From positions 1-37,736 of the IMG/VR virus record IMGVR_UViG_3300008107_000388: DNA of 37,736 bases, one strand, 5' to 3'. This document shows, in pieces, positions 1 through 37,736 of the stretch. Position 1 is the first letter of the stretch. Each line of letters starts with the position of its first letter. The notes beneath the pieces were generated by a model that had not been told where the DNA came from, made no database searches, and was given only the letters and a program-made list of their open reading frames with translations. A program made the position numbers and the translations under genes. Source of the stretch: a virus.

Positions 1-1376
1 TTGGTTATAAATGATTGGTTGACAGATTGTATTGTGGTTATTAATGATGATAATTGAAATGTTGAATTAAATTTATTTAATGTGTTGGTTGCAAAATTCT
101 GAATAGCATTAAACACTTGTGTTTCTAATTGATTAGAAGTCAATGCTGTTAATTTTGGATTATAATATATATTTGATATAATTTTTAAGTATGTGTAGTC
201 AACATCTATAATTTTTGGTTTAATTGTTAATACAGAAATAGGTTTAATAATTCTTTCTTCAATAATATTTTTTTGCGTTTGTGTTAAAGTATATCCACCT
301 TTTGGTTTTACGGCAATAAAAATAGTACCATAAACAGGAGGATTATTTTCTTCTCCACCCCAAACGTTAACAGCATCTACCGGAAAAACACCAGAATTAT
401 TCTGTATTAGATAGATGTAATCTTCTTTTGTAACGGCACGACCTTGAGCAGAGTATGATTTAGGTGCTGTGTATTTGATTGATTCAATGGTTTCTTTTTC
501 GGAACCTTGAGTTGTAGAGGTGATAGGTAATATTGTGGTGTTTGAATAACCAGAAACAGCATCCATCAATACGAAATTGTTTGCACCTGCTGAACTTGTA
601 CCATTGGTCACAATATATGAAACCGTTACAATATTACCATCAGTAATTGATTTACCTAATATACCATCACCAAAATATATTTGATAGAAACCATTGATAC
701 CTTCTTGTAAAAAATACACACTTGATGTTGTATTTAAACTTAAATAATCTTCTGCTAAATTATAGATTTCATAGGCAGTATTTGAACCACTTTGTTGTAC
801 CGATACAGTCAGAGTTGTTGTGTCAACGTTTGTGTCGGGTAAATCAAATATAGCTGTTGGATTGGCCGCAGAATCATAGGTATAATTTAAGGTGATTGGT
901 TCACCTTGTTTAATTGTTAAGTTTGAAAATGTAACTGAATTGGAAACAGTATTTGTATTTAATGTGGTTGAGTTAACTGTTACAAATTTATAATTCACGC
1001 CATCAATTGCTTCGGACATAAAAGAAGTAAATTTTGGTAGTGTTAACGAAGAATCAGTCACTTGATTAAAAGTGATATTAATGGTGGCTGATGGAGCTGA
1101 TGCTGATTTTGGTGTATAGTTTAATAGTTTTGCATGAGAAACAACCGATGACCTTTGTAGTGCTGAATCCAAAAACATCTCATTAGCAACCATATTCAAG
1201 TAATAAGCATTATACTGTGTATTATAGGCAAGAATATCCAACAATGTAGAAAGTGCAGAACCTTCATAGTTGTAATCTTGTAATGTGTTTTGTGATTGCA
1301 GAAACTTTTTAAGATTAGTTTTAATTGTATTAAAATCTAAATCTGTAATCTGAATATTGGATTTATTTCCAGCCAT
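1..1376 (-). CDS. 6: Baseplate wedge protein gp6-like (partial, C-terminus beyond window)
   Basis: Reading leftward from the ATG at 1376, one frame stays open to the window edge (about 458 codons), so the C-terminus is missing. The N-terminus reads MAGNKSNIQITDLDFNTIKT, followed by a helical stretch ending in LSTLLDILAYNTQYNAYYLN, which is the signature I associate with T4 gp6 and the baseplate J family. Later segments (FGDGILGKSI, then the region around VTKEDY) fit the same family. gp6 forms the inner ring of the T4 baseplate wedge and dimerises to link wedges around the hub. The gene lies one base downstream of gene 25, so the two are cotranscribed. T4 gp6 is about 660 aa, so roughly 200 residues probably lie outside. 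Identification is by recognition of motifs and neighbours, not by a search. Confidence 0.88.
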   Translation of the reverse strand, partial: MAGNKSNIQITDLDFNTIKTNLKKFLQSQNTLQDYNYEGSALSTLLDILAYNTQYNAYYLNMVANEMFLDSALQRSSVVSHAKLLNYTPKSASAPSATINITFNQVTDSSLTLPKFTSFMSEAIDGVNYKFVTVNSTTLNTNTVSNSVTFSNLTIKQGEPITLNYTYDSAANPTAIFDLPDTNVDTTTLTVSVQQSGSNTAYEIYNLAEDYLSLNTTSSVYFLQEGINGFYQIYFGDGILGKSITDGNIVTVSYIVTNGTSSAGANNFVLMDAVSGYSNTTILPITSTTQGSEKETIESIKYTAPKSYSAQGRAVTKEDYIYLIQNNSGVFPVDAVNVWGGEENNPPVYGTIFIAVKPKGGYTLTQTQKNIIEERIIKPISVLTIKPKIIDVDYTYLKIISNIYYNPKLTALTSNQLETQVFNAIQNFATNTLNKFNSTFQLSSLITTIQSVNQSFIT

Positions 1377-1377
1377 T

Positions 1378-1770
1378 TTATCTATTTCTTTCTAGAAGTA
1401 ATGTTACTGATGTTGGTAATGTAGCATTTTCAATGTAGAAACTAATTGTAATATCATAAGCATTTTTATCAGGATATGGTACAATGATTATTTCTTTTAA
1501 CTTTGCTCTTTTTTCATAGTTTTTTATAACCAGTTCCACTTCTTTTTCTAAACTTGTTGCTGTTACCGGTGAAATTGGTTCAAATAGTATCGCATCAATG
1601 TTTGATCCAATGTCAGGATTAAAAGGTCTTTCATAATGTTTGGTCAACAGTAGATTACGGATTGAACGAATAACCGCCAAGTCATCGTAGCTAAGAGCGA
1701 CATCACCAATTACCGGTTTTTTGGTAAATGTAAAGTCGATGTCTGAATATATCTTTGTTAGGTTTGCCAT
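1378..1770 (-). CDS. 25: Baseplate wedge protein gp25 (lysozyme-like fold family)
   Basis: This 130-aa protein has nearly the length of T4 gp25 (132 aa). It contains the family hallmark ERPFNPDIGSNI around residues 47-58, preceded by IRNLLLTKHY. gp25-like proteins (GPW/gp25 family) sit in the baseplate wedge core, contact the first sheath ring and help trigger sheath contraction. They are structural despite old annotations as lysozymes. The gene is followed after one base by gene 6, a common pairing in contractile tails. An AATAAATA-like element lies only a few bases before the ATG, too close to serve this start. Confidence 0.93.
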   Translation of the reverse strand: MANLTKIYSDIDFTFTKKPVIGDVALSYDDLAVIRSIRNLLLTKHYERPFNPDIGSNIDAILFEPISPVTATSLEKEVELVIKNYEKRAKLKEIIIVPYPDKNAYDITISFYIENATLPTSVTLLLERNR

Positions 1771-1871
1771 CTTTTATTTATTACGCTTCTAGGAGTAAAT
1801 GCGCTTTTCGAAACTTTGAAAGCGCTAAAAAAAATTCTTGAGCCGGAACACAAAAATTCGAAATTTTGAGA
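1771..1871. other. Intergenic gap with two inverted repeats
   Basis: About 100 bases separate gene 25 from the glycine-rich gene, the longest gap in the left structural block. It contains a 7-bp GC-rich inverted repeat, GCGCTTT...AAAGCGC (about 1801-1825), and a second shorter inverted repeat, AAAATT-CGA-AATTTT, near 1853-1867. The A-run at about 1826-1834 lies on the wrong side to make the first repeat an intrinsic terminator for leftward transcription. The region may be an RNA-processing or regulatory structure between the fibre and wedge genes. Confidence 0.4.
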
Positions 1872-2780
1872 TTATGATATCCACACACAATTTTGATGAG
1901 TACCTGTGCTAACATAAGTAATTTTTATAACTCCTTTATTTCCTGGTTGTGGTGGAACCACAATAAATGATGGAGTGGGTGGACTTGCAAAACCTCCAGG
2001 TCTTTGCATTATTTCGCCTGCGCCACCAGCACCATAAATAAAAGATTGATTATTAGGATTTACTATAAATGTAGGATTGTCCGGTGCAACTCCAGGAAAA
2101 CCTGGAAAAGTTGCAGGATTTTCTCCTGTTGGCCACCTACCGTTTATTGGTAAATTAAATGGATCTGTTTTAAATGATGGAGGAATTTGAAAAGACAAAT
2201 CGTAATTACGGCTCATCCCTTGTCCATAATCAACTCTTGTTGTCAAAAATCCTGGCGGAACCTTCACATTATTGGTATTACTTGGATCTCCAAAAATTCC
2301 TCCTTGATGATTGACACCTTGAGGTGACTCAAATCCACTAATATAATCCATATTCCACGATCCTGCCCTACTTGACACAAAAATAATCGATTCTGCAGAA
2401 CCAAAAAAAGTTGATCCACCACCACCACCATAATTAATTTTATTAAATCCTGTCGTACTGTAAATTGCAGTACGAACACCTTGTTCACCACCTCCGCCAA
2501 CGCTTACTGGTATAACTTGTCCTGGAACCAAATTTACATTAGTAATTCTCGCATACGCACCTCCACCTCCACCTAAACCATAATTATAAAACCTATAGCC
2601 AAGTCTATTTGTTTGTGGTATGCTGTTGAAATCAAAAAAAGTATAAAGTTCATAAATTAAACTGATTCCTCCACCTCCACCTCCGCCTACAAGTTCTATT
2701 TTATTGGGAGCTTTTATATCCCAATCTGCTGGAACAGTCCAGTTTTGAGAACCAGCAGTGTCAATATATATTTCAGGCAT
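1872..2780 (-). CDS. Glycine-rich virion protein, candidate tail-tip adhesin
   Basis: This is a 302-aa protein. The N-terminus contains the phrase SQNWTVPADW, which I associate with phage glycine-rich domain proteins. Poly-glycine blocks follow (six to seven Gly near residue 33, then GLGGGGGAYA, VSVGGGGEQG, YGGGGGSTFFG and GAGGAGE), separated by variable segments. This layout resembles the glycine-rich motifs of T-even gp38-type receptor-binding adhesins, where polyglycine-II helices display variable loops. It is also consistent with a generic structural glycine-rich fold. It is the last gene of the fibre island, next to two collagen-like fibre genes. Role in host recognition is inference. 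No signal peptide or membrane segment is seen. Confidence 0.6.
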   Translation of the reverse strand: MPEIYIDTAGSQNWTVPADWDIKAPNKIELVGGGGGGGISLIYELYTFFDFNSIPQTNRLGYRFYNYGLGGGGGAYARITNVNLVPGQVIPVSVGGGGEQGVRTAIYSTTGFNKINYGGGGGSTFFGSAESIIFVSSRAGSWNMDYISGFESPQGVNHQGGIFGDPSNTNNVKVPPGFLTTRVDYGQGMSRNYDLSFQIPPSFKTDPFNLPINGRWPTGENPATFPGFPGVAPDNPTFIVNPNNQSFIYGAGGAGEIMQRPGGFASPPTPSFIVVPPQPGNKGVIKITYVSTGTHQNCVWIS

Positions 2781-2785
2781 ATTAA

Positions 2786-3391
2786 TTAAGAAGAAAATCC
2801 TAAAGTAATAACTAAAACAGCACTGGATGAACTTAAAGCATTGTTAGTTATACTAGCATACAAAGTTTCTCCTACAGCAACATTGAAATTCACATTTGGT
2901 ACCCTAAAGCTATTACTCGTGTTGTTAACAGGAACAGATTGTAAATTTCCAATACTGCCACGACTATTAAAAATTGTTACTGTGGCAGTGCCAGAACCAT
3001 TTACTATTGTTGCAGACATATAGCTAATTCGTAAGTTTCTTGGAGCATAATTTGTAAAATAATAAATGTTTGAAACATTAACACCTGTAATGTTTAGTGT
3101 TGCTGTTGTATCTGCAAACGGTCCTGTTGAACCAACGGGGCCTGTTGCACCTGTTGAACCTATTGGTCCTTGAATACCAGTTGCACCAGTAGAACCTTGT
3201 GGACCTGTTGCACCCACAGGACCAATTGGTCCTGTAGCACCGGTTGTTCCTGCACCCGTAGATCCAATTGGTCCGGTTGAACCCGTAGATCCAATTGGTC
3301 CAGTTGAACCCGTTGCACCTATCGGACCAATTGGGCCCGTAGCACCTCGGCCTAAACCGCTACTTGCAAGTTCACTTTGTTTTAATGGCAT
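2786..3391 (-). CDS. Short collagen-like fibre protein
   Basis: A 201-aa protein in three parts. Residues 1-15 form a non-collagenous leader ([20 protein letters not shown]). Roughly residues 16-90 are uninterrupted Gly-X-Y triplets, mostly GAT, GPI and GST with one GAG. About 105 C-terminal residues form a beta-rich globular domain ([20 protein letters not shown] onward). Collagen-like triplets in phages build trimeric rods, and the terminal domain probably trimerises and may bind the receptor. It lies between the glycine-rich adhesin and the PA14-like protein in a tightly spaced set of fibre genes. The C-terminal domain has no family I can name. Confidence 0.75.
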
Positions 3392-3394
3392 TTA

Positions 3395-3945
3395 TTAAAA
3401 TCCGTTCGTTGTTGGATTATAAAATACTTTACCGGTAACATCAGTTGTTTTTGTTATCGTTGGTGTGGAATAATTAAATGTTAACACATCACCACCACTA
3501 TTCTCACCAAATTGTATTCTTATTGGATAATATATACCTGCTGTAAGAGAAGCAGTTCCATTTGCTTCAACAGTACCGTGTAACCCACCATTATTTACTG
3601 TTGCGTTTCCAGTTGTAAATCCAGACAAAGCATTTGAACCTACCCAAACATAAGAAGCATCATCACTTGATGTAAAAAATGTATATGTTTCTGTTGTGTT
3701 TGGTAAAAAATAACCTAACCATTGAACACTAAAACTACTTCCATCATCACTACTTGGTTCTGAAATTGCGGTAGTTTGAACTGATGTTGCTGGGTTAGCG
3801 CCAAAAGTTGTTGGTGTAGCTGTTGCAAAAAAACTAACATTATCAGCAAAGTATCCCGAATATGTGGTTTTAAATAAACCAGCAAGATAATTATTCAACT
3901 TTACATTGTTTATACTATTCATCAAAATTGATTGAATACTAGGCA

Positions 3946-3946
<1 letters not shown>
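3395..3946 (-). CDS. PA14/GLEYA-like lectin-type virion protein
   Basis: About 183 aa. The ATG at 3946 overlaps the stop of the upstream collagen fibre gene (TGATG), so this start is preferred over a TTG three bases earlier. The core from about residue 70 reads FSVQWLGYFLPNTTETYTFF, then SDDASYVWVG, then a glycine-rich turn and ASLTAGIYYPIRIQFGE. This is the classic PA14/GLEYA pattern (beta-sandwich, 'GY' strand, 'SDDgs.lwi', 'pi.i.y.n..g'). Such domains bind glycans in yeast flocculins and in bacterial toxins and adhesins. In a phage fibre island it suggests a carbohydrate-binding receptor module, perhaps a cap on the collagen rod encoded just upstream. Family assignment is by eye, and receptor binding is inferred. 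Confidence 0.68.
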
Positions 3947-12172
<8,226 letters not shown>

Positions 12173-12211
12173 GGTTCACTATCCCCTTTGTTTTAAAACG
12201 TACTTCTATAA

Positions 12212-13372
12212 CTAACTATTTAGTTTAATAGTTTGAGGCATTTCATGAGGATAATTTTTCTTTAACCAATTCAATTGAAGTCTTGCATCATTTCTTTCAT
12301 ACCAACCATTACCAGTGTAAACATTTAAAACAGATTGAAAATATTCCTCATACATTTTGCCAACTTTTTCTAATGTAAAGTTTTCAGCAAAAGCACGACA
12401 ATTTTTAGGATTAATATTGTGAATATTGTTAGCAGCCCACAAATATTGTTCAAAGGTTCTACAACGATAACCAGTAATTCCATGTATGTTATTTTCTGTA
12501 AATGAACCCCAATCAGTTGTAATTGTAGGTGTTCCTGAGAACAACATTTCAACTTGAACTCCACCAAAAGGTTCAACATACATTGATGGCACAAAGGCTG
12601 CTTTTGCACCGGACATCAATTTTCTTCGCATCTCAACGTCAGCGTAACCAATTTCAGTAATATGAGCAGGTATCTCTTTATAACCCATTTGAGTTAATGA
12701 ATTTTGGCCTGCAATAATTAATTTGGCACCAAGTGCTTCAGTTACTTGAACCGCAACATTTACACCTTTACCATCATATACACGACCTAAAAATAAAAAA
12801 TAATCTTTTTTCTTTTCTTGGAAAGTAAAATCATCAGGATCAAAATAGTTTGGAATAACTGCATCATACCAATCTTGTTTGCAACTACCAACGGCTGTCA
12901 TTCCATAATAAGCATGGTATATTGCATATGATTCAAATATTTTCCAGCGAGCCCAATGTCCGCCAGCATAACCAATTCCTGGTTCAACACAAATTAAATC
13001 TGAATGTGCATCACAAACTGGACGCACACCTGATCCCCAAAAAGGAAGAATAAAATCGTGTTTTTGTTTTCTTTTACCAACCTCCACAATGGCGTTTTTA
13101 TAGAATGTTTGGTAAGCATGGTCATTGACATCAAATTTATAAAAATTCTTACGCCAGTCATAATCACCATAAGCAATTTCTAAATCTTTATTAGTGGTGA
13201 CCGTAACATGTTCATCACAAACTAAATCTGAATCTTCGTGGCCGTAGTGTATAATAGTATGGCCTAACGACTTCATCATTTTGCCAAATTTAACTACCTT
13301 TTGTGTATAAGCACAAGCATTATATTCTTTTGAAGATACAGTATGTGGTAAACCTAAAATATGAAAACGCAT
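12212..13372 (-). CDS. Glycosyltransferase (GT-B type, family 4-like)
   Basis: A 386-aa protein. The N-terminal half starts [11 protein letters not shown] and continues with a Rossmann-like segment. The C-terminal half contains [20 protein letters not shown] around residues 193-212 and the donor-binding signature [20 protein letters not shown] around residues 258-277, with the two-glutamate spacing typical of retaining GT-B enzymes. Such enzymes transfer a nucleotide-activated sugar to an acceptor. T4-like phages use glycosyltransferases on DNA bases or on virion proteins. Its position directly upstream of Thr-rich collagen-like fibre genes suggests O-glycosylation of the fibres, as on GXT repeats of the Bacillus exosporium protein BclA. 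Modification of DNA or of host surface glycans cannot be excluded. Ribosome-binding site AAAGGTGA precedes the ATG. Confidence 0.8.
12216..12223 (-). promoter_or_regulatory. Candidate late promoter -10 element (CTAAATAG)
   Basis: On the minus strand the sequence reads ACTAAATAG about 44 bases before the start of the 1581-aa collagen gene. CTAAATA resembles the late-promoter core of T4-like cyanophages and is a near match to T4 TATAAATA. The element overlaps the stop end of the glycosyltransferase gene. It is supported by motif and spacing only. Confidence 0.4.
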
Positions 13373-13395
13373 AATAAAATCACCTTTTTAAAAAA

Positions 13396-14778
13396 TTATA
13401 TTGTGATTAACCTTCTAATCATCTTAACAGTATTTATTGCTTGTGTAGGACGAAAATATAAATTAACCACGTTGTTTGCAACATCAGCATCAAATTGACC
13501 AAGAGTAATATCACTTACAAGTTCACCGTATTGAGTCATAAAGGCACAAATTCCATTGTGCATTACCCTTAACTCAATTACTTGATAAAAAGAACCTGAT
13601 GTTATTTGTATTTCATATTTGGCACTTCGATATGTGTAAATATCAAAATTGTCAACAGCAATTGGATTAGTTGTTGTTGTGTCAAATTGAATAATCGATA
13701 CACCACCACCAGCAGCTTCTAAAGAGGTGGCAGATGTAATGCGGCCAAACCTATCTACTGTAAAAATAGGAACTCTGTTTGCAGAACCATAAGTTCCAGG
13801 ACTAACACCCGTATCTGTAAGAGTAAAAGTTCCTGTTTCACCAGTAGTTGTGGCACCCGTACCACCAGTTACAATTGTTGTGCCTGTTCCTGTGCCTGAC
13901 GTTAAAGCAGATGCAAACGGATTATTATACAATACGGCTGAAGTATTTACTGTTACAGCCAAAGGCTTTGCAGTAGCTAAATCAGTTTTTAATTTTGTTG
14001 TGCCAACTATTTGCAATAAAGAATTTTGTGTATCACCAACACTAGAAAAAGTCAAAACGGTTTGATAATCTCTTATAATTGCCAACGAATTTTGATAAAA
14101 ATTAATATCTCCGTTTCTTCTGGTTGCCAACAAGGTTTGTAGAGAATTAACATCTGTTATAATTGTGTTAATACTAGAAACAGAAATGTTACTGTATGTG
14201 TTACCATCTTCAACATACAGAGAATTACCTAAAGTTCTTGAATCTATAATTATTGCGTTACTTCTTGAATCAACATCGTCACGAATATAGAGGCTAGTAA
14301 AATTTCCTAATACCGGCACGTTATTTTGTGTTTGATCCGATTTATTGGTTAAGCTTAATACTTGGCGACCAATTGATAGGGCTGTATTTAAATCTGGATA
14401 TAAAACAGTATTGGCTGATCGTTCAACACCAGATATATAATTTGTGTGTGTTGTAAAATCAGAAACAGCCGTTAATGCATTTATAATTGAAGAATATAAT
14501 GTGTTTGCTTGTGTTGGAGCTACATTAAAAGTTATTGAACTGATGTTACAGTTTGCAGCCATACCTGTAAGAACAACTGTCATATTACTTAATACAGATG
14601 AATATGGATTCTGATAGTAACCTGTTGCTGTTGATGTTGCAATATCATCAACTTGCCATTGACTTAAATTAATTGAAGAATTATTAAGAAAGTTATTCGC
14701 ACCAGGAGCTAAATCGACATCATCACCAAATTTGGTGGTATCAAAATTATATCCTAATCTATTGTATATACTGGACAT
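13396..14778 (-). CDS. Fibre-like virion structural protein
   Basis: A 460-aa protein with no recognisable enzyme motif. It starts MSSIYNRLGYNFDTTKFGDD and is rich in Ser, Thr, Asn and Val throughout. Around residues 300-325 there is a Gly/Thr-rich linker (GTGTTIVTGGTGATTTGETG). It is followed by SPGTYGSANRVPIFTVDRFG around residues 325-345, the 'GtYGsa..vp.ftVd..GRit' motif common in phage fibre proteins. The C-terminal 100 residues look like a beta-rich end domain. It is separated by one base from the spike gene upstream, so it is probably a baseplate-associated fibre or collar protein. Exact role unknown. Confidence 0.65.
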   Translation of the reverse strand: MSSIYNRLGYNFDTTKFGDDVDLAPGANNFLNNSSINLSQWQVDDIATSTATGYYQNPYSSVLSNMTVVLTGMAANCNISSITFNVAPTQANTLYSSIINALTAVSDFTTHTNYISGVERSANTVLYPDLNTALSIGRQVLSLTNKSDQTQNNVPVLGNFTSLYIRDDVDSRSNAIIIDSRTLGNSLYVEDGNTYSNISVSSINTIITDVNSLQTLLATRRNGDINFYQNSLAIIRDYQTVLTFSSVGDTQNSLLQIVGTTKLKTDLATAKPLAVTVNTSAVLYNNPFASALTSGTGTGTTIVTGGTGATTTGETGTFTLTDTGVSPGTYGSANRVPIFTVDRFGRITSATSLEAAGGGVSIIQFDTTTTNPIAVDNFDIYTYRSAKYEIQITSGSFYQVIELRVMHNGICAFMTQYGELVSDITLGQFDADVANNVVNLYFRPTQAINTVKMIRRLITI

Positions 14779-14779
14779 A

Positions 14780-15523
14780 TTATGATTCCATTGGTGCGTT
14801 TAATGGAGGTGAAGTTGGGAATCCACGGTTTCCAATATGAGTATGCATATTAACTTTTATTCTAAACATTTGTACTGAACCAAACATATCTGAAACCATT
14901 GGCGCAAACATTGAAATGCCGGCATCAATTGTTGTACCTGCTATCATATAACCTAAAGTTTCAACAGATTTATTACCAGATACAGAAAGACCTGCTGTAA
15001 TATTTCCATCTGCTTGAACTGATTGTGATGTGCCTATATCACCACGAACATACAAATCAGCATTTACGTTAACGGTTGAAGCACCCAATGTAATATCACC
15101 AGAAGAATTTATTTCCACATCACCGTCAACGGATTGTATTGCATCTCCAGAAACGGATTGATTTACATCACCTTTAACATTTTGATATGCAGACCCATCA
15201 ATTTGTGTATAAGCATCACCTTTAATATGAAGTGCCGAATCACCCTCAATAGTTATGTTGCAAATGCCTCTAATTAATACGTTTTTATCAGAAGCAATAA
15301 TTTCATAGCCTTTACCAACAATTTTATGAACTTCGTCACCGTTAGGATGCATCTCAATAAACGAACCTGAACGGTGTTGTATACGAACACGTTCACGAGT
15401 TGGTGTATCATCCATTTCAAATGAATGACCTGATTCTGTTTGTTGTATATTATTATAAGAATATATTGGTTGGTAATCAGTATTAGCTGCTGATTCCGGT
15501 TCCGTCCATGACATATCGGCCAT
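14780..15523 (-). CDS. 5: Baseplate spike protein (gp5 C-terminal / VgrG-type beta-helix)
   Basis: A 247-aa protein corresponding to the needle half of T4 gp5. Residues about 33-70 (GHSFEMDDTPTRERVRIQHR, then GSFIEMHPNG) are the classic gp5/VgrG entry into the triple-stranded beta-helix. The following 110 residues repeat short strand-turn units (TIEGDSALHIKGDAYTQIDG and similar). Near the C-terminus HTHIGNRGFPTSPP is the usual end of phage spikes of this type. The spike pierces the outer membrane when the sheath contracts. The start codon overlaps the stop of the OB-domain gene (TAATG), so the two halves of gp5 are separate but translationally coupled. No lysozyme domain lies between them. 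Confidence 0.88.
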   Translation of the reverse strand: MADMSWTEPESAANTDYQPIYSYNNIQQTESGHSFEMDDTPTRERVRIQHRSGSFIEMHPNGDEVHKIVGKGYEIIASDKNVLIRGICNITIEGDSALHIKGDAYTQIDGSAYQNVKGDVNQSVSGDAIQSVDGDVEINSSGDITLGASTVNVNADLYVRGDIGTSQSVQADGNITAGLSVSGNKSVETLGYMIAGTTIDAGISMFAPMVSDMFGSVQMFRIKVNMHTHIGNRGFPTSPPLNAPMES

Positions 15524-16458
15524 TATGGTTTCACAATCGTATTTTGAACTGGCACAATAGTTTCTTTATCGGTCAAAGCTAGTTCTGCTGCAATAGCTGA
15601 TGAGTTCGCTAAAGAAACATTTCCTTCTGTAATATTTTTTTGAATTTCTTGACCTACAGCAATTGCACCAGATATACCACCAAGAGCTTCTTTTAAACAA
15701 TCTTGTAGAAATTTGGCTATTCTTGCTGGTAATGTAGCAACGTATTGAATTATTTTTTGTAGTTGATCCATTAAATCTTTAACAGCTCCGGCATATTGTT
15801 GTATTTTTTTAATAAATTTTTGTATTACTTTAACTTGTGCTTTAATTGTTTTTATAGCACTTCTGATTTCATCAGCAAATGGACTTGAAGATGCACTAGC
15901 CCAAAGGCCTTTAATTGCGGATCTAATTGTTTCTACCAATTCACTTGTTTTAAATGCCATTTTAGCAATTTCAAATTTCATATTTACTGAGATGTCACAC
16001 ACATGAGCTAAATTAGCATTGGATTGTGAAATGGCTGTTTTATCAACCACACCTCTAGATAAAGGTGAAAGTGTAGGTTTGCCTGCTTCATATTGAACTT
16101 GGCCTGATGGTGGTGTTGCCGGTTTTAAATCACTCTGAGGTGAAAATCCTTTATTTTTATTTGGTACAGCTTCAAGTCCAGGAAAAACACCCATCATTAT
16201 TGGTGATTGTGATGAAGTTCCGTCAGAGAAGAAACCCATCACATAGTCACCTAATCTAGGTGCACTAAATGATTTTGAATTGTTTACTGGATTAACGGCT
16301 GCGGCCCAAGGTAAATCTTTTGTTGGTAATTCTACCAAGTTATCTGTGTGGTGTCCGAAGATACGAACTTTTGCTCGACCCAATTTGGCTGGATCGTTAA
16401 CATCTTCTACTACACCATACCACCAATTAAATCCATCTTTGCCTATAAAATTATTCAT
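15523..16458 (-). CDS. 5: Baseplate hub OB-fold protein (gp5 N-terminal-like)
   Basis: A 311-aa protein. Residues about 10-100 form a gp5/VgrG-type OB-fold (FNWWYGVVEDVNDPAKLGRA, later PRLGDYVMGFFSDGTSSQSP and IMMGVFPG). The C-terminal two-thirds are helical and Lys-rich (IKAQVKVIQKFIKKIQQYAG), probably a coiled or packing domain, and are unlike T4 gp5, which has a lysozyme domain at this point. The protein should sit at the hub between gp27 and the spike. Overlaps at both ends (ATGA with gene 27, TAATG with the spike gene) place it in one operon. Confidence 0.85.
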   Translation of the reverse strand: MNNFIGKDGFNWWYGVVEDVNDPAKLGRAKVRIFGHHTDNLVELPTKDLPWAAAVNPVNNSKSFSAPRLGDYVMGFFSDGTSSQSPIMMGVFPGLEAVPNKNKGFSPQSDLKPATPPSGQVQYEAGKPTLSPLSRGVVDKTAISQSNANLAHVCDISVNMKFEIAKMAFKTSELVETIRSAIKGLWASASSSPFADEIRSAIKTIKAQVKVIQKFIKKIQQYAGAVKDLMDQLQKIIQYVATLPARIAKFLQDCLKEALGGISGAIAVGQEIQKNITEGNVSLANSSAIAAELALTDKETIVPVQNTIVKP

Positions 16459-17831
16459 TCTGCCACCGCTTCTTTAAATGCCGTTTGATCTATTTCTTGA
16501 TAATTATTTGGTACACTATCTTTACTAATTTCAAGAACTGTTTGATATTTATTTGGTTGTATGATATGTCGAACTGCTGTGACCAAATATTTGCCTGAAT
16601 AAAATTTGTCCAATTGTTTTTCGTTTGTTTCTGGTCTTAGTGACATCAAATTAAATTCAATTGTTCTGCCTACTGTCAAACCTGGATCACCAGGTATTGT
16701 TAATTTAACAACAGTATAATTTGCGAGAGCAATTTGTGCCGTTCTATTTGGCAAATATGTTTCTATTGCAATGTTTTTTGCAACTGATCCTGGTATTTCT
16801 TTAAAGTAAGCTGCTTCATTTTGGCCAGAATTTGACAAAGCTACTTTTAGTGTTGCATCATATGTTTCATATTGAGTTAACCCCAATCTATTCTTTAACG
16901 CATTACTTACTTCACCTTCATTTAATGTAACTGCTTGGTTCTTATACTTTAAATAATCAAAATCGGTTACTTTGTATGACCTTGTTAATGGATCAATTGA
17001 AATTAATCTGTTTGCAAATGTGCCAGAACTTATTTCGTTGACTGAATCATAAGTTTTAACAAATTCATAATCCAAAACACTTATTGTTTTTTCTTTAAAA
17101 GATTGTTTATCCATGGCAATGTTTTGTGCCTGATACTTGTAAGTAGCATATGGTTCTTCTTTAAACATGGACTGCAATGATCGGTAATTAAACCCATCTT
17201 TAGTTTCAAAGAATAACATATCAGCACCAACGGAACCATTATTTGCTGGTCGAGCATAAGTTGACAACCAACTAATCGCTTCAAATGGTTTTAATCGAGG
17301 TATAACAAAATCATATAAACCAGTTGTTGATTCAATGTTATTAATTTTGCTGCTAGGCACTTTTAATTTATCAACCAATATGTTTTCTACAATAGTGGAT
17401 ATTTTTTGGCCAGTATACGATTTACTGATTTTAATTTGTTCAGATAACAACAATTCTTCCGAACAGAAATATAGTGTGTATGTTTCAGTATTTAAATTTC
17501 CTGCAGGTTTTTTACCTCCAACTTTGTATACTCGAAACAATTGATCATTATTGTTTGATCCATTTTTTACTTTACCAAAATTAACTTCAATGAATTCATT
17601 ACCTGTTAATTGAAAAAGTTCAATAAATCCTTGAGAATCTGTTACTGTAACATAACCTGAGGCTGTAAAACTATAAAGGTCCTCATAATAGGACATATCA
17701 ATCATTAAACGTTTTAACTCAAATTTTTGACCACTTGAAGTTAAAAAATTTAAAGTTTCTAATGAATAGTCTTGTGTATAGTAGGCACCAGGAGATTCCA
17801 CACCTAAAGAAGATTGATCAAATTCTGCCAT
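16455..17831 (-). CDS. 27: Baseplate hub protein gp27-like
   Basis: 458 aa; T4 gp27 is about 390 aa. The N-terminus is MAEFDQSSLGVESPGAYYTQ. The first domain includes MIDMSYYEDLYSFTASGYVT and FIELFQLTGNEFIEVNFG, the typical gp27/gpD hub beta-barrel opening. The middle includes ISTIVENILVDKLKVP and a DFVIPRLKPFEAISWLSTYA segment, also characteristic of hub proteins. gp27 trimers form the cylinder that joins the tail tube to the spike. The gene sits between 53 and the gp5 OB gene, consistent with role, and overlaps the latter by four bases. Confidence 0.87.
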   Translation of the reverse strand: MAEFDQSSLGVESPGAYYTQDYSLETLNFLTSSGQKFELKRLMIDMSYYEDLYSFTASGYVTVTDSQGFIELFQLTGNEFIEVNFGKVKNGSNNNDQLFRVYKVGGKKPAGNLNTETYTLYFCSEELLLSEQIKISKSYTGQKISTIVENILVDKLKVPSSKINNIESTTGLYDFVIPRLKPFEAISWLSTYARPANNGSVGADMLFFETKDGFNYRSLQSMFKEEPYATYKYQAQNIAMDKQSFKEKTISVLDYEFVKTYDSVNEISSGTFANRLISIDPLTRSYKVTDFDYLKYKNQAVTLNEGEVSNALKNRLGLTQYETYDATLKVALSNSGQNEAAYFKEIPGSVAKNIAIETYLPNRTAQIALANYTVVKLTIPGDPGLTVGRTIEFNLMSLRPETNEKQLDKFYSGKYLVTAVRHIIQPNKYQTVLEISKDSVPNNYQEIDQTAFKEAVAE

Positions 17832-17832
17832 G

Positions 17833-18426
17833 TTAAGCCATTAATTTTTTAAACTGTTTTTCCAATTCACCCACATAAATTGAATTTAATAATTTTATAT
17901 TTCTATACGATTCATTTAAATCTGTTTCGTATTCATAATAAGAAACTGTTTTACGGCTAGTGGTTATAGTAAATGGTCCGGTTGCCATGTTACGTTCAAA
18001 CACTCCGGTTTGTAAAGTATTATAAGATTGTTGATCAATAATATAATTGTCAATTGTCGTGGTGCTTGTTCTTGAATTAAATTTGGTAATCACTTTTTCA
18101 TAATGATGAATGGTAGCTTTAGCATTAAAATTATATTTATCTGTGATATAAGATTCTAAAACACTAGACTGCATTGGCCATTGCCATTGTGGGTCTAATA
18201 TTTGATTTACGTATAAAACAATCCAATAACGATAAGAATCACCATAATATTTGTAAGCAATAATTTCTGGTGTATCTCCTTCTTGGATATCATATGAATA
18301 ATATACTAATGGATTATTAAGTATGTCGGGAATAACACTACACCTTGCCATCAAATTCACCATTAGTGATGAATTACCACTTGTATCGGTTTTAATAATT
18401 TTTGGTAATGTGTCGAAATATTGCAT
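17833..18426 (-). CDS. 53: Baseplate wedge protein gp53-like
   Basis: 197 aa, close to T4 gp53 (196 aa). It contains the LysM-like family segment YDIQEGDTPEIIAYKYYGDS, followed by YRYWIVLYVNQILDPQWQWP around residues 45-85. gp53 is a wedge protein that clamps neighbouring wedges at the baseplate core. The ATG overlaps the stop of the upstream gene 48 (TAATG), and gene 27 follows after one base. In T4, 53 lies just before 5, so the neighbourhood is conserved apart from the placement of 27. Confidence 0.88.
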   Translation of the reverse strand: MQYFDTLPKIIKTDTSGNSSLMVNLMARCSVIPDILNNPLVYYSYDIQEGDTPEIIAYKYYGDSYRYWIVLYVNQILDPQWQWPMQSSVLESYITDKYNFNAKATIHHYEKVITKFNSRTSTTTIDNYIIDQQSYNTLQTGVFERNMATGPFTITTSRKTVSYYEYETDLNESYRNIKLLNSIYVGELEKQFKKLMA

Positions 18427-19433
18427 TAATAACCTTCTTTTTCTATTTTTTCTCTTGTAATGAGTTCAACTTCTTTGAAATTTATAGTTACTGTTGTTTG
18501 AACTGGTGCACCATCACCAAAAGTTGAAAATCCGTTTGGAGAATAATTGATATCAATACTTTCAATTACACTCTCAGCAACTCGGCCAACATTTTGATTT
18601 CTTTTACCATTAAATAAAAATTCTAAATTAAATGTTGACGGAGGTACAAAAAACATACCGGCTGTGCCTTCTGCCAATCGTGGTGCTGCATGTGTTTTTA
18701 ACATTTTAACAATTTTTGCAACTGTTTCCGCTTCTTTTTTAGAATATGGTGTAAATGTAAATGCCATCTGATATGTTCTAAAATCTATACCATCAAATAA
18801 TAATTGTTGTTGTGGGTTAAAAGCAAATCCGGCACCCTTGGCCAATAATCTTGCTGGCCCACTGGTAGCAATAGAAGCGATTGCACCAACTGCTCTGCCT
18901 ATTCCCGGTACCTGAGCAGCAGCGTCAACCAAACTTAATTGTCCGTATGAAGCAGAATATGTAAAAGCCATCGTATCTGGTATATACAATGATATTCCGG
19001 CAACAGATTTTTTGGTTGGGTTTTTAATGTTGATACTGTCATTACCTAGAAAATCTTTCAATCCAGCAACCGATTTATCTAATTCGCCACCAAGTGATAT
19101 TTTTCCACTTTTTATATCGTCAACATAAGATGTAACAGCATTTAATCCTGATTCTAAAGAACTACCAGCATTATTGACAGCACTATTAACAGCACCAAAT
19201 AATTTATCTTTACCTTTAATAAAACTGCTCTTTACACTTTCATATGTTGCTGGTGTTATTTCATTGATATTAATTACAACAACATGGCCTCTTGTCGATG
19301 TCTGTAAATCTCTAGGGTATTGTAAATCGGTTCGACCAAATTTATTTCCAAATAGAGTACCTAATGGACCTTCAACTAAGGCTCCAGGTATGGAAACTCC
19401 ACCTATAGAATTTGGTATGGAAATAATGGCCAT
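18426..19433 (-). CDS. 48: Baseplate tail-tube cap/initiator, gp48-like
   Basis: 335 aa; T4 gp48 is 364 aa. The N-terminal phrase FGRTDLQYPRDLQTSTRGHV, the middle IPDTMAFTYSASYGQLSLVD, and the C-terminal tube-fold segment FDGIDFRTYQMAFTFTPYSK followed by AETVAKIVKMLKTHAAPR are typical of gp48/gp54-type tube initiators. These form the ring on top of the hub from which the tail tube polymerises. The choice of gp48 over gp54 is based on length and neighbours and is less certain. It is the first gene of the leftward baseplate operon, 30 bases downstream of a TATAAATAC late promoter, with an AGAGGA ribosome-binding site. Confidence 0.72.
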   Translation of the reverse strand: MAIISIPNSIGGVSIPGALVEGPLGTLFGNKFGRTDLQYPRDLQTSTRGHVVVININEITPATYESVKSSFIKGKDKLFGAVNSAVNNAGSSLESGLNAVTSYVDDIKSGKISLGGELDKSVAGLKDFLGNDSINIKNPTKKSVAGISLYIPDTMAFTYSASYGQLSLVDAAAQVPGIGRAVGAIASIATSGPARLLAKGAGFAFNPQQQLLFDGIDFRTYQMAFTFTPYSKKEAETVAKIVKMLKTHAAPRLAEGTAGMFFVPPSTFNLEFLFNGKRNQNVGRVAESVIESIDINYSPNGFSTFGDGAPVQTTVTINFKEVELITREKIEKEGY

Positions 19434-19462
19434 TGAATCCTCTATTAAAAAAGTTATACATA

Positions 19463-19471
19463 GTATTTATA
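19463..19471 (-). promoter_or_regulatory. T4-type late promoter (TATAAATAC)
   Basis: The minus strand reads TATAAATAC, an exact match to the T4 late -10 box TATAAATA. It lies 30 bases upstream of the gp48-like start codon in the 37-base gap between divergent genes. Transcription would start near 19457 and give a short leader with AGAGGA before the ATG at 19433. It would drive the 48-53-27-5 block. gp33, encoded in this window, is the expected co-activator adaptor. Confidence 0.7.
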
Positions 19472-19905
19472 TGGCTTATAATGGACGTTTCACACCTTCT
19501 AATCCTCAAAAATACGTTGGGGATCCTAATAATATCATTTATCGCTCTTCTTGGGAGTGTAAGATGATGAATTGGTTCGACAAAAATCCAGATATTGTAT
19601 CATGGGCATCAGAAGAATTGATCATTCCTTATAAATCTCCAAAAGATGGCCTGTGGCATCGTTACTTTCCAGATTTTTTGATTAAAGTTAGAACCAAAAC
19701 AGGAGTGTTGAAAACAATGTTACTTGAAGTTAAACCTAAGAAACAAACAATCACTCCTGAAACTAAAAAACGATTGACAAAACAATACATAAATGAGGTG
19801 GTTACATATGGAATCAATCAAGCCAAATGGAAGGCCGCCACGGAATATTGTTTAGATCGTGGTTGGGAGTTTAAGTTAATAACAGAAGATCATCTAGGAC
19901 TATAG
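19471..19905 (+). CDS. 4: Head completion protein gp4-like (nuclease-like fold)
   Basis: 144 aa; T4 gp4 is 150 aa. I chose the ATG at 19471 because the protein then begins MAYNGRFTPSNPQKYVGDPN, matching the family start. An upstream in-frame ATG at 19174 would read back through the opposite-strand gene 48. Segments typical of the family are NNIIYRSSWECKMMNWFDKN, HRYFPDFLIKVRT and LLEVKPKKQT, and the last two resemble a TnsA-like or PD-(D/E)XK nuclease core (PDF...EVK). gp4 acts late in head assembly to complete the filled head before tail joining. It leads the rightward operon and is followed by a gp2-like gene, as in T4 (2 and 4 adjacent). Confidence 0.85.
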   Translation: MAYNGRFTPSNPQKYVGDPNNIIYRSSWECKMMNWFDKNPDIVSWASEELIIPYKSPKDGLWHRYFPDFLIKVRTKTGVLKTMLLEVKPKKQTITPETKKRLTKQYINEVVTYGINQAKWKAATEYCLDRGWEFKLITEDHLGL

Positions 19906-19918
19906 ACTAAATAATACA

Positions 19919-20515
19919 ATGGGATCTAAACTTACACAATTAGCCAAAGAAAGAACAACTGCTCAATTGCAAATAATGAGCCGTGATTCTCTTAAATGGC
20001 TAACCACAAAGATTGCTGAGTTGAGAAATCCTTCAGGAATACCATCAACAATCAATAACGAAGCTTTTAGAAAAAGAAATCGTTTTGTGACTGGTGGATT
20101 ATATTATTTTTATTATGATCCTAAAACGAAAAAAGACATACCATATTATGACCGCTTTCCTTTGGTTTTGGTATTGGAAAAATATAAAGATGGTTTTCTC
20201 GGTTTAAACCTACATTATCTACCGGTAAAATACCGAATCACGCTTTTGGATAAACTGATGGATTACGCCATCCTTGACGGCAATAATGATATTATGCGTA
20301 TGAGAGTCAGCTACGATATTTTAAACGCCTCCAAGCGTTATAGAGAGTTTCGGCCATGCTTGAAGAAGTATTTACATGGTCATATTCAGTCAAAAATACT
20401 TGCCGTACAACCAAATGAATGGGATATTGCGGCATACTTGCCTATTCACCAGTTTAAAAAGGCTTCGGTAAATGAAGTTTGGCAAGATTCATTAGAAGAA
20501 ATAAGGAAAAGTTAA
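19919..20515 (+). CDS. 2: gp2-like DNA end protector (conserved T4-like phage protein)
   Basis: 198 aa, a conserved protein of T4-like aquatic phages. Recognisable segments are SRDSLKWLTTKIAELRNP near the N-terminus, a central GLYYFYYDPKTKKDIPYYDR followed by FPLVLVLEKY, then GLNLHYLPVKYRITLLDKLM, and the C-terminal EWDIAAYLPIHQF. Homologues I recall are annotated as gp2-like, the protein that caps packaged DNA ends against RecBCD, and the neighbouring gene 4 supports that. T4 gp2 itself is longer (274 aa). A CTAAATAA element lies just before the ATG and no good ribosome-binding site is seen. Confidence 0.55.
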   Translation: MGSKLTQLAKERTTAQLQIMSRDSLKWLTTKIAELRNPSGIPSTINNEAFRKRNRFVTGGLYYFYYDPKTKKDIPYYDRFPLVLVLEKYKDGFLGLNLHYLPVKYRITLLDKLMDYAILDGNNDIMRMRVSYDILNASKRYREFRPCLKKYLHGHIQSKILAVQPNEWDIAAYLPIHQFKKASVNEVWQDSLEEIRKS

Positions 20516-21184
20516 ATGCCAGGTACCATTAACGATTTTAAATCCAGTTTCACAAAAGACCTAGCGAGAGCAAATAGGTTTGATGTGAACATTCCTATTC
20601 CTTTAACTTTAATACCATATATCAAATCGGCTAGAAATTTAGTGTACCGTTGTGAGAATGCTAATTTGCCAGGTAGAAGTTTAATGACAGTAGAACAAAA
20701 AATTGGATCTAATCCTGTTGAGAAGTATCCATATCTGACTGGTTATAACGACATGGATTTAACTTTTATTGTTGATGGTGATATGCAACAAAAAATATTC
20801 TTTGATGCTTGGATGAATTTTATTAATCCAACATACAATTATAATTTTAGATACAAGGGTGATTATTCCACGACAATACAGATTAATCAATATGATGTAG
20901 AAAACAAAGTATCATATTCTGTTAATTTGTTTGATGCGTTTCCAATTTCAATGAATCAATTAGATTTAGATTGGTCATCCGATAACCCACACAAGCTTTC
21001 AGTAACTTTTGCATACACTCGTTGGAGTAATAATTCTCTACAATCATTTGGTATGGAATTGGTCGATGCTGGCTTGGCCAATTTTTCTGATGTGGTTGGT
21101 GGTTTAGGTGGAAACGCTCAAGGTGCTGTAAGTGCAGCTGGTCAATCAATAGTGAATAACATACAAAGAAGTATTTTTAAGTGA
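20516..21184 (+). CDS. 54: Tail-tube-fold protein, gp54-like tube initiator candidate
   Basis: 222 aa, starting immediately after the preceding stop codon. The body has the tail-tube/hub beta-barrel look: RANRFDVNIPIPLTLIPYIK, then VYRCENANLPGRSLMTVEQK, the central LTFIVDGDMQQKIFFDAWMN and a C-terminal strand LSVTFAYTRWSNNS. The tail is Gly/Ala-rich with a weakly amphipathic end. Proteins of this fold include the tube protein gp19, gp54 and gp48. Because gene 26 follows and 48 lies nearby, a gp54-like initiator is the better guess, but a gp19-like or hub-connector role is possible. Confidence 0.5.
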   Translation: MPGTINDFKSSFTKDLARANRFDVNIPIPLTLIPYIKSARNLVYRCENANLPGRSLMTVEQKIGSNPVEKYPYLTGYNDMDLTFIVDGDMQQKIFFDAWMNFINPTYNYNFRYKGDYSTTIQINQYDVENKVSYSVNLFDAFPISMNQLDLDWSSDNPHKLSVTFAYTRWSNNSLQSFGMELVDAGLANFSDVVGGLGGNAQGAVSAAGQSIVNNIQRSIFK

Positions 21185-21203
21185 TTTTATAAGGAGATAA
21201 ATT

Positions 21204-21929
21204 ATGGCTTTACCAAAACTTGATGTGCCGACATATGAAATAGAATTGCCGTTATCTAAAAAGAAAATTAAATACAGACCATTTTTGGTTAAAGAACAAA
21301 GAAACCTTTTGATGGCAGTTGAATCGAATGAAACATCCACAATTCACCAAAATGTAAAAGATATCCTTTATAATTGTACCTTAACGGAAGGTGTCGATAT
21401 TGAAAAATTACCCATCATTGATGTTGAATATTATTTTGTTAACTTACGTGCTAAATCAGTAGGTGAGGTTGTTGAATCAAAATATAAGTGCAATAATGAA
21501 GTTGAAGATAAAGTATGTGGTAATTTAATGGAAAAAGAAATCAATCTATTAGATTTACAGGTTGAACGCAAAGAAGGTGTTTCTGATGAAATTCAGTTGA
21601 CCGACACAATCTCAATCAAATTAAAATATCCAGAGTTCAACATAGTTCAAGATTCATTGAAGTATAATAATATTACTGAAACCACATTTAATATGATTGC
21701 CAGTTCTATAGAGTATATCTATGATGGTGAACAATTCTATTACTCAGCAGAAGCACAACCAGGTGAAATGTTAGAGTTTGTGGAAGGCATGAATCAATCA
21801 CAGTTTGCCAAGGTAGAGAATTTTTTTAATAATTTGCCAAGTTTAAAACAAACAGTTGAAATTGATTGCTCAAAGTGTGGGTTTCACCATAAAATAGAAG
21901 TAGAAGGCCTAGAAAATTTTTTCGGCTAA
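21204..21929 (+). CDS. 26: Baseplate hub assembly protein gp26-like (T4_baseplate family)
   Basis: 241 aa; T4 gp26 is 208 aa. The start MALPKLDVPTYEIELPLSKK followed by YRPFLVKEQRNLLMAVES is the family signature. Cysteines C96/C105 and C222/C225 (the latter in DCSKCGFHH) could form a zinc site. gp26 acts in assembly of the baseplate hub and is equivalent to the first tail-assembly chaperone of other tailed phages. The ATG has a strong ribosome-binding site (AAGGAGA). The last codons contain a slippery heptamer that probably gives a longer frameshift product (see the next entry). Confidence 0.88.
   Translation: MALPKLDVPTYEIELPLSKKKIKYRPFLVKEQRNLLMAVESNETSTIHQNVKDILYNCTLTEGVDIEKLPIIDVEYYFVNLRAKSVGEVVESKYKCNNEVEDKVCGNLMEKEINLLDLQVERKEGVSDEIQLTDTISIKLKYPEFNIVQDSLKYNNITETTFNMIASSIEYIYDGEQFYYSAEAQPGEMLEFVEGMNQSQFAKVENFFNNLPSLKQTVEIDCSKCGFHHKIEVEGLENFFG
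21914..21920 (+). promoter_or_regulatory. Slippery heptamer A AAT TTT for -1 frameshifting
   Basis: In the gene 26 frame the codons are AAT (21915) and TTT (21918), preceded by A, giving the canonical X XXY YYZ heptamer. It lies three codons before the gene 26 stop. After a -1 slip, the new frame is open to the stop at 22112. No strong downstream stem or pseudoknot is obvious by eye. Confidence 0.6.
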
Positions 21930-22114
21930 TTTTTCGTCATGACAATCTGAGTAATTATTACAAGACAAACTTTTCATTGATACAACACCACAAGTATAGT
22001 TTGTCAGAGCTTGAAAATATGATGCCTTGGGAACGGGACATTTACGTTTCTATGTTGATTGCGTATATTGAAGAAGAAAACCAAAAGATACGAGAAAGAC
22101 AAAGAAAAAAGTAA
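21920..22114 (+). CDS. 51: gp51-like tail chaperone extension read by -1 frameshift from gene 26
   Basis: The -1 frame after the slippery site encodes 64 residues ending YSLSELENMMPWERDIYVSM, then LIAYIEEENQKIRERQRKK. This 'PWERdiY...l..yieEEn' pattern is the second-frame tail-assembly chaperone module. The stretch lacks an early in-frame ATG (the first is near 22020, inside the conserved motif) and has no ribosome-binding site, so it is probably made only as a fusion of about 303 aa with gp26. Its stop overlaps the next ATG (TAAATG), and the next gene is the tape-measure candidate, as in other tailed phages. The relation to T4 gp51 is by position, directly after 26. Confidence 0.62.
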   Translation, partial: FRLIFRHDNLSNYYKTNFSLIQHHKYSLSELENMMPWERDIYVSMLIAYIEEENQKIRERQRKK

Positions 22115-23689
22115 ATGGACTATTTTAAAGCCAAAGACATCAGAAAAAAAGGTTTAATGTCTATGATGACCGAAAGGTTATCATCGGGTATGGGCACGGG
22201 TGCTGCCATTGGAAGTTCCATTTCTGATAGAACAAAAGCAACTTTTACCGGCATTAAACAACGCTTTGATCCACTAAACATCGCCAGAGTTGTAACTGGT
22301 GGTTCTAAATTTGCACCTGCTTTTCTTGGTGCTTTAACAGGAAGAAGTAAACGAGATATTGGTTTTTTTACCGGCAAAAAGCCACGAGATTATCAAGGAA
22401 TAAAAAGTTCTTCTGTTGATTCTGGATCTGTAGTTCAATATCTTGGTCAAATATATGATTTGTTTGTTAAAATTGAAAACGATAGAAAATTAGAATTAGA
22501 ACAAAGAGAAAACCAACAAGAAGAAATTGAATCTGAAGAAAATCGTAGAAATCAGGCCCTCATTGAAGCGTTGACTACCAGAAAAAAAGCTAAGCCAACA
22601 AAAAAACAAACAAAAAAATTAGATGATGCCGGTAAAGAGATCGGCAAACAAAAAAAGAAAACTGATCAGTTAGATAAAGCCAAAGGAGAACCCGTTACAC
22701 CTCCAAAAGAAGTAACTAAGCCAACTGTATCTGCACCTAAACCTACACCCACAGCACCAGCACCTAAACCTACACCCACAGCACCAGCACCTAAACCTAC
22801 ACCCACAGCACCAGCACCTAAACCTACACCCACAGCACCTAAACCACCTACTGCTGGCAAAATCGGTGGTGCTGCAATATTGGTTGGCGGTGCACTTGCT
22901 GGTACTGCCGCTTTAGTTGGTAAAGAATCTCTTGCGGCCAACATATCAAAATATGAAAGCGGCAAAGCCGGTTATAATGCGTACAACAAAGGTACTGTTG
23001 GTAATAAAATGATTCCGTCAGATAAGCCTATTGATTTTAGTAACATGACCATCTCTGAATATTTGAGGCGAGGTGCATTAAAACAAGGTGATCCTGATAG
23101 ACTTTTTGCTGTGGGTAAATATCAAATAATTCCTGGTACTATGAAAGGTTTAATTGAAAAATTAAAAATAGATCCAGAAACAACTTATTTGGATCCAGCC
23201 ACACAAGATATGTTATTTGCTAATGGATTAATTGGTCAAAATCGAAAAAAAGTAGATGCATATGTAAAAGGTCGAAGTGATGACCGAGATGGTGCAATAT
23301 TAGAATTAGCTAAAGAGTTTGCTTCTGTTGGTATACCATATGATATGGACGTTGGCAAGAAAAAATTAAAAAAAGGTGATTCATATTATTCTGGTATTGG
23401 GGGTAACGTAGCTCATAATTCTCCTGAACAAGTAGGTGCCGCATTAGACGCTGACCGATTAAAAAATATGCAAGGTAATAAATCTACTGCTGTTCCGCCT
23501 GTATCGTCAGGTAATAAAATTGATTCAGAAACAAAAGAGAACATGGGATTAAAGAAATCTTTTCAGGAATCTCCAGCAACCAGTAAAAGTGTAAATAATA
23601 CCAATATAAGTAATAAAACAACGGCCAGTAATGTGCCAGAAAAAGAGGATGATACCAATCCTCTGATTAAGAAAGCTAGATCAACATGA
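22115..23689 (+). CDS. Tape-measure/hub protein with lysozyme-like domain
   Basis: 524 aa. Residues 1-90 form a family module (RFDPLNIARVVTGGSKFAPA, then GRSKRDIGFFTGKK) seen in large virion proteins of T4-like aquatic phages. Residues 105-150 look coiled-coil. Residues 155-190 are Lys-rich. Residues about 207-243 are a Pro/Thr/Ala hinge of four nine-residue repeats. A hydrophobic segment follows at about 250-268 (IGGAAILVGGALAGTAALVG). From about residue 276 there is a lysozyme/transglycosylase-like domain (ISKYESGKAGYNAYNKG, then FAVGKYQIIPGTMKGLI), with E281 a candidate catalytic acid. This may supply the murein-cutting activity missing from the split gp5. Position after the tail-chaperone frameshift suggests a tape-measure-type role. 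Confidence 0.68.
   Translation: MDYFKAKDIRKKGLMSMMTERLSSGMGTGAAIGSSISDRTKATFTGIKQRFDPLNIARVVTGGSKFAPAFLGALTGRSKRDIGFFTGKKPRDYQGIKSSSVDSGSVVQYLGQIYDLFVKIENDRKLELEQRENQQEEIESEENRRNQALIEALTTRKKAKPTKKQTKKLDDAGKEIGKQKKKTDQLDKAKGEPVTPPKEVTKPTVSAPKPTPTAPAPKPTPTAPAPKPTPTAPAPKPTPTAPKPPTAGKIGGAAILVGGALAGTAALVGKESLAANISKYESGKAGYNAYNKGTVGNKMIPSDKPIDFSNMTISEYLRRGALKQGDPDRLFAVGKYQIIPGTMKGLIEKLKIDPETTYLDPATQDMLFANGLIGQNRKKVDAYVKGRSDDRDGAILELAKEFASVGIPYDMDVGKKKLKKGDSYYSGIGGNVAHNSPEQVGAALDADRLKNMQGNKSTAVPPVSSGNKIDSETKENMGLKKSFQESPATSKSVNNTNISNKTTASNVPEKEDDTNPLIKKARST
22733..22840 (+). repeat. Four 27-bp tandem repeats encoding a Pro-rich hinge
   Basis: The unit GCACCTAAACCTACACCCAC AGCACCA occurs at 22733, 22760, 22787 and 22814 with no differences except the last base of the fourth copy. 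It encodes repeats of A-P-K-P-T-P-T-A-P. The identity at DNA level implies recent expansion, and the copy number may vary between related genomes. Confidence 0.9.
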
Positions 23690-24129
23690 ACTATCAAGAA
23701 GCCAAAAAGATAAGAGAAAAATCTTATATTTCATATCTGACTGAAAAATTGTCGGAAGGTCAAGGCGTAGGTTCAGCCATAAAAGCAACACTATCTGATA
23801 AATCTAAAGCAAGGTCTAAAGGTTTTAGTGAGAAATTTGATCCATTAAATATTGCCAAGTTTATGACCGGTGGTTCTAAATTTGCACCTGCTTTACTTGG
23901 TAGCATGCTCGGTAGAACCCAACAAGATATTCAATATTTTTCTGGTACCAAAAAAGCAAAAGAAGTTGGTGCTACAGCCACAAAAATAGACACGTTGGAT
24001 TCTGATAATAATGTGATGGATATTCTTTCTAAGATATACACATTACTAAAAACAACAAACGACAATGATACTGAACGTAGAGCAAGAGAAGGCAATTTTA
24101 AAGAAGAACAAAGCAACAAAGGCCGATAA
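23686..24129 (+). CDS. N-terminal paralogue of the tape-measure/hub protein (frame ends early)
   Basis: 147 aa, starting ATGA-overlapped with the preceding gene. It repeats the N-terminal module of its neighbour almost segment by segment: KFDPLNIAKFMTGGSKFAPA and GRTQQDIQYFSGTKK against RFDPLNIARVVTGGSKFAPA and GRSKRDIGFFTGKK. A coiled-coil-like end (NDTERRAREGNFKEEQ) corresponds to the neighbour's NDRKLELEQRENQQEE. It then stops at 24127 exactly where the homologue continues, and the overlapping frame carries on with a hydrophobic protein. This is a tandem duplication of the module. Natural split, recoding or a sequence indel are all possible. Confidence 0.65.
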   Translation: MNYQEAKKIREKSYISYLTEKLSEGQGVGSAIKATLSDKSKARSKGFSEKFDPLNIAKFMTGGSKFAPALLGSMLGRTQQDIQYFSGTKKAKEVGATATKIDTLDSDNNVMDILSKIYTLLKTTNDNDTERRAREGNFKEEQSNKGR

Positions 24130-24973
24130 TGGTTCTGGTTTATTATCAACTATTTTGGGAATAGTAACTGGTTTGATTGGTGATGCGATCAAAGGTGTTA
24201 TGTCAGTTATTGATGGCATAAGCACTCTGATTAAAGGTGTGTTGTCGGCATTTAGTTTGGGTCCACTTGGACCTTTAAAACTTTTAGCAAAATTAGGTAC
24301 TTTTTTGATTAGTCCTCTTGGATTAGGATTGATGGGTCTTGCAGCCGGAGCAATTACCGCATGGGCGTTTTGGAAAATGTTAAAAGATCCTTCTGGTTAT
24401 GAAGCCGCAGATTCTGATTTAAGTAAAGGCCTGAATCAAGCAGAAAAGGTTGGTGGTTTAGCTGGCGTTAAAGATGAAATGGATCGTCAGAAAAAATTAC
24501 CTGAATATGACAGAACAATGGCAGAAATAAAAAATTATCAATTCAGTTATAATGAAAGTGAACCATTAAACAACGTTCAATTGAAAGGTTTTGCCGAAAG
24601 AGGACCCGGTGCTCTAGAAGCTGTTGAAGATTATAAAATGGAAAGAGATAGAGTAAAGAAAGAAATTCTGACATTAAATCAAACTGCCACACCAGTTGAC
24701 ACAACACCACAAGCGGTGACACCAACAGAAACACCAGCACCAAGTGAACAAATGTCCAATCCAAAAACAACCAGTAAACTAAATGCCGTAACCAGTGAAA
24801 ATTTAGAATTGAATTTACCAAGCACACCAGAATCGGTTACGACTGCACAGATTACAAACAATACGAATATCAGTTCAACCAAGAGCCAAAAACCAAAAGG
24901 TCCTATACCTTCTGTGAGGAATATGGAAGATTCCTTTCAGAGAATGCTATTAAGTAGTTTACGGGTTGTATAA
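24065..24973 (+). CDS. Hydrophobic virion protein, probable continuation of the preceding frame
   Basis: 302 aa from the ATG at 24065, which overlaps the preceding gene by 65 bases and has no visible ribosome-binding site. Residues about 24-110 are strongly hydrophobic (LLSTILGIVTGLIGDAIKGV, then LGTFLISPLGLGLMGLAAGA), two or three membrane-type or tape-measure-type helices. A helical middle follows. The C-terminal 100 residues are a Pro/Thr-rich linker, and the protein ends SVRNMEDSFQRMLLSSLRVV. The first 20 residues are probably an out-of-frame artefact of a +1 shift from the upstream gene. It ends five bases before a terminator. Confidence 0.6.
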   Translation: MILNVEQEKAILKKNKATKADNGSGLLSTILGIVTGLIGDAIKGVMSVIDGISTLIKGVLSAFSLGPLGPLKLLAKLGTFLISPLGLGLMGLAAGAITAWAFWKMLKDPSGYEAADSDLSKGLNQAEKVGGLAGVKDEMDRQKKLPEYDRTMAEIKNYQFSYNESEPLNNVQLKGFAERGPGALEAVEDYKMERDRVKKEILTLNQTATPVDTTPQAVTPTETPAPSEQMSNPKTTSKLNAVTSENLELNLPSTPESVTTAQITNNTNISSTKSQKPKGPIPSVRNMEDSFQRMLLSSLRVV

Positions 24974-24977
24974 TAAA

Positions 24978-25000
24978 AAACCCACCATAAAGGTGGGTTT
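24978..25000. terminator. Bidirectional intrinsic terminator
   Basis: A perfect 9-bp stem AAACCCACC / GGTGGGTTT with a 5-base loop (ATAAA) lies between the convergent rightward tail operon and leftward gene 32. An A-run precedes it and a T-rich stretch follows, so it can terminate transcription from both sides. Confidence 0.9.
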
Positions 25001-25018
25001 CTTTTAAGTAAAAGAAAA

Positions 25019-25903
25019 TTAATTTTCTTCAGCAAGTTTACTAAAATATGCCATATCATCATCTTCAGAATCATCTTTAAATGGAGAATCTTCTGCAACA
25101 GGTTTAGGTGCAGGCTTTGCTTTGGCTTGTTCTACAGTTGTGCGTGGTGCTTCACCATTAAGACCAAGAACTTTATCTAAGCGTTGCTTCAAAGCATCAT
25201 ACGACTTGAATTCACCATCTTTTAAGAGTTCCTGTAGAGAGTGTTCAGACTTCCAAATCTTCTCTAGTTCTTCATCGTCATTCAGCAAAGCAGCAGGCGA
25301 TTCGAATTCAGATTTATCATAATTCTGATAACCTTCAACTTTACGGATCTTTAACTTAAAGTTGGCACCTTTCCACATATCAAATGGGTTAATTGCTTGT
25401 TCATCTTCAAATTGTGGATTCATGGCTTCTGAAATCTTATCAAAAATCTTCTTGCCAAACTTAAACAAAAATACTTTACCTTCATTTTCTTTATTTGAAG
25501 GATCAGATACGATATAAACGTTTGCAATGTAATTTAGTTTACGTTTTTGCTTACGGACAATATCTTTATTTGCTTCAATACCAGAATTCCATAATGAGGA
25601 ATTATGTTCACAAACGGGACATTGTTGATTGAGTGTGGTTAAACAATTATCAATTAACCATCCACCTGGACCTTGAAATCCGTGTGAGAAAATCTTCACC
25701 CATGGTAACGCATCATCACCATCAACTGCTGGTGCTGGGAGGAAACGAATCGTTGCCATGCCATTGCCAGATTTATCTACGGCTGGGCGCCAGTAGTTAT
25801 CTGATTTATCGTTGCCTTCGGATGAGGTATTAAGTGCCTCGATTGCTTTAGATAGTTTGTCGAGGTTGCCAGATTGGCGTTTGAGGTTCGCAAATGAACT
25901 CAT
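25019..25903 (-). CDS. 32: Single-stranded DNA-binding protein gp32
   Basis: 294 aa; T4 gp32 is 301 aa. The basic N-terminus has the cooperativity (LAST-type) motif LKRQSGNLDKLSKAI. The core has a zinc ligand set H74, C87, C95 and C98 (NQQCPVCEH), with the same H-x12-C spacing as T4 (H64, C77, C87, C90). The acidic C-terminal tail (EDSPFKDDSEDDDMAYFSKL) is the usual protein-interaction arm. It coats ssDNA at the replication fork and binds gp59. Upstream are a sigma70-type promoter, an overlapping GATAAATA late-type box, a repeat-containing leader and ribosome-binding site AAAGGAAG. Confidence 0.95.
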   Translation of the reverse strand: MSSFANLKRQSGNLDKLSKAIEALNTSSEGNDKSDNYWRPAVDKSGNGMATIRFLPAPAVDGDDALPWVKIFSHGFQGPGGWLIDNCLTTLNQQCPVCEHNSSLWNSGIEANKDIVRKQKRKLNYIANVYIVSDPSNKENEGKVFLFKFGKKIFDKISEAMNPQFEDEQAINPFDMWKGANFKLKIRKVEGYQNYDKSEFESPAALLNDDEELEKIWKSEHSLQELLKDGEFKSYDALKQRLDKVLGLNGEAPRTTVEQAKAKPAPKPVAEDSPFKDDSEDDDMAYFSKLAEEN

Positions 25904-25918
25904 AATTTACTTCCTTTC

Positions 25919-25944
25919 GTATAAACGGTGTATAAACGGTGTAT
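25919..25944 (-). repeat. Tandem repeat in the gene 32 leader
   Basis: Two direct copies of a 12-base unit (minus strand ACACCGTTTATA, then ACACCGTTTATACG) lie 17-42 bases before the gene 32 start, within the predicted leader RNA. T4 gene 32 is autoregulated through its leader, so an operator-like role is possible but not shown. Confidence 0.45.
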
Positions 25945-25971
25945 TAAAAACGACTTGTCCACATACTTCTC

Positions 25972-26000
25972 ATAATATAGTAATATTTATCCAATGTCAA
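25972..26000 (-). promoter_or_regulatory. Sigma70-type promoter for gene 32 with overlapping late-type box
   Basis: On the minus strand TTGACA (26000-25995) and TATTAT (25977-25972) are separated by exactly 17 bases. The spacer contains GATAAATA (25991-25984), one base from the T4 late box TATAAATA. Transcription would begin near 25965, giving a leader of about 60 bases before gene 32. T4 gene 32 is likewise read from more than one class of promoter. Confidence 0.75.
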
Positions 26001-26482
26001 GTGTACATCTTCAAAATACCGATGGTAGTAATGGCGTCCGTGTGAAGTATACCAATACCACCTTCAACTCGCCATTGGTCGATGTTCTGTGGTGTATCAT
26101 CAATCAATAGTGAATTCGAATTAGAAAAATCTCTCTTAAATCTTTTACCTGGAACCAAGTTCACAGGAAACTCAATGTTTTGGTTATTCAACCATTCAAT
26201 CTTTTGTTCCCGAATCTCTGCATCCCGTTTCTCAGAAGAAGTGGAAGAAAGAATCTCTGTTGGTACCTTTAATGACCTGAGATAGTTAATTAACTCGATA
26301 GCATCAGGCATCAAGTTCAATGTAGCAAACTGCCTTTCAGCAATGAACATGGTGAAGAACTTGTCAAAGGTTTTATAGGTGTCGGCCTCTTTCGGTTCAA
26401 TTTTGTACAATTCCTTGTATCGTTTATTGAAATCGGCAATCACACCATCCATGTCCAAGTAAATCTTGGTAATCTTATGCAT
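25997..26482 (-). CDS. HAD-superfamily phosphatase (5'-nucleotidase-like)
   Basis: 161 aa. HAD motif I is IYLDMDGVIADF (D10 nucleophile, D12 acid/base). Motif II is in TEILSSTSS, and motif IV is LLIDDTPQNI. The small size and late cap resemble the 5'(3')-deoxyribonucleotidase/NT5C-like group, which dephosphorylates nucleoside monophosphates, so a role in nucleotide pools during infection is plausible. It lies between gene 59 (overlapping by eight bases) and gene 32, where T4 has no extra gene. Substrate not determinable from sequence. Confidence 0.8.
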   Translation of the reverse strand: MHKITKIYLDMDGVIADFNKRYKELYKIEPKEADTYKTFDKFFTMFIAERQFATLNLMPDAIELINYLRSLKVPTEILSSTSSEKRDAEIREQKIEWLNNQNIEFPVNLVPGKRFKRDFSNSNSLLIDDTPQNIDQWRVEGGIGILHTDAITTIGILKMYT

Positions 26483-27080
26483 ATTCTTTAATCTTTTCTT
26501 TCAAAATTTGTTTGAACTTTTCTTTATCATAATGTAGAAATGGTTTATATTTCACACATTTAGTTTTAAAACTAGGCCAAACAATATCATCATATATTTC
26601 TTTTTCCCACATCGGGAAAAAATTCATCAGGTCGTTCAAAATGATAAGTGTTTCAAGTGTTATATCTCCTTGTGTAGTATACTGCATTAACTTAGGAAAT
26701 TCATTGTTTCTTACCACTAATAAATCATTTGGATTTTCTACCTTATCCAATAATACAATTATATCATTTTCAAAGGTATATGTCAAGCTTTGTTGAGTTT
26801 TTTGCCACTTGGTATAATTCTCGTCACCATCCTGAAGTAAATCACCTACCCAATCACCTTTGCCTTGTATAAAATTGGCAATATAAAAGTTCTTGAGTTC
26901 TTCTAAATCATATTTACGAGATAGTTTATAGAATTGGTATTTTGATTTGTTGGTAGTAAATGTTTGCTTAGATACATTTGTTTTTCCGTTGTATCTAAAG
27001 TAATCATAAGATTCGGAAGTAAAATGTAACTTCAAAGCATTCCATAAAGCATATGCGGCAAAACCGGTATTCTCCGTCAT
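26475..27080 (-). CDS. 59: gp59-like helicase loader
   Basis: 201 aa; T4 gp59 is 217 aa. Shared pattern with T4: an N-terminal segment ending FRYNGKTNVSKQTFTTNKSK then YQFYKLSRKYDLEELKNFYI (T4: YFFQKLSEKYKLKELALIFI), followed by KGDWVGDLLQDGDENYTKWQ (T4: QDAWIGDISDADALVFYREY). A later ITLETLIILNDLMNFFP corresponds to ISFETFILLDSFLNI in T4. gp59 loads the gp41 replicative helicase onto gp32-covered forks. Its position between 33 and 32 reproduces the T4 order 33-59-32, which strengthens the call. Confidence 0.88.
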   Translation of the reverse strand: MTENTGFAAYALWNALKLHFTSESYDYFRYNGKTNVSKQTFTTNKSKYQFYKLSRKYDLEELKNFYIANFIQGKGDWVGDLLQDGDENYTKWQKTQQSLTYTFENDIIVLLDKVENPNDLLVVRNNEFPKLMQYTTQGDITLETLIILNDLMNFFPMWEKEIYDDIVWPSFKTKCVKYKPFLHYDKEKFKQILKEKIKEYA

Positions 27081-27083
27081 AAT

Positions 27084-27305
27084 TTAAATTGGCAATCTGG
27101 ATGTTTTCTTCAACATATTATTATCTTGAGCCTCTTCTTTAATCTTTGATTTAAGTGCGGGTGAGATTAATGTTGCGGCCACTTCAATTTCCAAACCAGT
27201 TTCTTTGCAATGGTGGCAGATAGCGTCCATATAACCTAAACGATTTTCTATCACCAAATTTTCAATCATCATACTAAATTTTTTAATTTCTTCACGATTA
27301 GGCAT
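27084..27305 (-). CDS. 33: Late transcription co-activator adaptor gp33
   Basis: 73 aa; T4 gp33 is 112 aa, and shorter forms are usual in aquatic T4-like phages. The core EIKKFSMMIENLVIENRLGY, then MDAICHHCKETGLE and the C-terminal LISPALKSKIKEEAQ with ending SRLPI, matches the short gp33 family. gp33 binds the host RNA polymerase beta flap and couples it to the sliding clamp and gp55 at late promoters. Its presence fits the TATAAATA boxes found in this window. Confidence 0.82.
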   Translation of the reverse strand: MPNREEIKKFSMMIENLVIENRLGYMDAICHHCKETGLEIEVAATLISPALKSKIKEEAQDNNMLKKTSRLPI

Positions 27306-27308
27306 AAT

Positions 27309-27518
27309 TTAAATTCTACTGTAAAATATATGATTACCTATTTTCGTTACAACCTTTTGTTTATTCCAGCCAGGATTTACATAAACTGCATGGTAATACA
27401 ATGCGTTTGTTTCTGCTATTTTATCATGTAAAACTGAAACTGTCAATGCTCTTTTTGCAATTAAATGAGATTCTTCCCATCTATACCGATCATGAATGTG
27501 TACCATTTCTTTGACCAT
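27309..27518 (-). pseudogene. C-terminal remnant of a SleB-type cell-wall hydrolase
   Basis: 69 aa from the ATG at 27518. The frame stays open upstream to a TAA near 27586 and there reads YSCQFSWTCMVKEM. The phrases CQFSW, then ESHLIAKRAL, then ALYYHAVYVNPGWNKQKVVT and IGNHIFYSRI are the second half of the SleB/Hydrolase_2 domain used in phage lysis. The first half of that domain, with the EAxGE catalytic glutamate, is absent: upstream lies a short membrane peptide in another frame. This looks like an internally deleted, decayed lysin. A functional truncated product starting at 27518 cannot be ruled out. Confidence 0.6.
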
Positions 27519-27613
27519 ACAAGTCCATGAAAATTGACAGCTGTATATACTATTGTTAATACTGCTAATACTACTGCTAATGTGTTAAACTTCTGTGTGT
27601 TAAATTTAAACAT
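27461..27613 (-). CDS. Small signal-peptide/membrane protein (50 aa)
   Basis: ATG at 27613 is preceded by a good ribosome-binding site (AAGGAAG). The protein begins MFKFNTQKFNTLAVVLAVLT and continues with IVYTAVNFHG, one hydrophobic helix of about 16 residues, then a basic-aromatic tail ending GIDGKNLI. It overlaps the hydrolase remnant by 58 bases in another frame. It may be the leftover signal peptide of the deleted hydrolase, or a small inner-membrane peptide. Function unknown. Confidence 0.5.
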   Translation of the reverse strand: MFKFNTQKFNTLAVVLAVLTIVYTAVNFHGLVWSKKWYTFMIGIDGKNLI

Positions 27614-27633
27614 CTTTCTTCCTTATTGATTGC

Positions 27634-27655
27634 GGCGGCCAAACATCTGACCGCC
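27634..27655 (-). other. GC-rich stem-loop between small genes
   Basis: Minus strand GGCGGTC-AGATGTTT-GGCCGCC forms a 7-bp stem with one G-U pair in a very AT-rich context. It has no following T-run, so it is more likely an RNA processing or stability element than a terminator. Confidence 0.4.
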
Positions 27656-27666
27656 TTGGTCTCCAA

Positions 27667-27945
27667 TTACGAATTTGTTTTCGATTTTATTTTAACTTCA
27701 GGTTGTGGAGTGGTTTGAGAAACGAATTGATTGAGAGCTTCCGCTTTCTTTACAATTTCATCTTCTGTGGGGAATGCCGGTAAGGCGGGGTAGTCAGGTG
27801 ATGTTGTACCAGCAATTTTAGCTGCATCGACCTGTGTATGCCATTGCTGTTGTAGAGCATCACGTTTTGTGTGATAGTCATCAGTTAACATATCTTTGGC
27901 CATTTTTAAGAGTTCTAGCCGAATCTCATAAGGTGTCATACTCAT
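27667..27945 (-). CDS. Conserved hypothetical phage protein (92 aa)
   Basis: Starts MSMTPYEIRLELLKMAKDML, a beginning I have seen in small conserved proteins of T4-like aquatic phages. The rest is helical and charged, with a Pro/Ala-rich linker (SPDYPALPAFPTEDEI) near residue 50-65 and a Lys-rich tail. There is no membrane segment or catalytic motif. AAGGAG ribosome-binding site before the ATG, and a GATAAATA late-type box about 60 bases upstream. Confidence 0.65.
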   Translation of the reverse strand: MSMTPYEIRLELLKMAKDMLTDDYHTKRDALQQQWHTQVDAAKIAGTTSPDYPALPAFPTEDEIVKKAEALNQFVSQTTPQPEVKIKSKTNS

Positions 27946-28004
27946 TTACTTCTCCTTGTGTGTGTTTATGTGTATTACCAGCGGTTTGTGTGATGCTGGT
28001 GATT

Positions 28005-28012
28005 TATTTATC
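28005..28012 (-). promoter_or_regulatory. Candidate late promoter (GATAAATA)
   Basis: Minus strand GATAAATA, one base from the T4 late box and identical to the box upstream of gene 32, lies about 60 bases before the 92-aa gene. It sits right at the end of the tmRNA coding piece. The leader also contains a 6-bp stem ACCAGC/GCTGGT (27977-28000). Confidence 0.45.
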
Positions 28013-28059
28013 CAGGTGATTCTGTTGCTAAGTTCACCTGGCGAAACTCCGCTTACCTA

Positions 28060-28089
28060 TTAGGCAGCAAGTGCATACTTATCGTTTGC
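28060..28089 (-). other. tmRNA proteolysis tag reading frame (ANDKYALAA-stop)
   Basis: Codons GCA AAC GAT AAG TAT GCA CTT GCT GCC TAA from 28089 to 28060 give A-N-D-K-Y-A-L-A-A. With the charged alanine the full tag is AANDKYALAA. The AND start and the ALAA end match known ssrA tags (E. coli AANDENYALAA). The upstream bases TTAAAC before GCA fit the resume-codon context. Confidence 0.92.
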
Positions 28090-28171
28090 GTTTAATTTAA
28101 TTAGTGATTACGCCTTCTCTGGCGATTCTCCATTGTTCTAATTATTGCCATGTCGATTCTAAAACACCCCC

Positions 28172-28232
28172 ATCAGAAGTATATTGCCACTTTTGTGTTT
28201 GCTACCGAAAACTCGGTTCGTCAATATACTTT
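28172..28232 (-). other. Intervening spacer of the permuted tmRNA precursor
   Basis: The 61 bases between the CCA end and the mature 5' end carry a perfect 10-bp inverted repeat (AAGTATATTG at 28231-28222 with CAATATACTT at 28186-28177), which would extend the acceptor stem. An inner small hairpin ACCGA-GTTT-TCGGT lies in its loop. This segment should be removed during maturation. Confidence 0.8.
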
Positions 28233-28292
28233 TGGTGGAGGTGGTGGGAATCGCACCCACGTCCACAACAACTTTCAAACAACTTCTACGAA

Positions 28293-28403
28293 TTAGTTTA
28301 ATACAAAAAGTATTGTTAATACACCTACAGCAAATGCACAGGCGCCCATGTAGAAAGCAAAACTTCTTACTTTATATTCTTTTACACAATCTTTGTTAGG
28401 CAT
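28293..28403 (-). CDS. Small membrane protein (36 aa)
   Basis: Start MPNKDCVKEYKVRSFAFYMG and one hydrophobic helix (FYMGACAFAVGVLTILFVLN) to the end. The ATG at 28403 has ribosome-binding site AAAGGA and overlaps the stop of the 41-aa gene upstream (TAATG). A longer reading from 28517 in this frame would only cover that neighbour, so the short form is preferred. Function unknown. It may be one of a coupled pair of phage membrane peptides. Confidence 0.55.
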   Translation of the reverse strand: MPNKDCVKEYKVRSFAFYMGACAFAVGVLTILFVLN

Positions 28404-28528
28404 TACAGTATCCTTTCTAGTAACCAAATAACAAAAAGAAAACTTAAACCACCAGCCAAAAATTTTAAAGCCCCGTACTGTCTTTCGTTCTGCTCGGGAG
28501 TGCAGAGTTTTTTCCAATATTTGTTCAT
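28403..28528 (-). CDS. Small membrane protein (41 aa)
   Basis: Reads MNKYWKKLCTPEQNERQYGA then LKFLAGGLSFLFVIWLLERI L: a charged N-terminal half and one C-terminal membrane helix. It is too short for usual ORF cut-offs. The stop overlaps the next start (TAATG), indicating coupling. The promoter just upstream would put the transcription start within a few bases of this ATG, so it may be leaderless or read from a longer transcript. Function unknown. Confidence 0.55.
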   Translation of the reverse strand: MNKYWKKLCTPEQNERQYGALKFLAGGLSFLFVIWLLERIL

Positions 28529-28536
28529 AGTGTCCT

Positions 28537-28565
28537 ATTATAAGTGTTTATACTTATATAGGCAA
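28537..28565 (-). promoter_or_regulatory. Sigma70-type promoter with overlapping palindrome
   Basis: Minus strand TTGCCT (28565-28560) and TATAAT (28542-28537), 17 bases apart. The palindrome TATAAGT-ATAAAC-ACTTATA spans the spacer and the -10 box and could be an operator. It would transcribe the two small membrane genes and the tmRNA. Confidence 0.65.
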
Positions 28566-28574
28566 CCAGCTTAA

Positions 28575-29234
28575 TTAATATTTACCACTTTTCTCATAAT
28601 ATGAAATGGCATTGACTAGGCCTGTGATATGGTCCTCGGTCTTTTGTTTGAATACGATAGGACTCGAATCCTCAACGGCCATGACGATAACCAAATCATG
28701 GATAGGTTGACCAATCAACTCCTCATACATCAAGGCGTAGGCAGATGTTTGCCAGAAGTAATCTTCAATGTCCTCATGGCTCTTAATTTTTTTGGATGTT
28801 TTAAAATCAATTACCGAAAGCACACCATCGAACTCAGCAATACAATCCACTCGGCCTGCCATCTTTAATTGTGTGGACCATAATGCTTGTTCTTGGTAAT
28901 GAATATTGTTAATACGATTTAAATGCGGTTTGATTGATAAAAACATTTCATGTGCATCGGGCATAATATTACCTAATGATTCATTGTTTAAATATCGTTC
29001 ACACAATGTATGAACATTTGTACCACGAGAAGTTGCTTTTTTGGTAATGGCATTGGCAACATCTTCACCCACTTTGTTGCGCCATGCCTGAAAAATATGT
29101 TTCTTTTGAGCACCAATGACTGTGGTGACCGATGGTAATTTTGTACCATCAGGTAGTTTATAAAACCGTTTACCATCAGGAAATGTTTCTGATGGTAGGT
29201 CTTGTAATACTTTTGGTGGGCAGTAATTAAACAT
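28575..29234 (-). CDS. PD-(D/E)XK exonuclease (MGME1/Cas4-like)
   Basis: About 219 aa from the ATG at 29234, chosen because it overlaps the upstream stop (TAATG), has ribosome-binding site AGGAA and gives the family-like start MFNYCPPKVLQDLP. ATGs at 29240 and 29255 lie in the same frame. Motifs: PDGTKLPSVTTVIGAQKKH near the N-terminus, RGTNVHTLCERYLN with a conserved acidic/His helix, then the catalytic core AGRVDCIAEFDGVLSVIDFK with TSKK (D...D-x-K pattern) and a following WQTSAYALMYEEL helix. Single-strand exonucleases of this class take part in recombination or end-processing of phage DNA. It is downstream of a zinc-ribbon gene. Confidence 0.82.
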   Translation of the reverse strand: MFNYCPPKVLQDLPSETFPDGKRFYKLPDGTKLPSVTTVIGAQKKHIFQAWRNKVGEDVANAITKKATSRGTNVHTLCERYLNNESLGNIMPDAHEMFLSIKPHLNRINNIHYQEQALWSTQLKMAGRVDCIAEFDGVLSVIDFKTSKKIKSHEDIEDYFWQTSAYALMYEELIGQPIHDLVIVMAVEDSSPIVFKQKTEDHITGLVNAISYYEKSGKY

Positions 29235-29374
29235 TACCATTTTCCTATAGGGCATTTTACAAAAGGTAAATTTACTTTAATTGGCATATAACAATGGCAT
29301 TGTGTGCATATTTTTATTTTAACTTTATAATTCTCACAAGTATTGCATATGTCTAATTTTGTATTTGCATTCAT
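29234..29374 (-). CDS. Small zinc-ribbon-like protein (46 aa)
   Basis: Reads MNANTKLDICNTCENYKVKI, then KICTQCHCYMPIKV and ends CPIGKW. The cysteine pairs C10/C13 and C23/C26 plus C28 and C41 suggest a zinc ribbon. The phrase 'C..C.C.MP.K......CP.GKW' recurs in small proteins of T4-like aquatic phages. The stop overlaps the exonuclease start, so the two are coupled. Function unknown, possibly a nucleic-acid or enzyme adaptor. Confidence 0.72.
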   Translation of the reverse strand: MNANTKLDICNTCENYKVKIKICTQCHCYMPIKVNLPFVKCPIGKW

Positions 29375-29375
29375 T

Positions 29376-30158
29376 TTACGTTACGTTATAGTTGGTTACA
29401 TATTTCTCTTTAATAGCTTCAAAGAAGTCAATATCTTCTTGTGTTAGCTCCGCTTCTTCTATATCTTGCCTAAATTTTCTGGTGAAATCTTCTAACTGTT
29501 GAAATTCACCTTCATACTTAAAAAACTTTGTTATTTTTTTAGTATCGTAAGCATCCATTATAATATGATATCTAGGCTCATCGGAATCATTTCTAATTTG
29601 ATGCCACAAATTCACCCAAACAATGTATGCTGATCCATCGGCCGGCATATGTAAATTTTTTCCTTGACATATATGAACACACTTTTTGTTTGTCCATAAT
29701 GGTATGTGTATTCTGGCCATATAATCTGTTGTTTCAGCATCTTTGTGCACCAAGCTCTTACAATGAGGCTGTAAACAAGTTATTCTTACTCGCCTTGGTT
29801 CAAATCCCAAATCTTTCAATTTATCTACAACCTTTTTAATTTCTCCGACACAAGCTTGAGTTGGTCTATCGTGCTCCAAACTGTGAGCAATATTAAAATG
29901 TTTGTACGACTTCATAATCAATTCTCTTGTCGGTAGAAAATTTTCTAATTTTAATCCATGTTCATGCTGAACAACTTCCCAACCATCTTTCCAATCACCA
30001 CGCCTACTCAAAATACTCCAACCACCAAACCCATGATAATTTTGTGTTTCAAATTCTTCACCTTGAACAACTTGATCACCTAGAGGAAAAACACTTTCTT
30101 CTACTTCTTTTCTTAATTTTTCAATATCAAATTGAATATCTAATTTTTCATACCACAT
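29376..30158 (-). CDS. Aspartyl/asparaginyl beta-hydroxylase-like 2OG oxygenase
   Basis: 260 aa. The cupin core reads CLQPHCKSLVHKDAETTDYM then ARIHIPLWTN around residues 128-156, giving the metal pair H138 and D140, with the distal histidine H186 in WVNLWHQIRNDSDEPRYHII and a 2OG-binding arginine R196. This HxD...H...R layout matches Fe(II)/2-oxoglutarate oxygenases of the AspH type, which hydroxylate protein side chains. The substrate is unknown. It is the last of four oxygenase-like genes in a run with overlapping ends, downstream of a Cys-rich virion-type protein. Confidence 0.78.
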   Translation of the reverse strand: MWYEKLDIQFDIEKLRKEVEESVFPLGDQVVQGEEFETQNYHGFGGWSILSRRGDWKDGWEVVQHEHGLKLENFLPTRELIMKSYKHFNIAHSLEHDRPTQACVGEIKKVVDKLKDLGFEPRRVRITCLQPHCKSLVHKDAETTDYMARIHIPLWTNKKCVHICQGKNLHMPADGSAYIVWVNLWHQIRNDSDEPRYHIIMDAYDTKKITKFFKYEGEFQQLEDFTRKFRQDIEEAELTQEDIDFFEAIKEKYVTNYNVT

Positions 30159-30783
30159 TTTTTTGTTTTTCTTTCATTTCTATAAAATTGTTCAATAGAT
30201 TAGTTGAAAATGTTTGCATATCGGTAGACAATGAAATTCTCATATTTTTAGATTTATTAACATCTACAGAATGTAAAACATATGATGGAAAAAATACAAG
30301 TTTTCCTGGTTTCGGTATTATTTTTTTAAATTTAGCTCCATTAACATTTTTATAAACCTCTTTGTCCCAATCTACACCACCACGGGGATCAATTAATAAT
30401 AGGTCACCACAATCATCATCTGTTTGTATATAGTATGTTGCTGTTATTTTACTACCTCCATGATCATGTATTGCCATGGATTGTCCAGGTAAACTATAGT
30501 TAACCCAACCTCTTGTGTGATGAAATTCATATTCATCATAATTTTTTGCAACATAATCATAAGTAAGTTCTGTCACCATTTTAATTATATAATCATTTAA
30601 TGATTTTACATAAGGTGTATTCATCACCCATATATTAGAATCTTTGATATTTTTAATTTTTTCATCTGTGTAAAAATATTTCAATTCACTTAATAAATTA
30701 TCATTAAATTTTTCATCAAAATCTGTTTGTATTTCCCACACCGGTGTCACCCACCAATCATTACGAATTATATTCATAGACAT
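30148..30783 (-). CDS. 2OG-Fe(II) oxygenase (PF13759-like)
   Basis: 211 aa. Core: RGWVNYSLPGQSMAIHDHGG then KITATYYIQ with metal ligands in HDH (106-108), and the C-terminal KPGKLVFFPSYVLHSVDVN with distal H171 followed by R182 in MRISLSTD. This is the phage '2OG-Fe(II) oxygenase' pattern common in T4-like cyano- and pelagiphages. It overlaps both neighbours by about ten bases. It is clearly paralogous to the 241-aa oxygenase two genes upstream (FxPSYVLHxVxxNKSxxxRI). Substrate unknown; protein or small-molecule hydroxylation is possible. Confidence 0.82.
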   Translation of the reverse strand: MSMNIIRNDWWVTPVWEIQTDFDEKFNDNLLSELKYFYTDEKIKNIKDSNIWVMNTPYVKSLNDYIIKMVTELTYDYVAKNYDEYEFHHTRGWVNYSLPGQSMAIHDHGGSKITATYYIQTDDDCGDLLLIDPRGGVDWDKEVYKNVNGAKFKKIIPKPGKLVFFPSYVLHSVDVNKSKNMRISLSTDMQTFSTNLLNNFIEMKEKQKNVV

Positions 30784-31313
30784 CCAGTTTCTTTTAACAT
30801 CTCACACACCGATTCATAATTATGTTTTCTTGTGCCTAAAGTTACGGCTTTTCTAAAAGGTTCTTCTTTATCCGATTCGACACTATGAATTTTCTTAACA
30901 TTTAATACCCAAACTTCCATTGGTTGTGCCACGAAACTACCAACTTCTTTTAATTGCTCTTTTTTGTATATGAATCCATTTGTTTGATTTTTTATTTGAA
31001 ATATCTGCAAATCATCTACCAAAGGTTCATAATATATCGTTTTACAGTTATCAGTTTCAATGTAAAAATTAATTGTGGTTAATATATCACTATCTGTATG
31101 TGGTGGTATATTTCGATTGATGGTCATAACAGTTAAATAAAAATCTTCCCAATATTTTTTAGGTAAAATCTTATACATTATTTCGGGTTCAGGTGACCAT
31201 ATCTTTTTATAATCTATACCTTTATTATCAACACCCGTAAACGTATTCAACCCCTGTGTAACGGCATATATGGGTTTAGAAAACTCATAATTTAACTTTG
31301 TGAACATTTCCAT
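30774..31313 (-). CDS. 2OG-oxygenase-like protein (179 aa)
   Basis: A shorter cupin-type protein. Residues 64-78 read TINRNIPPHTDSDILTTINF with H72 and D74 as likely metal ligands. VWVLNVKKIHSVESDKEEPF carries distal H143, and R154 follows in RKAVTLGT. The motif order matches Fe(II)/2OG oxygenases, but the sequence is far from its two neighbours. It overlaps the flanking oxygenases, so it is likely to be translated with them. Confidence 0.68.
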   Translation of the reverse strand: MEMFTKLNYEFSKPIYAVTQGLNTFTGVDNKGIDYKKIWSPEPEIMYKILPKKYWEDFYLTVMTINRNIPPHTDSDILTTINFYIETDNCKTIYYEPLVDDLQIFQIKNQTNGFIYKKEQLKEVGSFVAQPMEVWVLNVKKIHSVESDKEEPFRKAVTLGTRKHNYESVCEMLKETGCL

Positions 31314-32017
31314 TCTTTAATTTTTTTCATTCGACTGGCCCAACTTTTTAATATTACAGTATTATTGGTGTTTTTGTCAACCACCTTTCGTAAATCGGTA
31401 GATAAAGATATACGTAAATCATTTGATTTATTCTCCGTTACACCATGAAGAACATATGATGGTGTAAAGACCAATTTACCTTCAATAGGTTTGATTCTTC
31501 GTTCTTTCACTACAGGCGTACCGGTTAAAGTGGTGTTTTTCCAATCAATTGCGTTGGAACTGTCAAATAGTACCAACTCTCCACATCCTTCTGGTGCTTG
31601 TATGTAATATGTGGCCGCAATAGCGGATTCTGTATGGCCATGTACTTCTAAACCTTCTCCCGGTTCATGCACATTAACCCAGCCAAAGAAGTGCTCACAA
31701 CCTTTAAGGTTTAACATTCTGATTTCTGGAATTTGTTGGGTTATTGTTTTTGTAACAATATCAATAATTTCTTGTTTGATAATGTTTAGATTGGGCTTGT
31801 CATAATCCCATATGCTGTCTTTTGGTTTTTTATCTTGGCCAGTGGCGATGCCATAACCTATACTATAAATTTCGTCTAGTAGTTTTTTATTGAATTCTGC
31901 ATTAAATTTTGTTTGAACTTCCCATATTGGAGATTTCCAAAATAAGTTTTGCGCATTTTGATACCAGTGAAACTTTTCACGGTCATTCAGTTGTTCTATT
32001 TGATTTCCACTCATCAT
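31292..32017 (-). CDS. 2OG-Fe(II) oxygenase (PF13759-like)
   Basis: 241 aa. Core FGWVNVHEPGEGLEVHGHTE then SAIAATYYIQAPEGCGELVL (candidate metal ligands H126/H128), IKPIEGKLVFTPSYVLHGVT with H191 and LRISLSTD with R202. It shares order and wording with the 211-aa paralogue, suggesting gene duplication in the phage lineage followed by insertion of the 179-aa gene between them. The start is uncertain between two adjacent ATGs. Substrate unknown. Confidence 0.82.
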   Translation of the reverse strand: MMSGNQIEQLNDREKFHWYQNAQNLFWKSPIWEVQTKFNAEFNKKLLDEIYSIGYGIATGQDKKPKDSIWDYDKPNLNIIKQEIIDIVTKTITQQIPEIRMLNLKGCEHFFGWVNVHEPGEGLEVHGHTESAIAATYYIQAPEGCGELVLFDSSNAIDWKNTTLTGTPVVKERRIKPIEGKLVFTPSYVLHGVTENKSNDLRISLSTDLRKVVDKNTNNTVILKSWASRMKKIKEWKCSQS

Positions 32018-32309
32018 ATGCCATAATCAAAGGTTGTGCTTGCTCACGATTAATTCGAACTTCTGTACTCATTTCCGAAGCTGTGTTTGCTGTCTGCCAT
32101 GGTGTGCCTTTGATGTGGTCCAATATCGGGTGATTGCCAGCATTTAATAATTCGGACAACACATTCACATGAGTTGTTAACATGGTAAAGACGTTTGCAC
32201 GTTGTTCTTCAGGTAAATTTAGTATTGCATTGAAAAAAATATTGTTGAAGTAGTAATCAACATACTCATGCAATAAATCTCTCTCGATGACGATTTCATT
32301 TTCATTCAT
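31983..32309 (-). CDS. Hypothetical protein (108 aa)
   Basis: Starts MNENEIVIERDLLHEYVDYY, all-helical with an acidic N-terminus. The middle reads NLPEEQRANVFTMLTTHVNV and the end EVRINREQAQPLIMAYDEWK. No recognised family. It lies between the Cys-rich protein and the first oxygenase with overlaps on both sides, so it belongs to the same transcription unit and could be an assembly or adaptor factor. Confidence 0.6.
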   Translation of the reverse strand: MNENEIVIERDLLHEYVDYYFNNIFFNAILNLPEEQRANVFTMLTTHVNVLSELLNAGNHPILDHIKGTPWQTANTASEMSTEVRINREQAQPLIMAYDEWKSNRTTE

Positions 32310-33249
32310 TGTATTTTTTCCTTATGAATAATTTATTATTAAATAATTTAACTATTTTAGAATAAATTTCTGCTGAGTAATATGTTCCCGCAAATGTAAT
32401 CCAAATAAAATATACGGTCAATAAACCAACTGGTTTATTTTTATTTGGTAACTTACCTACCAAACGGCTAATTGGTCGACCAACACGCATCAATATACGG
32501 CCAATATCATTATCTCTATTCACAATATTCATAATATAAGCCATATGTTGCGACCAAGGAGTTGCTATACGGTGAGCCCACTTAATAAATTTTTGTTTTT
32601 CAGCTTTTTTACGTTCATCTTTGGACATCCAAAGCATAAAGTCCGGAGATTTGCCTTCCATGCCATCAACAATAACTTGAGCCCAACGAATATAACCAGC
32701 ATAAACTTCTGGATCATTTTCTCTCAACCAATTACCATATTTTTGGTCAGCATAAAAAATATCATGGGGCATCATACCGAGTTGATATAATTTATGACAA
32801 ATAATTTTTGAACAATTACAAGCTTGAGCATAACATTGAAAACTTGTACAATTATATGTTGGTGGCGGTTGTTGATTACAATTTCCTGTTTGTAACCATG
32901 ATTGGCTATCACAATTTGCACAATTAATAGCTCCACAATTAGCACACACATGGCAATTTTGACTTTGATCACCGCATCCACAATTACAATTTGATGGGTC
33001 AACTACAGGACAATTTCCTGAAGCGCAGTTTTCACAGCAATTATTAATTCCCGTGCCGTTGCAATTTCCTGCAGTATTTTTTTGAAAATAACTTAGGCCA
33101 TAAAATCCAGCCATATTAGGAGTACCTGGTCGTATAGACGGCAACACTAAATTGTTTAAAAAATTTAAATCACTAGAATATGTTGATGATTGACCAATTT
33201 CTTGATTAATTTGCGATACGGATATTGGTCCAGATGATGGTAATGTCAT
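32302..33249 (-). CDS. Virion-type protein with a 19-cysteine Asn-Cys-rich domain
   Basis: 315 aa in three parts. Residues 1-57 (MTLPSSGPISVSQINQEIGQ ... MAGFYGLSYF) are the short module found at the N-termini of many phage virion proteins. Residues 63-151 hold 19 cysteines, 13 directly preceded by Asn (for example C88, C90, C99, C105, C110, C113), with Gly and Gln spacers. Residues about 150-260 are a helical domain (LYQLGMMPHDIFYADQKYGN, WAHRIATPWSQHMAYIMN) that I have seen in other phage proteins without assigned function. A C-terminal hydrophobic segment lies at about 275-293. The TATAAATAC late promoter just upstream implies late, structural-type expression. It follows a radical SAM maturase gene and is its obvious candidate substrate; metal binding is the main alternative. 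Confidence 0.7.
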   Translation of the reverse strand: MTLPSSGPISVSQINQEIGQSSTYSSDLNFLNNLVLPSIRPGTPNMAGFYGLSYFQKNTAGNCNGTGINNCCENCASGNCPVVDPSNCNCGCGDQSQNCHVCANCGAINCANCDSQSWLQTGNCNQQPPPTYNCTSFQCYAQACNCSKIICHKLYQLGMMPHDIFYADQKYGNWLRENDPEVYAGYIRWAQVIVDGMEGKSPDFMLWMSKDERKKAEKQKFIKWAHRIATPWSQHMAYIMNIVNRDNDIGRILMRVGRPISRLVGKLPNKNKPVGLLTVYFIWITFAGTYYSAEIYSKIVKLFNNKLFIRKKYNE

Positions 33250-33275
33250 TTTTACGTCCTAATCTTTATTATTCA

Positions 33276-33284
33276 GTATTTATA
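33276..33284 (-). promoter_or_regulatory. T4-type late promoter (TATAAATAC)
   Basis: Exact TATAAATAC on the minus strand, identical to the box before the baseplate operon. It overlaps the stop codon of the radical SAM gene and lies 27 bases before the ATG of the Cys-rich protein. It gives a short leader with AGGACG as ribosome-binding site. Confidence 0.75.
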
Positions 33285-34731
33285 TTGTTTCTACTTTGGA
33301 TTTTCCGTAAATTTCGACACCTTCAATCACACCAATCTTCTCACTAATTATTTTGATAGGTATAATTTTCTTTTTCAAATCTTCCTTATGTTCGTAAATT
33401 GTACCAAAAATATCTTGCCTTTCGAGTGGTAGACCATCACCTTTTATGAGTGTTGGTATATAACCTGTTATATCCTGTATAGCTAAAACAAAAAATGGTA
33501 TGTTATCCGAATATGAATTTGCACAAGATATGTCCCAAAATTTTTCATCCAAAAACATACAGGCACCCTTACAAATATGTAGTACAGGACAACCAGAACA
33601 TTCTTTACGGTTCGACCAATGTGTTGATGATTTAATTGATACATTATCATAATCTTCTAATGTACCTCCGTGATGCGACTCGCCATTTTTTGACATTTCA
33701 AGAGAACTTACGTTTTGGCACGTCATTACATTACCACGCAAATCTACAGCTAAAGCTTGTTCTTCATCCATGCCACATTTTTGACCTAAAAAATCCGATT
33801 TTCGGTGAGCAAGAACACTTTTGGTAAATTGAAACGTTTTTTCTTTTGGAATAGTGAATCCAATTTTGCCGCCTGTGGAAAATATGTCAGCAAAAGCCGT
33901 TCTTCGATATTCAAAATGGTCTTTTTTTGTTAGTAAAGAATTTGAAATTCCTTCTTCATCGTAAGCATCTACGATACCTCCTTCACCTAGTGTTACAAAT
34001 TCATCACCAGTTAAATTCACAAACCATTCATAAACTTCTTTACGACTTCTATTTTTTGCGTTCATCATAGGATTAAAACTTATTACTTTACCCAAACGTT
34101 TCATCATTCTATAAAAACCCAATATTCTTTCTTTTTGTTCAGGATCGTCAAACGGATCTGGCCCACGAACTGATTGACCAGGTCCATCATGTGAAATGGC
34201 CACATCAAAATCATACATCATCAACCAATCAATAATATCATCTGTAAGAATAGATCCGTTTGTAATAACAGAAAATCTTGGTTTTCTTTCCCAATTCTCA
34301 AATTTTTCTGCCAACAATTCTGCTAGTGGTTTCATTGTTTTCCAATAAACAAATGGTTCACCACCCCAAAATTCTATTTTCAATCCTTTACTTTCATCAA
34401 ATTCTAAAACTTCTAATTTTTTCATAAAAGCATCAATGTCTTTTTTAGATGTTTCAGGCATACGTTCAACAAATTTTTGTGAGCAATAATCACAAGAATA
34501 ATTACAACTTAATCCCATTTGAATTTTAAGTGTTGTGATTAACTTTGATTTCTTTAAAGGATTGTTTTTATTAAATGCTTTATATGGTTTTGTGTATTCT
34601 TTAGGAATTTCAATTGGTTGCGGATATTCATATACGATACCATTGGCGTCCTTTAAAATATTGCTCATGTTATCATAATAAAATATTTTCTTATCATCTT
34701 TTGATTTTTCAGCGTGTATTTCAAATAACAT
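33280..34731 (-). CDS. Radical SAM/SPASM peptide maturase (anSME-like)
   Basis: 483 aa. The radical SAM cluster motif CxxxCxxC is at C76-C80-C83 in GLSCNYSCDYCSQKF. The SAM-contact motif is GGEP at 123-126. The C-terminal SPASM domain shows the full seven-cysteine order: C319, GNVMTC ending at C338, then C378-x2-C381-x5-C387-x3-C391 and C403, enough for two auxiliary Fe-S clusters. This architecture belongs to anaerobic sulfatase maturases and to RiPP maturases that make thioether or carbon cross-links on peptides. The next gene encodes a Cys/Asn-rich protein. The start overlaps the upstream stop (TAATG) with ribosome-binding site AGGAAAA. No sulfatase is present in the window, so a peptide/protein substrate in the phage is favoured. 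Confidence 0.88.
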   Translation of the reverse strand: MLFEIHAEKSKDDKKIFYYDNMSNILKDANGIVYEYPQPIEIPKEYTKPYKAFNKNNPLKKSKLITTLKIQMGLSCNYSCDYCSQKFVERMPETSKKDIDAFMKKLEVLEFDESKGLKIEFWGGEPFVYWKTMKPLAELLAEKFENWERKPRFSVITNGSILTDDIIDWLMMYDFDVAISHDGPGQSVRGPDPFDDPEQKERILGFYRMMKRLGKVISFNPMMNAKNRSRKEVYEWFVNLTGDEFVTLGEGGIVDAYDEEGISNSLLTKKDHFEYRRTAFADIFSTGGKIGFTIPKEKTFQFTKSVLAHRKSDFLGQKCGMDEEQALAVDLRGNVMTCQNVSSLEMSKNGESHHGGTLEDYDNVSIKSSTHWSNRKECSGCPVLHICKGACMFLDEKFWDISCANSYSDNIPFFVLAIQDITGYIPTLIKGDGLPLERQDIFGTIYEHKEDLKKKIIPIKIISEKIGVIEGVEIYGKSKVETI

Positions 34732-34994
34732 TATTTTTCCTGTAATCTTTTAATTGGTCGACTTCTCTTTGTAACTTTATATATTCTATCAATTCCTGCC
34801 GAATTTTTTCCTTGTTTTGATATTCGTAATATAGCCGCTGTTGTTTTGACATCATTCTTTTTTTGCTCATTAAAACTCCTATCGTTATTATTATATTTTG
34901 GAATTTTAGAAGCGGATTCTACAGGATTAACTTTGTCATTATCTGGCCTCCTGATGTTAAGTAGAAGTGGAAGTTGATTGTTCACTATTACCAT
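34731..34994 (-). CDS. Hypothetical basic protein (87 aa)
   Basis: Reads MVIVNNQLPLLLNIRRPDND at the start and is rich in Lys, Asn and Arg, ending RIYKVTKRSRPIKRLQEK. Probably largely disordered; no cysteine. The stop overlaps the start of the radical SAM gene and its own start overlaps the stop of the 93-aa gene, so it is embedded in the operon. It could be a nucleic-acid-binding or scaffold peptide. No family recognised. Confidence 0.55.
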   Translation of the reverse strand: MVIVNNQLPLLLNIRRPDNDKVNPVESASKIPKYNNNDRSFNEQKKNDVKTTAAILRISKQGKNSAGIDRIYKVTKRSRPIKRLQEK

Positions 34995-35269
34995 TCTCTA
35001 GGCAACTTTGTCTTGTGTGATTTGTGTAGTGTATTTCCTGGTACCGTATCTTTAATTCGTTGTATGACACCTTTCTCAAAGGCAGAATCGGCAGTTTTGG
35101 TACGAGGAACATTCATACGACCCACGTCACCAAAAACTGGTAGGTTCTCGGCTGAATGGTATCGTTGTAAATGTGGATTTGATTGTATGAATTCATCTAA
35201 CACCGTATATGACATACGGTGTTCTTCGATTGTGTTTGTTTCTTTATTTAAAAAATCATAGGTTGGCAT
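34988..35269 (-). CDS. Conserved small phage protein (FmdB-like start, 93 aa)
   Basis: Starts MPTYDFLNKETNTIEEHRMS and continues with a PHLQRYHSAENLPVFGDVGR segment. The 'MPTYdf.n..tg.e.e..ms' opening is that of FmdB-like zinc ribbons, but there are no cysteines, so the metal site is lost. Homologues occur widely in T4-like phages as conserved proteins of unknown role. TAATG overlap with the gene upstream. Confidence 0.65.
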   Translation of the reverse strand: MPTYDFLNKETNTIEEHRMSYTVLDEFIQSNPHLQRYHSAENLPVFGDVGRMNVPRTKTADSAFEKGVIQRIKDTVPGNTLHKSHKTKLPREW

Positions 35270-35859
35270 TAACTATACTCATGGGCAAGTGATTCATTCA
35301 TTTTTCGAAACCATTCTTTCATAAAGACTGGTACTTCTCTTTTATTTATCTTACCTTTCCATGACCAAAGATGTGATTTATTCATACGATAATAGTTATG
35401 ATAGGATTGTAATGAATTATTCGGCACTTTACACTCATCTGGCATGGCAGGTGTGGGGCCAGTAAATGAACCAATTGGACAATTATCCGGTACACGAGCC
35501 AAGTCAGGTATCAATCGTGCCGTGGCATGAACTTTACCATAACGATATGTAAACTCTTTAAGTAGTTCACACCACATATTATAGAGCCAAGTATAGTTGG
35601 CCTTACTTTGGCGAACCCATATGGCTGATGGATGGTTCATCATCGTAGGCTTCATCAATCGTTCTTCACGTTCATCTGGCAGGCGCCACCGTTTGATATT
35701 ACGATTATTGGTTGTTTTACCAAGGTACATCTCACCATCAAGAACTCGGTGTGCAGTAGAAAGTAACTGAGCATACTCGATTACCATTTTACAAACATGG
35801 CGGTCAACGTGCATTTCAGCACACTTCACAGGATTATGGTCAAGATAAAATATATTCAT
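35269..35859 (-). CDS. Conserved phage protein, possibly pyrimidine-dimer-glycosylase-like
   Basis: 196 aa. Recurrent segments are MNIFYLDHNPVKCAEMHVDR then HVCKMVIEYAQLLSTAHRVL, and NHPSAIWVRQSKANYTWLYN followed by EFTYRYGKVHATARL. This family is common in phages, and the His/Arg-rich helical N-terminus resembles the Pyr_excise (T4 endonuclease V-like) pattern, but the catalytic N-terminal Thr of that enzyme is not seen. Function should be treated as unknown. It overlaps the TM protein upstream by four bases (ATGA). Confidence 0.6.
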   Translation of the reverse strand: MNIFYLDHNPVKCAEMHVDRHVCKMVIEYAQLLSTAHRVLDGEMYLGKTTNNRNIKRWRLPDEREERLMKPTMMNHPSAIWVRQSKANYTWLYNMWCELLKEFTYRYGKVHATARLIPDLARVPDNCPIGSFTGPTPAMPDECKVPNNSLQSYHNYYRMNKSHLWSWKGKINKREVPVFMKEWFRKMNESLAHEYS

Positions 35860-36140
35860 AGCATTCTAATTAAACCAATAGTATCAATAGTAGTTAACAA
35901 GATGTAGTTAGCAAGCATCCCAAATGATTTCCGAGTATAACTAGCCCAAGCATACAGAGCACAACCAGTAATCCAAACAGGATATAAAACAAGTAACGGT
36001 GGGTTCGGAACGGTAAGTGCCATAGTAATAGAGCAACCAATACTAATAGCCCAAGCCAACAACTCAACAATAAAACGGAAACGACCACTTCGCCAGTCAT
36101 CACGAATCCAATCAAAGAGATTATAAAATAAATCGTTCAT
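35856..36140 (-). CDS. Small membrane protein with three predicted helices (94 aa)
   Basis: Starting at the ATG at 36140, which overlaps the upstream stop (ATGA), rather than an in-frame GTG six bases earlier. The hydrophobic segments are FIVELLAWAISIGCSITMAL, LLVLYPVWITGCALYAWASY and NYILLTTIDTIGLIRML. The N-terminus is cytoplasm-like and basic (DWIRDDWRSGRFRF). Probably an inner-membrane protein made during infection; function unknown. Confidence 0.6.
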   Translation of the reverse strand: MNDLFYNLFDWIRDDWRSGRFRFIVELLAWAISIGCSITMALTVPNPPLLVLYPVWITGCALYAWASYTRKSFGMLANYILLTTIDTIGLIRML

Positions 36141-36421
36141 CAACACTCATCAGATCGAATCAGACTTTTTTTACCATTAAAGATAGAATCTAAATCATCG
36201 AGATCAACTTTTTGAATTGGCTCAATTTGGCTGAGAGATTTCGATTCTTCTACAATTTCTAAATTACCATCGATGTGATATCCACATCCTTTTAAAAAAG
36301 TTTCAAATTCACCAATAACGCCATGTAAATGATCGGCATTAAACTCAAACGTTTTTTTGGTGACAATTGCATCAGCAAATGGCATTGGATCATCTTCACA
36401 AATAAATGTAAATCTGCTCAT
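36140..36421 (-). CDS. Hypothetical protein (93 aa)
   Basis: Reads MSRFTFICEDDPMPFADAIV, followed by KKTFEFNADHLHGVIGEFET and an acidic linker (VDLDDLDSIF). Soluble, alpha/beta-looking, no known motif. Overlaps both neighbours by three to four bases, so it is coupled with them. Confidence 0.6.
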   Translation of the reverse strand: MSRFTFICEDDPMPFADAIVTKKTFEFNADHLHGVIGEFETFLKGCGYHIDGNLEIVEESKSLSQIEPIQKVDLDDLDSIFNGKKSLIRSDEC

Positions 36422-36675
36422 AGTGTTGGAATCTCCAACGGTTTAGCGCTACCTTTAAGTGCTTTAACACGTTTTGCAATATCTTCACTTGAAACGGTTT
36501 GCATAGCGAATTGTTTGAATTCATCATATTCATTTTTTACTTTTAAAATACCGCCATGTAGCAAAAATAGTGCACAACCACCGGTACTCAAAGGAGCAAC
36601 TTCACTAACACCATCCAAATTAATAATTACTTTACATTCTTTTTCTACTGAATCCACTTCAACAAATAAAGACAT
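36418..36675 (-). CDS. Hypothetical protein (85 aa)
   Basis: The ATG at 36675 is preferred over an in-frame GTG three bases before it, because it has AGGAGA at good spacing and overlaps the stop of the small gene upstream (TGATG). Reads MSLFVEVDSVEKECKVIINL, then a Gly-rich turn and a helical Lys-rich end. No family recognised. Confidence 0.6.
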   Translation of the reverse strand: MSLFVEVDSVEKECKVIINLDGVSEVAPLSTGGCALFLLHGGILKVKNEYDEFKQFAMQTVSSEDIAKRVKALKGSAKPLEIPTL

Positions 36676-36848
36676 CACACTTCTCCTTTTTCAGATTTAT
36701 TTTCTTTTAGTTTGGCCAATTTGGCACGTTTTTCCAACACTTCAGCTTCAATCATCATGTTTTTCCAATGGCCTCGTTTATCTGATGGCATCAGAGCAAG
36801 CATACGTTTTGTTTCTTTACTTAATTTAAAATCCCCGTTTGTTTTCAT
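36675..36848 (-). CDS. Small helical basic protein (57 aa)
   Basis: Too short for ordinary ORF cut-offs but well placed. ATG at 36848 is in a TAAATG junction with the gene upstream, and its TGA overlaps the next ATG. Reads MKTNGDFKLSKETKRMLALM, PSDKRGHWKNMMIEAEVLEK and a Lys-rich end, probably one long helix or coiled coil. Function unknown. Confidence 0.6.
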   Translation of the reverse strand: MKTNGDFKLSKETKRMLALMPSDKRGHWKNMMIEAEVLEKRAKLAKLKENKSEKGEV

Positions 36849-37111
36849 TTACCTACCTTTTGAATTACTTCACTTTTATCACAATCTTTAACACGAACTA
36901 ATAATGTATCGGTTTGATTTAGTGGTCGAACAAAAAAACATTCACCCTTAACAGACCAAACTAATTTATTTTGAATGCTCCCATCAAAGTTACCATTGAC
37001 AGGTGAATTAATAAAATATGGAGTGTAATAGAATGTTAAACCAAACACAACAACTGCCACAAAAAACAAAGTTTTATTTGCTTGTAACCATTCATTAATT
37101 TTTTTAAACAT
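36845..37111 (-). CDS. Membrane-anchored hypothetical protein (88 aa)
   Basis: An N-terminal anchor (NKTLFFVAVVVFGLTFYYTP, about residues 12-31) is followed by an exported-looking domain with two cysteines (CFFVRPLNQTDTLLVRVKDC) that could form a disulfide. Ribosome-binding site AAGGAA. First gene downstream of the strong promoter at 37141-37169. Function unknown, perhaps a periplasmic or superinfection factor. Confidence 0.62.
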   Translation of the reverse strand: MFKKINEWLQANKTLFFVAVVVFGLTFYYTPYFINSPVNGNFDGSIQNKLVWSVKGECFFVRPLNQTDTLLVRVKDCDKSEVIQKVGK

Positions 37112-37127
37112 GAAACATTCCTTGAGT

Positions 37128-37169
37128 GTATAATACTAACATTATACTAAAAAACACAATTAAAGTCAA
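37128..37169 (-). promoter_or_regulatory. Strong sigma70-type promoter with palindrome over the -10 box
   Basis: Minus strand TTGACT (37169-37164) and TATAAT (37146-37141) with 17-base spacing. An inverted repeat GTATAAT...ATTATAC (37147-37128) covers the -10 box and start site. The -35 box lies inside the end of the upstream gene. It would drive the run of small genes leftward from 37111. Confidence 0.75.
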
Positions 37170-37736
37170 CAATATTATGGTAATCATTGTGTGCATTTAG
37201 TCCATCCCAATCAACCTTTGGTCCAGTATAATTTTCGTCCCAAGGCAACTTATCACCACAATCGGTGTAATCAAAGAATTTGGATTCCGGATCATCAGCA
37301 ACTTTTTGTTCAAATGCCCAAATCATTTCATCGAGCACCCATGCCCAGCGTTTATGAATTAAATCATCGTGGTCCATATCCAACATTTGAATGTCAGGAT
37401 TAGAATGGCGTTTTGATTTTGTTTTTCTTTTTGAACCACGCAACTCAGCAGGCACATCTTCATCATCAATCCATGGCGAACCATGAGTTTCTTCTTTTAA
37501 TTGTTTGAGCATTGGTAAAATGATATAAGACAAAGTGTAATCCATTGACCATGTATCATAACGGTCAATTTTTACATATTTGATTGGTGGGCGAATAAAG
37601 TCGAGTACAACACGAATGGCCTCACAAATGGGTCTAACATACTTTGTGTATTTCTCAACCCATACAGGATGATCCACATAATCTTCATCGGCAATTACAC
37701 CTTTACTACGACCACATTTACTCCAATCTGTCCAAA
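37147..37736 (-). CDS. Conserved phage hypothetical protein (5' end beyond window)
   Basis: The frame is open to the window edge (WTDWSKCGRSKGVIADEDYV before the GTG at 37677), so the gene starts outside and at least 196 codons are visible. Segments DHPVWVEKYTKYVRPICEAI, YDTWSMDYTLSYIILPMLKQ, LKEETHGSPWIDDEDVPAEL and HKRWAWVLDEMIWAFEQKVA recur in conserved proteins of T4-like aquatic phages. Aromatic- and acid-rich, soluble. Function unknown. Confidence 0.72.
   Translation of the reverse strand, partial: WTDWSKCGRSKGVIADEDYVDHPVWVEKYTKYVRPICEAIRVVLDFIRPPIKYVKIDRYDTWSMDYTLSYIILPMLKQLKEETHGSPWIDDEDVPAELRGSKRKTKSKRHSNPDIQMLDMDHDDLIHKRWAWVLDEMIWAFEQKVADDPESKFFDYTDCGDKLPWDENYTGPKVDWDGLNAHNDYHNIVDFNCVF

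Follow-up and report, generated by a model that had tools for sequence, protein, structure and literature searches.

A radical SAM/SPASM maturase gene paired with a Cys/Asn-rich virion-type gene in bacterial viruses suggests enzymatic reinforcement of fibre ends

Diverse bacterial viruses appear to pair a gene for a radical SAM/SPASM enzyme with a gene for a Cys/Asn-rich virion-type protein, which suggests chemical reinforcement of the fibre ends that touch the host. In the window (the whole stretch of viral DNA analysed, 37.7 kb), both genes are on the minus strand, with 30 nt separating the upstream enzyme gene (33280–34731) from the Cys gene (32302–33249), in agreement with an earlier note that described a complete maturase and an adjoining Cys-rich protein. 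The proposal of that note, enzymatic cross-linking of a virion-type protein, is supported by the sequence comparisons given below. It is probable, in our estimate, that the phage maturase cross-links Cys-Asn segments of virion fibres or adhesins, most likely by Cys-to-Asn/Asp/Ala thioethers.

The maturase

The predicted enzyme (483 aa, phrog_1802-like) appears complete. As noted earlier, it carries the CxxxCxxC motif of the radical SAM core (C76-x3-C80-x2-C83; 34483–34506, minus strand), a GGEP motif starting at residue 123 and seven later cysteines (319, 338, 378, 381, 387, 391 and 403) in the seven-Cys SPASM pattern (33523–33777, minus strand); all ten cysteines of the protein are conserved in 24 of 24 aligned sequences. 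The SPASM model TIGR04085 is matched with 33.5 bits (cut-off 27), Pfam Radical_SAM at 3.9e-9, and the phrog_1802 profile at 5.1e-60 over residues 24–408, which is most of the protein. The phrog_1802 family is described as a phage 'radical SAM domain-containing protein', a description naming neither a further function nor a partner. Radical SAM proteins of Campylobacter phages match the enzyme only distantly and in part, and no plasmid relatives were found at E 1e-20.

The best NCBIfam model is that of the PapB ranthipeptide maturase (NF047865, 1.5e-24), which matches 30 of 30 family members tested, with a score of 86.8 bits on the window enzyme against a cut-off of 340. The QhpD model (TIGR03906) scores 71.3 bits (cut-off 453), and the anSME model (TIGR03942) lies far down with 43.2 bits (2.7e-11; cut-off 349.45). 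Since the specific NCBIfam cut-offs are all missed widely, the reaction type is not readable from these models. The AF2 model (pLDDT 87.5) has the fold of radical SAM/SPASM enzymes, with Foldseek matches to anSMEcpe (the top match, 7.4e-13), TigE, CteB, ChlB, SuiB and SkfB. By profile and model, the enzyme is closest to peptide-modifying SPASM enzymes.

The label 'anSME-type', used earlier for this protein, did not withstand the model scores, and a simple anSME was rejected on the same grounds. A reaction like that of anSME, oxidising Cys to formylglycine and producing aldehyde-bearing fibre tips, is accordingly hard to credit, even though the closest fold is anSMEcpe and the enzyme of phage JWF is annotated as anSME in its record: PapB, QhpD and other RiPP maturase models outscore anSME on the window enzyme, and inspection of the window's Cys region revealed no CxPxR, the sulfatase motif. 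Nor did a Pfam scan of 20 window proteins detect a sulfatase, as the earlier note had stated.

PapB is the enzyme of freyrasin, and QhpD is a SPASM-type enzyme. Passages of PMC8326336 describe Cys-Asp and Cys-Asn beta-thioethers in ranthipeptides (PapB/freyrasin and NxxcB/NxxcA), whereas the predicted substrate here is virion-type and an N-x-x-C spacing is only implied by NCNC. According to parts of PMC7876137, QhpD introduces several Cys-to-Asp/Glu thioethers into a protein substrate, QhpC (the quinohemoprotein amine dehydrogenase gamma subunit), and an oxygenase is located in the same operon; the likeness is that the enzyme is encoded with a protein rather than a natural-product substrate, while here the predicted substrate is a phage fibre or adhesin and the acceptors look to be Asn, Ala or Asp. 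Among the open-licence PMC papers listed in literature searches, judged by titles and the openings of abstracts together with passages of PMC8326336, PMC9959647, PMC10783043, PMC10457797 and PMC7876137, none describes virion or tail-fibre proteins as targets of a radical SAM enzyme.

The Cys-rich protein and its promoter

The predicted substrate in the window, assigned from its sequence and its co-occurrence with the enzyme, is a protein of 315 aa consisting of an N-terminal module (residues 1–57, 'PISVSQINQEIG...FYGLSY'; 33079–33249), a Cys/Asn-rich region predicted to be the cross-linked core (residues 63–151; 32797–33063), and a helical C-terminal domain (residues 152–315; 32305–32796), all on the minus strand. 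All of its 19 cysteines fall within the 89 residues of the Cys/Asn-rich region, matching the earlier count of 19 in about 90, a clustering whose binomial chance, if 0.75% Cys is assumed, is about 3e-22. This region is internal rather than C-terminal, and the AF2 block-mean pLDDT is 25–45 for residues 61–150.

A module similar to the N-terminal one heads two related proteins (L044/L049) in which the Cys core is fused to a Gly-rich adhesin-like body. In tblastn searches the module of another relative gave weak matches only, in four Vibrio phage records (E 0.09–0.6), three of which are annotated as tail fibre. The helical domain is common to other phage proteins, namely a Synechococcus phage protein and a DUF4815 protein. 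Foldseek found nothing for the model of the Cys protein in the PDB at E 0.001 and four matches among predicted viral proteins at the same threshold: a DUF4815 protein and phage proteins that bear no functional name. No PHROG and no tail-fibre family matches the window protein, neither of two core-type partners (L049 and L051) matches tail-fibre PHROGs, and a short Cys-core protein used as a tblastn query against 'phages' gave no match. The description of the protein as virion-type gains strength from the partner in a distant enzyme clade, which PHROGs place with tail fibres and which has an NCNCNC end.

The element TATAAATA, which we take to be the T4 late -10 motif, is located 35 nt upstream of the ATG of the Cys gene (33277–33284, minus strand), consistent with the late promoter of its own that had been ascribed to this gene. 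It occurs twice in the window, both times on the minus strand, and one copy precedes the Cys gene. At a distance of 15–50 nt, NATAAATA precedes 28 of 40 Cys genes, compared with 24 of 436 other ORFs. Such a late-type promoter suggests that the Cys protein is structural. Short forms of 126–173 aa do resemble a leader followed by a C-terminal Cys core, as precursors of a diffusible RiPP (e.g. an antibacterial or anti-competitor peptide) would; the late-type promoter, the fusion of the core to an adhesin-like body and the presence of the same enzyme family beside full tail fibres in the distant clade make this origin improbable.

Co-occurrence of the enzyme with Cys cores and tails

In a scan of viral contigs, 80 Cys-core loci were kept from 108 relatives (48 protein clusters at 90% identity), and in 79 of them the enzyme gene shares the strand of the core and lies no more than 1.5 kb away; at the remaining locus the contig ends after a further 4 nt. 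Cys proteins lacking the enzyme are very rare among these loci, so that frequent occurrence of the protein alone, named earlier as grounds for abandoning cross-linking, is not what was seen. Conversely, a regular expression detected an ORF with a Cys core, a Cys tail or a tail plus Hint domain beside the enzyme in 70 of 83 enzyme clusters (95% clustering). Two further clusters have a partner on inspection (L010/L011/L031 and L051/L052), and one has a partner with different Cys spacing (L284). Before dereplication, 20 of 115 enzyme loci had no partner by regular expression; L076 and L280 have none on an upstream flank of sufficient length, at L289 the contig breaks off soon after the enzyme begins, and L290 and L291 show no more than about 30% identity. 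The genes are adjacent in the manner of RiPP loci, with a maturase gene beside a precursor gene, and we infer that the Cys protein is the precursor of the adjacent maturase. Comparative genomics strongly supports this substrate link.

In the distant clade, the enzyme has beside it a tail-fibre protein with NCNCNC at its C-terminus, and seven of seven tail-type partners (L066, L069, L078, L080, L091, L262 and L263) match tail-fibre PHROGs. When C-terminal NCNCNC was searched for in ORFs of at least 80 aa on viral contigs, the enzyme was in the record at 64 of 85 loci among the matches listed; at 12 of the other 21 the contig ends first, and nine are other proteins (a 203-aa family, DUF6712 in the one member scanned, a 185/190-aa family, and L145). 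Among the listed matches in ORFs below 80 aa, the enzyme was within 5 kb in 0 of 35 in the stretch examined. The permuted control CNCNCN had the enzyme at 0 of 47 loci examined, and on this control a chance association of the tail with the enzyme was rejected. Searching the 23 whole genomes behind the enzyme loci (27 of 34 loci covered) revealed CNCNC-coding DNA in 20 and the backwards control in 6, a comparison of little weight, since the pattern misses tails such as NCNCDCNCC.

In 28 distinct tails the residue between two cysteines is mostly Asn (78), otherwise chiefly Ala (13), Asp (7) or Gly (5), while Asn makes up 8.4% of the remainder of these proteins. A Hint domain sits on the C-terminal side of the tail at four loci: directly after it in JWF (Pfam, above cut-off), in B. 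paludis MSh1 (Pfam, just below cut-off) and, by eye, in phage 2-1 and a Magnetospirillum MAG. JWF and 2-1 are isolated phages, making the cross-linking idea directly testable; the record of 2-1 cites JWF p30 as a phrog_1802 match.

Neighbouring genes tend to stay linked in related phages and the co-occurrence counts are not phylogenetically independent, as expected if the pair were merely co-inherited in one conserved phage module with no functional link. This we regard as very improbable, since the Cys repeat and the enzyme remain paired while both the partner type (a core protein up- or downstream, a fibre, or three small fibres) and the genome background (the T4-like window, the JWF siphophage, bacterial contigs) change. 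Moreover, three tail fibres sharing only a 39-residue repeat with L078 lack the Cys tail, and their phages are absent from the enzyme matches listed.

The high Cys density would also suit a segment that binds a metal or Fe-S cluster or forms disulfides, with the enzyme making another limited change (a single C-C bond, an epimerisation) or modifying a third protein. An Ig-like ORF (recognised by eye; no Pfam match in two tested) lies between fibre and enzyme at 13 of 15 viral and 25 of 34 genome loci of the distant clade, where it is an equally constant neighbour. Against this, just 5 of the 65 close-clade loci have it and both isolates lack it, whereas both clades possess a Cys tail or core, and the repeat spacing shifts between lineages while the Cys-repeat character persists, so that such alternatives appear unlikely.

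Proposed cross-linking and surrounding genes

According to the cross-linking model, the dedicated maturase would act on the Cys/Asn-repeat segment of the fibre or adhesin before or during assembly, presumably abstracting hydrogen from residues beside Cys, after which Cys-to-Asn/Asp/Ala thioethers could close. A floppy fibre-end segment would thereby become a rigid, redox-proof knob that may touch the host or lock fibre chains to each other. Ala is the intervening residue in 95 of 262 CXC of core-type proteins and, unlike Asn and Asp, should have no activated beta carbon, so a single bond type may not suffice. In some phages the Hint domain may cut away whatever follows the tail, which would leave the tail as the end of the mature fibre; the helical C-terminal domain of the window protein is possibly a cap or chaperone. 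HK97-type capsids and pilus or adhesin isopeptide links likewise reinforce extracellular assemblies covalently, but by self-catalysed Lys-Asn amide bonds, with no maturase. Chances are about even that these genes belong to a general virus-encoded system of RiPP-type cross-linked tail-fibre tips, with modules (maturase, Cys-repeat tails of spacing 2, 3 or 5, adaptor protein, oxygenases and Hint self-cleavage) exchangeable across T4-like, siphophage and prophage lineages.

If true, this would be a class of virion post-translational modification not described before. The range of SPASM chemistry, so far peptides and one dehydrogenase subunit, would come to include virus particles, and a phage enzyme family with no label beyond 'radical SAM' or anSME would gain a function. 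Host-recognition fibres would carry ribosomal, enzyme-cross-linked structures, chemically hardened or new in receptor binding and invisible from genome sequence alone, which would change fibre-tip modelling and engineering. Cross-linked tails would escape standard proteomics searches, and the chemistry would offer protein engineering a genetically encoded, redox-proof cross-link.

Further genes on the minus strand follow the Cys gene, namely a cassette-conserved 108-aa ORF (31983–32309; 31/116 loci), 2OG-Fe(II) oxygenase A (PF13759; 31292–32017), a possible second modifying enzyme, a cassette-conserved 179-aa ORF with an HTD motif (30774–31313; 41/116 loci), oxygenase B (PF13759; 30148–30783), and an aspartyl/asparaginyl beta-hydroxylase-like protein (PF05118, 2.5e-8, above cut-off; 29376–30158; 40/116 loci). 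Both oxygenases were assigned by Pfam and PHROGs; the HTD protein is 2OG-like by eye, with no Pfam match above cut-off. Hydroxylation of this fibre, or of others, is a possible role of these oxygenases. A home-made HMM found the 2OG cassette near the enzyme in just 66 of 116 loci, and the window's own two proteins as queries found it in 44 of 116; it was rejected as an obligatory partner. The window phage also encodes baseplate wedge and hub/lysozyme proteins (PHROGs) and gp53, T4 baseplate, gp32 and gp59 proteins (Pfam; tail-tube gp19 below cut-off), and on the baseplate, hub/lysozyme, gp53, gp32 and gp59 matches bacterial contamination was rejected.

Radical SAM enzyme and Cys-rich protein of the window phage

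The window phage (G000, a 37.7-kb virus record) is T4-like by its protein matches, which comprise baseplate wedge and hub/lysozyme proteins in PHROGs and gp53, T4 baseplate, gp32 and gp59 in Pfam. A radical SAM/SPASM enzyme of 483 amino acids is encoded on the minus strand (33280-34731) and contains the CxxxCxxC motif at residues 76-83, GGEP at 123 and seven SPASM cysteines; all ten of its cysteines are conserved in 24 of 24 aligned sequences. The gene of its predicted substrate, a 315-aa Cys protein (32302-33249, minus strand), follows after 30 nt, and all 19 cysteines of this protein lie within residues 63-151. Of the 25 curated models listed for the enzyme, the ranthipeptide maturase PapB (1.5e-24) and QhpD (6.1e-20) are at the top, and the general SPASM model is the only one over its cut-off. 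The AlphaFold2 model of the enzyme, built with 30 sequences, has a pLDDT of 87.5, and its leading Foldseek matches are anSMEcpe, TigE, CteB, ChlB, SuiB and SkfB, which are peptide- or protein-modifying enzymes.

Next to this gene pair, phages of the window's clade encode two PF13759 oxygenases and a PF05118 hydroxylase-like protein, along with two more ORFs. Relatives of the three enzymes occur in 40-44 of the 116 enzyme loci. A custom 2OG HMM, for which the three remote members verified by Pfam all belong to its building set, matched 66/116 loci versus 1/47 controls. The window also encodes collagen-like Gly-X-Y proteins of 201, 1159 and 1581 aa (2786-3391, 3946-7425 and 7427-12172, minus strand), and hydroxylation of phage collagen by the oxygenases and the hydroxylase-like protein is possible. 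A glycosyltransferase (PF00534; 12212-13372, minus strand) located amid fibre and baseplate genes is possibly an enzyme of fibre glycosylation.

Co-occurrence of the enzyme and Cys-repeat proteins

The earlier note paired the Cys protein with the maturase, and this pairing was borne out when viral contigs were scanned with the Cys-protein alignment (A3): the enzyme is encoded on the same strand within 1.5 kb in 79 of the best 80 of 108 relatives, a count that, like the other co-occurrence counts, is not phylogenetically independent and is biased to the best-ranked relatives retained. At 90% identity these best 80 proteins fall into 48 clusters, and the lone locus among them without the enzyme (L336) begins 4 nt from a contig end. 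A Cys protein almost never occurs without the enzyme.

For the reverse relation, the census comprised 116 enzyme loci (the best 80 of 98 viral loci, 34 genome loci and the isolate phages JWF and 2-1), of which 115 were matched by the enzyme HMM and form 83 clusters at 95%. A regular expression detected a partner in 70 of the 83 clusters, namely 42 with a Cys/Asn-rich core as in the window protein, 24 with a C-terminal (NC)n tail and four with a tail plus a Hint domain; on control loci it matched 3 of 784 ORFs, each ending in the control pattern. It detected none in 13 clusters (20/115 loci without dereplication). Among the negative loci, L010, L011 and L031 carry a 16-Cys ORF truncated by the contig end; in L051 and L052 the partner is present and was missed by the script because it overlaps the open frame of the enzyme; L043, L275, L277, L278 and L285 have less than 1.6 kb of upstream sequence; L284 has Cys tails with another spacing; L290 and L291 are only ~30% identical; and in L289 the contig end cuts the enzyme down to its first part, with no partner seen. 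L076 and L280 show no Cys-repeat partner. The enzyme is seldom found without such a partner. A Cys-repeat fibre ORF was recognised by eye, from the motif list, in 22/34 genome loci, mostly in Burkholderiales (Limnohabitans, Comamonadaceae, Burkholderia) and alphaproteobacterial contigs.

Three small fibre-like proteins with tails such as HCSYCSYCSYCSQC and NCTTVNCTTVNC are encoded in L284, a Parasutterella muris contig, and in its viral relative L375; after their genes come an Ig-like ORF and two consecutive radical SAM genes (L284:8007-10237; L375:5124-7239), the first over the Pfam cut-off. Repeat spacing varies here, and the enzyme/Cys-repeat pairing is kept.

Gene order varies in the Cys-protein set: the enzyme or the Cys gene may come first, or a ~1.4 kb spacer may separate them. 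The spacer in L013 includes two adjacent desaturase-like ORFs (7437-8866), the first matching PF00487. The long form of the Cys protein, to which that of the window belongs, has a helical C-terminal domain; short forms (126-173 aa) end in CNCNCNC in L042, L047, L048 and L051 and in different Cys-rich tails elsewhere; a third form has a Gly-rich adhesin-like body (L044, L049). In Synechococcus phage SynMITS9220M01 (L092:3669-5519) the window-type C-terminal domain follows a long poly-Pro/poly-Arg tract in a Gly-rich protein, so that different low-complexity segments are capped by this domain.

Tail fibres ending in NCNCNC

In the distant clade of more remote enzymes, the enzyme is paired with a tail fibre: a gene for a protein ending in NCNCNC lies upstream of it in L066, L069, L070, L072-L075, L077, L078 and L080; L067 contains three small ORFs with C-terminal NCNCACNC or NCNCNCNC, L076 lacks such a gene, and L068 and L079 are cut loci. 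In this clade the fibre and enzyme genes are separated by an Ig-like ORF, identified by eye, which was found in 13/15 distant viral, 25/34 genome and 5/65 close loci, in neither isolate and in 0/47 controls. Tail-fibre PHROGs were matched by all seven tail-type partners tested and by neither of the two core-type partners tested. The window Cys protein has no tail-fibre family match; its virion role is suggested by its relatives, its promoter and domain sharing.

A test independent of the enzyme, in which viral contigs were scanned for DNA that encodes NCNCNC immediately before a TAA or TAG stop, gave at least 129 matches in at least 120 loci without dereplication. Among the matches listed, 94 in 85 loci are in ORFs of at least 80 aa, and a same-strand enzyme gene lies no more than 5 kb away in 57 of these 85 loci; the whole record contains the enzyme in 7 of the other 28. 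The 21 left without it among these matches comprise 12 contigs stopping 75-1423 nt downstream and nine other proteins. For listed matches in ORFs below 80 aa, the enzyme was present within 5 kb in 0/35. The complete scan with the permuted control, CNCNCN-stop, gave 47 loci, three with ORFs of at least 80 aa, and the enzyme in 0/47 locus stretches. Tail fibres of GB2A, RHph_N3_13 and ctIqW946, phages absent from the enzyme-search results, share a 39-residue repeat with L078, yet their C-terminal end lacks Cys.

NCNCNC-ending proteins in records without the enzyme include a 203-aa family (L107, L137, L156, L172, L190; DUF6712 in the member scanned), a 185/190-aa family (L104, L151, L164) and a phage protein in L145. 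By eye, a TRAP-transporter solute receptor-like ORF lies directly downstream of the enzyme in L069 (7684-8631) and L078 (7640-8587), and a heme oxygenase-like ORF overlaps the enzyme's end in L066 (7350-7883).

Promoters, predicted chemistry and Hint domains

The T4-type late promoter -10 pattern NATAAATA is located 15-50 nt upstream of 28/40 Cys genes (22/27 long forms) versus 24/436 other ATG ORFs, and exact TATAAATA within 70 nt upstream of 13/40. Most Cys genes thus carry a late-type promoter of their own, as would be expected of a particle protein.

The residue between two cysteines is N 78, A 13, D 7 and G 5 times in 28 distinct tails, Asn being 8.4% in the remainder of these proteins, and N 140, A 95, D 22, T 3 and G 2 times in 43 core proteins (without dereplication). 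Known thioether acceptors include the beta carbons of Asn and Asp, as in NxxcA (Cys23-Asn20) and freyrasin (Cys-Asp) (PMC8326336); QhpD forms bonds between Cys and Asp/Glu within a protein subunit with the help of an oxygenase from the same operon (PMC7876137). Since such acceptors are known and the NCNC repeat includes N-x-x-C, the maturase is expected to form Cys-to-Asn/Asp/Ala thioethers at the fibre end; we infer the positions and even the type of these bonds. In the AlphaFold2 model of the window Cys protein the Cys region is left unfolded, with block-mean pLDDT of 25-45 over residues 61-150 and 73-88 over 151-300; the low scores of the Cys region would fit order gained only after modification and alone prove nothing.

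In the fibre of Achromobacter phage JWF, ...NCNCDCNCNCS is followed by CFPAGTMVLMADG, with which a Hint domain begins (Hom_end_hint, 3e-12), and in phage 2-1 NCNCDCNCS precedes the same sequence. A contig of Burkholderia paludis MSh1 (Hom_end_hint 29.5 bits versus a cut-off of 32.1) and, as judged by eye, a Magnetospirillum MAG also have the tail-then-Hint arrangement. Hint domains excise themselves at their own first Cys, so that excision would leave the Cys tail as the end of the mature fibre, which argues that the tail needs C-terminal exposure or activation. In the FastTree phylogeny the four Hint loci span a 16-tip group, some members of which have tails but no Hint; the MSh1 enzyme adjoins those of the isolates and the Magnetospirillum enzyme is placed elsewhere.
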